Assembly: GCA_027068485.1 (NCBI GenBank)
Contig: JAMOSB010000036.1
Coordinates: 1 to 55,699, forward strand
Source of the DNA: Sulfurovum sp.
Lineage (GTDB): Bacteria > Campylobacterota > Campylobacteria > Campylobacterales > Sulfurovaceae
DNA length: 55,699 bases
Direction: 5' to 3'
A program made the position numbers and the translations under genes. The number at the start of each line of letters is the position of its first letter. Positions within the stretch are counted from its first letter, which is position 1. Positions 1 through 55,699 of this stretch are shown piece by piece. The notes beneath the pieces were generated by a model, which was not told the origin of the DNA, did not search any database, and saw only the letters and a list, made by a program, of their open reading frames with translations.

Positions 1-95
1 ATCAATACACTACTACCCCGACATAGGGGATTGAAGAGAGTTTTGAACCATTACGCGATATAATACGCCTACTTCAACTACAAAGGCTACAATCG
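1..95. other. Left-edge noncoding stretch before bioC
   Basis: No convincing reading frame is seen in these bases. A TATAAT hexamer at 59-64 could be the -10 element of a promoter for bioC, giving a leader of about 25 bases; no good -35 partner is visible. A small CCCC/GGGG palindrome lies near 17-30. An upstream gene may end just outside the window. Confidence 0.35.
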
Positions 96-809
96 GTGAG
101 GACGATCCAAGATGAGTTTTCTCAAAATGCTCAAAACTATACCCGTTACAATATCATCCAGTCCAAAGTGATCGATCAGTTGATGGCATTGGTAGAGGAT
201 AGCCCCGCATCGGTACTCGATATCGGGTGTGGGAGTGGGGGAGTCTATGAGGCGATTGCGTGGGAGATGGATCGGTTTGTGGGGGTGGATTTTGCTGAGG
301 GGATGTTGGCACTGCATCCAGAGGGTGAGGAGATACAGCTTGAGGTGCTAGACTTCAATGACCCCTTAGGCTTTGAGAGGTTTGCGGGGGAGCAGTTTGA
401 CCGTATCTTCTCCGCGTCTGCGTTACAGTGGGCGAGTGATTTGGATAGGACTTTGGCTCAGATCGCTACGCTTGAGGCTCCTGTCTCCTTGGCGATCTTC
501 ACCTCAGGAACCTTTGAGACACTCCACCAGACCGCAGGGATCCCACCACTGCTTCGCTCTCGTGAGGTGGTGCTAAGGCTAGCATCGCGGTACTTTGAGG
601 CGGAGATGACGACGCTTCGCTATACTTTGGCATTTTCCTCGGTGCGTGAGATGTTTCGCTATATCAAACGCAGTGGGGTAGGGGGTGCTAGAGGGATTTT
701 GAGTGTAGGGCAGATGAAGGAGCTGATGAGACGGTATCCTCTCTCCTACCTAGAGTATGAGATCGTCTTGATCCATGAGCCACAGAGGAGAGCTGATGAT
801 TTTTCGTAA
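96..809 (+). CDS. bioC: Malonyl-ACP O-methyltransferase BioC
   Basis: Probable SAM-dependent methyltransferase that caps malonyl-ACP as a methyl ester so the fatty-acid machinery can build the pimeloyl chain of biotin. The 237-residue protein has the class I motif VLDIGCGSG at residues 40-48, the acidic end of strand 2 at VGVDFAEGM (62-70) and the BioC-like FSASALQW at 105-112. The start is GTG, with an AAAGG about ten bases upstream. The next gene overlaps its end by 14 bases, so the two are probably co-transcribed. A BioV-like esterase that could remove the methyl group is encoded at 27051-27572. BioC is favoured over a generic methyltransferase because of length and the ALQW segment; specificity is inferred. 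Confidence 0.8.
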   Translation: MRTIQDEFSQNAQNYTRYNIIQSKVIDQLMALVEDSPASVLDIGCGSGGVYEAIAWEMDRFVGVDFAEGMLALHPEGEEIQLEVLDFNDPLGFERFAGEQFDRIFSASALQWASDLDRTLAQIATLEAPVSLAIFTSGTFETLHQTAGIPPLLRSREVVLRLASRYFEAEMTTLRYTLAFSSVREMFRYIKRSGVGGARGILSVGQMKELMRRYPLSYLEYEIVLIHEPQRRADDFS

Positions 810-1734
810 TACCCCGATGCAGGAGATACTCTCCACCCTCCACGAGGCGTTAGCCAAGCAGACTAGCATCTCCTTTGAGGTACTCGACCCCGATGAGGGG
901 GCAGGCTACACAGGCAATCGTAGGAGGATTGGCTCTGAGGTCTATCGCTACCGTGGCTACAAGGCATGGACAGATCTCGCAGAGCTTTTGGGGTGTCAGA
1001 TGATGACCCCACGACCCTCAGACTACCCCTTAGTGCGGTTGACTTTTAGACGATTGGCGGAGGACTCCTTTCATCAGGAGCAGAGTCCTATCCATGAGGA
1101 GCGGTATGGGACGGCATCGGCGTTTTTTGAGATAGAGAAGATGGAGGAGCCTGCCTTTTTCTACTACTACGACCAAGCCCTCACACAGGTCAACCTCTCC
1201 CAGCGACACCGCATCCTAAACCTCGGGATCAATCGTGGAGATGAGTTTGAGGTACTAGAGAAGCGTCTCTCTCCCGAAGCCTACCGCACATTGGAGCTTG
1301 TGGGGGTAGACCATAGCCAGAGTGCCATCGCCTACGCGAAGCGACGCTTCCCCACCACCAATGTCCAGCTCTACGCAGAGGATATCAACCAGCTTGCCTC
1401 ATTGGAGCTTGGACGGTTTGATCTGCTCATTAGTATCGGGACACTTCAGAGTAGAAGTATCCACTTCAAGCCCTTTTTGATGTCGCTTGTACAGGAGTAT
1501 CTCACGGAGGATAGTGCCTTGATATTGGGTTTCCCCAACTCCCGATGGATCGGGGGAGAGATGATCTATGGTGCCAAGGCTCCCAACTATGCGATGTCGG
1601 AGATGTCACTCCTCTACAACGATGTGATGTTTGCCAAGAAGTACCTCCAACAGCACAAGTATCGGGTGATGCTCACGGGCAAGCAGTATATCTTTTTGAG
1701 TGCGGTCAAGATAGGGCAGAGTAGCAAAAAGTAA
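796..1734 (+). CDS. SAM-dependent methyltransferase-like protein
   Basis: A 312-residue protein whose C-terminal half looks like a class I methyltransferase: a degenerate motif I, ILNLGINRGDEFEV near residues 140-153, then VGVDHSQSAIAYAKRRF near 169-185. The N-terminal 120 residues are not recognised. I chose ATG 796 over the longer frame opening at 775 because GAGGAG lies just upstream, giving a 14-base overlap with bioC. The glycine-rich loop (NLGINRGD) differs from the usual GxGxG, so activity is uncertain. Adjacency to bioC suggests co-expression but not necessarily a biotin role. A terminator follows. Confidence 0.6.
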   Translation: MIFRNTPMQEILSTLHEALAKQTSISFEVLDPDEGAGYTGNRRRIGSEVYRYRGYKAWTDLAELLGCQMMTPRPSDYPLVRLTFRRLAEDSFHQEQSPIHEERYGTASAFFEIEKMEEPAFFYYYDQALTQVNLSQRHRILNLGINRGDEFEVLEKRLSPEAYRTLELVGVDHSQSAIAYAKRRFPTTNVQLYAEDINQLASLELGRFDLLISIGTLQSRSIHFKPFLMSLVQEYLTEDSALILGFPNSRWIGGEMIYGAKAPNYAMSEMSLLYNDVMFAKKYLQQHKYRVMLTGKQYIFLSAVKIGQSSKK

Positions 1735-1753
1735 AGGTCTGGAGGCGTGTGTA

Positions 1754-1784
1754 GGAGGCGTGGTCATCCGATTAGCCTCTTTTT
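1754..1784 (+). terminator. Rho-independent terminator after the bioC operon
   Basis: GGAGGC at 1754-1759 pairs with GCCTCT at 1775-1780, with a 15-base loop, and is followed by a run of T. It lies between the methyltransferase-like gene and wecA, both on the + strand. Confidence 0.65.
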
Positions 1785-1840
1785 AACCATTTGTAGTATC
1801 ATAAGGTATCGAACTTTTATACGAGAGAGGAGTATCCACT

Positions 1841-2839
1841 ATGACACTACTACTACTAGGGGTTTTTGTCACGACACTGCTACTGATCTACCTGCTTATT
1901 CTCTGGGCGGAGCGACTCAACCTGATCGATATCCCCAACCAACGAAGTATGCACACGACGATTGTCCCTAGAGGTGCGGGGATCGCCTTTGTCTTCTCTG
2001 TGGTGGTGATGCTACTGCTGTTTGATTTTGCCTATCTACAAGCCTACGCCTATGTCTATGGGGCGATTGTGATCGTCTTTGTCGCAGGGGTTTGGGATGA
2101 TATGCGTGATATCACCCCAAAGGTCAAGTTGCTCTTTATCTTTGTCGCGACGCTACTGCTCTATAGTCAAGGGTTTGCACTGGAGACACTGGGCAACTAC
2201 TTTGGGTATGAGCTACTGCTCCCCTCATGGTTTACCTTCCCTTTTACCTTCTTTGCGATTGCGGGCTTTACCAATGCCTTGAACTTGATGGATGGCTTAG
2301 ATGGGTTAGCCTCTTTGGTGGCGATCGTGATTATGGTGGCGTTTTTGGCACTAGGGATTGTGTATGAGGATAGACTGCTGACGACACTTCCTGCGTTGTT
2401 TATCGTGACACTTGTGGCGTTTTTGTACTTCAACTGGCACCCTGCCAAGATCTTTATGGGAGATAGTGGCTCACTCTCTTTGGGGGTGGTCATCAGTATT
2501 TTAGCGATACAGGCGACGGAGTATGTCGCCCCCGTCTCGGTACTCTTCTTGATCGCTCTGCCACTGCTCGATACCTTTATCGTCATTACCAGAAGGCTAC
2601 AGCGACACAAATCCCCCCTCGAAGCAGACAAAAACCACATGCACCACTTCTTCTATAATTTCAAGCAAGATACCCGCTACACGGTGATAATCTTTGCGTT
2701 GATGCAGACGGTCTTTTCGATCATTGGGTATCAGCTACGAAATGCCAATGAACCACTCTCTTTGGTGCTGTTTGGGATACTCTTCTACCTCTACTTGACA
2801 CTCTTTGATCAGCGACGCAGACACCGCCACCGATCCTAA
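1841..2839 (+). CDS. Undecaprenyl-phosphate sugar-1-phosphate transferase (WecA/TagO/MraY family)
   Basis: Integral membrane enzyme that transfers an N-acetylhexosamine-1-phosphate from a UDP-sugar to undecaprenyl phosphate, the first step in making an O-antigen, enterobacterial-common-antigen-like or exopolysaccharide unit. The 332-residue protein is almost entirely hydrophobic helices. Family motifs are present in order: DD at 86-87, NALNLMDGLDG at 145-155, FMGDSGS at 205-211 and the histidine-rich DKNHMHHF at 263-270. It lacks MraY-specific context (no mur genes nearby), so WecA/TagO is preferred. A GAGAGGAG ribosome site precedes ATG 1841. It faces the wza-wzc pair tail to tail with only eight bases between, which supports a shared polysaccharide role. 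Confidence 0.85.
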   Translation: MTLLLLGVFVTTLLLIYLLILWAERLNLIDIPNQRSMHTTIVPRGAGIAFVFSVVVMLLLFDFAYLQAYAYVYGAIVIVFVAGVWDDMRDITPKVKLLFIFVATLLLYSQGFALETLGNYFGYELLLPSWFTFPFTFFAIAGFTNALNLMDGLDGLASLVAIVIMVAFLALGIVYEDRLLTTLPALFIVTLVAFLYFNWHPAKIFMGDSGSLSLGVVISILAIQATEYVAPVSVLFLIALPLLDTFIVITRRLQRHKSPLEADKNHMHHFFYNFKQDTRYTVIIFALMQTVFSIIGYQLRNANEPLSLVLFGILFYLYLTLFDQRRRHRHRS

Positions 2840-2847
2840 CACGAGGA

Positions 2848-5208
2848 CTACTTACCGTAGCCATAGCCGTAACCATACCCATACCCACCCGAACGGACAT
2901 CGACAGAGTTGATGATGATACCGATGTGCTTGAGTTTGTGGCTCTGGACGAGGTGGTTGAGATCGGTGACAAAGGACTTCTTGGCGTAGTTCTCTCTAAA
3001 GACAATCAGACTCATATCCGCATACTGCATGAGGTGCATCGTATCGGTCACGAGTCCTAAGGGGGCACTATCGATGAAGATATAGTCATACGCTTTTTTG
3101 AGATGCTCTATGAGTCTATCGAGGCGTTGGGTAAGGATCAGCTCTGAGGGGTTTGGTGGGATAGGCCCTGAGGCGATGATATCGAGGTTTTGGTACTCAG
3201 TGTGTTGGATAACCTCCTCAATCGTACGCTTACCACTTAGATAGGTACTCATCCCTGCACTATTTTTGACATTGAAGTAGTGGTGGAGGGTGGGTTTGCG
3301 TAGGTCAAGGTTGATGACGATAGACTTCTGGTTTGCCATCTGGAAGATCGCACCTAAGTTGGCGACGGTCGTACTCTTCCCCTCTCCTTTGGTAGTGGAG
3401 GTGACCAAGATGACATTGGCTTCCTGCTCTTTACGGATAAACTGTAGGTTGGTACGCAAGTTTCGATAGCTCTCTGCAAAGGGGGAGCGGGTATTTTTGA
3501 AGACCTCTAACTTGATGCGTTTTTGCTTGAGAGCAGGGAGGATCCCATAGATAGGGAGGGAGGTGAGTTTTTCGATATCCTCTTTTTTCTGTATCCTATC
3601 ATCCATAAAGATACGAAGAATCGCCTGAGAGATACCCAAGATCAACCCTACCAAGAGAAAGATAATAATTATCAGTTTGCGTTTGGGGGCGATGGGTTGC
3701 GGGTTGCTGTAGGCACGGTCAATGATACGGTAGTCTGAGAGGATCGCGACCTTAATCATCTCATTTTCAGACTTCTTCTTGAGCAGGTACTTATAGGTCT
3801 CAGAGCTGACCTGATAGTCTCGTTTGAGGTTGATGAGGACTCGCTCTTGGGTTGGGAGGGATTTGAGATCCTCCTCGTAGGTCTGTTTGAGCTTCTCTAA
3901 GTTAGTATTGCGGTGTGCGATACTTGATTTGAGGTTTCTAAGGTTGAGGATGATCTTGCGGTTGATATATTGTATCTGTTTGCGTACGGCGATGAGTCCA
4001 GGGTGTCTGCCTGAGTACTCCGCTTGAAGCCCCTCCTCTTTGATCTGTGCAGCTTGAAGCTTGGCTATGAGGGTGAGGGTGGGTTGGTCTTTGAGCTCCA
4101 TGAGTGAGGGAGCCATCGCATCGAAGTTTTTTCCCTCACGGGTAAACTCCAAGAGGTTATCGATCAAGACCTTCTTGAGTTCATTGCGTGAGAGTTCGAT
4201 CTCAATACCACTGAGTTCTGAGATATAGGTAGAGCCTTGGAGGGTAGGGTTGATCGCTTGATTGGTGATCCGATACTCCTCTAGCTCCTTCTCTGAGCGG
4301 TCTAGCTCTTGCTTGATCTCATTGAGTTGACGGTCGATGAAGTCGATAATGCGGTCATTTTGACGGCTCTTCTCTGCGATACTCTGTAAGATAAAGCTAT
4401 CGGCCACCGCATCGACATAGGCATCAGCTCTGGAGGCGATAGAGTCGGTGTAGGAGATCTCTATGAGGGGGGCATCAAGATTGATCTGTTGGATCTTGAG
4501 GTTGCCTTTGATACTCTCATAGAGGTTTCGTTTGTCTGTGATGAGATAGAAGTAGATCGGTTGGGTATGCTCTCCTCGCTTGGTAACGGTCAAGGAGAAG
4601 TAGCGGTTTTTAACAGGTTTATTGTAAGGGTAGATGCGTTGGGGATCCTCAACGCTAAGAAGCTCTTTTTTGAAGAACTTATGGAGAAACTCCGCCTTGA
4701 GGCTATGTTTGATCGCTAAGCTATAGCCCCCTTTGCGTGGGATTACCTTGATCTTATAGCCTATCACCGCATCATCGAGGATGGTAGCATCTTGGATCTG
4801 GATAGGAACCTGCTCACCATAGATCTCAACCTGTTTGAACCCCTTATCGACAAAGTAGCGTGTATGGAAGTTGACTTGATCAAGGGCGAGGCTATTGATA
4901 TGATAGGTCTTGAGAATCTCGATATCTTTATCGACATTGGCACTCCCAAACCCCGCCAACGCACCTCCCAAAAAGTCACTCCCAGGGGTGCTTCCTTGTG
5001 AGCCACCAGATTTGACCTCGATAAGAGTGGAGGAGCGGTAGATATTGGGCTTGAAGTAGAGTGAGTAGAGTGCGATTAGGAGTGTGGTGAGGGTGATGAG
5101 TAGGATAGACCATTTATACTGAGAGATAGAGAAGAGTACCTCTCGTATATCGAAGCTCTCCTCCTGATCGTGTGTCGTCTCTGAGGATAACGGCATAGGA
5201 CTCATCAT
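2848..5208 (-). CDS. wzc: Wzc-type polysaccharide co-polymerase / BY-kinase
   Basis: Inner-membrane chain-length regulator fused to a bacterial tyrosine autokinase. The 786-residue protein has an N-terminal membrane helix (about 32-52), a long periplasmic Wzz-like region with coiled coils (about 270-500), a second membrane helix near 520-540, and a cytosolic kinase. The kinase shows Walker A TTKGEGKST near residue 605, Walker A' VINLDLRKP and Walker B YIFIDSAP. The C-terminus is an alternating Gly-Tyr tail (GGYGYGYGYGYGK) holding five tyrosines, the expected autophosphorylation cluster. It follows wza by about ten bases, so they form an operon. No low-molecular-weight tyrosine phosphatase partner is adjacent. 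Confidence 0.88.
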   Translation of the reverse strand: MMSPMPLSSETTHDQEESFDIREVLFSISQYKWSILLITLTTLLIALYSLYFKPNIYRSSTLIEVKSGGSQGSTPGSDFLGGALAGFGSANVDKDIEILKTYHINSLALDQVNFHTRYFVDKGFKQVEIYGEQVPIQIQDATILDDAVIGYKIKVIPRKGGYSLAIKHSLKAEFLHKFFKKELLSVEDPQRIYPYNKPVKNRYFSLTVTKRGEHTQPIYFYLITDKRNLYESIKGNLKIQQINLDAPLIEISYTDSIASRADAYVDAVADSFILQSIAEKSRQNDRIIDFIDRQLNEIKQELDRSEKELEEYRITNQAINPTLQGSTYISELSGIEIELSRNELKKVLIDNLLEFTREGKNFDAMAPSLMELKDQPTLTLIAKLQAAQIKEEGLQAEYSGRHPGLIAVRKQIQYINRKIILNLRNLKSSIAHRNTNLEKLKQTYEEDLKSLPTQERVLINLKRDYQVSSETYKYLLKKKSENEMIKVAILSDYRIIDRAYSNPQPIAPKRKLIIIIFLLVGLILGISQAILRIFMDDRIQKKEDIEKLTSLPIYGILPALKQKRIKLEVFKNTRSPFAESYRNLRTNLQFIRKEQEANVILVTSTTKGEGKSTTVANLGAIFQMANQKSIVINLDLRKPTLHHYFNVKNSAGMSTYLSGKRTIEEVIQHTEYQNLDIIASGPIPPNPSELILTQRLDRLIEHLKKAYDYIFIDSAPLGLVTDTMHLMQYADMSLIVFRENYAKKSFVTDLNHLVQSHKLKHIGIIINSVDVRSGGYGYGYGYGYGK

Positions 5209-5218
5209 GCGTAGACCA

Positions 5219-5971
5219 TCAATCGGTTAGATACTTAACGCTAACAATAGGTTGTGTCACTTTGCCGACAAATCCAAGGAGTGAAGAGGCCTCATTGAGT
5301 CCTACATTGATAGAACTAACATCACTTGGTGCGACATAGACGATATCGTTAGGGTAGATCATGAGATTGGCATACTTCAATGAGTTGACCCCTGTCAAGT
5401 CGATGGTTTGTGTATGGATCTTGTTGTTTCGGCTCTTCATGATGACGATCGCTTGTCGGTTGGCAGAGCTAGTCAAATCCCCTGCTTGTGCGAGGAGTTG
5501 GAGGAGTGTGACCTTTTCATTGAAGAGGCGTACGGGACCTGGCTTGTGTACCTCTCCTAAGATATAGGCTCTTTTGTTGAGGACTTCAAGGTAGAGTTCG
5601 GCATCCTCCAGATAGGCTTTATAGGCACGCTCTATCTTGCGTTGTGCTGCAGTCTGCGTGAGTCCTGCGATATGGATAGATTTGATGAGTGGGAGTCTTA
5701 CATACCCTCGTGAGTTGACAAGGATTCCACTGACATCCTGCTTTTGGCTCTGTACACTGGTTGTTCCTAGTTCAGGGTGGTTGTACATGTTGATAGAGAT
5801 TCTATCATGGGGACGGATCTTATACTCATAGCGACTATGCTTGACTTTAAGTACACTCTTGGGGGCGTGTGGTTTGCTGATATTGGTATCACTAAAGAGG
5901 ATATACTCTCGTTTGGTGGTACACCCTACCATAGCGAGGGCTATGAGTAGTAAAGTTACAATTTTTTTCAT
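5219..5971 (-). CDS. wza: Wza-like outer-membrane polysaccharide export lipoprotein
   Basis: Exports capsule or exopolysaccharide through the outer membrane. The 250-residue precursor begins with a lipoprotein signal; the lipobox ends at Cys17 (ALAMVGC). A polysaccharide-export domain containing YKIRPHDRISINMYN spans roughly 50-130 and is followed by an SLBB-type segment (AYILGEVHKPGPVRL, near 135-150). It is shorter than E. coli Wza (about 380), which is common for single-SLBB family members. TAGGAG precedes ATG 5971. It leads a wza-wzc operon transcribed away from the rhodanese gene; the 213-base gap to 6185 holds the divergent promoters. Confidence 0.82.
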   Translation of the reverse strand: MKKIVTLLLIALAMVGCTTKREYILFSDTNISKPHAPKSVLKVKHSRYEYKIRPHDRISINMYNHPELGTTSVQSQKQDVSGILVNSRGYVRLPLIKSIHIAGLTQTAAQRKIERAYKAYLEDAELYLEVLNKRAYILGEVHKPGPVRLFNEKVTLLQLLAQAGDLTSSANRQAIVIMKSRNNKIHTQTIDLTGVNSLKYANLMIYPNDIVYVAPSDVSSINVGLNEASSLLGFVGKVTQPIVSVKYLTD

Positions 5972-6184
5972 GAAGAAGACTCCTATAATTTTCCTAAAGT
6001 TGAGTATAGCGAAGATAAGATGAAGTAAGCCCTAATTGTAATGCTCTTAGATCTATCGGTTCTCTTTTAGCATTTAGGCGTGTACGATGGTTACAGATAG
6101 AAGTTTTTTTGACAATTTGTAGTGAGGGGAGATAACTTTTACCACATTTTGTTAAAATGACTCAAAATAATAAAAGGATAGATA

Positions 6185-6580
6185 ATGAAAAAATTGCTTC
6201 TTGCTTCTATGTTAGGATTGACACTACTTTTTGGGCAGCTACAGACCGTATGGGTGACACCTGATTTTCTTAAAAAAGAGATGAAAATTATCGATATTCG
6301 TACCGCGGGTGAGTGGAGAGAGACAGGGATTATCAATGGGGCGTATACCATCACTTTTTTTGATGAGCGAGGGAAGTTTGATATCCCAAGCTTTTTAGCC
6401 AAACTCAATCAAGTGGTCAAAAAAGGGGAGCAGTTTGCACTCATCTGCCGTACTGGGAGCCGTACGACAGAGGTCGCGAACTTCCTCTCTACGGAGCTGG
6501 GGTATGATGTCATTAACCTCAAAGGGGGGATGATGAAGCTTCAAGCGGAGGGGTATCGCCCCGTCCCCTACAAAAAGTAG
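6185..6580 (+). CDS. Secreted rhodanese-like sulfurtransferase
   Basis: A 131-residue single-domain rhodanese with an N-terminal signal peptide (about 1-18), so it probably acts in the periplasm. The active loop is CRTGSRT with the sulfane-carrying Cys88, and the family motif DIRTAGEWRETG is at 37-48. AAAAGGATA provides the ribosome site. Upstream are a TTTTTTTGACAA segment at 6104-6115 and a TAAAAT at 6154-6159 as possible promoter parts. Such proteins may handle sulfane sulfur in sulfur-metabolising bacteria; the substrate is not shown by sequence. Confidence 0.82.
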   Translation: MKKLLLASMLGLTLLFGQLQTVWVTPDFLKKEMKIIDIRTAGEWRETGIINGAYTITFFDERGKFDIPSFLAKLNQVVKKGEQFALICRTGSRTTEVANFLSTELGYDVINLKGGMMKLQAEGYRPVPYKK

Positions 6581-6587
6581 AAGTTGA

Positions 6588-6617
6588 TTGACATCGACTA
6601 AACTTTTTTGATATAAT
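6588..6617 (+). promoter_or_regulatory. Near-consensus sigma-70 promoter of cbpA-hspR
   Basis: TTGACA at 6588-6593 and TATAAT at 6612-6617 are both perfect hexamers separated by 18 bases. Transcription would begin near 6624, about 23 bases before the cbpA ATG, with AGGAAG as ribosome site. A perfect -35 is unusual for Campylobacterota and fits a strong stress promoter that needs a repressor. I do not see a clear HAIR-type HspR inverted repeat. Confidence 0.75.
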
Positions 6618-6646
6618 TTCCGAAACACAATAGTTAGGAAGTTGTC

Positions 6647-7507
6647 ATGTCAAAAAGTCTATATGAAACACTCGGCGTAAGTGAAGGTGCTAGTAGTGAT
6701 GAGATCAAAAAAGCGTATCGAAAACTCGCCAGAAAGTATCACCCTGATATCAACAAGGATGAGAGTGCGATAGAGAAGTTCAAAGAGATCAACGCTGCGT
6801 ATGAAGTACTCAGTGACAAAGAGAAAAAACAGCAGTATGATCAGTATGGAGATCAGATGTTTGGTGGGCAAAATTTCCATGACTTTGCACGTGGGCAGGG
6901 TACTGGTGTCGATCTCGATGAGATACTCCGTCAGATGTTTGGTGGCGGTGGTGCTGGTGCTGGATTTGGTGGAGCCAGTGGAGGGTTTGGAGGATTTGGA
7001 GGGTTTGGAATGCCCGATCTCGATATCAAAGCCCGTATCACCGTCCCTTTTATGGTAGCGATACAGGGGGGAAAACACCACATCTCTGCCAATAACCAAA
7101 GCTTTGATATCAAAATCCCTGCGGGGATCAAGAGCGGTGAGACGATGCGTGTACGCGGTAAGGGACAGCACTACCAAGGGCATACAGGCGATCTACTCAT
7201 AGAGGTGAATGTCGCAGAGAGTGAGAGCTATACACGCAAAGGGGATGATCTCTACAAGACCTTTGATGTCCCGCTCAAAGAGGCACTCTTTGGGGGTAAA
7301 ATCGCTATTGAAACACCAGACAAAGAGGTCTCTCTCAAAGTCCCCACCAATACCAAAAATGGTCAGAAGTTTCGACTCAAAGGCAAAGGGGTAGTCGATA
7401 GAAAGACCGCCATGCGTGGAGATCTCTATCTTGTAGCCAATGTTGTACTCCCCGATATCCAAACACTCGACGCATCCCTTCGTGAAGCGATGGAAGCCAA
7501 GCTTTAA
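6647..7507 (+). CDS. cbpA: DnaJ-family co-chaperone CbpA
   Basis: Hsp40 co-chaperone that stimulates DnaK. The 286-residue protein has an N-terminal J domain (about 5-70) with the HPD motif at 32-34, then a Gly/Phe-rich linker (about 75-125), then two beta-barrel substrate-binding domains. There is no CxxCxGxG zinc finger, which separates CbpA/DnaJB types from DnaJ. It is followed 14 bases later by hspR, matching the chaperone-regulator pairing known in Helicobacter and Campylobacter. Expression is probably controlled by HspR from the promoter at 6588-6617. Confidence 0.9.
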
Positions 7508-7521
7508 AAGGAGTCGCCCCT

Positions 7522-7893
7522 ATGCATAGTTATGATGAACCCGTCTATCTTATCTCTGTCGTTGCCAATATGCTCGATATTCACCCCCAGACGCTGAGAC
7601 AGTATGAGCGAGAGGGACTCGTAGAGCCATCGCGTACGCAAGGGCGTATGCGTCTCTACTCTCAACGCGACATCGATCGCATGAAGCTGATCTTGCGTTT
7701 GACGCGTCAGATGGGGGTCAATCTTGCGGGGGTCGATATCGTCCTACAGCTCAAAGAGCAGATTGACCAGATGCAAAAGGAGATCGATCAACTACGCGAT
7801 GAGCTAAGCCGTGCCAATCGTAACGGCTCTGTACATATCAGTAAAGCCCTCGTAACCAAAAGTGCGTATGATATTATCATCTTTGAAGAGTAG
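7522..7893 (+). CDS. hspR: HspR, MerR-family heat-shock repressor
   Basis: A 123-residue MerR-type regulator. The winged helix-turn-helix near the N-terminus reads YLISVVANMLDIHPQTLRQY, with the HspR signature HPQTLRQYEREGLVEPSRT spanning it. The remainder is a coiled coil (about 75-105). HspR represses chaperone operons and in this phylum is often stimulated by CbpA, so the cbpA-hspR pair probably forms a feedback loop. AAAGGAG precedes ATG 7522. Confidence 0.9.
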   Translation: MHSYDEPVYLISVVANMLDIHPQTLRQYEREGLVEPSRTQGRMRLYSQRDIDRMKLILRLTRQMGVNLAGVDIVLQLKEQIDQMQKEIDQLRDELSRANRNGSVHISKALVTKSAYDIIIFEE

Positions 7894-7906
7894 GGTGCAA
7901 ACCCTA
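7891..7906 (+). terminator. Stable hairpin at the hspR stop
   Basis: TAGGGT (whose TAG is the hspR stop) pairs perfectly with ACCCTA around a GCAA tetraloop. There is no T run, so termination is uncertain; it may be an mRNA 3' end stabiliser. Confidence 0.4.
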
Positions 7907-7955
7907 GGTGATAGGTGATAAAAAATAGAGTGAAAAATAAATAAGAGAAAAAATA

Positions 7956-8030
7956 TGGAGCGGGCGAACGGGTTCGAACCGTCGACCCCAACCTTGGCAA
8001 GGTTATGCTCTACCACTGAGCTACGCCCGC
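7956..8030 (-). tRNA. tRNA-Gly (GCC)
   Basis: On the reverse strand the acceptor GCGGGCG pairs with CGCCCGC, the T-arm contains GGTTCGAACC, and the anticodon loop reads CTTGCCAAG around GCC. The 3' CCA is encoded in the DNA. It is the last of three consecutive reverse-strand tRNA genes. Confidence 0.95.
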
Positions 8031-8069
8031 ATCTATCCATAATAAATTAAAAAAATTTAAGTTTTGAAG

Positions 8070-8145
8070 TGGAGCGGGTGAACGGATTCGAACCGTCGAC
8101 AGCCTGCTTGGAAGGCAGGAACTCTAGCCGCTGAGCTACACCCGC
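8070..8145 (-). tRNA. tRNA-Gly (TCC)
   Basis: Acceptor GCGGGTG pairs with CACCCGC, the anticodon arm is CCTGC-CTTCCAA-GCAGG giving anticodon TCC, and the T-arm carries GGTTCGAATCC. CCA is encoded. It lies 39 bases from the Gly-GCC gene. Confidence 0.95.
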
Positions 8146-8177
8146 AAAGGTATTCGACAAACTTACAATCGAAAAAA

Positions 8178-8264
8178 TGGTACCACAGGTCGGATTCGAA
8201 CCGACACGCCCTAAGGCAGAAGATTTTGAGTCTACCAAGTCTACCAGTTCCATCACTGTGGCAC
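8178..8264 (-). tRNA. tRNA-Leu (CAA)
   Basis: An 87-base class II tRNA with a long variable arm. The acceptor GTGCCAC pairs with GTGGTAC, the discriminator is A and CCA is encoded. The loop CTCAAAA gives anticodon CAA. The anticodon stem has one mismatch: GTAGA against TCTTC leaves U28 opposite U42. This is the first gene of the reverse-strand tRNA cluster. Confidence 0.88.
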
Positions 8265-8382
8265 ATACATCCTGAAATGTAGATGAGATTTTACACATTA
8301 CTTCCTTAAAAACACTTTAAGAACCTACAAAATCTATAAAATATCTAATTTCGCCCAGATTTGCTAGGTAAGGATATTTTTT

Positions 8383-8391
8383 TGTTATAAT
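8383..8391 (+). promoter_or_regulatory. Extended -10 promoter of ftsK
   Basis: TGTTATAAT is an extended -10 (TGnTATAAT). It would start transcription near 8398, about 24 bases before the ftsK GTG, with GGAGGGG as ribosome site. No clear -35 is visible, as is usual in this phylum. Confidence 0.6.
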
Positions 8392-8421
8392 TTTCATATT
8401 TTTTAACACGGAGGGGTACGC

Positions 8422-10629
8422 GTGAAAATCACTATTATCATCACTGCCATACTGTTTATCTATGGTGCGTTTTCGACACTGTTTCATGATAAGGCACTTG
8501 CTGGAGAGATTGGGCGTGTCGTAGGAGAGACCAATCTCTCACTATTTGGATACTTCGCTTATGTCAATATCCTACTACTCTTCTATCCACTCTACCGACT
8601 CTATCGTGAGGTGACGATACGAAAAAACTTAGATTTCTATATCAGTTGGATACTGCTCTTTATAGGGATTGTACTCCTTGAACTGCTTCTTGTAGAGGGG
8701 CGTGATGCAGGGATTATCGCCCAGCAGATAGGCAAAGTACTCCTCCCTCAGATAGGCAAAGCGGGGCTTTGGCTCTTGTGGTTGATGGTGGTGGCACTCT
8801 GTTTTATCTTTATGGTCGATGATGATTTCTCTTGGGAGGCGTGGCAAGAGGATGTGCGGTACTGGGGGGAGCGTATCGTTACCAAAGTGAGTGCTCTTTT
8901 GAGCCGACTCTTTACCAATCCATTCAATGCTAGTGTAGAGATGTTTGAGGAGTTGTCGTGTGATAGCATCCCCCCTGCATCTAAGCCCACCCCCACAAAG
9001 CCCATTGCTCCCAAACCTACACGAGCCAAGCCCACTAAGCCCAAACGACTCTCCACACCCCAAACACCCCCTAGTGATACCGAGGAGGATGCGGTGATTC
9101 GTGAGATTATGGAGCTAGAGGAGCGTGCAGAGCCTCTACCCTCTACCCCAGTGGAGATTGTCGAGGAGTTAGAGGAGAACTCCAAGCTCCTAGAGGCTAT
9201 CGATCAAGGGAGTGTGGAGAAACCCAAAAACTTCAAGCTCCCCAAGATCGACTTCCTCCAAAAAGCCCCCAAGAGCAAAAAGAAGATGAATGAGGCAGAG
9301 ATTGATCGTAAGATTGGGGAGCTTCTGGCAAAACTCTCCCAGTTTAGAGTCGAGGGGGATGTGATCCGTACCTACTCAGGTCCACTGGTAACGACCTTTG
9401 AGTTCAAGCCCGCTCCCAATGTCAAAGTCTCTAAGATACTCGGACTCCAAGATGATCTAGCTATGGCACTGAGTGCGGAGACGATTCGTATCCAAGCCCC
9501 TATCCCAGGGCGTGATGTGGTAGGGATAGAGATACCCAATGAGAGTATCGATACCATCTACCTGCGAGAGATACTAGAGAGTGATATCTTCAAGAAGTCC
9601 AGCTCACCCCTCACCGTAGCACTAGGCAAAGATATTGTGGGTAATCCCTTTATCACCGATATCAAGAAGCTCCCGCACCTGCTGATCGCAGGGACAACAG
9701 GCTCAGGTAAATCGGTAGGGATCAATGCGATGATTCTCTCACTGCTCTACCGTAATGACCCTGAGCAGTTGAAGTTGATGCTAATTGACCCCAAGATGTT
9801 GGAGTTTGCCTCCTATGAGGATATTCCCCATCTTATCACCCCCGTCATCACAGAGCCAAGCAAGGCGATCGCAGCACTCGCCAATATGGTCGGAGAGATG
9901 GAGCGACGCTATAAGCTTATGGCAGAAGCACGCACCAAAAATATCGAAAACTACAATGAAAAATCCAAAAAGAGTGGGGTGGAGCGGTTCCCCTATATTG
10001 TCGTCATTATCGATGAGCTAGCAGACTTAATGATGAATGGAGGCAAGGAGGTGGAGTTGAGTATCGCACGATTGGCTCAGAAGTCACGCGCGTGTGGGAT
10101 ACACCTCGTCGTCGCGACCCAACGCCCGAGTGTCGATGTGGTCACAGGATTGATCAAAGCCAATCTCCCCTCACGACTGAGTTACCGTGTCGGCTCTCGT
10201 ATCGACTCCAAAGTGATCTTGGATACCTTGGGAGCAGATAGCCTCTTGGGGCGAGGAGATGGACTCTTTACCCCACCTGGTGCGACAGGTCTAGTGCGTA
10301 TCCACGCCCCATGGAACACCGAAGAGGAGATCGAAGAGGTGGTAGAGTATCTCAAAGCCCAGCGACTCCCTGAGTATGATGAGAGCTACCTTGTGACAGG
10401 GAGTGGGACTACAGATGGTGTAGGGGGAGAGGCTAGTGTGGAGCTTGATGCCCTCTTCGAGGAGGCAAAAGCAATTGTCTTGAGTGACAAAAAGACCTCC
10501 ATCTCCTACCTCCAACGCAAACTCCAGATAGGCTACAACCGCTCTGCCAATATCATCGAACAGCTCCAGATGAAAGGGGTTTTAAGCGAACCCAATGCCA
10601 AAGGCAATCGAGAGATACTTCTCTCGTAG
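8422..10629 (+). CDS. ftsK: DNA translocase FtsK
   Basis: Septal DNA pump that clears the chromosome from the division plane and assists dimer resolution. The 735-residue protein has four hydrophobic N-terminal segments (about 1-145), a low-complexity Pro/Lys linker (about 185-215), and the motor domain. Walker A GTTGSGKS lies near 424-431 and Walker B VVIIDELADLMM near 529-540. The C-terminal 65 residues form the winged-helix gamma domain that would read KOPS-type sites. The start is GTG, chosen for the GGAGGGG site. Length is typical for short-linker Campylobacterota FtsK. Confidence 0.93.
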   Translation: MKITIIITAILFIYGAFSTLFHDKALAGEIGRVVGETNLSLFGYFAYVNILLLFYPLYRLYREVTIRKNLDFYISWILLFIGIVLLELLLVEGRDAGIIAQQIGKVLLPQIGKAGLWLLWLMVVALCFIFMVDDDFSWEAWQEDVRYWGERIVTKVSALLSRLFTNPFNASVEMFEELSCDSIPPASKPTPTKPIAPKPTRAKPTKPKRLSTPQTPPSDTEEDAVIREIMELEERAEPLPSTPVEIVEELEENSKLLEAIDQGSVEKPKNFKLPKIDFLQKAPKSKKKMNEAEIDRKIGELLAKLSQFRVEGDVIRTYSGPLVTTFEFKPAPNVKVSKILGLQDDLAMALSAETIRIQAPIPGRDVVGIEIPNESIDTIYLREILESDIFKKSSSPLTVALGKDIVGNPFITDIKKLPHLLIAGTTGSGKSVGINAMILSLLYRNDPEQLKLMLIDPKMLEFASYEDIPHLITPVITEPSKAIAALANMVGEMERRYKLMAEARTKNIENYNEKSKKSGVERFPYIVVIIDELADLMMNGGKEVELSIARLAQKSRACGIHLVVATQRPSVDVVTGLIKANLPSRLSYRVGSRIDSKVILDTLGADSLLGRGDGLFTPPGATGLVRIHAPWNTEEEIEEVVEYLKAQRLPEYDESYLVTGSGTTDGVGGEASVELDALFEEAKAIVLSDKKTSISYLQRKLQIGYNRSANIIEQLQMKGVLSEPNAKGNREILLS

Positions 10630-10765
10630 TGGGGGCTTATCTCCTTGCTATGTAACCATCTGATACAGAGTTTTTGCTTCCTCGGGCTTGCTCTTCTAAT
10701 CCCATCCATATTTAACCTCCTTTTGCTAGAATTGAGTTACAAAATTAACTTACCTAGGAGATAGT

Positions 10766-13330
10766 ATGTCATTACTAGCTAACTATAGAACACACACTGA
10801 TGAGAGAGCAGCACTTGGTGTACCACCACTTGCACTTACTGCTGATCAGACTGCAGAACTTGTAGAACTTTTAAAAGCTTCACCTATTGAAGATGTTGAT
10901 TATGCGATGGAGCTTTTTACGCAAAAAGTCCCTGCGGGTGTTGATGATGCTGCCTATGTTAAGGCTGCATTTCTCAATGATGTAGTAGAAGGTAACACCT
11001 CTTGCGATGCGATTGATAAGACTAAAGCGTGTGAGATCCTTGGAAAGATGTTGGGTGGATTCAATGTCAAGCCATTGGTAGAAGCACTCAACAACCCCGA
11101 GATTGCAGATGTAGCCGCAGAGCAACTCAAAAATACTATCCTTGTCTACGATGCGTTTAATGATGTCAAAGCAATGATGGATGCGGGTAATGCCAAAGCC
11201 AAAGAGGTCGTAGAGTCTTGGGCAAATGCTGAGTGGTTCTTCAATAAGCCAGAGATGGCAAAAGAGATTACGGTAACCGTCTATAAAGTACCAGGTGAGA
11301 CCAATACAGATGATCTCTCTCCTGCATCTGAAGCCTTTACTCGTGCGGATATCCCTCTTCATGCCAACTCATTCCTTGTCAATAGAATGGAGAACCCACT
11401 CGATACAATGAAAGCACTCAAAGAGAAGGGGTATCCACTCGCCTATGTAGGGGATGTTGTAGGGACAGGATCTTCTAGAAAATCAGGAATCAACTCAGTA
11501 CAGTGGCATATGGGAACTGATATCGAGGGTATCCCCGGTAAACGAACAGGAGGGATTGTCATTGGTGATATCATCGCTCCAATCTTCTTCAATACCGCAG
11601 AGGATTCGGGATGTATCCCTATCCAAGCACCTGTAGCCAATCTTGAGACAGGAGATGTTATCACGGTGAAGCCATTTGATGGTGTCATCGAAAAAGAGGG
11701 TAAAGTGGTCTCTGAGTTCGAGATCGCACCCAATACCCTCCCTGATGAGATGAGAGCAGGTGGTCGTATCCCATTGATTATCGGTAAAGGGTTGACTGCG
11801 AAGGCTAGAGAAGCACTCGGTATGGATGTAGGAGAGATCTTTATGGCTCCATCACAGCCCGCAGACAATGGTAAAGGGTATACCCTTGCACAGAAGATGG
11901 TTGGTAAAGCGTGTGGTATCGAAGGGGTGAAACCAGGTGTCTACTGTGAGCCTATCGCTACGACTGTAGGGAGTCAAGATACAACAGGTCCTATGACGCG
12001 TGATGAGATCAAAGAGCTTGCAGCCTTGAGTTTTGGTGCAGATATGACCATGCAGTCATTCTGTCACACAGCAGCTTACCCAAAACCAGCCGATATCAAA
12101 CTTCAGCATACACTACCAAAATTTTGGACAGAGAGAAAAGGGTTTATCCTTAGACCAGGAGATGGGGTAATTCACTCATGGCTCAATAGACTCTGCCTTC
12201 CTGATACGGTAGGAACAGGTGGAGATAGCCATACGCGTTTCCCTATTGGTATCAGTTTCCCTGCGGGATCAGGGCTTGTTGCGTTTGCAGGGGTGACAGG
12301 TATGATGCCTCTTACCATGCCTGAGTCGGTATTGGTTCGTTTCAAAGGGACAATGCAACCAGGTATCACCCTTAGAGATATGGTCAATGCGATCCCACAC
12401 CAAGCGATCAAAGATGGTCTCTTGACTGTGGCTAAAGCGGGTAAGAAAAACATCTTCTCTGGTAGAGTCCTTGAGATTGAAGGACTTGAAACCTTGAAGT
12501 GTGAGCAGGCATTTGAGTTGAGTGATGCCTCTGCGGAGCGTTCAGCTGCTGCGTGTACTGTCAAGCTAAACAAAGAGCCTATCATTGAGTATCTAGAGTC
12601 TAACATCGTCTTGATTGAGGAGTTGATCGCTCAAGGGTATGAGGATAAAGCAACACTTCAACGAAGAGCAGACAAGATGAGAGCATGGATTGCAAACCCA
12701 GAGCTTCTTGAAGCTGATAGTGATGCTGAGTATGCTGCGGTCATCGAGATCGATATGGATCAGATCACAGAGCCTATCCTCGCATGTCCAAATGATCCAG
12801 ATGATGTGAAGACACTCACAGAGATCAGAGAAGCGGGTCTTCGTACTGAGATTGATGAGGTGTTTGTCGGATCATGTATGACCAATATCGGTCTCTTTAG
12901 AGCTGCAGGTGAGATCCTCAAAGGCGAAGGAGCAGTAGCCAACAAACTCTGGATCTGTCCTCCAACAAAAATGGATGAGAAGACACTCATTGAAGAGGGG
13001 TACTACTCTATCTTTGGTATGGCAGGTGCGCGTACAGAGATCCCAGGATGTTCGCTCTGTATGGGTAACCAAGCCTCTGTGGCAGAGAATGCCTTTGTAT
13101 TCTCTACTTCGACACGAAACTTTGATAACAGACTAGGGAAAGGCTCTCAAGTCTATCTTGGATCGGCTGAGCTTGCTGCGGTTGTAGCACTCAAAGGTGC
13201 CTTGCCAACAGCAGAGGAGTACCTCGAAATCGTAGCCAACAAAATCAAACCAGAGATGACAGATGAGATCTATAAATATCTCAACTTCAACAAAGTCTCT
13301 CAAGAAGAGTTAACAGCGATGGTTAAGTAG
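10766..13330 (+). CDS. acnB: Aconitate hydratase B
   Basis: TCA-cycle enzyme that isomerises citrate to isocitrate with a [4Fe-4S] cluster. The 854-residue length and domain order (HEAT-like N-terminal domain, swivel domain, then cluster domains) match AcnB rather than AcnA. Cluster ligands are Cys704 in GSCMTN and Cys762/Cys765 in [17 protein letters not shown] precedes ATG 10766. TGCTAGAAT, an extended -10, lies about 40 bases upstream. It is transcribed alone and faces pbpC, with a strong hairpin between. Confidence 0.96.
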
Positions 13331-13354
13331 TCAACCGACTACCCCTCGCCCCCA

Positions 13355-13378
13355 CTACCCACTCACACGAGTGGGTAG
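13355..13378. terminator. Hairpin between convergent acnB and pbpC
   Basis: CTACCCACTC pairs perfectly with GAGTGGGTAG over ten base pairs around an ACAC loop. It lies in the 55-base gap between two converging genes. No T run follows on either strand, so it is a probable but not classical bidirectional terminator. Confidence 0.5.
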
Positions 13379-13385
13379 ACTCTTG

Positions 13386-15593
13386 CTACAACTCCTCCAT
13401 CTCCACCTCTATCCACCGTATCTTTGCACCACAGTCTAGGCACCCTATCTGATGTTTACCCTCTGAGAGGTAGTGATAGTACCGCTCTCCTGAGACCCCT
13501 TTAATGGGTGCTTGTTGATCGATTAGCCAGTAGAGTGTGCTGTTACTCTCATAGGTGTAGCACTCAAAGGCTACCTTTTTGAGTGATGGGGGGAGTTGGC
13601 CATTTTGGGTATAGATCTGATGGTTGATAGGGGCGCTGATGAGTGGTTTGTAGTGTTGCCAGATGGGGTAGCAGGGGTGAGACTCAAGGCTTTTGAGTGA
13701 GCTAAGCTCTCGATGCTTTAGGGTGGTGCTGAGGAGCGTTGCTCGCATTATCTCACAGAGTGGCTTGGGGGTGACCCCTACGATGACCTCATCGGCTACA
13801 GCGGATTGACACGCTCCTATCTGTAGGGTGTCTTGACAGATACGCATCGGAGCAATCCCCTCAGGCTTGACAAACCACTGCGTAGGCTTAAGGAGTCGAA
13901 AGATCCTAAAGAGTGTTGGGGAGGCGACTTTGAGTCCTGTGAGTACCGCTGCCTCTTTGAGGGGAGGATAGTGTCCATCAAAGTTACCATACCAGACTGC
14001 CACCGTATACTCAGGAGTATACCCAATCGTAAGTAGGTCTTTGGCATGGGCAGAGGTCCCCGTCTTGAATGCCACCCGCACACCGCTCTGGAGATACTCC
14101 CATGAGCTACTATACTCCACCCGTGGAGCATCCGCAAGCATCTTGGTGACAAGGTAGCTCGATTGGGGGGTGAGGAGTCGCGTGCGGTGGGGGGGTGGCT
14201 GGTGGGCTAGAGCTGTAGCGTGTTGGTAGACTCCTTGGTTGGCAACGGTCGCAAAAAGCTCCGCTAGACTCAGCAGGGTCATTCCGCACCCCCCTAGTAC
14301 CAGTGAGGCACCATAGTAGGATTTGGGGTGGTTGATGGTGGGGATTTTGGCTTGTTTGAGGAGATGGTAGAGTGATGCGTCATGGAGTAGATGGTCGAGT
14401 TCGACCGCAGGGATATTGAGTGAGAGTTGCAGTGCCTCTGTAGCGGTTACCTCTCCCAAAAACCGCTTGTTGTAGTTGAGTGGTTGGTAGCCTGCGAGAA
14501 AGAGAGGCAGATCGTAGAGCTTTTTAAGTGGGGTGATGAGTCCTGCTTCGAGTGCCTTAGCATAGACAAAGGGCTTGAGCGTAGAGCCTGGACTACAGAC
14601 CGCACGCACCCCATCGATCTGCCCTGCATGTTGGCTATCATCAAAGTCCTGAGAGCCAACATAAGCAACTATCTCCATAGTATGGTTGTCGATGACTACC
14701 ACCGCACCGTTGTAGATATGGTGTGGGCGGAGTTGGGTGATGCGTTGTTTGAGATGGTGTGCGATAGCAGACTGAAGCGGTAGGTCGATGGTTGTTGCTA
14801 CCTCCCCTTGCCCGTTGAGTTGTCGACTCAGATGAGGGGCATAGTGAGGGAGTGGGGTGCGTTTTGGGGTGATGGTCTCTGCGATCGCTCGTAAGTAGTC
14901 AGCTCTTGGGAGAGCATGGTGGGAGTAGAGCGCTTGAAGTACTTTGGCTTTGAGTTGCTCGATACGCTTTGGGTCTTTGGGGCGGTTGCGGTTTGGGTTT
15001 TTTGGGATAGCAACGAGATAGGAGAGCTGTGCGAGAGAGAGGGCGTGAAGCGGAAGCCCAAAGTAGGCAAAGGATGCCGAAGCGATCCCCTCGATATTCC
15101 CGCCATAGGGGGCATTACTCAGATAGTAGGTGAGGATCTCCTCTTTGGTGTAGTGGTACTCAAGCTGTAGAGCCATAAAGATCTCGATGAGTTTATTGGT
15201 GAGGGTACGGGGTTTGTGGTGCATCATGCGTGCGAGTTGCATGGTGAGGGTTGAGGCTCCGATGGTGCGTTGGTTGTGGAGGTTAAACCAGATGGCTCGC
15301 ACGATAGAGAGGGGGTTGATACCAAAGTGCTGATAGAAGTAGCGATCCTCATAGTGGAGGAGTGCCTCTTTGAGCTTGGGGGGGATCTCTCTCTGGGTGA
15401 GAGGAAAGCGTAAGAAGCCATCCTCACTCAAAAAGCTCTGCATCAATCGCCCCTCACGGTCGTAGATACGGGTAGATTTGGGCTTGTTGATGCGTTGGGT
15501 ATCGAGTGGATAGAGTCTATCTAAGCCTACAAAGAGTCCAGCCAAAACCCCCACACCAAGGAGACTCCCCCCAACCCATCGTACTATTCGCAT
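13386..15593 (-). CDS. pbpC: Penicillin-binding protein 1C (bifunctional)
   Basis: Membrane-anchored peptidoglycan synthase. The 735-residue protein has an N-terminal membrane helix (about 5-25), a glycosyltransferase domain with Glu82 in EDRYFYQHFGI, and a transpeptidase domain with Ser of STLK near 337, SLN, and KTGTS near 508. The C-terminal 90 residues resemble the PBP1C-specific domain. It lies directly downstream of cca and overlaps it by ten bases. In other bacteria pbpC often pairs with an alpha2-macroglobulin-like gene (yfhM); none is visible here. Confidence 0.9.
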   Translation of the reverse strand: MRIVRWVGGSLLGVGVLAGLFVGLDRLYPLDTQRINKPKSTRIYDREGRLMQSFLSEDGFLRFPLTQREIPPKLKEALLHYEDRYFYQHFGINPLSIVRAIWFNLHNQRTIGASTLTMQLARMMHHKPRTLTNKLIEIFMALQLEYHYTKEEILTYYLSNAPYGGNIEGIASASFAYFGLPLHALSLAQLSYLVAIPKNPNRNRPKDPKRIEQLKAKVLQALYSHHALPRADYLRAIAETITPKRTPLPHYAPHLSRQLNGQGEVATTIDLPLQSAIAHHLKQRITQLRPHHIYNGAVVVIDNHTMEIVAYVGSQDFDDSQHAGQIDGVRAVCSPGSTLKPFVYAKALEAGLITPLKKLYDLPLFLAGYQPLNYNKRFLGEVTATEALQLSLNIPAVELDHLLHDASLYHLLKQAKIPTINHPKSYYGASLVLGGCGMTLLSLAELFATVANQGVYQHATALAHQPPPHRTRLLTPQSSYLVTKMLADAPRVEYSSSWEYLQSGVRVAFKTGTSAHAKDLLTIGYTPEYTVAVWYGNFDGHYPPLKEAAVLTGLKVASPTLFRIFRLLKPTQWFVKPEGIAPMRICQDTLQIGACQSAVADEVIVGVTPKPLCEIMRATLLSTTLKHRELSSLKSLESHPCYPIWQHYKPLISAPINHQIYTQNGQLPPSLKKVAFECYTYESNSTLYWLIDQQAPIKGVSGERYYHYLSEGKHQIGCLDCGAKIRWIEVEMEEL

Positions 15594-16966
15594 CGAGTGA
15601 GGAGAGCCAACGCCTCTGCTTTGGTATGGATACGCCCCTCTAGTTGGTACTGATAGGATTGGGCAAGTATCGCTTTAAATACTGGGGAGGGTGTCAACCC
15701 AACGGCGATGAGATCTCGCCCTTGGAGCAGTGGAGGGAGTGGGTGGTGGAGTACCCCTAGTTTGTCTGCTTCTGCTTCGAGCCACTCCCCTGCGGGGTAG
15801 ATACCCTGCTTGGCTTGGGGGGTGGTGCGTCCGAGGAAATCGGCTCTTGAGACCAGTAGAAGGGTCGAGATGGTCACCTTGGTGGCAAGGGTGCGTATAC
15901 TCTGTGTTATTGGGGTGTGGCTTGTGTAGAGTTGTGAGGGTACCATATGGTGTGCGACGAGAGGTAAGACCCCTGCGAGAAGGGCTTGGTTGTCTGTGAG
16001 GCGTTGGATCAATGCCGTAGCAGGAGTGATCCCCGCTTGGGCGTGTCCATGGGCGTGTATCTTCCCATCGGAGGCTTGTGTAGTGGTTTTGGCTTTGCCC
16101 AAATCGTGACAGAGTATCGTAAAGAGGTAGATACGCCGCTCTAAGGGAGTCGTGGGGCGGTGCTTGAGTAGTCTTGCCATGGTATCGAGTGCCATCATCG
16201 TATGTACCCAGACATCCCCCTCAGGGTGGTAGCGTGGGGGTTGGGGGATACCGCGTATCGCTTCAAGCTCAGGGAAGTAGCGAAGTATCCCAAGGCGTGC
16301 TAGTAGCTCAAATCCCACTGATGGGGTAGGGGCGTGGAGGAGCTTGTCAAACTCCTCAAAGATACGCTCTTTGGGAAGCTCCTCTAGTAGCCCTTGGGTG
16401 ACCATCGTCTCACAGAGCTGATGGGTCTGCGTGTGGAGTGTGAGTCCAAATCTCGCACAAAACTGTACCGCACGGTAGACGCGTAAGGGGTCTTCAACAA
16501 AGCGTGTCGCATCGATATGGCGAAGGGTGCGTGTGGCAAGGTCTCTCTGCCCCCCATGAGGGTCAAGAAAAGACCCTGTGGAGATATCATACCCCATCGC
16601 ATTGAGGGTGAAGTCTCGACGGCGTGAAGCCTCTTCAAAGGAGAGATGGCTATCGGTTGTGATGCTAAATCCTCGGTGTCCCTGTGCGACTTTAGACTCA
16701 GTGCGTGGGAGAGAGAAGTCATAGACCTCCCCTGCGACGGTGAGTTTGAGTACCCCAAAGCTCTTGCCTACAAGGTTGACAGTGCCGTAGGGGTGGAGGA
16801 GCTTGGCGAGTTGCTCTAGGCTCTCCACCCCATAGACCTCGATATCATAATCCTTGATGGGGTGTTGGAGGAAGTGGTCACGCACACTGCCCCCTACGAC
16901 AATCGCCTTGGCGTGATGGCTCTGGAGCATCTGAGAGATGGTAAGAAGTATCGATGGTAGTTGCAT
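15584..16966 (-). CDS. cca: CCA-adding tRNA nucleotidyltransferase with HD domain
   Basis: Adds or repairs the 3' CCA of tRNA. The 460-residue protein has the nucleotidyltransferase signature GGSVRDHFL at 25-33, the metal-binding DYDIEVYG at 40-47, and a downstream HD phosphohydrolase region (HDLGKAKTT). The four tRNA genes in this window already encode CCA, so a repair role is likely. ATG 16966 has no ribosome-binding site; a TACAAT hexamer ends six bases before it, suggesting a leaderless message. It forms an operon with pbpC. Confidence 0.87.
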   Translation of the reverse strand: MQLPSILLTISQMLQSHHAKAIVVGGSVRDHFLQHPIKDYDIEVYGVESLEQLAKLLHPYGTVNLVGKSFGVLKLTVAGEVYDFSLPRTESKVAQGHRGFSITTDSHLSFEEASRRRDFTLNAMGYDISTGSFLDPHGGQRDLATRTLRHIDATRFVEDPLRVYRAVQFCARFGLTLHTQTHQLCETMVTQGLLEELPKERIFEEFDKLLHAPTPSVGFELLARLGILRYFPELEAIRGIPQPPRYHPEGDVWVHTMMALDTMARLLKHRPTTPLERRIYLFTILCHDLGKAKTTTQASDGKIHAHGHAQAGITPATALIQRLTDNQALLAGVLPLVAHHMVPSQLYTSHTPITQSIRTLATKVTISTLLLVSRADFLGRTTPQAKQGIYPAGEWLEAEADKLGVLHHPLPPLLQGRDLIAVGLTPSPVFKAILAQSYQYQLEGRIHTKAEALALLTRCE

Positions 16967-16972
16967 AGTGCT

Positions 16973-16981
16973 ATTGTAGCA
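16973..16981 (-). promoter_or_regulatory. Extended -10 of cca (leaderless configuration)
   Basis: On the reverse strand TGCTACAAT is followed by AGCACT and then the cca ATG. Six bases separate hexamer and ATG, so the A of ATG sits at the expected transcription start. Confidence 0.6.
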
Positions 16982-17028
16982 ATTTTAAGATTTATTTACC
17001 TATAATGTATCCTTTGAAAGGATACTCT

Positions 17029-18198
17029 ATGCAATACCTACTCCTAGCCCTACTGCTCCTACTAAGTGGGTGTAACAGCTCTAGCACCTCTACTCCTACT
17101 ACCGATAGCTTCACCCAAGAGGAGAAGGGGTTTCTTCAGAGGCTCTTTACGACAGAGTACCTCTGGGCAGATCAGGTGACACCGCTACGAGATACAACAC
17201 CCTACACCACCCCCAAAGCGATGATCGAGGCACTACGCGTCTCTCCCCCAGACCACTGGAGCTTTATGGTGACCAAAGCAGAGTATGAAGCCTTTGCCAA
17301 TCAGAAGACGGAGGGGTTTGGTATCGGGATGACGCAGGAGTTTATCCTCTATCTGGTTCGTATCGATGCCCCCGCTTATGGGAAGCTCCTACGAGGGGAT
17401 AAACTCCTTGAGATCAACCATCAGCCTATCACAGCAGAGCGACTTACGCAGGCAAGCCAAGCCCTTGGGGAGGAGACGACCTTTCGTCTCCTTAGAGCAG
17501 GCAAGGAGCTAGAGGTCACAGTGACCCCCCAAGCCTATAGCTTCAAAGTCTCAGAGGGGAAGGTACTCACCGTAGGGACAAAAAAGGTGGGTTACCTACG
17601 GTTTGACTCCTTTACGGGGAGTGCCGTTGCAGAGTTTGAGTCGATCTTTACCCAGTTTCATGATGCGGGGGTAGATGAGCTAATCATCGACCTTCGTTAT
17701 AATGGAGGAGGTTCTGTGACCACCGCGAGTCTACTCCTAGACAATATCACCCGCGACTACCCCCAAAAGGAGCAGTTCTATATGGATTGGAACAGTCACT
17801 ATCAGTACAACAACAGTCGCTACTACTTTGCCGAGCAGAGCGAACAAGATGGCAATGAGCTTGCGATGGATCGGGTCTTCTTCTTGGTGACAGAGCAGAG
17901 TGCTTCTGCGAGTGAGCTAGTCATCTCCTCTCTGATCCCCTACCTTGGTGACTCCCATGTCATCACCATCGGCTCCGATACCCACGGCAAACCCGTCGGA
18001 ATGTCAGGAGCCGTCTACCAAGACCACTACTACTTCCTCATCAACTTCTTTGTCCAAAACAGTGCAGGCAACCACAGTAGCTTCGACGGGATAGCCGTCA
18101 CCTGCGAAGCCCAAGATGACCTCACCCACCTACGAGGCGATGCCAATGAGACGATGCTTAAGACTGCACTGAGTTATATTGAGACGGGTGGGTGCTAA
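17029..18198 (+). CDS. S41-family (CtpA-like) peptidase lipoprotein
   Basis: Probable periplasmic serine protease of the C-terminal processing family. The preferred start is ATG 17029, preceded by GAAAGGA; this gives 389 residues beginning with a lipoprotein signal whose lipobox ends LLSGC near residue 15. A PDZ-like region (about 85-165) precedes the tail-specific protease core: LIIDLRYNGGGS near 220-231, the nucleophile Ser in QSASASEL near 291, and a candidate general-base Lys in THGKPVG near 319. A promoter TATAAT lies at about 16999. No dedicated partner gene is obvious. Confidence 0.8.
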   Translation: MQYLLLALLLLLSGCNSSSTSTPTTDSFTQEEKGFLQRLFTTEYLWADQVTPLRDTTPYTTPKAMIEALRVSPPDHWSFMVTKAEYEAFANQKTEGFGIGMTQEFILYLVRIDAPAYGKLLRGDKLLEINHQPITAERLTQASQALGEETTFRLLRAGKELEVTVTPQAYSFKVSEGKVLTVGTKKVGYLRFDSFTGSAVAEFESIFTQFHDAGVDELIIDLRYNGGGSVTTASLLLDNITRDYPQKEQFYMDWNSHYQYNNSRYYFAEQSEQDGNELAMDRVFFLVTEQSASASELVISSLIPYLGDSHVITIGSDTHGKPVGMSGAVYQDHYYFLINFFVQNSAGNHSSFDGIAVTCEAQDDLTHLRGDANETMLKTALSYIETGGC

Positions 18199-18209
18199 CA
18201 TTTTTCCGC

Positions 18210-18215
18210 TATAAT
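18210..18215 (+). promoter_or_regulatory. -10 element of the uracil-DNA glycosylase gene (leaderless configuration)
   Basis: TATAAT is followed by GATCCT and then ATG 18222. Six bases separate hexamer and start codon, and no Shine-Dalgarno sequence is present. Confidence 0.6.
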
Positions 18216-18221
18216 GATCCT

Positions 18222-18884
18222 ATGAAAAATTTACGCAATGCACTTCTACTTAAACAACTCTATCAGCTCAAGGAGCTAGGTTATCGTTATACGACGGTGA
18301 CACCCTATCGTGAGCAGGAGCCTGATCTTTCGTTGCCTCATACACTTGAAGCCCTCAAGGCACAAGCGTTGGGGTGTCATCTGTGTGAGTTGAGTAAGGG
18401 GCGGAGTCATGTGGTCTTTGGGGAGGGGAGTCCTCAGGCAACGGTACTCTTCGTAGGAGAGGCACCAGGGGTCTCAGAGGATAGTATCGGTCGGGTGTTT
18501 GTGGGGCGTTCAGGTGAGCTACTCACCAAGATGATCGAGGGGGTACTCAAGATCCCCCGTAGTCAAGCCTACCTCACGACGCTTGTCAAGTGTCGCCCAC
18601 TCCAAGAGAGCCGACCCAACTCGACACAGATCCATAGCTGTCTTGCTTACCTACACAAAGAGATTGAGCTTATTGCCCCCAAAGTTGTGGTGACACTCGG
18701 AGAGACTCCCTACCGCTACCTCACAGGGGAGGAGGGGAGTCTCGATCAGGTACATGGGGTGCTTCATACGCATGAGAGCTATCAGATTATCCCCACCTAT
18801 CACCCTAGCTATCTCCTCCGTAATCCCGCACTCAAACCCGCAGTCTTTGAGGATCTTAAGCGGGTCAAGGCGTTGTTAGGATAG
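18222..18884 (+). CDS. Family 4 uracil-DNA glycosylase
   Basis: Removes uracil from DNA in base-excision repair and carries a [4Fe-4S] cluster. The 220-residue protein shows the cluster cysteines in CHLCELSK near residues 45-48 and later KCRP and SCLAYL, plus the family motif VFVGEAPG-like LFVGEAPG near 70-77 with the water-activating region GRSGELL and the late motif YHPSYLL. I chose ATG 18222 because a TATAAT ends six bases before it; a GTG at 18192 would overlap the S41 gene and lacks a good ribosome site. Confidence 0.87.
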   Translation: MKNLRNALLLKQLYQLKELGYRYTTVTPYREQEPDLSLPHTLEALKAQALGCHLCELSKGRSHVVFGEGSPQATVLFVGEAPGVSEDSIGRVFVGRSGELLTKMIEGVLKIPRSQAYLTTLVKCRPLQESRPNSTQIHSCLAYLHKEIELIAPKVVVTLGETPYRYLTGEEGSLDQVHGVLHTHESYQIIPTYHPSYLLRNPALKPAVFEDLKRVKALLG

Positions 18885-18898
18885 GGGGCAAGCCCCTA
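18882..18898. terminator. Hairpin built from the two converging stop codons (udg/acs)
   Basis: TAGGGG and CCCCTA form a six-base-pair stem around GCAAG. The TAG of the glycosylase gene is the left arm and the TAG of acs (read on the other strand) the right arm. No T run follows. Confidence 0.45.
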
Positions 18899-20839
18899 CG
18901 CCTCTCGTGCGGTTGTCTCGATGCGTTTGACGATGGAGGGGTCTTCAAGCGTCGAGATATCTTGGGTGATCTCCTCATGCTTTGCAATCGATCGCAAAAT
19001 CCGTCGCATAATCTTCCCTGAGCGGGTCTTAGGCAGTCCAGGGACTTCGATGATATGGTCTGCTTTGGCGATATTACCAATCTCTTGGGCAAGGAGAGCG
19101 TTGATGTGGTTTTTGATATCGGTGTTGATATGCCCCTCTTTGAGTACGATATAGATGAAGATCGACTCCCCTTTGATCTCATGGGGGCGTGCGACGACTG
19201 CGACCTCAGCGACGGAGTCATCTTCATTGACGACCGCTTCGATCTCTGCGGTACCCATACGGTGTCCTGAGACATTGATGACATCATCGACACGCCCCGT
19301 GATGGTGATGTAGCCTGCTTCATCTCGTACGGCACCATCCCCTGAGAAGTAGACGGGTCTGCCCGCTTTGGTTGCGTCACTGAAGTAGGCTTTGGTGTAC
19401 CGCTCAGGATCACCCCAGATGGTGCGTATCATACTTGGCCACGGTTTGGTGATACAGAGTAGCCCTGTCTCTCCTACGGCTTTGGGGGTGCCATCGCTAT
19501 CAATCACCTCTGCCATGATACCAGGGAGTGGGAAGGTGGCACACGCAGGTTTGATAGGGGTCGCCCCAGGGAGTGGTGAGATCATATGTCCCCCCGTCTC
19601 AGTCTGCCACCATGTATCGACAATAGCACAGTGACTCCCCCCTACCGACTCATAGTACCACTTCCACGCAGGAGGGTCGATGGGTTCGCCTACAGTACCG
19701 AGGACTTTGAGAGAGGAGAGGTCATACTTGCTTGGCTCATCCTCTCCCATCTTGTGGAGGACTCTGATGGCAGTAGGTGCGGTGTAGAACTGGGTGATCT
19801 TATGCTCCTCTACCATCTTCCACGCACGCCCTGCGTCAGGGTAGGTCGGTACCCCCTCAAACATCACCGTCGTCGTCCCTGCTGCGAGTGGTCCATAGAT
19901 GATATAGGTATGCCCTGTGATCCAGCCGATATCTGCTGTACACCAGAAGAGATCATCCCCTTTGACATCAAAGACCCACTCCATACTCATCTGAGCCCAG
20001 AGGATATAGCCTGCGGTGGTGTGTTGTACCCCTTTGGGTTTGCCTGTACTTCCACTGGTGTAGAGTAAGAAGAGGGGGTCTTCACTCTCCATCGGCTCAA
20101 AGGGGCAGACGGTAGAGTGGTGAGCGATGAGGTCATTGTAGCACTTGTCTCGCCCCTCTACCCAGTTGATCTCCTCATGGTTTCGTTTGACCACGAGGAC
20201 AGAGGAGACTGCTGTAGAGCCAGACTCTAAGGCATTATCGACAACGGACTTGAGCATATAGGGTTTGCCTTTGCGGTAGGCACCATCTGCGGTGATGACG
20301 ACTTTGGCTCCAGCATCCTCTATCCTATCTCGTAGTGCCTCTGCGGAGAAGCCTCCAAAGACGATAGAGTGGATCGCTCCGATTCTAGCACACGCGAGCA
20401 TCGCATAGGCAGACTCTGGGATCATTGGCATATAGAGGACGACGCGATCACCTTTTGCTACCCCTAGCTCCTCTTTGAGTAGGTTTGCCATCTGGTTGAC
20501 GCGTTGGGAGAGTTGTGCGTAGGAGATATGCTCTACCTCCCCTCTATCCCCCTCAAAGAGGATCGCTGTTTTGTCTGCTTGGGTCGCAAGGTGTCGGTCG
20601 ATACACTGGTTGGATACATTAAGTTGACCTTTGGTAAACCACTCATAGAAGGGGGCTTTACTCTCATCGAGTACCTTCTCATAGGGGCTAAGCCACTCGA
20701 TCTTCTCATCAGCAAAGCCTCGCCAAAAGCCCTCATAGTCCTCTAGGGCTTGGTTTTGTAGTCTCCAGTAGGCATCCATACTATTGACTCTAGCCTCTTG
20801 GCTGAAGTTGGGATTTGGGGGGAATATCTCTCGTGTCAT
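18896..20839 (-). CDS. acs: Acetyl-CoA synthetase
   Basis: Activates acetate to acetyl-CoA through acetyl-AMP. With ATG 20839, preceded by AAGGAGAA, the protein has 647 residues, the usual Acs length. It contains the P-loop [11 protein letters not shown], the A4-A5 region [10 protein letters not shown], the hinge region [14 protein letters not shown] and the C-terminal acetylatable lysine motif [11 protein letters not shown]. It is a single-gene unit with its own promoter. A longer frame reaching 20911 runs through the promoter and is not used. Confidence 0.96.
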
Positions 20840-20868
20840 AGGGTTCTCCTTGGGTGATAATATCAGTA

Positions 20869-20877
20869 AGTGTAGCA
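20869..20877 (-). promoter_or_regulatory. Extended -10 of acs
   Basis: TGCTACACT on the reverse strand places transcription start about 22 bases before ATG 20839. The perfect inverted repeat at 20908-20936 lies immediately upstream, where an activator or operator site would sit. Confidence 0.5.
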
Positions 20878-20907
20878 TAGTTTTTTGGAAATCTACTACA
20901 AGACAAG

Positions 20908-20936
20908 ACAAATAGGAGTGAAAAACTCCTATTTGT
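20908..20936. repeat. Perfect 12-bp inverted repeat between hpt and acs
   Basis: ACAAATAGGAGT and ACTCCTATTTGT are perfect complements around a GAAAA loop. In RNA this is a strong hairpin that could end the hpt transcript; in DNA it sits about 30 bases upstream of the acs -10. There is no T run. Confidence 0.6.
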
Positions 20937-20975
20937 TACGGGGTGATAAAATACGGATAGATAGAGGCTATAAGA

Positions 20976-21281
20976 TTAGTGTGCAAGAGCCTCTAGCTCT
21001 AGGGCAAGTTTACTATAGGTGTGTTGATACTCAAAAGGGGCTTGCTCTCTCGCGTGTGCTTCAAGCTCTTTGGCAAGAGAGGCTATCACCTCTAGCTGGA
21101 GATTGGCGGCACTCCCTTTGATGGCGTGTGATGCCTCTACTATTGCTTCAAATGCATGCGTCTCAATCGCCTTTTCAAGGTGTTGCATCTGGAGGGTTGC
21201 ATCCTCCTGAAACGCCTCTACAATCATCCTCACATCCTCTACTTCAAATCCCAATGCCTTCGCAATCGCTTCTAGTGTCAT
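20976..21281 (-). CDS. Stand-alone Hpt (histidine phosphotransfer) protein
   Basis: A 101-residue four-helix Hpt domain with the phospho-accepting motif HAIKGSAANL near residues 67-76. It would relay phosphate between a hybrid kinase and a response regulator, but neither is encoded nearby. AAGGAAA precedes ATG 21281 and TGCTATACT on the reverse strand (TATACT at 21314-21319) is a likely -10. A second, membrane-anchored Hpt protein is encoded at 30621-31091. Confidence 0.8.
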   Translation of the reverse strand: MTLEAIAKALGFEVEDVRMIVEAFQEDATLQMQHLEKAIETHAFEAIVEASHAIKGSAANLQLEVIASLAKELEAHAREQAPFEYQHTYSKLALELEALAH

Positions 21282-21470
21282 GCTTTTCCTTTATAGATGG
21301 TATATAGAGTTGAAGTATAGCAAAGTGATTTTGGATTGTAAAGTGAACTAATCTCTGATACAACCATCTTTGAGACTATACGCCCTTTGTAGGGGCATCT
21401 TCAATGCCTTTTTAATCTCAAATAAGATAAAATAAGATGAATTTATACTTATTAAAAGGCTCTTTTTCTT

Positions 21471-22523
21471 ATGATCGTTCCTATAGCACTTACCGATACC
21501 GCCCCTATAACTTATGATATTACTATCGATAGACTCCCTAACCTTACTTTTGATACCAAAGTGGTCATCGTCACCAATCCTACCGTCGCAGGCTACCATT
21601 TAGAGCGACTCCTTGCCCATATCACCGCAACACAGCTAGAGGTGGTAAGTATCCCTGATGGGGAACAGTATAAGACCCTTGCGACCGTGGAGGGGATACT
21701 CAATGCACTCTTTGAGTACAAACTCGACCGCAAATCACTTCTCATCGCCTTTGGTGGGGGGGTGATAGGGGATATGACGGGCTTTACAGCAAGCCTCTAT
21801 CAGCGAGGGATCGACTTTATCCAGATCCCTACCACACTCCTCTCGCAAGTCGATGCGAGTGTCGGAGGCAAGACAGGGGTCAACAACGCCTACGGAAAGA
21901 ACCTTGTCGGGGCATTCTATCAGCCCAAAGCAGTCTATATCGATCCTGCGTTTCTTCAGACGCTTCCCCCTCGTGAGTTTGCTGCGGGAATTGCGGAGAT
22001 CGTCAAGATGGCGGTGATGTTTGATCGGGAGTACTTCACCTTTCTAGGCAATGCCGACTTTGGAGATGAGGCGATACTCAAAGAGGTGATTCGTCGCAGT
22101 GTAGAGCTCAAAGCGTGGGTCGTCAACCAAGATGAGAAAGAGGCGGGGATCCGTGCAGTACTCAACTACGGGCATACCTTTGGGCATGTCATCGAGAATG
22201 AGACGAACTACACCACTTACCTCCATGGGGAGGCGGTCGCCATTGGGATGGTGATGGCAAATGCCTTAGCGGTGGAGCTAGGACTCTTTAGTGTGGAGGA
22301 GGCGGAGCGTGTCGAAGGACTCCTTACGCGTGTGGGACTCCCTACCACCTATGCCATCGCTGATGTCGATAGCTTCTACGAACACTTCTTTTTGGATAAG
22401 AAGAGTGCGAGGGGGAGTATCAAGTTTATCCTTCCAGATGGGATGGGGGGACACACCATCGTCTCAGATAGTGATGCCTCAGTCGTCAAGAAGGTGTTGC
22501 GTCAGTTTGGAGCGTCTCAATGA
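21471..22523 (+). CDS. aroB: 3-dehydroquinate synthase
   Basis: Second enzyme of the shikimate pathway, converting DAHP to 3-dehydroquinate with NAD and a metal. The 350-residue protein contains the nucleotide-binding FGGGVIGDMTGF, the IPTTLLSQVDASVGGKTGVN segment region, and metal-binding residues in NYGHTFGHVIE and HGEAVAIGM. It opens a tightly overlapping series: its TGA shares bases with the mscS ATG. AAAAGG precedes ATG 21471. Confidence 0.95.
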   Translation: MIVPIALTDTAPITYDITIDRLPNLTFDTKVVIVTNPTVAGYHLERLLAHITATQLEVVSIPDGEQYKTLATVEGILNALFEYKLDRKSLLIAFGGGVIGDMTGFTASLYQRGIDFIQIPTTLLSQVDASVGGKTGVNNAYGKNLVGAFYQPKAVYIDPAFLQTLPPREFAAGIAEIVKMAVMFDREYFTFLGNADFGDEAILKEVIRRSVELKAWVVNQDEKEAGIRAVLNYGHTFGHVIENETNYTTYLHGEAVAIGMVMANALAVELGLFSVEEAERVEGLLTRVGLPTTYAIADVDSFYEHFFLDKKSARGSIKFILPDGMGGHTIVSDSDASVVKKVLRQFGASQ

Positions 22524-24172
22524 TGCGTGGCGTACTCTTGGGGGTGTGGCTGATGCTCTCTGTGGCGATGGCACTCCCGATAGAGTCTAATAGTACGACC
22601 CCACTCCCTGCCAAAGCCGAACGCAACAGCTCTGAGATACTTAAGCAGACCGAGGTACTCCTCAGCGAACAGACCCTACTTGACCAAGCGCTCAAAGAGA
22701 ACAACATCTGGTCAAAAATCTACAGCAACTACCACACCTACAAAGAGCTAGAGAGAGAGAAACGGCAACTCGATACACTTATCCAACGCTATAGACAGAA
22801 GTACACCCTCTCTACCAAAGAGAAAGCCTACCTAACCGAGCAGGAGCGTAAACGCACCACGCTTATTGGGAAGCTACAGCTCCTCAAAGACTACAAAGAG
22901 GACCCCTTCAAGAAACTGCTAATGCCTCCGCATATCGAAGAGGCTCCTGTCGTGGAGAACCCTATCGCAGTCATCGCAGCCCTCTCCTACCAAGAGAAAC
23001 TCGAATCCAATAAAGAGGAGTATAGCAACCGCTACAACTCTCTCACGCGTATCCTCTCCAAGCTTCAAGCCAAAGAGGTAGTGTTGCGTGAACTCCTACG
23101 GCTCCACCCGACCAATAGCCTCTATCAGAGCATCTATGATGATGTCAAAGATCAGATTGAGACCTTTATCCCCGTTGTAGAGATCTTCAAGACGACCAAA
23201 AATGTCTATATGAAGAAGATCGATGAGCTAGAGCTTGATTTGACCAATGCTATCAAGCGGGAGATGGAGAAGGCGACGACGATTGGGGTGATTATCCTCT
23301 TGTTTATTATCTTGCTTCTTTTGGTGAAGTATCTGGTGCGTCGCTATATGGCGGATGCCGAACGCTACTACACCATCAACAAAGCGATCAACTTCTCCTT
23401 TGTGACGGTGTTGGTGATTACGCTCCTCTTCTTCTATATCGAAAATGTCAGCTACCTTGTGACCATCTTGGGGTTTGCCTCTGCGGGTATCGCCATCGCG
23501 ATGAAGGATTGGTTTATGTCCTTGATGGGGTGGCTTGCGATACTCATCGGGGGGACAGTACGGGTCGGTGATCGTGTGAAGTTTGTCAAAGATGGGGTGG
23601 AGTATGTGGGGGATATCGTCGATATCTCTCTGTTGCGTATGACGATGCAGGAGGATGTGACTCTCACCACTGTGATGCGTAACCACCGAGCAGGGCGTAT
23701 CATCTTTATTCCCAATAACTTTGTCTTCACCGATATGATCGCCAACTACTCCCACGCAGGGATCAAAACCGTATGGGATGGGATAGACTTTATGGTGACT
23801 TTTGATTCGGACTTGAAAAAGGCTGCGGCGATCGCCAAAGAGGTGACGAAGAAGTACTCTAAAGGTTATACCGATATCACCCGAAAACAGCTCAATAAGA
23901 TGCGTAGTCAATACCATATTAAAAACACCAATGTTGAACCGCGTATCTTGACCTTTATTGAGCCGTATGGGATGAAGGTGAGTGCGTGGTATCTCACCAA
24001 CTCCTATGCGACCTTGACACTGCGGAGTACCATCTCTGCGGAGATTATCGCACGGATACAGGAGGAGGAGAGTATCTCCCTCGCCTTCCCAACCCAATCG
24101 CTCTATCTCAATAGACACCCCTCTACACCGCCTGTGCTAGAGGAGTCCACCCCAACAGGAGCTACACTATGA
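22520..24172 (+). CDS. MscS-family mechanosensitive channel
   Basis: Tension-gated inner-membrane channel. The 550-residue protein starts with a signal peptide, then has a long coiled-coil periplasmic domain (about 40-245), membrane segments near 250-350, and the MscS pore/beta domain: GFASAGIAIAMKDWF (pore helix) followed by GWLAILIGGTVRVGDRV. It is larger than E. coli MscS (286) because of the N-terminal extension, like MscK- or YbiO-type proteins. It overlaps aroB by four bases (ATGA) and mtaB by four bases. Confidence 0.88.
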   Translation: MMRGVLLGVWLMLSVAMALPIESNSTTPLPAKAERNSSEILKQTEVLLSEQTLLDQALKENNIWSKIYSNYHTYKELEREKRQLDTLIQRYRQKYTLSTKEKAYLTEQERKRTTLIGKLQLLKDYKEDPFKKLLMPPHIEEAPVVENPIAVIAALSYQEKLESNKEEYSNRYNSLTRILSKLQAKEVVLRELLRLHPTNSLYQSIYDDVKDQIETFIPVVEIFKTTKNVYMKKIDELELDLTNAIKREMEKATTIGVIILLFIILLLLVKYLVRRYMADAERYYTINKAINFSFVTVLVITLLFFYIENVSYLVTILGFASAGIAIAMKDWFMSLMGWLAILIGGTVRVGDRVKFVKDGVEYVGDIVDISLLRMTMQEDVTLTTVMRNHRAGRIIFIPNNFVFTDMIANYSHAGIKTVWDGIDFMVTFDSDLKKAAAIAKEVTKKYSKGYTDITRKQLNKMRSQYHIKNTNVEPRILTFIEPYGMKVSAWYLTNSYATLTLRSTISAEIIARIQEEESISLAFPTQSLYLNRHPSTPPVLEESTPTGATL

Positions 24173-25416
24173 AACAGGTCTACTTCAAAACCTTCGGGTG
24201 CCGTACCAATCAGTTTGATACCCAAGTGATGATCTCAAAACTACGGGAGTTTCGACTCGCTACCGATGAGACACAAGCGGATATTATCGTGGTCAACTCC
24301 TGTACTGTGACCAATGGAGCGGACTCCTCTGTCCGCAACTATATCGCCTCTATCCAACGCAAAAACCCCCACGCCAAGGTGATCCTTGCAGGGTGTGGCT
24401 CACACTCCAAAGGGGAGTCCCTCTTTGCCTCTAAGCGGGTCTTTGGGGTGATGGGACACTCTGAAAAGGAGAAGATCAACACCATCTTGCAGTATGAAGA
24501 GCCTTTTTATCAGATAGGGGATCTTGAGCATATCGATACCACTATCGTGGAGAACTTTGTAGGGAAGAGTCGGGCGTTTATCAAGATACAAGAGGGGTGC
24601 GACTTCGCCTGCTCTTACTGTATCATCCCTGCGGTACGAGGGGGAGCGAGATCACACCAAGAGGAGACGATTCTTGCCCAAGTGAGTAAGCTTGCGAGCA
24701 ACGGCTATGGGGAGTTTATCCTCACAGGTACCAATGTGGGAAGCTACGGCAAAGATCGCAACACCTCCATCGCACAGCTCCTTGCTAAGATGAGTCAGAT
24801 ACGAGGGGTGCGTCGTATCCGTCTGGGGAGTCTTGAGCCGATACAGATCGATGAGCCACTCCTTGAGCTACTCGATGAGCCGTGGATGGCGAAGCATCTC
24901 CATATCGCTCTCCAGCACACCGCTGATAAGATGCTAGAGTTGATGAACCGTCGCAACCGATACAGAGAAGACTATCGACTCTTTCATCGTCTAGCCGACA
25001 AAGGCTACGCCTTGGGGACAGACTTCATCGTAGGACACCCTGGAGAGGATGAGGTGGCATGGGCAGAGGCGATGGAGCGGGTCAGAGAGCTACCCTTGAC
25101 CCATATCCACGCCTTCTCCTACTCCAAACGAGACAACACCGCCTCAGCAACGATGCGAGAGGAGGTGCGTGGTGATATTGCCAAAGCCCGTCACCACGAA
25201 CTCACTGCCCTCATCAAAGCCAAAAACTACGCCTTTAGACGCACCCACACCACAGGGCTAGAGGTGCTACTAGAGAGTGGTAAGGAGGGGGTCTACTATG
25301 GACTCGATCAGTACTTCAACCGTGTGGAGGTGCGGAGTGAAGAGGATCTGCGTGCCAACTGGGTAGAGCTCAATCAACTGGAGGTGAGTGATGAAAAAAA
25401 CCAAGCTCTCCTTTAA
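24169..25416 (+). CDS. mtaB: tRNA t6A37 methylthiotransferase MtaB
   Basis: Radical-SAM enzyme that adds a methylthio group to t6A37 of tRNA. The 415-residue protein has the N-terminal UPF0004 domain with cluster cysteines in FGCRTNQFD, NSCTVTN and AGCGSH, and the radical-SAM CxxxCxxC in CDFACSYC near residues 144-151. The KTFGCRTNQFD start and lack of a MiaB-type extended tail favour MtaB over MiaB or RimO. It overlaps mscS by four bases and the ftsH-like gene by 26. Confidence 0.88.
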   Translation: MKQVYFKTFGCRTNQFDTQVMISKLREFRLATDETQADIIVVNSCTVTNGADSSVRNYIASIQRKNPHAKVILAGCGSHSKGESLFASKRVFGVMGHSEKEKINTILQYEEPFYQIGDLEHIDTTIVENFVGKSRAFIKIQEGCDFACSYCIIPAVRGGARSHQEETILAQVSKLASNGYGEFILTGTNVGSYGKDRNTSIAQLLAKMSQIRGVRRIRLGSLEPIQIDEPLLELLDEPWMAKHLHIALQHTADKMLELMNRRNRYREDYRLFHRLADKGYALGTDFIVGHPGEDEVAWAEAMERVRELPLTHIHAFSYSKRDNTASATMREEVRGDIAKARHHELTALIKAKNYAFRRTHTTGLEVLLESGKEGVYYGLDQYFNRVEVRSEEDLRANWVELNQLEVSDEKNQALL

Positions 25417-27064
25417 TCGTCGTACGCTAAGTGATAAGAGCCTCAAGGTGATTGTGGGACTCTTTGTGGTGCTTGTGGTGCTATTACTCTTTGGGGTGAT
25501 GCGTCAGGAGACCCCCCTTATCACCCATAGCAAAGCCAATGAACTCTATAGTCAAGAGCTGATAGAGCGGGTGGTTGTCGATGGGGAGTATATCTACCTA
25601 GAGACGCTAGAGGGGGAGTATAAGATCTACAAAAATGCGATCAATAAGACCGCGTTTTTTACCAAGTACCCTGTAGAGGTACGCGAAGGGAGTGAGGGGT
25701 GGTATGAGGTCGCCTCTTTGGTGATACTGGTACTCTCATTGCTCTTTTTGTTTCGTTTTATGAAGCAGAGCCGTACCCAGCAGATCGAGGAGATCCGTGC
25801 CTCACGGGTCGAGGAGCGTGAGAGCTATGAGTCGATAGAGGCACTCACCTCTCATGTCACCTTCGAGGATGTCGCAGGGATCAAGGATGTCAAGGTGGAG
25901 TTAGAGGAGATCATCGACTTTCTACGCGACCCAAAGAAGTATCAAGCGATGGATATCCGCCTACCTAAAGGGGTACTGCTTGTAGGTCCTCCCGGGGTCG
26001 GAAAGACGCTTATCTCCAAAGCAGTAGCAGGGGAGGCACAGGTACCGTTCTTCTATCAGAGTGGTGCGTCATTTGTCCATATCTATGTAGGGATGGGAGC
26101 CAAGCGGGTGAGTGAACTCTTCAAAAAAGCCAAACAGATGGCTCCGAGTATTATCTTTATCGATGAGATTGACGCGGTAGGCAAGAGCCGTGGAGAGTTT
26201 CGTAATGATGAGCGAGAAGCGACACTCAACCAGCTCCTCACTGAGATGGATGGGTTTGAGGAGAGTTCGGGGGTGATTGTCATCGGGGCGACCAACAAGA
26301 TTGAGATACTCGATGAGGCGTTGCTGAGAGCGGGGCGGTTTGACCGTCGTATCCATATCTCGCTCCCTGATCTAGAAGAGCGTGCCAAGACCCTCGCACT
26401 CTATCTCGCACACAAGCCCCATGAGGTCGATATCCCAAAGGTGGCACGCATGACAGTGGGCTTCAACTCCGCTGCACTCGATACACTCACCAATGAAGCA
26501 GCGATCTATGCGATGCGTATCGGGCGTAATCGTGTCTTGACAGCGGACTTTGAAGCGGTCAAAGAGAAGGTACTCCTCGGACAGCTCAAGATCTCGACCT
26601 TTAGTGATGAGGAGCGGGAGATCCAAGCAGTCTACCAAGGAGCCAAAGCGTTGATCGCGACATGGACAGATGTGGAGTTTGAGAAGATCGGTATCGTTAC
26701 GAGTCGTCTAGTAGAGCAAGATCATGAGATACTCTCACGCAGTCAAGTCCTCAATCGTATCAAGGTACACCTTGCAGGGAGTGTGGCGACGCGTATGGTC
26801 TACAGTGAGCAGTTTAGCAATGCGAGCAAAGATATCGCCAAAGCCAAAGAGCTAGCAACCAAGCTGATCTATGAGTATGCGATGGGAGAGAACTTTGTGG
26901 TGAAGATGGGAGAGGAGGGGGCAGTACTCGAAGAGGCACAAGCCGATGTTGTCTCGATCCTTGAGAAGCTGAATGAACCCCGACGGGAGATTTCCAACCG
27001 TCTGATGCTTCAAGAGAGTATCACGAGTGAAGAGACACGGGAGATCTTGCGTGCGATATTTTAG
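25391..27064 (+). CDS. FtsH-like AAA ATPase lacking the protease zinc motif
   Basis: Membrane-anchored AAA protein of 557 residues with the FtsH architecture: an N-terminal membrane helix (about 20-37), a short periplasmic loop, a second helix (about 107-125), and an AAA module with Walker A GPPGVGKT near 200-207, Walker B IIFIDEIDAVG and the second region of homology ending LLRAGRFDRR. The expected HEAGH zinc site of the M41 domain reads YQGAK at 415-419, so His, Glu and His are all replaced. It should therefore unfold or chaperone rather than cut. ATG 25391 is used, with GAGGTGAG upstream. From memory, Helicobacter pylori has the same order aroB-mscS-mtaB-ftsH-like. Confidence 0.85.
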   Translation: MKKTKLSFNRRTLSDKSLKVIVGLFVVLVVLLLFGVMRQETPLITHSKANELYSQELIERVVVDGEYIYLETLEGEYKIYKNAINKTAFFTKYPVEVREGSEGWYEVASLVILVLSLLFLFRFMKQSRTQQIEEIRASRVEERESYESIEALTSHVTFEDVAGIKDVKVELEEIIDFLRDPKKYQAMDIRLPKGVLLVGPPGVGKTLISKAVAGEAQVPFFYQSGASFVHIYVGMGAKRVSELFKKAKQMAPSIIFIDEIDAVGKSRGEFRNDEREATLNQLLTEMDGFEESSGVIVIGATNKIEILDEALLRAGRFDRRIHISLPDLEERAKTLALYLAHKPHEVDIPKVARMTVGFNSAALDTLTNEAAIYAMRIGRNRVLTADFEAVKEKVLLGQLKISTFSDEEREIQAVYQGAKALIATWTDVEFEKIGIVTSRLVEQDHEILSRSQVLNRIKVHLAGSVATRMVYSEQFSNASKDIAKAKELATKLIYEYAMGENFVVKMGEEGAVLEEAQADVVSILEKLNEPRREISNRLMLQESITSEETREILRAIF

Positions 27065-27572
27065 TGGATTCTCCCTTGTGGGGGAGTCAGAACTCTTTGA
27101 ACCGTATCTCTGCTCTGGTGACTTGGTGGTCGCGGGATTTAGCCATGGAGCCCAGCAGGCATTTGAGTATGCCTATGCGAGTCAGGAGCGGATCGATCGG
27201 TTGATTCTGCTCTCTCCTGCGTTTTTCCAGACGCAGAAGCCTAGTTTTGTGCGGACACAGCTTCGCTACTTTGAGGCGGGGAGAGAGGCGTATATCGCTC
27301 AGTTTCTTGCCAATGTCGCCTACCCTGCCACCGACACACTCCAACGCTACCTCCAAGTAGGTAGCACGACGGCACTGCGTGACCTGCTCACCTACCGCTG
27401 GGAGGAGCCAAAGCTCCACACCCTCCTAGCACGCGGTACAACCATAGAGGTCTTTTTGGGGCAAGAGGATAAGATTGTTGATGCTTCTGAGGCATTTGCC
27501 TTCTTCTCCGCGCTTGTTCCGACCTATCTTATCAAAGGTGCTGGACACCTCCTAAAGGCAACCCATGCGTAA
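27051..27572 (+). CDS. bioV: BioV-like pimeloyl-ACP methyl ester esterase
   Basis: Small alpha/beta hydrolase of 173 residues. Candidate catalytic triad: Ser31 in GFSHG, Asp140 (GQED) or Asp144, and His166 in GAGHLLK. Its small size and the N-terminal RYFSGFSL segment fit the BioV esterase described in Helicobacter, which releases pimeloyl-ACP for biotin synthesis and replaces BioH. The presence of bioC at the left edge supports this. The start is GTG 27051, inside the end of the ftsH-like gene (14-base overlap). It overlaps truD by eight bases. A generic lipase-like role cannot be excluded. Confidence 0.68.
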   Translation: MRYFSGFSLVGESELFEPYLCSGDLVVAGFSHGAQQAFEYAYASQERIDRLILLSPAFFQTQKPSFVRTQLRYFEAGREAYIAQFLANVAYPATDTLQRYLQVGSTTALRDLLTYRWEEPKLHTLLARGTTIEVFLGQEDKIVDASEAFAFFSALVPTYLIKGAGHLLKATHA

Positions 27573-28644
27573 CACACCACGACTCTATCCATTTAATGTC
27601 AGCAACTCATTTCACTTCAACTCTAGCCCTAGAGACTTCACCGTGGAGGAGATCCCTCTCTATGAGTTTACAGGGGAGGGGGAGCATCTCGTACTCAAAG
27701 TACGCAAAAAAGAGATGACCACTTGGGAGATGCTCGATGTTCTCTCCAACCATGTCGGTATCCGCCGTAGGGATATGGGCTACGCAGGACTCAAAGATAA
27801 ACATGCCATGACGATACAGTATATCTCTCTGCCTGCGAAGTTTGAGGCGAAGCTTGAGGCGTTTAGTCATGAGAAGATCAAAATACTAGAGCAGACACGG
27901 CACAATAACAAACTCCGCGTTGGACACCTCAAAGGTAACCGCTTCTCTATCCGTCTCAAAAAGGTACTAGGAGTACAAAAAGAGAAACTCGACTCCATGA
28001 TGAAGTGGATTGAAGCCAATGGTCTTCCAAACTACTTTGGGAATCAACGCTTTGGAACCGATGGCAACAACTGGGTCGATGGTAAACGCCTCATCGAGGG
28101 TACGCTCAAGATACGCGACAGAAAGACCAAAGAGTTCTTGATGGGGTCGTATCAGAGCTATCTCTTTAATGGGTGGTTGAGTCGACGCATGGCGCTAAAC
28201 CAACTCATCGATAAGTTCTCTCAAGCCCAGACAGAGGAGCTTCTCAAGCTCCCTGAAGGCTCTCTTGATGGGGTCAAAGAGCAACCCCACTTCTTTAAGC
28301 TTCTCAAAGGGGATGTGATGATGCACTACCCCTATGGACGACTCTTTGAGGTGGAAGAACTCGCGAGTGAGGCGGAGCGGTTTGCCTCAGGGGATATCGC
28401 ACCAACGGGGCTACTAAGTGGGAGTCGCGTAAGTGAAGCGACCCATGTCGCAGGACTCCTTGAAGCCCCATTTGTCGAAGCGATGAAGCTCAATGGAGCA
28501 AGACGCTACGCATGGATATGGGTCACAGATATCACAACACACTATGTGGAGGAGAAGGCACACTATGAGCTGAAGTTTTCGCTTCCTAAGGGGTGCTACG
28601 CGACCAATCTCTTGGATCTCCTACGGGGCAAAGCAGAAGATTAG
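27565..28644 (+). CDS. truD: tRNA pseudouridine(13) synthase TruD
   Basis: Isomerises U13 of tRNA-Glu to pseudouridine. The 359-residue protein carries the TruD signature GYAGLKDKHAMT with catalytic Asp78, and NYFGNQRFG near 153-161. It is the last gene of the aroB-to-truD overlapping series and ends by sharing four bases with the stop of mltD on the other strand. Confidence 0.94.
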   Translation: MRNTPRLYPFNVSNSFHFNSSPRDFTVEEIPLYEFTGEGEHLVLKVRKKEMTTWEMLDVLSNHVGIRRRDMGYAGLKDKHAMTIQYISLPAKFEAKLEAFSHEKIKILEQTRHNNKLRVGHLKGNRFSIRLKKVLGVQKEKLDSMMKWIEANGLPNYFGNQRFGTDGNNWVDGKRLIEGTLKIRDRKTKEFLMGSYQSYLFNGWLSRRMALNQLIDKFSQAQTEELLKLPEGSLDGVKEQPHFFKLLKGDVMMHYPYGRLFEVEELASEAERFASGDIAPTGLLSGSRVSEATHVAGLLEAPFVEAMKLNGARRYAWIWVTDITTHYVEEKAHYELKFSLPKGCYATNLLDLLRGKAED

Positions 28645-29747
28645 GGGGTGTGTGCCTCAAACTGAGCGTGACTCACGGGGATAAAGAGTATCTCCCCTAG
28701 AGTGAGTGCCTCTGTTTGGAGGTGGTTGCTCTGCTTGATTGCGTGAGTGGTAGTGTGGTACTCCTTGGCAATCTGCTCTAGACTCTCTCCGAGTGCGACG
28801 GTATGGGAGAGGAGATAGCTCTGGGTTCTCTTGGGAGGGGGAGGTGTCGTATCGTTGGACTCCTCTGTCTGCTTGAGTCCCCGAAGATAGAAAGCAAAGA
28901 GCCTCTCTTGGGGGATGGTAATGGTATAGAATGGCTGATCTGTGGGAAGGCACGCATGGCTAAATTGCCGATTGAGGTCACGGAGCTGTTGGGGATCGAG
29001 GTCGATGGCAAGGGCAAGTGTGGTAAGATTGGTCTCTTGGGGGACTTCGACTTGTAGTAGCCCCTCTCCAACCCCGCCAAAATCCATCAGTGTCGCCTCT
29101 CCAATCATTGCAGAGAGTAGGATTTTTTGGATATAGTCTCGTGTCTCACGGGGGAGGATACTCTGTGTGGGGTCGATAAGAGTGGCAAGCTCACGGCTCT
29201 GAGCATGGGCTATTGCTTTTTGGAGTCGTCCCTCTCCACAGTTGTATGCCATCATCGCAAGATACCAACTACCAAACTGCGTATGGAGCTTCGAGAGATA
29301 GCTGATTGCTGCGTGGGTCGCACTGATAGGATCACACCGCTCATCGCGTAGGGTCGAGACGGAGAGATCATAGGCACGCGCCGTCGCAGGCATAAACTGC
29401 CAAAGCCCCACCGCCCGCTTGGGGGAGGTGATGGCAGGGGAGAAGCCCGACTCCACCATCGCAAGATAGATCAACAGGTCAGAGAGTCCTGCGGAGACAA
29501 GGGTCGTCTGCATCATCGGAAGTAGGGGCTTACCTCGCTGGATTGATCGATGGTAGAAGTGCTGGAGTCCCTCCTCATGCTTCTTGGCAAACGCCTCAAA
29601 CTGTGGGGTGTCAATAAAACTCTCATCGACATCAAACTCCATAAAGATATACTCAAAGTGTGGGTAGCGTTCTGCTAGAGAGCGGGAGAGGAGTGGTGTG
29701 CTTAGGAGGAGTGTCCAAAGGAGGGTAGACCTAAGCCACACTTTCAT
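28641..29747 (-). CDS. mltD: MltD-like membrane-bound lytic transglycosylase with LysM
   Basis: Periplasmic peptidoglycan lyase. The 368-residue precursor has a signal peptide (about 1-21), an SLT domain with catalytic Glu99 in AMVESGFSP and the downstream GLWQFMPATA, and a C-terminal LysM domain (about 315-362) ending LGEILFIPV that binds glycan. No lipobox cysteine follows the signal, so it is probably soluble or loosely attached. It overlaps tatD by one base and is translated after it. Confidence 0.87.
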   Translation of the reverse strand: MKVWLRSTLLWTLLLSTPLLSRSLAERYPHFEYIFMEFDVDESFIDTPQFEAFAKKHEEGLQHFYHRSIQRGKPLLPMMQTTLVSAGLSDLLIYLAMVESGFSPAITSPKRAVGLWQFMPATARAYDLSVSTLRDERCDPISATHAAISYLSKLHTQFGSWYLAMMAYNCGEGRLQKAIAHAQSRELATLIDPTQSILPRETRDYIQKILLSAMIGEATLMDFGGVGEGLLQVEVPQETNLTTLALAIDLDPQQLRDLNRQFSHACLPTDQPFYTITIPQERLFAFYLRGLKQTEESNDTTPPPPKRTQSYLLSHTVALGESLEQIAKEYHTTTHAIKQSNHLQTEALTLGEILFIPVSHAQFEAHTP

Positions 29748-30520
29748 TAGGCGATACCAAAGAGTCTTTGGCTATTGGCTGTTGTCTCTTGGGTGATCTG
29801 CTCTAGGGAGGTCTCACTCAATACTGCCATCTTCTGTGCGATGAGGGTGGTGTAGGCGGGTTCGTTGCGTTCTCCACGGTGGGGGTGTGGGGTGAGATAG
29901 GGGGCATCGGTCTCGATGAGTAGGCGATCTCTAGGGATCTGAGGGTAGACCTCGATAAGTCGTTTGGCATTTTTGAAGGTGAGTACCCCACCAATCCCAA
30001 AGTAGAAGTTGTGTGAAGCAAGAGGAAGGAGCAGGGCATCTGCGTTGTAGCAGTGGAGTACCCCTCCCGCCTCTCCCGCATGCGTAAGGAGAAGCTCCAT
30101 CGCGTCCGCACTCGCGTCGCGTATATGGACGATGAGGGGTTTGTGATGTCTCTTTGCCAATGTGATCTGATCGATAAAGACCGCTTTTTGCAACGCCTTC
30201 TCCTCTGCAATCGCTTCGGGGTCTTGGGGGAGTCGATAGTAGTCGAGTCCACACTCTCCGATGGCGACACACTTGGGATGCGAGACCAACGCCTCAAGCT
30301 CACTACGCTGATAGACAGAGGCATCATAGGGGTGTACTCCCACGGCGAAGTAGACATGCTCATACTCCTCTGCCAATGCAACCGCACGGGCAAGTGTCTT
30401 GGGGTCAGCTCCTGGGATGATAAACCGCTCAACACCTGCCTCTTTGGCTCGCTTCAGTGTCATTTCAATGTCACTCTCATATCGCTCATCATCTAAATGG
30501 CAGTGGGTATCTACTATCAT
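29747..30520 (-). CDS. tatD: TatD-family metal-dependent deoxyribonuclease
   Basis: A 257-residue TIM-barrel hydrolase of the TatD family, associated with DNA 3' end processing and RNA or DNA quality control. Metal ligands are visible in VDTHCHLDD (HxH near residues 5-7), GECGLDYYR, and LIETDAPYL. It begins an operon with mltD. ATG 30520 is preceded by AAGAAAAGAG and an extended -10 at 30539-30547. Confidence 0.92.
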   Translation of the reverse strand: MIVDTHCHLDDERYESDIEMTLKRAKEAGVERFIIPGADPKTLARAVALAEEYEHVYFAVGVHPYDASVYQRSELEALVSHPKCVAIGECGLDYYRLPQDPEAIAEEKALQKAVFIDQITLAKRHHKPLIVHIRDASADAMELLLTHAGEAGGVLHCYNADALLLPLASHNFYFGIGGVLTFKNAKRLIEVYPQIPRDRLLIETDAPYLTPHPHRGERNEPAYTTLIAQKMAVLSETSLEQITQETTANSQRLFGIA

Positions 30521-30538
30521 GGGTACTCTTTTCTTGAA

Positions 30539-30547
30539 ATTATAGCA
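30539..30547 (-). promoter_or_regulatory. Extended -10 of tatD-mltD
   Basis: TGCTATAAT on the reverse strand places transcription start near 30532, about 12 bases before ATG 30520. The gap to the divergent Hpt gene at 30621 is short. Confidence 0.55.
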
Positions 30548-30620
30548 AATTTTAACTATGGCAGTAGAGATTTAAACGCTTTTTGGTTATAGTTTGGACT
30601 ATAGCTAAAAGGAGTTCATT

Positions 30621-31091
30621 ATGGATACACCCGTTCTTATCGGCATTGCTCTAGTCGTCATCGTTGTGCTACTTATCGTCGTACTCAAATCAAAAAAACC
30701 TGCGGAGTCCTCTACACCCGTAGAGTCCACCCCCAAACCGACCAATGCTAAGGTGACACTCCCCTCCTATCCACCATTTGACCATACGCGTCTTATGGAG
30801 ATGGGACTCTCTCAAGAGGAAGCGTTGGAGTATATCCAAGAGCTTATTGCTCAAGTAGAGACCCAAATCCCCCTCATCCAAAAGGCACTAGAATCCTCAA
30901 GCTTCGAAGAGATGGAGCGACTCACCCACTCCATCAAAGGCTCCGCAACGACCATAGGCGTAGGCGGGATAGCCAATCAACTCATAGACTTCAACACCTA
31001 TCTCAAAAGCAAAAAAGATATCCCAACCCTTCAAGCCTATACCAAACAGCTCATAGAGTATACGCAACAGCTTAAAAAGCAGTATGCGTAG
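30621..31091 (+). CDS. Membrane-anchored Hpt-domain protein
   Basis: A 156-residue protein with one N-terminal membrane helix (about 5-24), a Pro/Ser/Thr-rich linker (about 28-48) and a C-terminal Hpt domain whose phospho-acceptor motif is HSIKGSATT near residues 107-115. It would present a phosphotransfer histidine on the inner face of the membrane. No sensor kinase lies nearby. AAAAGGAG precedes ATG 30621. A possible variant of a relay component; partner unknown. Confidence 0.72.
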   Translation: MDTPVLIGIALVVIVVLLIVVLKSKKPAESSTPVESTPKPTNAKVTLPSYPPFDHTRLMEMGLSQEEALEYIQELIAQVETQIPLIQKALESSSFEEMERLTHSIKGSATTIGVGGIANQLIDFNTYLKSKKDIPTLQAYTKQLIEYTQQLKKQYA

Positions 31092-31150
31092 GGGTCTAGG
31101 AGTTTATTTTTTCTCTGATAGTTAAAGATAGCCAATAAGTCGCTTGGAGC

Positions 31151-32698
31151 TTACCCCCGTAACTTCTTGGCAAACTCAATCGCTTGGGAGGTGGGGTTTT
31201 CACCTCCGATAATACGGGCGATTTCGGTGATGCGTTCGGTTTCGGTGAGGACTTTGGCGAGGCTCTTTTGGTCTGCTTTGGTGATGAGGATATGCTGATT
31301 GGCTCGTGCAGAGAGGTGGGGTTGGTGTGAGATGGCAAATATCTGGTAGGCAGAGGAGAGTTGCTCTATCATGGTAGCAATAGCGATAGACTCATCCCCA
31401 CTGACATTGGCATCGATCTCATCGAGTATCAGCACTCCACGACTCTGGGGGGTGCTGGTGTTGATAGTGGTTGCCATGAGGGCAAGACGCACACGGTTGA
31501 ACTCCCCTCCACTTAGGGTAGATACTTGGGAGGTGCCTAGAGTGACGGTGAGATGGTCGTAGCCACTAGAGCCTAGGGTAGTTTTCTCGAAGGTGAAGCT
31601 CAGAGCAGGGAGTTTGAGGCTCTGGAGGTAGGGGAGTAGACGCTTTTGAAGTACGATAGCCTCTTGTTTGCGGAGGGTGGAGAGCTTAGAGGCGAGGGTG
31701 GTTAGCTCTGTCCCCTCTAGTGTCAAAAACTGTTCCAAGACTCCTTTGTCTTGCTCAATACTCTTATAGCCTGCTAACGCTTGCTCTTTTTGCTCTTTAT
31801 AGGCGAGTGCCTCTTGGATACTGCCGTAGCGGTTGATGAGGGTGGTGAGTTGACTGAGGCGGTCGAGTACCGCTTCGATATCGACCTCCTCTAGCTCCTC
31901 AGCAAGGTTGGCAGTCTCCTCAAAATCTGCACGCAGTTGGTTCATCGCATCCCCAAAGAGTGAGCCATCTCTATCGAGTAGACGGTAGACCTCCTCGACC
32001 GAAGCCTCTAGAGAGAAGATACTCGAAGCGTGCTCTAGTGCCTCTTTGATCTTGTCGATACGAGAGAGTTGCTGTTTGATACGAAGAAGCTCCTCCTCCT
32101 CTCCTATCTGTGGGTTGATGGCTTCGATTTTCTCTATCTCATAGGTGGTAAACTCAATCAGCTCTGTGAGTTTTGCCTCTTTGGCTTTGATCTCCTCTAG
32201 CTCAGTGATACGCATCTTGTAGTGGGTGTAGCGTTTGGTGTACGCTTTGTATTGGCGTTTAAAGGGTTTGGAGTGGAGCAGGAGAGCTTGGTCGATCATC
32301 GCAAGAAGCTCTTGGGACTCAAACCCTCCTCTATCGCGTACTGAGAGGTATTTGACAAAGGGACTAAAGAGTGACCTGAGGGACTTCTTGGAGATGCTCT
32401 GCCCCTCGATAAAGTAGCGAAGCTTCTCTTTTTTGATGCTCTTGATCGTAAGGTCACTGCTGAGTTCGTAGGCTTCATGGGTGAGGGTATTGGGTTTGGT
32501 GAGGTTGATCTCACAGAGGCTTGCGGCACTGGGACTACTATAGCCTAGTGTGGTGAGGATCGCAGAGATAAGTACCGATTTGCCCGCACCACTTGGACCT
32601 GTCAAGACGACAAGCCCCTGCTTGAAGTCAAGCTCCACCCTCTCAAAGAGTAGGAGATCTCGAAGGTATAGACGCGTAATCAATGGGTATCTCCCCAA
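31151..32698 (-). CDS. recN: DNA repair ATPase RecN
   Basis: SMC-like ATPase acting at double-strand breaks. The 515-residue protein has Walker A GPSGAGKS at 34-41, a central coiled coil (about 140-360), the ABC signature LSGGEFNR, and Walker B VLILDEIDA. It is shorter than E. coli RecN (553), typical of Campylobacterota. It overlaps nadK by 19 bases, an arrangement found in many bacteria where nadK and recN are neighbours. Confidence 0.92.
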   Translation of the reverse strand: MGRYPLITRLYLRDLLLFERVELDFKQGLVVLTGPSGAGKSVLISAILTTLGYSSPSAASLCEINLTKPNTLTHEAYELSSDLTIKSIKKEKLRYFIEGQSISKKSLRSLFSPFVKYLSVRDRGGFESQELLAMIDQALLLHSKPFKRQYKAYTKRYTHYKMRITELEEIKAKEAKLTELIEFTTYEIEKIEAINPQIGEEEELLRIKQQLSRIDKIKEALEHASSIFSLEASVEEVYRLLDRDGSLFGDAMNQLRADFEETANLAEELEEVDIEAVLDRLSQLTTLINRYGSIQEALAYKEQKEQALAGYKSIEQDKGVLEQFLTLEGTELTTLASKLSTLRKQEAIVLQKRLLPYLQSLKLPALSFTFEKTTLGSSGYDHLTVTLGTSQVSTLSGGEFNRVRLALMATTINTSTPQSRGVLILDEIDANVSGDESIAIATMIEQLSSAYQIFAISHQPHLSARANQHILITKADQKSLAKVLTETERITEIARIIGGENPTSQAIEFAKKLRG

Positions 32699-33555
32699 GA
32701 GAGTTTCTCTCTGAGTACAGAGAAGTAGTTACGCTCTTTGCGGTGGAGGAGCTTGGCTCCTATCTTGGCTCCACGAATGGTGAGTAGATCCTCTGGATGC
32801 ATCTCATAATCATCCTGCCCATCGATCACGGCGATGACCTTCTCACTAGGAGAGCTTAGCTCGATGGTGAAGTCTGCGGGGACGACAAGGGGGCGTTGGT
32901 TGGTGAGGGAGTGGGCAGAGACAGCCGTCATGATAAAGGCTTGGGTGAGGGGATAGATGACAGGTCCTCCCGCTGCGAGGTTGTATGCAGTAGAGCCTGT
33001 GGGGGTAGAGATGATGAGTCCATCTCCTCTGTAGGTGTTAAACCACTCCCCCTCGATAGAGGCGTTGACTTTGACCATTTTGGAGATGACGGGGCGGGTG
33101 ATGACGACATCATTGAGGGCGAAGAAGCTCTTGGGTGGATGGGCTTTGGAGTGGATAGCCCCCTCCATCATCATACGGTTATCGATACGATACTCCCCTT
33201 GGATCAGCTGATCGAGAAAGACATCGACATCCTCGATGGTGATATCGGCTAAGAACCCTAAAGTCCCCGCATTGATCCCAACTACAGGTTTGCCAAAGTG
33301 GTAGCTACGACGCACCAGTGAGAGGAGTGTCCCATCTCCACCTAAGGAGACTAGAAAATCTGAGGCTTCACAGAGTGCCTCAAATGCTAACCCCTCCTCC
33401 CCAATCATCTTTGCAGAGTGATCTCCTAGAAGTACACGGATACCGCGCTCTTCAAAGGATGTTTTGATCTGAAGATAGAGATCGCGTATCTCTGGTGAGT
33501 CGGGTTTGAGTATAAATCCCGCACGCTCTACTTTGGCTAACTTTTCACTACTCAT
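32680..33555 (-). CDS. nadK: NAD kinase
   Basis: Phosphorylates NAD to NADP. The 291-residue protein shows the family motif LGGDGTLL near residues 71-78, the downstream GLIISTPTGSTAYNLAAGGP segment region, and NE/D-type conserved NDVVITRP. GAGGATAA lies upstream of ATG 33555. It is first gene of the nadK-recN pair. A perfect inverted repeat at 33624-33648 sits about 70 bases upstream. Confidence 0.95.
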   Translation of the reverse strand: MSSEKLAKVERAGFILKPDSPEIRDLYLQIKTSFEERGIRVLLGDHSAKMIGEEGLAFEALCEASDFLVSLGGDGTLLSLVRRSYHFGKPVVGINAGTLGFLADITIEDVDVFLDQLIQGEYRIDNRMMMEGAIHSKAHPPKSFFALNDVVITRPVISKMVKVNASIEGEWFNTYRGDGLIISTPTGSTAYNLAAGGPVIYPLTQAFIMTAVSAHSLTNQRPLVVPADFTIELSSPSEKVIAVIDGQDDYEMHPEDLLTIRGAKIGAKLLHRKERNYFSVLREKLSWGDTH

Positions 33556-33623
33556 GAGTCTTATCCTCGGTTAGAAATTTAGGATGTTAGGGTAGCATAA
33601 TGTTGCTTTGGTGGGTGCTTTTA

Positions 33624-33648
33624 TGTCAAAAATGACTATTTTTTGACA
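33624..33648. repeat. Perfect inverted repeat upstream of nadK
   Basis: TGTCAAAAA and TTTTTGACA are perfect complements separated by seven bases (TGACTAT). The symmetry and spacing resemble a dimeric repressor site; it also contains TTGACA in both directions. It lies in the 193-base gap between the helicase 3' end and nadK. Confidence 0.6.
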
Positions 33649-33680
33649 ACTGAAGAGGAGAGAGAAGAGCCTATCTTGTA

Positions 33681-33703
33681 AAATCAAGGCTAACGAATCT
33701 AAC
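33681..33703. repeat. 23-base intergenic repeat, copy 1
   Basis: AAATCAAGGCTAACGAATCT followed by AAC. A second copy with one mismatch is at 46407-46429. Both copies lie between the 3' end of one reverse-strand gene and the 5' end of the next. Confidence 0.6.
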
Positions 33704-33748
33704 CATAGGGAAGATAGCTAAGCTACCGCCCCAAAAGAGGAGAGGAGA

Positions 33749-35221
33749 TTACCCTCTATTGCTTCCTCTTCCACCATTACGACTATCGCGTCCACCGCCA
33801 TTTCGATTACGGTTGTTGCGTCCACTACTGTTTCTGTTTCGATTGCCACCACGGTATCCTCCACGGTTACGACCGCCACCACCGCCTCTGTTTTGCATCG
33901 CTCTTTCGATAAGAAGCTCAACCTCTTCGAGTCCTAGACCGATATTGTCTTTACCTTTGACAAAATCCTCCTCTTGGACAAGTGAGGCGAGTAGGTGTGC
34001 AATTGTTACGATATCAAGGTCGTGTTGTAGGGTCTTGACAAGGTTGATCGCACTCTCTGTCACGCGTGTCTCAGCGATCTTTTTGATGAGGGCATCGGCA
34101 CGGTTGTTTTGGACTTCGATACGCGTAGGGATCACCTGCGTGATAAGCTTGGCTCCGACATCCTTCTCGATGCGTTTGATGGTGCGTAGCTCATTGGGGC
34201 TGACGAGTGTAATCGCCTCACCAGACTTACCACCACGCCCTGTACGACCAATACGGTGGACATAGCTCTCAGAGTCAAAAGGGATATGGTAGTTGAAGAC
34301 ATGGGTGACATCATTGACATCGAGTCCACGCGCTGCGACATCTGTTGCGATGAAGATATCAATCCCCCCTTGTTTGAAGGCACGGATCGTCACCTCTCGT
34401 TGTTTCTGCTCCATATCACCATGAAGACCACTGACTTTGAACCCTTGGGCAGTCATGTGGGCTACAAGTCTATCGACCTCTTTTTTCATACGACAGAAGA
34501 TGATACACTTGTTAGGGTTTTTGTAGTCGATGAGTCTGACAAGGGCATCATCACGCTCTTTATCCTGTACCACATAGTAGAGCTGTGTGATTTTGGAGTT
34601 GGTGCTTTCAGATTTGGTGATCGCTACAGTTTTAGGTGTTTTGAGGATCTGCTCTGCGAGTTTGCGGATGGCATTGGGCATTGTAGCAGAAAACATCAAT
34701 GTCTGACGCTCTTGTGGCAAGAAGGTAAAGATGTTTTTGATCTCATCGAGGAATCCCATATCGAGCATCTCATCGGCTTCATCTAGTACAACCCATTGCG
34801 GATTGATCTTGATGCGTCCACTCATAAGAAGGTCTTGGAGTCGTCCTGGGGTCGCGACGACGATAGAGGCTTGTTTGATGCGATCTATCTGTTGTTTATA
34901 GGCTGTTCCTCCGTAAACGGTGGCAGTTTTGAGTCCTGAGAGTTTACCAAAACGAAAAAGTTCATCACTCACTTGCATTGCGAGTTCGCGTGTTGGGACG
35001 ATGACAAGCCCCTCTACAGAGCCATCAGCCTTCATCATACTCATCATAGGGAGACCAAATGCTGCGGTCTTTCCTGTTCCTGTTTGTGCTTGTGCAATGA
35101 TGTCATGCCCTTCAAGTACGAGAGGGATAGCATCTTTTTGGACGGGGCTTGGCTCCGTAAATCCTGCTTCTGTTACGGCGGCTTGGATTGTCTCTTTGAG
35201 GTTAAAATCTGTAAATTTCAT
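33749..35221 (-). CDS. DEAD-box RNA helicase (DeaD/CsdA-like)
   Basis: ATP-dependent RNA helicase for cold-sensitive ribosome assembly or mRNA turnover. With ATG 35221 (MKFTDFNLKE) it has 490 residues. All core motifs are present: Q motif, [21 protein letters not shown] and [10 protein letters not shown]-terminal extension (about 370-490) ends in an RG/NR-rich tail that probably binds RNA. The first 13 codons of a longer frame are discarded because MKFTDF starts the family homology. A leader of about 180 bases is predicted. It is distinct from the RhlE-like helicase at 48789. Confidence 0.88.
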   Translation of the reverse strand: MKFTDFNLKETIQAAVTEAGFTEPSPVQKDAIPLVLEGHDIIAQAQTGTGKTAAFGLPMMSMMKADGSVEGLVIVPTRELAMQVSDELFRFGKLSGLKTATVYGGTAYKQQIDRIKQASIVVATPGRLQDLLMSGRIKINPQWVVLDEADEMLDMGFLDEIKNIFTFLPQERQTLMFSATMPNAIRKLAEQILKTPKTVAITKSESTNSKITQLYYVVQDKERDDALVRLIDYKNPNKCIIFCRMKKEVDRLVAHMTAQGFKVSGLHGDMEQKQREVTIRAFKQGGIDIFIATDVAARGLDVNDVTHVFNYHIPFDSESYVHRIGRTGRGGKSGEAITLVSPNELRTIKRIEKDVGAKLITQVIPTRIEVQNNRADALIKKIAETRVTESAINLVKTLQHDLDIVTIAHLLASLVQEEDFVKGKDNIGLGLEEVELLIERAMQNRGGGGGRNRGGYRGGNRNRNSSGRNNRNRNGGGRDSRNGGRGSNRG

Positions 35222-35493
35222 AGTAGTTCTTTGTGTTAAATTTTTCGGTGTTGTATTCATCTTGTAGTAATAGTATCAAGAGGTTTAAAACCCTCTTTTG
35301 TGCAACTGATACCAAACGATACACGCATTGTGCGTGAAAATTGGGGAGATACCCTAAATCTAGCGAGAGTAAGGCGTTTGATACGCTTATGCAGAAAAGT
35401 TTGAAATTATAGCAGGATTTTTTACAAAAAGATAGGGTAGTGGTATTATGGGGTAGAAGACCTCTCTCTGTCAAAGAGCTTAGAGAGGCGTTT
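35222..35493 (-). promoter_or_regulatory. Long leader region of the DEAD-box helicase gene
   Basis: This 272-base stretch holds no credible gene. TGCTATAAT at 35406-35414 (reverse strand) is an extended -10 that would start RNA near 35399, giving a 5' untranslated region of about 178 bases. Long leaders are known for cold-shock helicases such as csdA/deaD. No named riboswitch is recognised. Confidence 0.55.
35421..35449 (+). promoter_or_regulatory. Possible + strand promoter opposite the helicase leader
   Basis: TTTACA at 35421-35426 and TATTAT at 35444-35449 are separated by exactly 17 bases. Transcription would start near 35456 and run straight into the hairpin at 35461, so any product would be very short. 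It may be coincidental. Confidence 0.3.
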
Positions 35494-35495
35494 TT
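35461..35495 (+). terminator. Hairpin with T run next to the 70-residue gene
   Basis: CCTCTCT (35461-35467) pairs with AGAGAGG (35482-35488), then CG and TTTTT. The T run is on the + strand, although the flanking genes are on the reverse strand. It may end an opposing transcript or, as a hairpin, the 35494-35706 gene. Confidence 0.5.
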
Positions 35496-35706
35496 ACTTA
35501 TTGATCACAAGGATAGGGAGTAGACCAAAGTAGGCAAGGGTGCCAAAGGCTTGATCGATATTGATATCGGGTTTGATCTCCAAAATGAGGTTGCGAATCG
35601 TCGCCTCATCTAAATCTCCCAAAAACTCCCCCTCACCATGGTTCTCTTTGTAGAGTTTGACAAGTGTATGGGTTGGCTTTTGCTCTTTATATTGCCAGAT
35701 TGTCAT
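35494..35706 (-). CDS. Small protein of unknown function (70 aa)
   Basis: Begins MTIWQYKEQ and is acidic in the middle (GEFLGDLDEATIRNL), ending in a hydrophobic stretch GTLAYFGLLPILVINK. The middle resembles a small helical domain, but I do not recognise a family. A possible GAAGGAGTATCG ribosome site precedes ATG 35706. It stands alone, with the hairpin at 35461-35495 just past its end. Confidence 0.6.
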   Translation of the reverse strand: MTIWQYKEQKPTHTLVKLYKENHGEGEFLGDLDEATIRNLILEIKPDINIDQAFGTLAYFGLLPILVINK

Positions 35707-35835
35707 CGATACTCCTTCTGTAGTGTCTGGAGGATTTTAGCCTATATTTGATAGAAGCGACCTTGGTGCTATTTTACGCAGTTTAAACGACACTTACGCT
35801 ATACTCAACGCTACTAAAAAAATAGAGGATAGATT

Positions 35836-36258
35836 ATGCTAAAACTACTACCGATACTACTAAGCGTTGGAGTTCTTGCTTCGACTCCACAGCTACAGAC
35901 CCAAGAGCTACCCACCACTGAGCTACTCAAGCAAAATCAGACGATTGTCGCACTCGCAAGTGAGGAGATCTCCAAGACACTCCCCCAATTGATTGATGCC
36001 TATACGGTGCTGGAAGAGGTGGAGGGGAGTGGTACTACCCTGATCTATCACTTTGCTATCGATACGGGAGCCAAGAGTGATGAGGCGGTACGCCAAGAGG
36101 ATAGACGACGCATGGAGGAGGCAGTTACGATGGGAGTTTGTCGCTCAGCTAAGCGGTTTTTGGATGCCCAGATTAAGTTGATCTATCGCTATAAGAGTGC
36201 CAAGAGTAGGGCAAGACTCTTTGAATTTGTTATCACCCAAGCGAAGTGTCACCAATAA
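35836..36258 (+). CDS. Small periplasmic protein of unknown function
   Basis: A 140-residue protein with a signal peptide (about 1-16, cleavage after LAS or nearby). The mature part is helical and charged, with two cysteines near the end (GVCRSAKRF and ITQAKCHQ) that could form a disulfide. AGAGGATAG precedes ATG 35836 and TATACT lies about 35 bases upstream. It ends 50 bases before fabI; the inverted repeat at 36262-36287 lies between. I do not recognise a family. Confidence 0.68.
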   Translation: MLKLLPILLSVGVLASTPQLQTQELPTTELLKQNQTIVALASEEISKTLPQLIDAYTVLEEVEGSGTTLIYHFAIDTGAKSDEAVRQEDRRRMEEAVTMGVCRSAKRFLDAQIKLIYRYKSAKSRARLFEFVITQAKCHQ

Positions 36259-36261
36259 AGG

Positions 36262-36287
36262 GATAAAATATCAGACAGTATTTTATC
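36262..36287. repeat. Perfect inverted repeat upstream of fabI
   Basis: GATAAAATA and TATTTTATC are perfect complements with an eight-base spacer (TCAGACAG), ending 20 bases before the fabI start. It overlaps a possible -10 (TAAAAT). It could be an operator for a fatty-acid regulator or a transcript hairpin. Confidence 0.55.
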
Positions 36288-36307
36288 ACTATCTTAGGAG
36301 TATAGGC

Positions 36308-37135
36308 ATGATTATGAAGGGTAAAAAAGGCGTTGTTTTAGGGATCGCCAATAAGAAGTCAATCGCATACGGTATCGCAAAGGCGTGTCAAGAGCAGGGA
36401 GCCGATATGGCGATTACATTTCTCAATGAGCGATTTGAGAAGAAGCTCGCTCCTATCGCAGAGGAGTTGGGGTGTGCTACACGACTCTACCCTTGTGATG
36501 TGAGTCGTCCTGAGGAGATTGTCGCACTAAGAGCGTCTCTTCAGGCAGATATGGGTGAGATAGACTTTATCGTACACTCGATTGCATTTGCCCCCAAAGA
36601 GGGGTTGAGTGGGCGGTTTGTCGATATCTCTAAAGAGGCGTTTGATGTGGCGATGGATATCTCTGTCTACTCACTTATCGAGGTGGTACGAGAGCTTAAG
36701 CCAATCCTCTCCACGCGTGCTTCAGTCTTGACTCTGAGCTACTACGGTGGAGAGAAGTTTATCCCCAACTACAACCTCATGGGGGTTGCTAAAGCAGCGT
36801 TGGAGATGACGACGAAGTATCTCGCTGAGGATCTAGGCAAGGATGGTATCCGTGTCAATGCGATCTCCGCAGGTCCTATCAAGACACTCGCGGCTGCGGG
36901 GATTGGAGATTTCTCCTTTATGCTCAAGTGGAACGCAGCACACGCACCACTCAAAACCAATGTCACCACCACGCAGGTAGGAAACTCGGGGATGTATCTC
37001 CTCTCCGATCTTAGCTCTGGTGTGACGGGTGAGGTACACTATGTCGATGCGGGTTATAACATCATGGGTATGCCTGCGGTGGCGTTTGATGCGGAGGGAA
37101 AACCTCATATCGCATGGAATGGAGAGAGTAAGTAG
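36308..37135 (+). CDS. fabI: Enoyl-ACP reductase FabI
   Basis: NADH-dependent last reductase of the fatty-acid elongation cycle. The 275-residue protein has the N-terminal GIANKKSIAYGIAK dinucleotide motif, the FabI-type Tyr in LSYYGGEK, and the Y-x6-K pair in YNLMGVAK. ATG 36308 is preceded by TAGGAG at a good distance; the longer frame from 36197 lies inside the previous gene. It is followed by the SpoU-type methyltransferase with no gap. Confidence 0.94.
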   Translation: MIMKGKKGVVLGIANKKSIAYGIAKACQEQGADMAITFLNERFEKKLAPIAEELGCATRLYPCDVSRPEEIVALRASLQADMGEIDFIVHSIAFAPKEGLSGRFVDISKEAFDVAMDISVYSLIEVVRELKPILSTRASVLTLSYYGGEKFIPNYNLMGVAKAALEMTTKYLAEDLGKDGIRVNAISAGPIKTLAAAGIGDFSFMLKWNAAHAPLKTNVTTTQVGNSGMYLLSDLSSGVTGEVHYVDAGYNIMGMPAVAFDAEGKPHIAWNGESK

Positions 37136-37138
37136 GTG

Positions 37139-37906
37139 ATGCAAGACTCTCCCCAATACCTCGCCAAAAAAGCCTTTTTTGAGAAGGTGCTGACGATTTA
37201 TGGTCGTAATGCGGTACTCGAAGCACTAGAGGATAGAGAGGTGACGATACATAAGCTCCACCTCTCTAAGTCCAATAAGGATGCCTCCGTACTAGAGCAG
37301 ATGAAATCACTCGCCAACTCACGCGGAGTTGAGGTGAAGTATCATAATAAAGCCTCACTCTCTCACATCTCAAAGAATGCCAAACAAGACCAAGGGGTCG
37401 CACTCGATATTGTGCTAGAGCATTTTGGTGATGCTTCAGAATTTATCGCTAAGCATCAAGGCTACCGTATTATCGCACTCGATGGGGTGACCAATCCCCA
37501 AAACCTTGGGATGATTATCCGCTCATGTGCTGCGGGGCGTATCGATGCGATCGTAATCCCGAGCAAAGGGGCAGCACAGATCTCTCCACTCGTCATCAAG
37601 GCGAGTGCGGGGACACTCTTTAAGATGCCCCTCATCAAGACGACCAATCTTGCTAAGACCTTACGGTACTTTCAGCAAGAGGGGGCAAGACTCTATACCC
37701 TCTCCTCTCACGCCACGCAGAGCTACCATGCTGAAGCCTATGGAGAGAAGAGTATCTTTATTTTGGGCAATGAGAGTGAGGGGGTGAGTCCTGCAGTGGA
37801 GGCACTGAGTGATCGGACGATTGCTATTCCGATGAGACGGGGGGTTGAGTCACTCAATGTAGCCGTTACCGCTTCACTCTTGGCATTTTGTAACACCAAA
37901 GGATAA
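37139..37906 (+). CDS. rlmB: SpoU/TrmH-family RNA 2'-O-methyltransferase (RlmB-like)
   Basis: Methylates a ribose 2'-OH, probably G2251 of 23S rRNA. The 255-residue protein has an N-terminal substrate-binding domain starting at IYGRNAVLEAL and a SPOUT domain with motifs LDGVTNPQNLGMIIRS, LGNESEGVS and the C-terminal SLNVAVTASLL trefoil knot. ATG 37139 follows the fabI stop by three bases; a GTG at 37136 is also possible. It shares a transcript with fabI and probably with the next gene. Confidence 0.88.
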   Translation: MQDSPQYLAKKAFFEKVLTIYGRNAVLEALEDREVTIHKLHLSKSNKDASVLEQMKSLANSRGVEVKYHNKASLSHISKNAKQDQGVALDIVLEHFGDASEFIAKHQGYRIIALDGVTNPQNLGMIIRSCAAGRIDAIVIPSKGAAQISPLVIKASAGTLFKMPLIKTTNLAKTLRYFQQEGARLYTLSSHATQSYHAEAYGEKSIFILGNESEGVSPAVEALSDRTIAIPMRRGVESLNVAVTASLLAFCNTKG

Positions 37907-37909
37907 AAA

Positions 37910-38359
37910 ATGATGCTTCTAACCAAAAAAGCGATCAATGAGCCGATCACCATTCAGCGTATTGAGAGGAAGATAAAAGAGATAACCGTATTTGAGAGAG
38001 AGCTTAAAGAGCGGTATGATATCAACTACTCTGGGCTACTCCTCTACTCTGAAGAGGTGATTGATATCAGTATCTGTCGGGGGGTTGTGCGGGAGAGTGA
38101 TATCATCCGTACACTCGCTCCCAATCTACTGTTGGTCATCTACCGTGTGGTCAATGACCAAGGTGCGATGAAAGCGACAGAGAATCTACTCTGTGCCTAT
38201 CAGGGGATTCACCCACCCCAAAAGATGTATGTCGCACTCTCCTCTCAAGATGAGGAACTCTCATTGATGGGGATGGAGCATCGTTTGATTCAGCTCTTAT
38301 GCTACGCTATCAATGAGAACCGATGGAACCATATCTTCACTCTGTATGATATGCTCTAG
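37910..38359 (+). CDS. Protein of unknown function (149 aa)
   Basis: Starts two or three bases after the previous gene with AAAGGA before ATG 37910. It is a soluble, mixed alpha/beta protein with a central hydrophobic strand LAPNLLLVIYRVV and no recognised motif or signal. Its C-terminus is rich in helices (HRLIQLLCYAINENRW). It overlaps the stop of the reverse-strand DctP gene by four bases. Likely in the fabI operon; function unknown. Confidence 0.65.
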   Translation: MMLLTKKAINEPITIQRIERKIKEITVFERELKERYDINYSGLLLYSEEVIDISICRGVVRESDIIRTLAPNLLLVIYRVVNDQGAMKATENLLCAYQGIHPPQKMYVALSSQDEELSLMGMEHRLIQLLCYAINENRWNHIFTLYDML

Positions 38360-39450
38360 CTTCGTATCTCCAAGAAGTTTTTAGTCGAGATGTCATCCCA
38401 CGGTCGGTTGAGCGTACTAAAGGCTTGGTAGCTCTCTAAAACGCGTCTAAAATCCTCACTCTTTTGACTCTCATCATGGAGTACCTCATCTAGTGCCTCT
38501 TTGGCAGCATCCATCACCGCTTTGGGGAACTGCTTGATCTTGACATATTTGGGGAGTGCTTGGAGTGCTTGGGCATTTTTGTAGCGAAACTCTTGGAGCA
38601 TTGTCCCTGTCATCTCCTCACTTACTGCGGTGATAATGGCACGGTGTTCACTACTGAGCTTCTCCCATCGTGTTTTATTGAAGGTGATCTCCAAAATAGA
38701 GCCTGGCTCATGCCACCCTGTGTAGTAGTAGGGGGCAGCCTTGGCAAAGCCCATCATACTATCAAGAGCAGGCCCTACCCACTCCGTCGCATCGATAGTC
38801 CCACGCTCTAGGGAGGTATAGATCTCCCCTGCGGGAAGGAGTACGGGGTTAACCCCTAAGCGTTTCATCACCTCACCCCCAAGCCCAGGGATACGCATCT
38901 TGAGTCCTTTGAGATCTGAGAGTTGGGTGATCTCTTTTTTGAACCACCCTCCCATCTGTGGACCTGTTGTCCCGCCGATGAGTGGATAGAGATTGAACTT
39001 GCCGTAGAGTTCTCGCCAAAGTTCATACCCCCCACCAAACTTCATCCAAGTGATCATCTCCTCACTCGTTAGCCCTAGTGGCATCCCCCCAAAGATAGAG
39101 AAGGCAGCGTTTTTACCTTTCCAGTAGTAGACACCCGAGTGAAACGCATCGATCTGTGCTGCGGAGGTGGCATCAAAGACCTGTAGGGCAGGGACGAGGA
39201 TATTTTTGGCATAGACTTTGATCTCTAGGCTCCCCCCACTTAGCTCAAAACACCGCTTGGCAAACTGGTCAACCCCTGTCCCCATGATAGGAAAATGGGC
39301 AGGCCATGAGGTGGCAAGCTTGAGGGTGACCTTTTTGCTTTTGCTTTGGGTTACTTGTTGTTGCTCCTCTTTGGGGGCTCGGTGGCACCCGCCTAGTGCG
39401 ACAGCAGACGCTCCGACCACCGCACTACTCAAAAACTCTCTTCTTCTCAT
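38356..39450 (-). CDS. TRAP-transporter solute-binding protein (DctP family), Tat lipoprotein
   Basis: Periplasmic ligand-binding protein. With ATG 39450, preceded by GAGGGG, the 364-residue precursor begins RRREFLSSAVVGASAVALGGC: a twin-arginine signal ending in a lipobox cysteine. The body matches the DctP fold, with TEWVGPALDSM near the usual ligand loop. No DctQ or DctM membrane subunit gene is next to it. Homologues of this type may bind carboxylates or keto acids; the ligand is not evident. The longer frame from 39498 is not used. Confidence 0.82.
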   Translation of the reverse strand: MRRREFLSSAVVGASAVALGGCHRAPKEEQQQVTQSKSKKVTLKLATSWPAHFPIMGTGVDQFAKRCFELSGGSLEIKVYAKNILVPALQVFDATSAAQIDAFHSGVYYWKGKNAAFSIFGGMPLGLTSEEMITWMKFGGGYELWRELYGKFNLYPLIGGTTGPQMGGWFKKEITQLSDLKGLKMRIPGLGGEVMKRLGVNPVLLPAGEIYTSLERGTIDATEWVGPALDSMMGFAKAAPYYYTGWHEPGSILEITFNKTRWEKLSSEHRAIITAVSEEMTGTMLQEFRYKNAQALQALPKYVKIKQFPKAVMDAAKEALDEVLHDESQKSEDFRRVLESYQAFSTLNRPWDDISTKNFLEIRS

Positions 39451-39517
39451 CTCAATCCCCTCAATCGCTTCTAGGCTTAATAGAATAGATAGTAACATAA
39501 GTTTACTAAGGATAGGA

Positions 39518-39628
39518 ATGAATTGTCAACTCTGTAACCACGAGGCTATCGCCTTTACTGATCTCAAGATCTCAATGGACTACCACTACCCCAATATGAT
39601 TGTGATTCAGAAGGATTTGGGGTGTTGA
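39518..39628 (+). CDS. Small CxxC peptide upstream of mltB (36 aa)
   Basis: ATG 39518 is preceded by AAGGATAGG and opens a 36-codon frame ending at TGA 39626-39628. The product begins MNCQLCNHEA, with a Cys-x-x-Cys pair, and ends DLGC; this resembles a small zinc ribbon or redox tag. The stop overlaps the mltB start (GTG 39622), so it could also act as a translational coupler. It is too short for confident assignment but has a good ribosome site and sits exactly in front of mltB. Confidence 0.5.
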   Translation: MNCQLCNHEAIAFTDLKISMDYHYPNMIVIQKDLGC

Positions 39629-40617
39629 GGGGGTGGATTGTAATCCTATTACTGAGTATAGGAAGTGGTGCCAAAGACTATAGGACAAATCCTCAAGTGG
39701 TAGCCTTTATGGATAGAATGGAGCAGGTCTACCACTTTAAGCGAAGTTACCTTGAGCGGATACTCTCCTCTGTCACTCCACAGCCCAAGGCGTTGAAGTG
39801 TTTTGTCCCGCGTCCTATTACACCGATGACCCCGCAACGGCGTGCGATACTCAATCGTCTCTACCCCAAGTATGGAGCGTGGGATCGCTATATCAAATAT
39901 AGGCTCACCCCTCAACGCATCCGCCAAGGTAAGGCATTTTTAGCCACGCACCGTAGGGTGTTTGATCAGGTAGAGAAGCGGTATGGTGTCCCACGGGAGT
40001 ATGTTGCTGCGATTATCGGTATTGAGACGGTCTATGGGGCTAATGTCGGGAAGTTTCCACTCTTTGATACCCTTGTTACCCTTGCCTTTGAACCTAATAG
40101 ACGCAACCGCTTTTTTCGTAAGCAGTTGGAGGCGTTTATCGTACTGGTCTATCGTCAAAAACTCATGCTCCATGCTATTAAAGGCTCCTATGCGGGGGCG
40201 ATAGGCTTAGGGCAGTTTATCCCGAGTAACTATGAGGCGTATGGGGTCGATATGAATGGGGATGGAAAGATACGCCTCCTTGAGCCTGCGGATGCCATCG
40301 CAAGTATCGCCAACTACCTTAAGCAAAATGGCTGGAGAGCAGGGGAAGTAGTAGCGACACGGGTCAGTTATGAGGGGAATCGCTTCCATACCTACCCCAC
40401 AGGTTACAACCGTACCTATCGACGCGAGGCACTAGAGGGGATCGCCCCAAAGTATGCTCCGTGGGACTATCATGATAAAGTACGCCTTATCAAGCTCAAC
40501 CGCACCGCCTATGATGAGCTTTGGTATGGGGCGAAGAACTTCTATGTCCTTACCCGCTACAACCACAGTGCCTACTATGCGATGGCAGTTCATCAGTTGG
40601 CCGTGGCACTCCGCTAG
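39622..40617 (+). CDS. mltB: Lytic murein transglycosylase B
   Basis: Cleaves peptidoglycan glycan strands to 1,6-anhydro products. The 331-residue precursor starts at GTG 39622 (or TTG 39625) with a signal peptide, and has catalytic Glu135 in GIETVYGAN and the MltB motif GAIGLGQFIPSNYEAYGVD. No lipobox is visible. It is translated after the CxxC peptide. A possible start for the next gene lies just past its TAG. Confidence 0.9.
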   Translation: MLRGWIVILLLSIGSGAKDYRTNPQVVAFMDRMEQVYHFKRSYLERILSSVTPQPKALKCFVPRPITPMTPQRRAILNRLYPKYGAWDRYIKYRLTPQRIRQGKAFLATHRRVFDQVEKRYGVPREYVAAIIGIETVYGANVGKFPLFDTLVTLAFEPNRRNRFFRKQLEAFIVLVYRQKLMLHAIKGSYAGAIGLGQFIPSNYEAYGVDMNGDGKIRLLEPADAIASIANYLKQNGWRAGEVVATRVSYEGNRFHTYPTGYNRTYRREALEGIAPKYAPWDYHDKVRLIKLNRTAYDELWYGAKNFYVLTRYNHSAYYAMAVHQLAVALR

Positions 40618-40644
40618 GAGTAGGTGAAACTCTCACGACTTCTT

Positions 40645-40653
40645 TGCTATAAT
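40645..40653 (+). promoter_or_regulatory. Extended -10 before the acyl-CoA-dehydrogenase-like gene (leaderless configuration)
   Basis: TGCTATAAT is followed by six bases (CTTGCT) and ATG 40660. No ribosome site precedes that ATG. An alternative GTG 40624 with TAGGAG upstream exists, so two start modes are possible. Confidence 0.55.
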
Positions 40654-40659
40654 CTTGCT

Positions 40660-41634
40660 ATGAGACTTCAAGACTATAAAACCAACCTAACCCACACCTT
40701 AAAGGCACTCGATGCCCTACCACACGCACCACTAGACAGTGATACTTCTGCACTCAAAGAGGCATTTGAGATCGCCTATGGGTATGGTCTGTTTGGTGTC
40801 TATAAGATAGATGATGGAGACCATCAAGCCCATGCACGCTTTGAACTCTTTGTCAAGTTGACACCCTACTCAGGGGCATTGGTCTTTTTGGGGATACAGA
40901 TACTCGCTGCCAATAGTATTATGCAACGCAACCACTTCCCCCGTAGTACCTACTACTTTGGTAAGCGGTGTGGTATCGCAATCAACCATCTGCGTGCCAA
41001 TCGGACAATTGTCTCGGCTACAGCATGCGAGGGGGGCTACTGTGTGAGTGGTAGACTCAGCTGGGCAAGTGGCTATGGGATATTTGACACTCTACTGGTG
41101 GGGTTTCACCATGAGGGGTATGAGTATATGGCGATGATGCCTTTTGAGGCGGGGGAGTCTATCAGGATTGGCAGTCCTGCACAGAGCTTTGCGGGTAATG
41201 CAATGGCGACGGTTGATATCGTGCTTGATGGACTCTTCATCCCCCAAGAGGATATCGTCGCCTATACTCCTATAGGGAGCTATACCCGTGCAAAGTCAAT
41301 CTCCAAGACGGTACATATCGCAATCTATAGTCTCGGTGTTGCAGCGATAGGGGCGTGTAGTGATAGCCAAGTTGCCCAAGAGGGACGCAAACGACTTGAG
41401 AGACTACGGGATAGATTTCTACTCAGTAGTGATGGGGAGGAGATGGATAGACTTCGTATTGAGCTGTTTGGGGTGGTGCAGGAGATTATCACCACCGCGA
41501 TGGTACTCTATGGGGGGCGATCGATACTGATACAAGAGCATCTCCAACGCTACTACCGTGAACTGATTATGTTTAATGCCAATGGACTCAACGCAACCAT
41601 CAAGGGGCTTTTTAAAGAGAGATTTTTATGCTAA
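40660..41634 (+). CDS. Acyl-CoA-dehydrogenase-fold flavoprotein (divergent)
   Basis: A 324-residue protein with the acyl-CoA dehydrogenase layout: an all-alpha N-terminal part, a beta domain with GYCVSGRLSWASGYGIFD near 125-142, and a C-terminal helical part. The last segment (LYGGRSILIQEHLQRYYREL) resembles the C-terminal motif of the superfamily and of group D flavin monooxygenases. I cannot place the catalytic glutamate, so chemistry is open. ATG 40660 is chosen for the -10 six bases upstream; GTG 40624 would add 12 residues. It is not in a fatty-acid-oxidation operon. Confidence 0.62.
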   Translation: MRLQDYKTNLTHTLKALDALPHAPLDSDTSALKEAFEIAYGYGLFGVYKIDDGDHQAHARFELFVKLTPYSGALVFLGIQILAANSIMQRNHFPRSTYYFGKRCGIAINHLRANRTIVSATACEGGYCVSGRLSWASGYGIFDTLLVGFHHEGYEYMAMMPFEAGESIRIGSPAQSFAGNAMATVDIVLDGLFIPQEDIVAYTPIGSYTRAKSISKTVHIAIYSLGVAAIGACSDSQVAQEGRKRLERLRDRFLLSSDGEEMDRLRIELFGVVQEIITTAMVLYGGRSILIQEHLQRYYRELIMFNANGLNATIKGLFKERFLC

Positions 41635-41669
41635 AATGTCCCCAATCTAAATCTAGTGAGGTTACCACT

Positions 41670-42329
41670 ATGGAGAAACGCGTACTGATCCTCTGTACAG
41701 GCAATAGCTGTCGCTCTATCATCGCAGAAGCACTTATCAATAGTGAGCTAGAGGGGGTAATCGCTCAAAGCTCAGGCGTGCAAGCCTCAGGATGCGTCAA
41801 CCCCAATGCAAAAAAACTCTTAGAGCAGGAGGGGATCTGGCGTGAGAGTTACCACTCTAAGAGTATCGATACGGTACTCCAAACCTCCTATGATCTCATC
41901 GTCACCGTCTGTGATCATGCCCACGAGAGCTGCCCGACTTTCCCCCACGCAACACGGACGATCCATGTAGGGTTTGAAGACCCCGATGGTAAAGCCTATG
42001 AGGCATTTGAAGCCACACTCCATGCGATTAGAGCTTCACTTCTTCCGCGTATCCAAAAGGAACTCATGACCATGAATAAAAATGTAGACAAAACCTCCAC
42101 AGGTGTCAAGATCTCCTTTACAGGAGTGGTAGCCAAACAAAATATCGTCAAGATGGTAGAGAACTGTGCCACGGGAGCGTGTGCGTGTATGTCTGATGAG
42201 ACCAAAGCCAAAATCACCAATATGGAAGTGAGTGGAGAGGATGGAGCCGTCGCCCTTGAACTCTCTGGAGATATCGCCATCGAAGAGATAGAGTCTGCAT
42301 TGGCAAACTCTACGGTACTTAATAACTAG
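41670..42329 (+). CDS. ArsC-type arsenate reductase fused to a Cys-rich C-terminal domain
   Basis: A 219-residue fusion. The N-terminal about 130 residues are a low-molecular-weight-phosphatase-fold arsenate reductase: P-loop C9-TGNSC-R15, redox cysteines Cys81 and Cys88 in CDHAHESCPTFP, and the HVGFEDP loop at 99-105. A roughly 80-residue extension (about 140-219) begins VKISFTGVVAKQNIVKM and carries Cys166, Cys171 and Cys173 in NCATGACAC; I do not recognise it. AGTGAGG precedes ATG 41670. An internal ATG at 42066 with AAAAGGA upstream could make the C-terminal domain alone. No other ars genes lie nearby. Confidence 0.72.
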   Translation: MEKRVLILCTGNSCRSIIAEALINSELEGVIAQSSGVQASGCVNPNAKKLLEQEGIWRESYHSKSIDTVLQTSYDLIVTVCDHAHESCPTFPHATRTIHVGFEDPDGKAYEAFEATLHAIRASLLPRIQKELMTMNKNVDKTSTGVKISFTGVVAKQNIVKMVENCATGACACMSDETKAKITNMEVSGEDGAVALELSGDIAIEEIESALANSTVLNN

Positions 42330-42375
42330 GAAGAGATTTGGGGTACAGACCTATTGATGAGGTCGGGGGAGAAGC

Positions 42376-42389
42376 GAGGCGTTAGCCTC
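42376..42389. terminator. Hairpin at the proA stop
   Basis: GAGGC and GCCTC pair around GTTA. On the reverse strand this forms the region of the proA stop codon, with TAA in the loop. It lies between the converging arsC-like gene and proA. No T run is seen. Confidence 0.4.
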
Positions 42390-43617
42390 TGACTTGTCCG
42401 CTACCGTAGATCTTAAACTTATAGGTGGTGAGTCCTTCGATTCCCATAGGACCTCTTGCGTGGAGTTTGTTGGTGCTGATACCGACCTCTGCTCCAAATC
42501 CAAAGGCTCCGCCATCGGTGAAGCGTGTGGAGGCGTTGACATAGACAGCGGCTGCGTCGATGGCATTGAGGAAGATCTCTGAGGTGGTGATATTTTGGGT
42601 GATAATCGCCTCAGAGTGTCCTGATCCATAGGTGATGATATGCTCTATCGCCCCCTCTACACCTGAGACGACTTTGATATTGAGGATATTGGCGAGGTAC
42701 TCCGTATCGTAGTCCTCTGTGGTCGCATGGGCGACATTGATGATCTCTTGGGTCTTGCTATCACCTTTGAGTTGGGTATGAGCTTGGTCAAACGCCTCTT
42801 TGAGGGTAGGGAGTATGCTAGAGGCGATCGCCTCATCTACAAGAAGTGTCTCCATCGCATTACAGACACCAGGGCGTTGGACTTTGGCATTGAGTGCAAT
42901 GGCGATAGCATCCTCTACCTTGGCATCTTTGTCAATGTAGGTGTGGCACTGCCCTTTGTCGTGCTTGACGACACTTACCGTAGCGTTTTGGCTCACATGC
43001 TTGATGAGTCCTGCTCCACCTCTTGGGATGATGAGATCGACATACTTATCCATCTTGATAAGCTTGTCTACGCCTGCTCTTGAGGCATCGGGGATGAGTG
43101 AGATGAGTGCGGGGGGGAGTTCATGGGCTATCAGTACCTCTTGGAGGAGAGTGGCGATGGCTTGGTTGGAGTACTCCGCCTCTTTACCCCCTTTGAGGAT
43201 ACAGACATTGGAGCTTTTGAAGCAGAGGGCTGCAGTATCAGAGGTGACATTGGGTCGTGACTCATAGATGATACCAATGACCCCTATAGGGATAGAGACC
43301 TTCTCTATCTTAAGTCCATCTTCGGTAATCCACCCCTCTAGTACACGCCCCACAGGGTCTTTGAGTCCTGCGATCTCTTCGATGGCAACGGCCATACTTT
43401 CGATGCGTTGCTCATCCAAAAAGAGTCTATCCATCAGTGCAGAGGAGAGGTTGTTCTCTTTGCCTGCGTGCATATCGAGGGCATTGGCACGCAAGATAGG
43501 CTCGTGGTTTTCGCGTAGGGCTTGAGCCATTGCTTTGAGGATATGGTTTTTTTGGGCTCCACTGAGTGTGGAGAGGACGCGACTACTCGCTTTTGACTCT
43601 TCTAAAAACTGCTCCAT
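42382..43617 (-). CDS. proA: Gamma-glutamyl phosphate reductase
   Basis: Second step of proline synthesis, reducing gamma-glutamyl phosphate to the semialdehyde. The 411-residue protein belongs to the aldehyde dehydrogenase fold and has the catalytic cysteine segment RPGVCNAMETL and the NADP-binding SNVCILKGGKE. It is the last gene of the proline cluster, two bases after ppnP. Confidence 0.94.
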   Translation of the reverse strand: MEQFLEESKASSRVLSTLSGAQKNHILKAMAQALRENHEPILRANALDMHAGKENNLSSALMDRLFLDEQRIESMAVAIEEIAGLKDPVGRVLEGWITEDGLKIEKVSIPIGVIGIIYESRPNVTSDTAALCFKSSNVCILKGGKEAEYSNQAIATLLQEVLIAHELPPALISLIPDASRAGVDKLIKMDKYVDLIIPRGGAGLIKHVSQNATVSVVKHDKGQCHTYIDKDAKVEDAIAIALNAKVQRPGVCNAMETLLVDEAIASSILPTLKEAFDQAHTQLKGDSKTQEIINVAHATTEDYDTEYLANILNIKVVSGVEGAIEHIITYGSGHSEAIITQNITTSEIFLNAIDAAAVYVNASTRFTDGGAFGFGAEVGISTNKLHARGPMGIEGLTTYKFKIYGSGQVRG

Positions 43618-43618
43618 C

Positions 43619-43939
43619 CTACTGCTCCGTAGTGATGTAGCTACAGCAGTAGTCTGTCACCGCGGTGATTTTGAGATCAAATGAGGAGTTGGCAGGTACC
43701 TCGAAGGTCTCAGGAGTATTGAGTCTATGCCACTCCTCTCCTGCGAGTCGTATCTCTAGCTCACCACTCATCATCTCCATAATCTCCGCCTCTTGGGTAT
43801 CAAAAGTATACTCTCCTACCTGCATGATACCAAGGGTCTGCTTGGTGCCATCTTCAAGAAAGAGTGTACGGCTTACGACTTTACCGTCGAAGTAGATATT
43901 GGCTTCTTTGATGAGAGAGATATTGTTTAATGTTGTCAT
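43619..43939 (-). CDS. ppnP: Pyrimidine/purine nucleoside phosphorylase (PpnP)
   Basis: A 106-residue cupin of the former DUF1255 group, which phosphorolyses several nucleosides. Conserved family stretches are visible in FEVPANSSFDLK and YTFDTQEAEIMEM. AAAGGAAA precedes ATG 43939. It sits between proC and proA, so it is probably co-expressed with proline genes; the metabolic link is unclear. Confidence 0.82.
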   Translation of the reverse strand: MTTLNNISLIKEANIYFDGKVVSRTLFLEDGTKQTLGIMQVGEYTFDTQEAEIMEMMSGELEIRLAGEEWHRLNTPETFEVPANSSFDLKITAVTDYCCSYITTEQ

Positions 43940-43968
43940 AGGGTTTCCTTTGGTTCGTTTTTTGGGTA

Positions 43969-44742
43969 TTAGTTTTTGGATTTGAGCTCAAGGGCTTTGC
44001 TGTAGGCATCCCCGATCGCCTCCATCATAGCGTAGCGTACACTATGGCGTTCGAGTGCTGCGTAGCCTGCGGCGGTCGTTCCTGCGGGACTCATCACTCC
44101 ATCTTTGATCTGGGCTGGGGTGTCGTGTGCGATGAGGCTTCCAAAGCCATCGAAGAGTCCTGCGACGAGTTGTTGTGCATCTGCTCTTTTGAGTCCTTGC
44201 TGCACTGCACCATCTGCCAACCCCTCTGCCACAAGGGCTAAAAAGGCGGGTCCACTCCCCGCCACACCCGTAGCGATATCGAGTTCATTTTCGCTACTGA
44301 GCCAGAGGGTCGTGCCGATGGCATCGAAGATCGCAAGGGCATCCTCCTTAAGTCGTTCATCTCCTACAAGGGTTGTCATCGATTTGAGGTAGGTTGCACC
44401 GAGGTTTGGCATAGTGCGGATGGTGTGCTTAGCAGGGATATAGGCTTGGAGACTCTCCAACGAGGTTCCCGCAAGTACCGAGTAGAGGCTTTTGGCTGTC
44501 CCTATTAGCTTTGGGGCAAGGGAGGGGAGAGAGTAGGGCTTGACACAGAGGATGATGTTTCTGCCTGTGATATCGAAGCTATCCTCTAGTAGCTTAGTGC
44601 TAATCGTAGGCATCGCCTCTTGGAGTGTGTTGAGTGTTTTGGTATTGCGTCCAATCACCTCAATCTCATAGGATTGGTAGAGTCCTTTGATGAGTGCTGT
44701 TGCCATCGATCCATTGCCGATAAATGTAAGTTTCATAGACAT
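43969..44742 (-). CDS. proC: Pyrroline-5-carboxylate reductase
   Basis: Last step of proline synthesis. The 257-residue protein has the Rossmann start FIGNGSMATALIKGL and the C-terminal family motif DGVMSPAGTTAAGYAALE. AAGGAGG lies just before ATG 44742, and the proB stop is adjacent, so the two are coupled. Confidence 0.93.
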   Translation of the reverse strand: MSMKLTFIGNGSMATALIKGLYQSYEIEVIGRNTKTLNTLQEAMPTISTKLLEDSFDITGRNIILCVKPYSLPSLAPKLIGTAKSLYSVLAGTSLESLQAYIPAKHTIRTMPNLGATYLKSMTTLVGDERLKEDALAIFDAIGTTLWLSSENELDIATGVAGSGPAFLALVAEGLADGAVQQGLKRADAQQLVAGLFDGFGSLIAHDTPAQIKDGVMSPAGTTAAGYAALERHSVRYAMMEAIGDAYSKALELKSKN

Positions 44743-45528
44743 TTAAGCCTCCTTTTGTGGGATAGATTTAAAGAGTGTTCCAAGGGTATGTTGATGCTCT
44801 AACAAAAAGCTCTCTGTCGCCTTGAGATCAAATCCATTGGTCAGAAACATCCGCTTCCCCCGTTGCATCAAAAACGCTGCTGCTTTGAGCTTGGTGACAA
44901 TCCCCCCTGTGGCAAAGGGGTTATTGGGGGTAGCTACCTCCTGAAGCTCTTGAGCGGTAAGATAGTGAACCATTTTGCGTACGGTAGCCTCGGGGTACTT
45001 TGAGGGGTCTTTATCGTAGTAGCCATCGATATCACTAAGGATTACCAGTAGATTCGCATCGATAGAGAGTGCGACATGGGCGGAGAGCTGATCGTTATCC
45101 CCAAAAAGCTGTTCTGGTGTTGAGGAGATATCGTTCTCATTGATGATCGGGAGAATATGGTGTGCAAGGTGGGTATCAATAATCTCTTGAAACATCTTGG
45201 TGCGTTTGCGTGAATCAAAATCATCTTCGGTCAAGAGTATCTGTGCCGTATCAATATCAAAGATATCAAACTTCTTCTTATAGCTTGTCATCAAGATTGG
45301 TTGTCCCGCCGCTGCAATCGCTTTTTTACTGATAGGTTTGGATCGATCGAGTCTAAGCGCAGCGTATCCCGCAGCGACTGCTCCTGAGGAGACTAAGACT
45401 ACCTGATAGGAGTCTCTAAGCTTAGCGATGAGATGGACGAGATTGAGCATTCGCTCTTTGGCAATCTTATTGTCCTGTGTCAACACAGCACTGCCAACCT
45501 TTATAACGATTCGTTGTTTGGTATCGAT
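44743..45528 (-). CDS. proB: Glutamate 5-kinase, apparently with a non-AUG (ATC) start
   Basis: First step of proline synthesis. The conserved N-terminus RIVIKVGSAVL, whose Lys and Gly hold the phosphates, is encoded upstream of the first standard start (GTG 45486, which is the Val of SAVL). The frame is open back to the stop of the upstream gene at 45583-45585, but no ATG, GTG or TTG occurs between. AAGGAG at 45535-45540 is followed, six bases later, by ATC 45526-45528, the best start candidate. The 261-residue product has SSGAVAAGYAAL, INENDISS and KLKAAAFLM and lacks a PUA domain, as usual in this phylum. Confidence 0.85.
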   Translation of the reverse strand: MDTKQRIVIKVGSAVLTQDNKIAKERMLNLVHLIAKLRDSYQVVLVSSGAVAAGYAALRLDRSKPISKKAIAAAGQPILMTSYKKKFDIFDIDTAQILLTEDDFDSRKRTKMFQEIIDTHLAHHILPIINENDISSTPEQLFGDNDQLSAHVALSIDANLLVILSDIDGYYDKDPSKYPEATVRKMVHYLTAQELQEVATPNNPFATGGIVTKLKAAAFLMQRGKRMFLTNGFDLKATESFLLEHQHTLGTLFKSIPQKEA

Positions 45529-45582
45529 GGTAGACTCCTTATTAGGGGGGTATTTTATACCCTTGAAGCTTTTAGTGAGCTT

Positions 45583-46359
45583 TTATCGCTTCTTGATATA
45601 GATTGTCCCGCAGTAGGGGGTGTGGGTCTGAAGGATACGGTTGATTTTGTCATTGGCTCTAAGGCTACTAAAGGGGCGCTCATCCTTAAACCACAAGAGA
45701 TTGGGTGCCCCACTGCGGAGGTGGGTGTCTCGTTTTTTGTAGTGTTTGTGTCGCTCCTCCGCATCCTCTCCCTCATAGTCACTGGAGGTATCTAGGGTGT
45801 AGTAGAGTGCGGGGTAGGTCTTGCAGTGGGCATGGGTGGTGATGACCGCATCATACTCCTCCCAGTTTGCCAATACTTCCGCGATCTTCTCCTCATCTGC
45901 GAGTAGACGCTCCTCTAGGGCTGTGCGTAGGGTGTTGGCTTCAGCTTGAGTGAGGGGTGGGGTGTGGTTGAGTATCTCCTTTTCGAGGCGATCTTTTTGG
46001 ATATTTCGCCATCGATCTCGCTCCCCCTCGATACGCTCTCGTACCTTTTGGCGATCAAAGATCTCTACAGGCTTGCGTGCTACATAGAAGGAGTACTTAA
46101 AGGCGGGGTAGGTGGGATTGATAATCTTCGCAAACTCAAAAAAGGCTTTGCCTTTGTAACTCTCGTGTTGGGCATGATAGAGGGCTTTAACCTCTGCTTC
46201 TAATGCCAATATCTCTTCGCGTAGGGCATCATCCATCAGATAGAGATCAATCTCCTCAAAGATCGCTTGTTGCTCCTCTTTGAGGACATGAGAAAAGTTG
46301 ATCTTCTGACAACGAGATAGAATAGTATCAAGTTTGGCATGGATAAGGGGTTTATTCAT
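45583..46359 (-). CDS. Protein of unknown function upstream of proB (258 aa)
   Basis: A soluble, charged, largely helical protein with coiled-coil tendency around 115-170 and a C-terminal THAHCKTYPALYYTL region. No signal peptide, membrane helix or known motif is recognised. AGGAGATA precedes ATG 46359. It leads the reverse-strand run into the proline genes and ends in frame with proB. The 23-base repeat copy 2 lies upstream of it. Confidence 0.7.
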   Translation of the reverse strand: MNKPLIHAKLDTILSRCQKINFSHVLKEEQQAIFEEIDLYLMDDALREEILALEAEVKALYHAQHESYKGKAFFEFAKIINPTYPAFKYSFYVARKPVEIFDRQKVRERIEGERDRWRNIQKDRLEKEILNHTPPLTQAEANTLRTALEERLLADEEKIAEVLANWEEYDAVITTHAHCKTYPALYYTLDTSSDYEGEDAEERHKHYKKRDTHLRSGAPNLLWFKDERPFSSLRANDKINRILQTHTPYCGTIYIKKR

Positions 46360-46406
46360 AAGGTATCTCCTAGATAATCATAGCCTAGAAGTATACCACA
46401 ATTAAT

Positions 46407-46429
46407 AAATCAAGGCTAACGAATTTAAC
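46407..46429. repeat. 23-base intergenic repeat, copy 2
   Basis: Same sequence as 33681-33703 except T for C at one position. It lies between the SulP gene terminator and the 45583-46359 gene start, upstream of a reverse-strand TATACT (46390-46395). Confidence 0.6.
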
Positions 46430-46449
46430 ACTTACACTTATCTGTAATA

Positions 46450-46485
46450 AAAATAAAAAACTCATCTATCCCCCAAAAAGGGGGA
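46450..46485 (-). terminator. Terminator of the SulP gene
   Basis: On the reverse strand TCCCCC and GGGGGA form a six-base-pair stem around TTTTT (46469-46485), followed after eight bases by a long T-rich run. The delayed T run makes it slightly atypical. Confidence 0.55.
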
Positions 46486-46491
46486 AAGTAC

Positions 46492-48072
46492 TTATACTGC
46501 TACTTTATAAGTAGGATCATCCTCTTCATAAGTACAAAAGGGTCCTGCGGATTTGAGAGTAGCTTTACAATCTTTGGAGAGATGGCGTAGAGAGAGTTTC
46601 TTGCCTACTTTTTTATACTTCTCTGTAAGGGCATCAATCGCTTCTGATCCTGAAGAATCCATAACACGGGCTTTTTTGAAGTCGATAACAACCTCTTTAG
46701 GGTCATTGGCTACATCAAACTGTTCATTGAATGAGGTGACTGATGCAAAGAAGAGTGGACCATCTAACTCATAGATCTTTCTACCTTCAGTATCTATAGA
46801 GGTGTGAGCTAGTATCTTGGCATGCTCCCACGCAAAAACCAGTGCAGAGATAATAATCCCTGCAATCACCGCTACCGCAAGATCTTCAAAAACAGTGATA
46901 ATCGTTACAGCTATCAAAACAAATGCATCAGAACGGGGCATATGCTTGATGCGTTTGAGTGAACTAAACTCAAATGTCCCGATACTCACCATAAACATAA
47001 TCCCCACAAGTACCGCCATGGGGATCACCGCAATCACATTAGAGAAGCTCACTACAAGGATAATCAACAGTACCGCAGCAGTGAAGGAGGAGAGGCGACC
47101 GAGTCCCCCAGAAGTGAAGTTGATAATCGACTGTCCAATCATCGCACATCCTGCCATACCTCCAAAGAGTCCAGAGGTGCTATTACCTACACCTAATGCG
47201 ATACACTCCTTGTTGCCAGAGCCTCGCTCACCACCCATCTCATCAAGTACAGATAGGGTCAAAAGCGACTCAATGAGTCCCACGAGGGCGACAATCACTG
47301 CCGTAGGAAGGATAATCATCATCGACTCAACTGTGAAGAGGGTCGTATCGGGTAGGGTGAAGGAGGGGAAGGAGACATTAGAGAGATCAGCCAAATCACC
47401 CACTACTTTGGTGTCGATACCCACAAAGTAGGTCACAAGGGTAATCACCACAATCGCCACAAGCCCCGCAGGAGCGGCTTTGCTCACTTTTGGGAGGAAG
47501 TGCATCGTTGCCATAGTGATAAGGACAATGAGGTACATCACATAGTTCTCAGAAAAACTCGCCCCTATAATCGCCAACCAATCCCCATCATACTGTGCCA
47601 TATCTTTAGGAGCAAGAAATGGCAGCTGTGCCATCGCAATCACAATAGCTAGACCATTGACAAATCCAAATAGAGCAGGTTGAGGGACAAGACGGATAAA
47701 CTTCCCAAGCTTCATCAAGCCAATTGCAATCTGAATCAACCCTGCGATAATAGAGGTAAGGAGGATATAGTGAAGGATAAGTAGAGAGAGTGCCTCTTTG
47801 TCTAGCTCTGGGTTCAAGGAAGCCACCGAGAGTCCAAGACTAACAAATACGACTGCCACCGCACCTGTAGCACCCGAAATCATCCCTGGTTTACCCCCAA
47901 TAAGGGCGGTAATGAGACCAATAATAAAGGCTCCATAGAGACCAACCACAGGAGAGACCCCTGCAATAAATGAAAAAGCGATCGCCTCAGGCACAAGGGC
48001 AACTGCCACAAGTGCCCCTGAGAGCAGATCATTTTTGATGTTTTGTTTTGAGTAGTTTTGTATGTTGAACAC
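46492..48072 (-). CDS. SulP-family anion transporter with STAS domain
   Basis: Inner-membrane transporter for sulfate, bicarbonate or another anion. The 526-residue protein has 10-12 hydrophobic segments in a SulP core with GLYGAFIIGLITALIGG near 45-60 and GQSIINFTSGG, then a C-terminal STAS domain (about 425-515) containing VVIDFKKARVMDSSGSEAI. The start is GTG 48072 with AAGGA upstream. It is a single-gene unit; the substrate cannot be told from sequence. Confidence 0.88.
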   Translation of the reverse strand: MFNIQNYSKQNIKNDLLSGALVAVALVPEAIAFSFIAGVSPVVGLYGAFIIGLITALIGGKPGMISGATGAVAVVFVSLGLSVASLNPELDKEALSLLILHYILLTSIIAGLIQIAIGLMKLGKFIRLVPQPALFGFVNGLAIVIAMAQLPFLAPKDMAQYDGDWLAIIGASFSENYVMYLIVLITMATMHFLPKVSKAAPAGLVAIVVITLVTYFVGIDTKVVGDLADLSNVSFPSFTLPDTTLFTVESMMIILPTAVIVALVGLIESLLTLSVLDEMGGERGSGNKECIALGVGNSTSGLFGGMAGCAMIGQSIINFTSGGLGRLSSFTAAVLLIILVVSFSNVIAVIPMAVLVGIMFMVSIGTFEFSSLKRIKHMPRSDAFVLIAVTIITVFEDLAVAVIAGIIISALVFAWEHAKILAHTSIDTEGRKIYELDGPLFFASVTSFNEQFDVANDPKEVVIDFKKARVMDSSGSEAIDALTEKYKKVGKKLSLRHLSKDCKATLKSAGPFCTYEEDDPTYKVAV

Positions 48073-48152
48073 ACTAAATCCTTATCGTAAAATTGTGGAA
48101 TTTTACCATAAAGATTTATAGTAGAGGTTACGAAATGCCGTGGGAGGGGCTT

Positions 48153-48395
48153 TTAGACCATGACCTCAAGGGCTTCGATTTCGCGTATTTTGGCTCCAAG
48201 AGCTTTGATTTGTGAAGCGAGTTTTTCGCGTTGAAGTTCGATGGTATACTCCTCAAACTCATCTTCAGCATATTCAAGATTACTCTCATAACTCTTGTAC
48301 TCTTTGAGTAGGTCAGCTTTCTCTTGGATATAGATAGACTTATTGGCTATCTCATTGAGTTGTTCTGGAGTGAGTTGGCTTGATGGCGTTGTCAT
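48153..48395 (-). CDS. Small coiled-coil protein of unknown function (80 aa)
   Basis: An acidic, fully helical protein, starting MTTPSSQLTPEQLNE and rich in Glu, Lys and Leu (KADLLKEYKSYESNLEY). AAAGGGAG precedes ATG 48395. There is no signal or known motif. It sits downstream of the rhlE-DUF6172 pair with an 83-base gap and may be its own unit. Confidence 0.62.
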   Translation of the reverse strand: MTTPSSQLTPEQLNEIANKSIYIQEKADLLKEYKSYESNLEYAEDEFEEYTIELQREKLASQIKALGAKIREIEALEVMV

Positions 48396-48478
48396 ATCAG
48401 TGACTCCCTTTGGGGTGAATGCTTCTTGGTTAACATAATATAAAATATCTTAAAAATAGAGATCGCTCAAGAGGAGGG

Positions 48479-48787
48479 CTACTCCACCTCTTCCTCTGTT
48501 GGTTTGGTTGGTTTGTTTACTGCTTTGGCGATGATCTCGATATAACATGCCGTTGCACCACTCTTATGAATCTCATCAAGTGCCTTGATAAGCTCCTCAA
48601 AAACTACTGCTTTAGCAGAAGCTTCCTCTACTCCGATACGACAATCAAAGTCCCAATACATCGTTGCACTATCAGGGAGCTTCTTTTTGCGTTCTCGTTT
48701 GATATATTTGCGTATCTCATGCTTGATGGCTTCGAGTACGCGGTCGGTGTGTTTTTTCTCATCGGTTAGTTTAAACGATTTTTTCAT
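48479..48787 (-). CDS. DUF6172-like small basic protein (102 aa)
   Basis: Starts MKKSFKLTDEKKHTDRV at ATG 48787, with AAGGAG just before it inside the rhlE end. The conserved core is DRVLEAIKHEIRKYIKRERK followed by WDFDCRIG, which I associate from memory with the DUF6172 family. Function unknown. It begins one base after the rhlE stop and is probably co-transcribed. A much longer frame reaching 49204 is only the out-of-frame shadow of rhlE. Confidence 0.72.
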   Translation of the reverse strand: MKKSFKLTDEKKHTDRVLEAIKHEIRKYIKRERKKKLPDSATMYWDFDCRIGVEEASAKAVVFEELIKALDEIHKSGATACYIEIIAKAVNKPTKPTEEEVE

Positions 48788-48788
48788 C

Positions 48789-50081
48789 TTACGCTCCTTG
48801 GTTTCTATTGCGGTTTCTATTTCTATTACGACTGTTTTGGTGTGTGTTAGTCGTTGCGGTGTTGCTGTTATTGCGTGGTTTGTTGCCACCTGAACGACCT
48901 CTACCACCACCTCGTCCATTTTGGATCGGTTCGGCTTTGATAGAGGGGTCGGGGGTAAAGGCAGGGATATCGACCTTCTTGATCTCATTTTTGATAAACT
49001 TTTCGATATCGAAAAGAAGCTTATGCTCATCGATACAGACCAAGGAGACCGCCTCACCACACTGCCCTGCCCGTCCTGTGCGCCCGATACGGTGGACATA
49101 ATCCTCTGGAACATTAGGGAGTTCATAGTTGACGACATGTGGGAGCTGATCGATATCAATCCCTCTTGCTGCGATATCGGTGGCGACAAGCACACGGATA
49201 TCATTGGTTTTGAAGCTCTCTAGTGCTTTAGTTCTTGCCCCTTGGCTCTTGTTGCCGTGGATGGCTGCGGAGGAGATCCCCGCTTCGATGAGCTGTTTTG
49301 TTAGCTTATTGGCACCATGCTTCGTACGGGTAAAGACCAGTACCTGTTGCCATGACTTTGTCTTGATCAGCTGAGAGAGTAGCTCTCTTTTACGGTGCTT
49401 ATCAACATAGTGTACCACTTGGGATACCTGCTCTGCGGTGGTGTTTTCGCGTGCCACTTCGATGAGTGTTGGGTTGTTGAGTAGTCCAGAGGCGAGCTTC
49501 TTGATCTCAGGTGAGAAAGTCGCAGAAAAAAGCAGGGTCTGGCGATTATGAGGCATAAGCTTCATAAGCTTTTTGATATCGTGAATAAAGCCCATATCGA
49601 GCATGCGATCTGCCTCATCAAGGATCAGTACCTCTAGCTTCGAGAAGTCTATCCCTTTTTGACTAGCAATATCAAGGAGTCTCCCAGGTGTAGCGATGAC
49701 AATATCCACCCCTTTGCGTAGGCGTGCCAACTGAGGGTTGATCCCTACCCCACCAAAGATCACACTACTTGTGCTATGGGTGTAGCGACCATAGGTCTCG
49801 ATACTCTGTGCGACCTGTGCTGCAAGCTCCCGTGTAGGGGTCAATACCAATGCACGAATCTGCGTCTTATGCATCTTTGGGGTACTCTTGGAGAGACGCT
49901 CTAGTAGAGGCAGGGTAAAGCCTGCTGTCTTCCCTGTCCCTGTCTGTGCAGCTGCCAAGACATCTTTACCCTCGATGATGGTGGGGATTGCTTGTTGTTG
50001 TATCGGTGTGGGACTCTCATAGCCCTGCTCTTTAATCGCTTTGAGTAATGGCTGTGCTAAGCCCAGTTTTGTAAATGCCAT
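48789..50081 (-). CDS. rhlE: RhlE-type DEAD-box RNA helicase
   Basis: A 430-residue RNA helicase with Q motif, AQTGTGKT near 45-52, PTRELA, DEAD, SAT and [10 protein letters not shown]. The C-terminus (about 375-430) is Asn/Arg-rich, ending in [10 protein letters not shown], a likely RNA-binding tail. It starts immediately after ppaC with no gap. It is the second DEAD-box protein in the window and differs from the first by its short tail and RhlE-like start [16 protein letters not shown]. Confidence 0.88.
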
Positions 50082-50999
50082 CTAAAATGCTTTCTCTAAA
50101 AAAGGTACGATCTGTTTCTTACGACTCATCACACCTGCAAGCCATACTTGATGCGAGGTAAGTGTCGTATCAAAAGCTTGGGCGATCGTCGCCTCCTCAT
50201 CACTGACAACGAGAAGCTGTGACCCCTCTTGCATGATATCCGTTAAAAGGAGAAGGATGCTATCTCTCTCCCCCTCTACCTTGAGACTCTCCATCGCCTC
50301 AAAAAGTGCCTCTTTTATCGTATCAAAGAGACTGAGGTCTACTACCTCAAGCTGTCCGATACCGATACGCTTATCTCCCATAGTGAAGTCTTTAAAATCT
50401 CTCAAGACTAGCTCTCGTGGTGTGGCATTGAGTAGGTTTGATTTAACAACAAACATCTCCATTCCCAACGCTTTATACTCCTCTATTTGAGCAATCTTAG
50501 CAAGCTCTTTACACGCTTTGGTATCCTCTTTGGTACAGGTGGGGGATTTGAAGATCACGGTATCACTCAGTATGGCACAGAGCATCATCCCTGCGATATC
50601 TTGTGGGATTGCTACCTCGTGATAATCATACATCTGCTTGATGATGGTATTGGAACACCCTACTGGGCGTATCCAGCACTCTAGTGGGGTTGCGGTGGTG
50701 ATATCCCCTAGTTTGTGATGATCGACAATCCCAAGGATCGTCGCTTCTTTGATATCTTTTGGACTTTGGGCGATATCGGAGAAGTCTACCAAATAGACCG
50801 ACTCACCTGCAAAAGAGTCCTTGAATGCTGGAGCATCCGCTCCAAACTTCTCTAGTATAAAGGCAGTCTCAGGGTTAATCTCCCCTTGTCTGACTGCCAC
50901 AGTCTCCTCTCCTAGCTTATTTTTAAGGTATGAGAGTGCTATCGCTCCGATAATAGAATCCGAATCAGGTGTAGTATGTCCAAAAATGTATGTTGGCAT
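50082..50999 (-). CDS. ppaC: Manganese-dependent inorganic pyrophosphatase
   Basis: Family II soluble pyrophosphatase of 305 residues. The DHH signature is VDHHKLGD near residues 96-103, metal sites include FGHTTPDSDS near the start, and the DHHA2 domain ends SRKKQIVPFLEKAF. TAGGAG precedes ATG 50999. It is first gene of a ppaC-rhlE-DUF6172-like operon. Confidence 0.92.
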   Translation of the reverse strand: MPTYIFGHTTPDSDSIIGAIALSYLKNKLGEETVAVRQGEINPETAFILEKFGADAPAFKDSFAGESVYLVDFSDIAQSPKDIKEATILGIVDHHKLGDITTATPLECWIRPVGCSNTIIKQMYDYHEVAIPQDIAGMMLCAILSDTVIFKSPTCTKEDTKACKELAKIAQIEEYKALGMEMFVVKSNLLNATPRELVLRDFKDFTMGDKRIGIGQLEVVDLSLFDTIKEALFEAMESLKVEGERDSILLLLTDIMQEGSQLLVVSDEEATIAQAFDTTLTSHQVWLAGVMSRKKQIVPFLEKAF

Positions 51000-51026
51000 C
51001 TATAAAGCTCCTAATAGTTTTTTGGT

Positions 51027-51032
51027 ATTATA
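51027..51032 (-). promoter_or_regulatory. -10 element of ppaC
   Basis: TATAAT on the reverse strand, in AGCTATAAT, lies 27 bases before ATG 50999 with TAGGAG between. No -35 match is clear. Confidence 0.5.
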
Positions 51033-51084
51033 GCTGATTCTTAGCTATTTGGTAAGAGTGAGAAGGAGGTATATGCGATGGAGG

Positions 51085-51117
51085 AAGCAATATAGGAGTA
51101 AAGAGCCTATATTGCTT
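51085..51117. terminator. Perfect 12-bp hairpin after the lipoprotein gene
   Basis: AAGCAATATAGG pairs perfectly with CCTATATTGCTT around a nine-base loop, eight bases past the stop of the lipoprotein gene on the reverse strand. No T run follows, so it may be a stabilising 3' end or non-classical terminator. Confidence 0.5.
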
Positions 51118-51124
51118 AGAGAAT

Positions 51125-51568
51125 TTAATAAGAACAGTCTACTTTGGTAATAGCCTCTACAGTGAGGTCACGACTCAATGCGTTACAGTCATAAGTATAG
51201 CCTGTTTCAAGTGAACCTGAACGCCCATTGAGGACATAGCTTCCACCTGCACTCGTTTTATCAGTCATCTCTACCTCATTACCATCAATTCTAAATGTTC
51301 CATAAAAACTCTCTGTTTGACTCTTAGCTCTACTATAAGTATAGCTATTGTCACAAAAGCTTAGTGCTACATTCTCTCCTTTGTTGTTGTATCCTGAGAT
51401 AACAAATCCCATATAGAGATCATCAAGGTAGACCGCATCATAGGTAGTACCTGAAACATAGTTACCAACATCATCCGCATCACCATCAGTTGCATCATCT
51501 GCTACATCACACCCACTCATTACCAATGAAGCCACTACCATGGAACCGATTAAAAGTATTTTTTTCAT
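51125..51568 (-). CDS. Small lipoprotein of unknown function
   Basis: With ATG 51568 (AAAGGAAAAG upstream) the 147-residue precursor has a lipoprotein signal ending LVMSGC near residue 20, an acidic DVADDATDGDADDVG linker, then a beta-rich domain with three cysteines (FCDNSY, TYDCNAL, VDCSY). It is probably exported to the envelope. No family is recognised. A reverse-strand TATAAT at 51600-51605 is a likely promoter, divergent from the tRNA-Arg promoter. Confidence 0.75.
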   Translation of the reverse strand: MKKILLIGSMVVASLVMSGCDVADDATDGDADDVGNYVSGTTYDAVYLDDLYMGFVISGYNNKGENVALSFCDNSYTYSRAKSQTESFYGTFRIDGNEVEMTDKTSAGGSYVLNGRSGSLETGYTYDCNALSRDLTVEAITKVDCSY

Positions 51569-51625
51569 TTTCTTTTCCTTTATCTGTTGAACTTTGTATA
51601 TTATAACCAAAAATAGAATACTTTT

Positions 51626-51634
51626 TGCTATAAT
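51626..51634 (+). promoter_or_regulatory. Extended -10 of tRNA-Arg
   Basis: TGCTATAAT lies 12 bases before the mature tRNA-Arg 5' end. Confidence 0.6.
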
Positions 51635-51645
51635 TTTTGGGATAA

Positions 51646-51721
51646 GTCCTCATCGCTTAACTGGATAAAGCACGACCCTCCTAAGGTCTAGCTAGAGGTT
51701 CGAGTCCTCTTGGGGATACCA
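51646..51721 (+). tRNA. tRNA-Arg (CCT)
   Basis: The acceptor GTCCTCA pairs with TGGGGAT (G1-U72 is a wobble). The anticodon arm is CGACC-CTCCTAA-GGTCT, giving anticodon CCT. The T-arm contains GAGGTTCGAGTCCTC. CCA is encoded. It is followed 40 bases later by the LOG-family gene. Confidence 0.92.
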
Positions 51722-51749
51722 CATGGACTACTTCTCATAGAGTTCTGAG

Positions 51750-51755
51750 TATAAT
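51750..51755 (+). promoter_or_regulatory. -10 element of the LOG-family gene (leaderless configuration)
   Basis: TATAAT is followed by ACCCCC and then ATG 51762. Six bases separate them and no Shine-Dalgarno sequence is present. Confidence 0.6.
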
Positions 51756-51761
51756 ACCCCC

Positions 51762-52616
51762 ATGAAAAACAAAGCTACCAATACCCCCCTACTCCATAAT
51801 GAACATGAGTTTGCTCTCAGTGGTCAAGATCAAGCGTTTCTTAGTTCGCATGATGCTCGCGGGCTTCAACTACAGCTTGACTATCTTCAGGCTGAAGTGG
51901 TGATGCAACGATACGCCATAGAGCATACCGTCGTAGTCTTTGGGTCGGCACGGATAGTCGACCCTGAGCGTGCGACCCAAGAGCTGACACGCATCGAGTC
52001 GATGATAGAGAGTTCTACTAGCCCTCAGAGCTTGGCTCAGGCACACCAGCAAGCCAAATCGATGCTACGAAAGAGCCTTGAGTACTATGAGGAGGCACGA
52101 AAGTTTGGGCGATTGGTGGGAGAGAGTGGCAAAGGACCCAAAGATTGTCGGGTCACACTCATGACAGGAGGGGGACCTGGGATCATGGAGGCAGCCAACC
52201 GTGGGGCGATGGAGGTGGGAGCCAAATCCATTGGACTCAATATCAAGCTACCCCGTGAGCAGATCGCCAACCCCTACACCACCCCCGAACTCTCACTAGA
52301 GTTTCACTACTTTGCGATGCGTAAGCTCCACTTTATGCAACGCGCTAAGGCGTTGGTGATATTTCCTGGTGGGTTTGGGACACTCGATGAGTTTTTTGAG
52401 ATACTCACCTTGATACAGACACGCAAACACCCACCCCTTCCTATTATCCTCATAGATAAGGCGTACTGGAGTCGGGTACTCTCCTTTGAGTATCTTGTAG
52501 AAGAGGGGTTTGTCGCACCTGAAGATCTGGAGCTGATTGGGTATGCCTCCTCTGCGAGTGAGGCGTGGAAGTCGATCCTCTCATGGCATGAGAGGAGCCA
52601 CACCGATCTTTTCTAA
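51762..52616 (+). CDS. LOG-family (TIGR00730-type) nucleotide-binding protein
   Basis: A 284-residue Rossmann-fold protein with MTGGGPGIMEAANRGA near 133-148 and PGGFGTLDE near 204-212, the hallmark of LOG/lysine-decarboxylase-like nucleoside-monophosphate phosphoribohydrolases. It probably hydrolyses a nucleotide to base and ribose phosphate; the N-terminal about 60 residues are an extension. It begins without a ribosome site from its own -10 and converges on the HAD gene. Confidence 0.82.
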   Translation: MKNKATNTPLLHNEHEFALSGQDQAFLSSHDARGLQLQLDYLQAEVVMQRYAIEHTVVVFGSARIVDPERATQELTRIESMIESSTSPQSLAQAHQQAKSMLRKSLEYYEEARKFGRLVGESGKGPKDCRVTLMTGGGPGIMEAANRGAMEVGAKSIGLNIKLPREQIANPYTTPELSLEFHYFAMRKLHFMQRAKALVIFPGGFGTLDEFFEILTLIQTRKHPPLPIILIDKAYWSRVLSFEYLVEEGFVAPEDLELIGYASSASEAWKSILSWHERSHTDLF

Positions 52617-52617
52617 T

Positions 52618-53241
52618 CTAAGGGTCGAGGAGTATCGACTCTAGGGTCTCCACACTGTCTACCGCGTTACGGTAGTCGCTAAAACCCCAATCAACCATCG
52701 TATAGGGGATATTGGCTCGTTTACTTGCTATCTCATCTCGTGATCCATCCCCCACAAAGTGAGCTTTTGAGGCAGAACACGCAAGGGTAGTGAGTATCTT
52801 GTGGAGCATATCGGGATGAGGTTTACCTTGAGTGACATCATCATAACACGCGATCGTATCAAAGTGATTATAGATACCAAGATGACGCAAAGACTCTAGG
52901 GTAGATTGGCGGTAGGCATTGGTCGCTACGGCGAGTTTGATACCTCTGGATTTGAGCTTATCGAGTAGTGGTAAAATCCCCTCATAGAGTACCAGCTCCT
53001 CTGCGTGGTGTTGGGTGTAGTATTCTGAAAACCACTGCTCATGGTGTGGCTCAAACTTGCGTGCGTGGTAGAAGGTCTGAGCAGGGTTGAGGGTATGATC
53101 GTTGACCCGCTTGAGGATATAGGCTTGACTCATCGGCTCAAACCCTAGCTTCACGCGGACATGGTTGATCGCATTGGCGATGGTCAACGAGGAGTTGACT
53201 AGTGTCCCATCCATATCAAAGATAACAAGCTCAGGAGTCAT
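52618..53241 (-). CDS. HAD-superfamily phosphatase (Gph/PGP-like)
   Basis: A 207-residue hydrolase with motif I DMDGTLVNSS at 9-18 (Asp9, Asp11), motif II in AVATNAYRQST, Lys in GKPHPDM and motif IV GDGSRDE. The cap domain and length fit phosphoglycolate phosphatase-like or beta-phosphoglucomutase-like enzymes. It overlaps the PDC-sensor gene by four bases. Confidence 0.82.
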   Translation of the reverse strand: MTPELVIFDMDGTLVNSSLTIANAINHVRVKLGFEPMSQAYILKRVNDHTLNPAQTFYHARKFEPHHEQWFSEYYTQHHAEELVLYEGILPLLDKLKSRGIKLAVATNAYRQSTLESLRHLGIYNHFDTIACYDDVTQGKPHPDMLHKILTTLACSASKAHFVGDGSRDEIASKRANIPYTMVDWGFSDYRNAVDSVETLESILLDP

Positions 53242-54155
53242 GCGTCTCTCTCTTTTTGCTCTCGATTGGCTTTGATATAGATCGATAACCCGATAATCAA
53301 TGCCGTTACCCCTCCGATGAGGTAGACGGCATAGAGGAGTTTACTCGGATCGGTTAGAGCAAACTTAAAGACCAACATCAACGACTCAATCGAGAGAGCA
53401 ATGATGATAGACCCCAAGAACCGTACCATCGTCTGATGGGTATCACTTGAGGCATGCTTCTTCTCTTTGCCAAGTACCTCCTCCTCAAATATTGCCTTGA
53501 CCAGATCGACAATCGCCAAGGAGAGGGTCAAGAGGATGGTAGACTTAAACATCTCATTGATATCGATATGGTTGACATCCATCCCAAAACTCATAAAGCT
53601 AATCACCCCTTTGATAAAGAGTAGCAGTGCTACTGCAAAGAGTGCGAGAGAGAAGCCACTATAGACCACCTTACTCACCCCACCAAAGAATGAATCTACT
53701 GAGCTTGGGTGTACCATCCGTAGGATATTTTTAAGGGTAATATCGATACAGATAATCGCCAAGAGCTTATCCGACTTATCATAGAGTGGGAAGGTAGCCG
53801 TGACGACAAGCTCATTGCTATAGAGTGATGGATAAGGATCGGTGAGCATACAGCGATGCTCTTTAAGTGTCTTATAATAGTAGGCTCGATCACTTCGATT
53901 ATCCCCTTTACCAAAGCCGTGAAGCTTTGATTTTGAGGAGATGTTATCTATAAGCTGTACCCCCTTTCCATCAATGGCATAGATCACCTCATTTTTGGGT
54001 AGTGCAGTCTGAAGCTCCTTAATCTTATCGATGACACTCTCTAGCGTCCCCTCCCCCATACTCTGAGAGACATTACGACTCATGATATAGCAGAGATAGG
54101 CTCTAGCTTTGGTGCGTATCTGTGCGAACTCTTGTATCTCTTTGACCACTAACAT
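53238..54155 (-). CDS. PDC-sensor-like domain followed by four membrane helices
   Basis: A 305-residue protein. The N-terminal about 150 residues resemble a PDC/Cache sensor (GDNRSDRAYYYKTLKEHRC, TATFPLYDKSDKLLAIICIDI), and the rest has four hydrophobic segments near 165-190, 205-225, 245-265 and 275-295. There is no HAMP, kinase, cyclase or chemotaxis output domain, and no membrane helix precedes the sensor. ATG 54155 follows AAAGGAG. It lies in the ferritin-like-psd-PDC-HAD run. Confidence 0.7.
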   Translation of the reverse strand: MLVVKEIQEFAQIRTKARAYLCYIMSRNVSQSMGEGTLESVIDKIKELQTALPKNEVIYAIDGKGVQLIDNISSKSKLHGFGKGDNRSDRAYYYKTLKEHRCMLTDPYPSLYSNELVVTATFPLYDKSDKLLAIICIDITLKNILRMVHPSSVDSFFGGVSKVVYSGFSLALFAVALLLFIKGVISFMSFGMDVNHIDINEMFKSTILLTLSLAIVDLVKAIFEEEVLGKEKKHASSDTHQTMVRFLGSIIIALSIESLMLVFKFALTDPSKLLYAVYLIGGVTALIIGLSIYIKANREQKERDA

Positions 54156-54171
54156 CACTGACTCCTTTAGG

Positions 54172-54990
54172 TTATAGTAGATGACCTATGACATCTCCAA
54201 AAGAGACCTTTTGGTTGATAGCCACTTCAGGGAAGAGGCTTCCCGCCTCAGAGAAGGTCAAGATCGTAGATCCCATCTCAAACCAACCAAATAACGCTCC
54301 ACGCTCCAACCATAGATTCTCATAGGTGTAGTGCTGTGGCTCTGTTATCGCTGAGTTTGTCTGAATCGCTGGCTCAAAGGAGACGACCATCTTACCGACA
54401 TTGAGCGCTCCAACCAGTACAACGATATGCTCTCGTCCTGCACGATCCTCACACGCCAAGACCACCCGTTCATTCTCGATAAAGAGATCGGGCATATTGC
54501 GAAGTAGTGGCATATTGACAGGATAGAGCTTGCCTGGGATATGGGTGAGTGAGCAGACTTTGAGATCAAAGGGCATATGGTAGCGGTGGTAGTCTTTTGG
54601 TGAGAGGTAAAAGTTGATAAACTCCCCACCCTCTAGCCTCTGGGCTACACCACTATGATAGCTCCCAAAGAGCCTCTCAAGCTGATAGCTCATCCCTTTG
54701 ATCTGATAGGCTCTCCCCTCGGTGATGCTCCCTGCATCTGTGATACGGGCGTCAACACCAGAGATAATCGCATCAGACTCTTTTTTTGGCATGGCTCTAG
54801 GCTTCTCCAAAGCACGCGTAAAGAGCTTATTGAGTGTGGGGTATGCTGAGGGTGCCTTAAACTCATCCATATCTAACCCCATAAGCTTGACATAGGTAGC
54901 ATTGATTAGGTGTTGAATCACCGCGGGGAATGGCTTGCTCGCAAACTTTCCAAATCCACGAGAGATGAGAGAGGTGTAGTGTTTAGGCAT
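54172..54990 (-). CDS. psd: Phosphatidylserine decarboxylase proenzyme
   Basis: Makes phosphatidylethanolamine. The 272-residue proenzyme has the self-cleavage GST in FEMGSTILTF near 245-253; family members usually have LGST, here MGST. The conserved DYHRYHMPFDLKV segment holds likely catalytic His residues near 133-145. It overlaps the ferritin-like gene by eight bases. Confidence 0.9.
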   Translation of the reverse strand: MPKHYTSLISRGFGKFASKPFPAVIQHLINATYVKLMGLDMDEFKAPSAYPTLNKLFTRALEKPRAMPKKESDAIISGVDARITDAGSITEGRAYQIKGMSYQLERLFGSYHSGVAQRLEGGEFINFYLSPKDYHRYHMPFDLKVCSLTHIPGKLYPVNMPLLRNMPDLFIENERVVLACEDRAGREHIVVLVGALNVGKMVVSFEPAIQTNSAITEPQHYTYENLWLERGALFGWFEMGSTILTFSEAGSLFPEVAINQKVSFGDVIGHLL

Positions 54991-55699
54991 TGGACTCTCC
55001 TATATAGTGCTTGAGGGCATCTTCCATCAGGGCGATATGGTAGTTCTCTTGATGGTTGATAAAGTCAAAAAACTTCGCAAGCTCTGGACTCTCTTTGCCC
55101 ACAGCTTCGGCTAGTTTCTTACACTCCTCTTTGGCAGCAAGCTCTTCATTGATGCCATCTTTGAGAAACTGGACAATATCGGTCACTTCATAGAGTTCTC
55201 GCATCACGATACGCGGTGTAGCAAGTATCCCCATCTTGGCAGACATCTCCCCAAAACGCTTCAGATGAAAAAAGCTTTCATCGATAAGGATCTGGAAGAT
55301 ACGATTGATATAGGCGTTGTCACTATGGGCTTTGAGGTAGTTGTAGATCATGATGAGTTCATACTCTTTGTAGGTCTCTTCAAAGAGAAAGAGTGTTAAG
55401 GCATCCCTCCCCTCCTCTCCCATTACGATACCAGGGTAGTGACGCGCCATACTAAACGCACTTATCTTCTCATCCGCCATATGAATTAGACGATTCTCCA
55501 TATAGCTAATATCACTAGAGATACGGTGTGCCAAGGCTCGATCAGGAGAGCTTACTAGCTGTAGATCGATCTCTCCTAGGTGCTTGATGATCTCACGGAG
55601 CATATCACTGAGGTTTTCAACCTTGATAGGGACAGCACCCCTATCGTAACTATAGGGCTCTCCAATCGTAATCAACTCATGCTCTAGCCAAGTAAAGTG
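54983..55699 (-). CDS. Ferritin-like helical protein, probably partial at the window edge
   Basis: At least 230 residues of long helices with acidic/His pairs: LFLFEETYKEYELIMIY near 90-107, DESFFH, EELAAKEECKKL, and HQENYHIALMEDAL near the C-terminus. These resemble di-iron ferritin-like or rubrerythrin-type sites, but I cannot assign a specific enzyme. TTG 55675 is the only possible start in the window, but the frame stays open for the last eight codons to 55699, so the true start may lie beyond the edge. It is the first visible gene of the run into psd. Confidence 0.6.
   Translation of the reverse strand, partial: HFTWLEHELITIGEPYSYDRGAVPIKVENLSDMLREIIKHLGEIDLQLVSSPDRALAHRISSDISYMENRLIHMADEKISAFSMARHYPGIVMGEEGRDALTLFLFEETYKEYELIMIYNYLKAHSDNAYINRIFQILIDESFFHLKRFGEMSAKMGILATPRIVMRELYEVTDIVQFLKDGINEELAAKEECKKLAEAVGKESPELAKFFDFINHQENYHIALMEDALKHYIGESNA

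Follow-up and report, generated by a model that had tools for sequence, protein, structure and literature searches.

An open reading frame of Sulfurovum sp. joins an arsenate reductase (ArsC) to a C-terminal cysteine-bearing domain, here called the tail, which by its sequence and predicted structure appears to be a new accessory family that no Pfam or NCBIfam model covers; the ars accessory and fusion proteins, to which it would belong, are a known kind of system. The gene lies in the window, the whole 55,699-nucleotide stretch of DNA that was analysed (contig JAMOSB010000036.1 of assembly GCA_027068485.1). The reading we favour, tentatively and with somewhat less than even confidence, is that the tail is a small trithiol As(III) acceptor or carrier domain, ArsD-like in action without being ArsD.

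The fusion gene and its ArsC domain

The features of the gene are collected in Table 1. The ATG at 41670 was preferred as the start over an in-frame ATG at 41628 because of the GAGG motif given there. The 336-aa protein encoded directly upstream (window 40624-41634) matched no Pfam family at E ≤ 0.001.

Table 1 Features of the ArsC-tail fusion gene in the window
Feature	Position	Strand	Remarks
ArsC-tail fusion gene	41670..42329	+	219 aa; start backed by GAGG at 41658-41661
Thioredoxin-type ArsC domain (LMWP fold), aa 1-127	41670..42050	+	Pfam PF01451, NCBIfam PRK13530, PDB chains
ArsC P-loop C9-x5-R15	41694..41714	+	C and R kept in 31/31 fused ORFs
ArsC redox pair C81 (41910-41912) and C88 (41931-41933)	41910..41933	+	Kept in 31/31 fused ORFs
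Tail domain, aa 132-219, predicted duplicated beta-beta-alpha	42063..42326	+	AlphaFold2 pLDDT 89; no known-domain match; relatives in family genomes
First beta-beta-alpha repeat, about aa 134-167	42069..42170	+	hhalign of halves
Cys triad C166 (42165-42167), C171 (42180-42182), C173 (42186-42188)	42165..42188	+	Invariant in 63/63
Second beta-beta-alpha repeat, about aa 182-213	42213..42308	+	hhalign of halves; AlphaFold2 model

A sequence-only reading of this DNA had described an ArsC with C9-x5-R15, Cys81 and Cys88 at the N-terminus, and this was borne out for residues 1-127. The Pfam model LMWPc matched residues 5-122 (E 1.8e-17), and in a PDB sequence search the top chain was a 'low molecular weight phosphatase family protein' (2.5e-17), with arsenate reductase chains next, from 5.7e-17. 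Two NCBIfam models of thioredoxin-type ArsC scored 82.1 bits (PRK13530; curated cut-off 215) and 77.9 bits (cut-off 174.3), and as both scores are below the curated cut-offs, the window's ArsC appears to be a divergent member. Judged by its C-x5-R P-loop and two further redox cysteines, of the C82/C89 type, the domain is an LMWP-fold, thioredoxin-type ArsC. The 31 fused ORFs in which these residues were checked include the window copy and were picked without the exact P-loop string; in one fusion (L107) a P-loop glycine is replaced by alanine. Arsenate reduction via these three cysteines is established for the thioredoxin-type ArsC family, and from the conserved residues the window's ArsC would be expected to reduce arsenate at Cys9, Cys81 and Cys88. 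Over its N-terminal 127 residues the protein thus resembles the pI258/B. subtilis family in P-loop, cysteines and LMWPc match, whereas its scores under the NCBIfam cut-offs and its extra 88-residue domain set it apart.

The tail domain

The cysteines of the tail form a C-x4-C-x-C motif and stand at the very positions, 166, 171 and 173, that had been named from the sequence. The loci read gave 72 usable copies of the tail, leaving out hits that were out of frame with stops, hits shorter than 60 aa and one copy with a broken frame (L128); after near-duplicate removal 62 remained, and with the window copy 63 were aligned. The conservation of the three cysteines, proposed earlier as a check, was complete: C35, C40 and C42 in tail numbering are invariant in 63/63, together with G14, K50 and G38, the last lying between the first two cysteines. 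The motif was also present in 72/72 copies kept and in 90/90 rows of the tail tree; the tree count is partly circular, 17 rows having been chosen by the motif itself, and the 63/63 count is free of this. On the evidence of the alignment, the conserved cysteines are not there by chance. The tail also looks to be under purifying selection, with dN of 0.19-0.28 against five relatives and dS of about 2.0 for two of them and 1.5 for a third; for the remaining two dS could not be computed.

AlphaFold2 modelled the full fusion with pLDDT 88 and pTM 0.69, and predicted for the tail a beta-beta-alpha unit, the Cys loop, a short helix and a second beta-beta-alpha unit, in this order. Aligned profile against profile (hhalign), the two halves gave 96.5% probability and a score of 40.5, compared to no more than 11.5 among 30 shuffles of the columns and 12.4 for the reversed control. 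Since the halves align so far above these controls, the tail is an internal duplication. In the predicted structure C166 is at the end of the first long helix, and C171 and C173 are in the loop preceding the short helix; the cysteines would thereby be found at the joint of the two repeats, where they could form a three-sulfur site.

The tail had been called unfamiliar, and neither profile nor structure searches assigned it to a known domain. Of the two outcomes set beforehand as refuting that reading, a match to a known common domain and unconserved cysteines, neither was observed. With the window tail, Pfam, NCBIfam and the PDB sequences gave no significant match, and when the 63 A1 members were compared with Pfam and NCBIfam, the matches listed, which for Pfam covered 25 of 34 families, were scattered and weak (best E 0.0017). 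The A1 profile matched no PDB sequence at E ≤ 10, and Foldseek found no match to the tail in the PDB at E ≤ 0.001. Eleven of the 63 members, not including the window tail, matched the BON domain (PF04972) at E ≤ 1, the lowest value being 0.0021. A gyrase domain was the best VIA match (Z 6.6, rmsd 3.1, 77 aligned); as this score is in the range graded by the tool as common arrangement, the match was set aside.

Distribution and subfamilies

Stand-alone and differently fused copies had been suggested as something to look for; both exist, mostly with ars genes, and 'unfamiliar' had been an understatement. The tail was found in 81 of the 175 genomes of the window's family and in 27 of 298 genomes of a phylum sample. 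Subfamily A, which includes the window copy, has the C-x4-C-x-C motif, while subfamily B has a fourth cysteine (C-x4-C-x-C-x-C) and accounts for 20 of the 90 tree rows, all of them stand-alone.

The only relative found beyond Campylobacterota was on plasmid p1 of Alicyclobacillus sp. SO9 (36% identity, E 2e-9), the one record with a tail relative among the 72,556 of a plasmid search. Viral contigs contained no tail relative by a pattern scan, and the tail was present in 0 of 39 genomes that had yielded other ArsC loci, a set with no positive control. One scan of wider genome contigs used patterns of the whole fusion and not of the tail alone. A lone candidate (E 8.9e-4) among 395 genomes of the phylum to which Desulfofustis (genome G485, with locus L042) belongs was dropped, being an FKBP-type isomerase by Pfam. 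The restriction of the tail to Campylobacterota and one Bacillota plasmid is provisional, because the search with the tail alone covered few other phyla.

Genomic context and fusions

ArsC was present in 78 of the 81 tail genomes, compared to 134 of the 175 family genomes overall (Fisher p 2e-9, uncorrected for kinship). Among subfamily A copies 61 of 74 lie at most 1 kb from ArsC on the same strand. For subfamily B the figure is 13 of 14 within 5 kb, the copies having been assigned by hand from low-identity places. Neighbours were counted in 76 loci around tail genes, 57 of subfamily A and 19 of B. Within 4.5 kb, the A loci contained ArsC (48), ArsR (40) and ArsB (34), and the B loci ArsC (18), an ArsP-type permease (17), a thioredoxin-like protein of the TIGR00412/ArsE type (17) and one that is DsbD-like (12). 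For 13 of the 74 A copies no ArsC was found within 5 kb on the same strand, some of these being at contig ends; the ArsC-less A copies of one genus lie among housekeeping genes, as judged by eye.

Several individual loci may be described here. A lone tail gene (L125:4479-5276), with no ArsC within 5 kb, directly precedes a methionine sulfoxide reductase gene (PF01625) on the same strand. In another genome (L087, G078), an ArsC-tail fusion of subfamily A and a stand-alone B-like tail are about 4 kb apart on the same contig. A gene cluster that recurs in L182-L185, in a different order in L185, comprises ArsC, an ArsP-type permease, tail B and TIGR00412/ArsE-type, DsbD-like and thioredoxin-like genes, and resembles the arsEFG clusters.

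Fused proteins make up 31 of the 90 tree rows: 24 are ArsC-tail, four ArsC-Fer2_BFD-tail (L095, L096, L108 and L172) and three permease-ArsC-Fer2_BFD-tail, the latter in three genomes (L116, L118 and L119, which leaves its contig within the tail). The domains of all seven longer fusions were confirmed by Pfam. The L116 permease, the only one of the three run against NCBIfam, matched the model of an SO_0444-type Cu/Zn exporter with 342 bits (cut-off 300). On the tail tree, which has few columns, the fused label changes 14 times, at least two of the changes being forced by starred branches, so ArsC and the tail were probably joined or split more than once. An assembly artefact or a chance stop read-through between arsC and the tail was rejected in view of the 31 fused rows from many genomes and a dN well below dS. 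One ArsC-tail fusion (L128, about 1290-1940, genome G007) has its frame broken within the tail, the C-terminal half lying in another frame.

In the ars operon of the Alicyclobacillus plasmid the order is arsD, two arsA-type genes, two others, arsR, an arsenic transporter, two arsC, trxB and the tail gene. The tail gene is thus the last in the operon, and its product, WP_198854271.1, is annotated as a hypothetical protein. Another part of this operon (L171:3118-4191) encodes one hypothetical and one FmdE-family protein, with no NCBIfam model at E ≤ 0.001.

The genome of the window

That no other ars gene is near the fusion had been noted before, and for the five families searched this holds in the whole assembly (98.4% complete): ArsB, ACR3, ArsP_1, MIP (aquaporin) and HTH_5/ArsR were not found. 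The HTH_5 (ArsR-family) model gave nothing in the 1.73 Mb genome and was positive in 14/14 control genomes. One ArsC of the thioredoxin type was found in the assembly. In the family the ArsB query was positive in 105 of 175 genomes, and 22 of the 81 tail genomes, several of them incomplete, were without a detected ArsB. The arsenate reductase genes of Mid-Cayman Rise Sulfurovum were tied by their authors to phosphate scavenging (PMC7159903). A pump-less arsenate reductase such as that of the window could fit this link.

Comparison with ArsD and other known systems

The tail resembles ArsD in having a short three-Cys loop, in being a small ars-operon protein and in having a C-terminal Cys pair in some copies (12 of 90 tail rows end in CC or CxC). 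The As(III) site of ArsD consists of Cys12, Cys13 and Cys18 (Lin, Yang and Rosen 2007, cited in PMC4562236), and C-terminal vicinal Cys pairs of ArsD are described in the citing paper (PMC4562236). A C-[AS]-T-G-x-C loop is present in 38 of 52 subfamily-A members and in 0 of 11 subfamily-B members, and the loop of the ArsD in the Alicyclobacillus operon, C-S-T-G-V-C, has the same spelling as that of subfamily A. However, the full spacings differ, Cys12-Cys13-x4-Cys18 in ArsD against C-x4-C-x-C in the tail, with the C-x4-C part alone common, and the tail has the predicted duplicated beta-beta-alpha fold. That the tail is itself an ArsD was rejected, as hhalign of A1 with one ArsD gave 0.7%. Since only the 12-column Cys loop was aligned, convergence seems likelier than kinship.

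ArsC fusions as such are already known: ArsR-ArsC, Acr3-ArsC, AqpS-ArsC and ArsN-ArsC are described in the accessible part of PMC6205960 and likewise join ArsC to another arsenic-handling part. Unlike these partners, the tail is a family that neither Pfam nor NCBIfam has a model for, and neither the ArsC-[2Fe-2S]-tail nor the permease-ArsC-[2Fe-2S]-tail arrangement is among the fusions described in that part of the paper. CopZ-type chaperones with an N-terminal BFD-like [2Fe-2S] domain (NF045877, NF047645) similarly combine a [2Fe-2S] and a small Cys domain in one chain. However, the matches to these models lie under their cut-offs (34 of 190 and 23 of 100 bits), the Cys domain had no HMA match among those listed, and the window's own fusion has no BFD domain. 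The open-access literature searched by keyword, including the accessible parts of PMC7159903, PMC4435449, PMC6205960, PMC4562236 and PMC9144182, showed neither the tail family, with its duplication and its linkage to ars genes, nor the four-part fusion.

Possible role of the tail

Arsenite binding, electron relay and metal sensing had all been offered as functions from the sequence. The evidence leans to the first, the second is a serious rival, and nothing specific was found for the third.

In the proposed carrier role, ArsC would reduce arsenate at its three cysteines and release As(III), which would be caught by Cys166, Cys171 and Cys173 of the tail. In relatives the As(III) would then be passed to an exporter of the same operon, i.e. 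ArsB, an ArsP-type permease or an aquaglyceroporin. Where no known exporter was found, as in the window's genome, the tail may serve as a buffer for As(III) or feed it into an unrecognised route. We infer the binding of As(III), its stoichiometry and the hand-off from several observations. The invariant cysteines are three and not two, and a glycine lies between the first and the second, which suggests a trithiol site; for As(III) generated by ArsC, such a trithiol, whether in one chain with ArsC or encoded next to it, would be the evident acceptor. The C-[AS]TG-x-C loop suggests by analogy to ArsD the same use. The linkage to ArsC, ArsB, ArsR and the ArsP-type permease, and the single chains of permease, ArsC, BFD and tail, also suggest a carrier. 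A carrier role seems otherwise unfilled near the tail genes, because one query for ArsA gave no hit in 79 tail loci (controls positive; ArsA-type genes are present in the Alicyclobacillus operon) and, of 188 loci, just three (L171, L013 and L020) were positive with one query for ArsD.

Several findings argue against a carrier. No pump was detected in the window's genome to receive the As(III), and fusion is far commoner to ArsC than to a permease (24 + 4 against 3 of the 31 fusions). The one fused permease that was classified is a Cu/Zn exporter by model, the Alicyclobacillus operon already has an ArsD, and subfamily B is without the [AS]TG spelling. The 13 A copies that have no same-strand ArsC within 5 kb, one of them beside methionine sulfoxide reductase, also fit poorly.

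The main rival, which we consider unlikely but serious, is that the tail is a built-in reductant. The CxC dithiol together with C166 would re-reduce the Cys81-Cys88 disulfide at each ArsC turnover, replacing or serving thioredoxin, and the BFD-like [2Fe-2S] domain, where present, would supply electrons. Such a role agrees with the presence of ArsC in all 31 fused rows and of Fer2_BFD between ArsC and tail in seven of them, and as it requires no pump it fits the window's genome. The methionine sulfoxide reductase gene adjoining the lone copy in L125 is consistent with it as well. The thioredoxin-like and DsbD-like genes that accompany subfamily B can be read in both directions: their company speaks for a reductant, yet thioredoxin-like genes already adjoin most B copies, and a TrxB gene precedes the Alicyclobacillus copy, which speaks against one. 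Poisoning of vicinal thiols by As(III) is established thiol chemistry, and a vicinal trithiol near the site where As(III) is made should be poisoned. In addition, three cysteines are invariant where two would do, and the tail had no thioredoxin family match among the Pfam and NCBIfam matches listed. Between a carrier and an intramolecular reductant we favour the carrier, although the data are indecisive.

It is also possible, though improbable, that the cysteines bind a structural metal or an Fe-S cluster, or sense metal, and that the domain is a scaffold linking ArsC to its operon partners. The C-x4-C-x-C motif, with the fourth cysteine of subfamily B, could ligate Zn or Fe, and the exporter type of the L116 permease would agree with this. 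On the other hand, no known DNA-binding or cluster domain was among the matches listed, and the duplicated fold was predicted confidently without a metal, a weak argument since AlphaFold2 ignores metals. A persulfide or sulfur relay, in which the CxC and rhodanese neighbours would thiolate arsenite in sulfide-rich habitats, is very improbable. The rhodanese-type genes seen in seven of the 76 loci (L114, L130, L133, L134, L136, L178 and L184) speak for it; against it, none was seen in the other 69, and no sulfur-carrier family was among the matches listed.

Returning to the arsenite carrier, a wider claim, of which we are rather doubtful, is that the tail is an independent arsenite-carrier class, built from a duplicated beta-beta-alpha unit, unrelated to ArsD and wired to arsenate reductase in Campylobacterota. 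Its fullest form would combine arsenate reduction, [2Fe-2S] electron relay, three-thiol As(III) capture and permease export in one polypeptide.

ArsB operons that are without ArsA and ArsD are not known to have a carrier for the As(III) made by ArsC. If the tail is such a carrier, or the private reductant of ArsC, a gap would be filled in a metalloid pathway that is among the best studied, and a family would be named whose one annotated record, from Alicyclobacillus, reads hypothetical. The natural fusions would provide ready constructs for studying the hand-off of product between reductase, carrier and pump.
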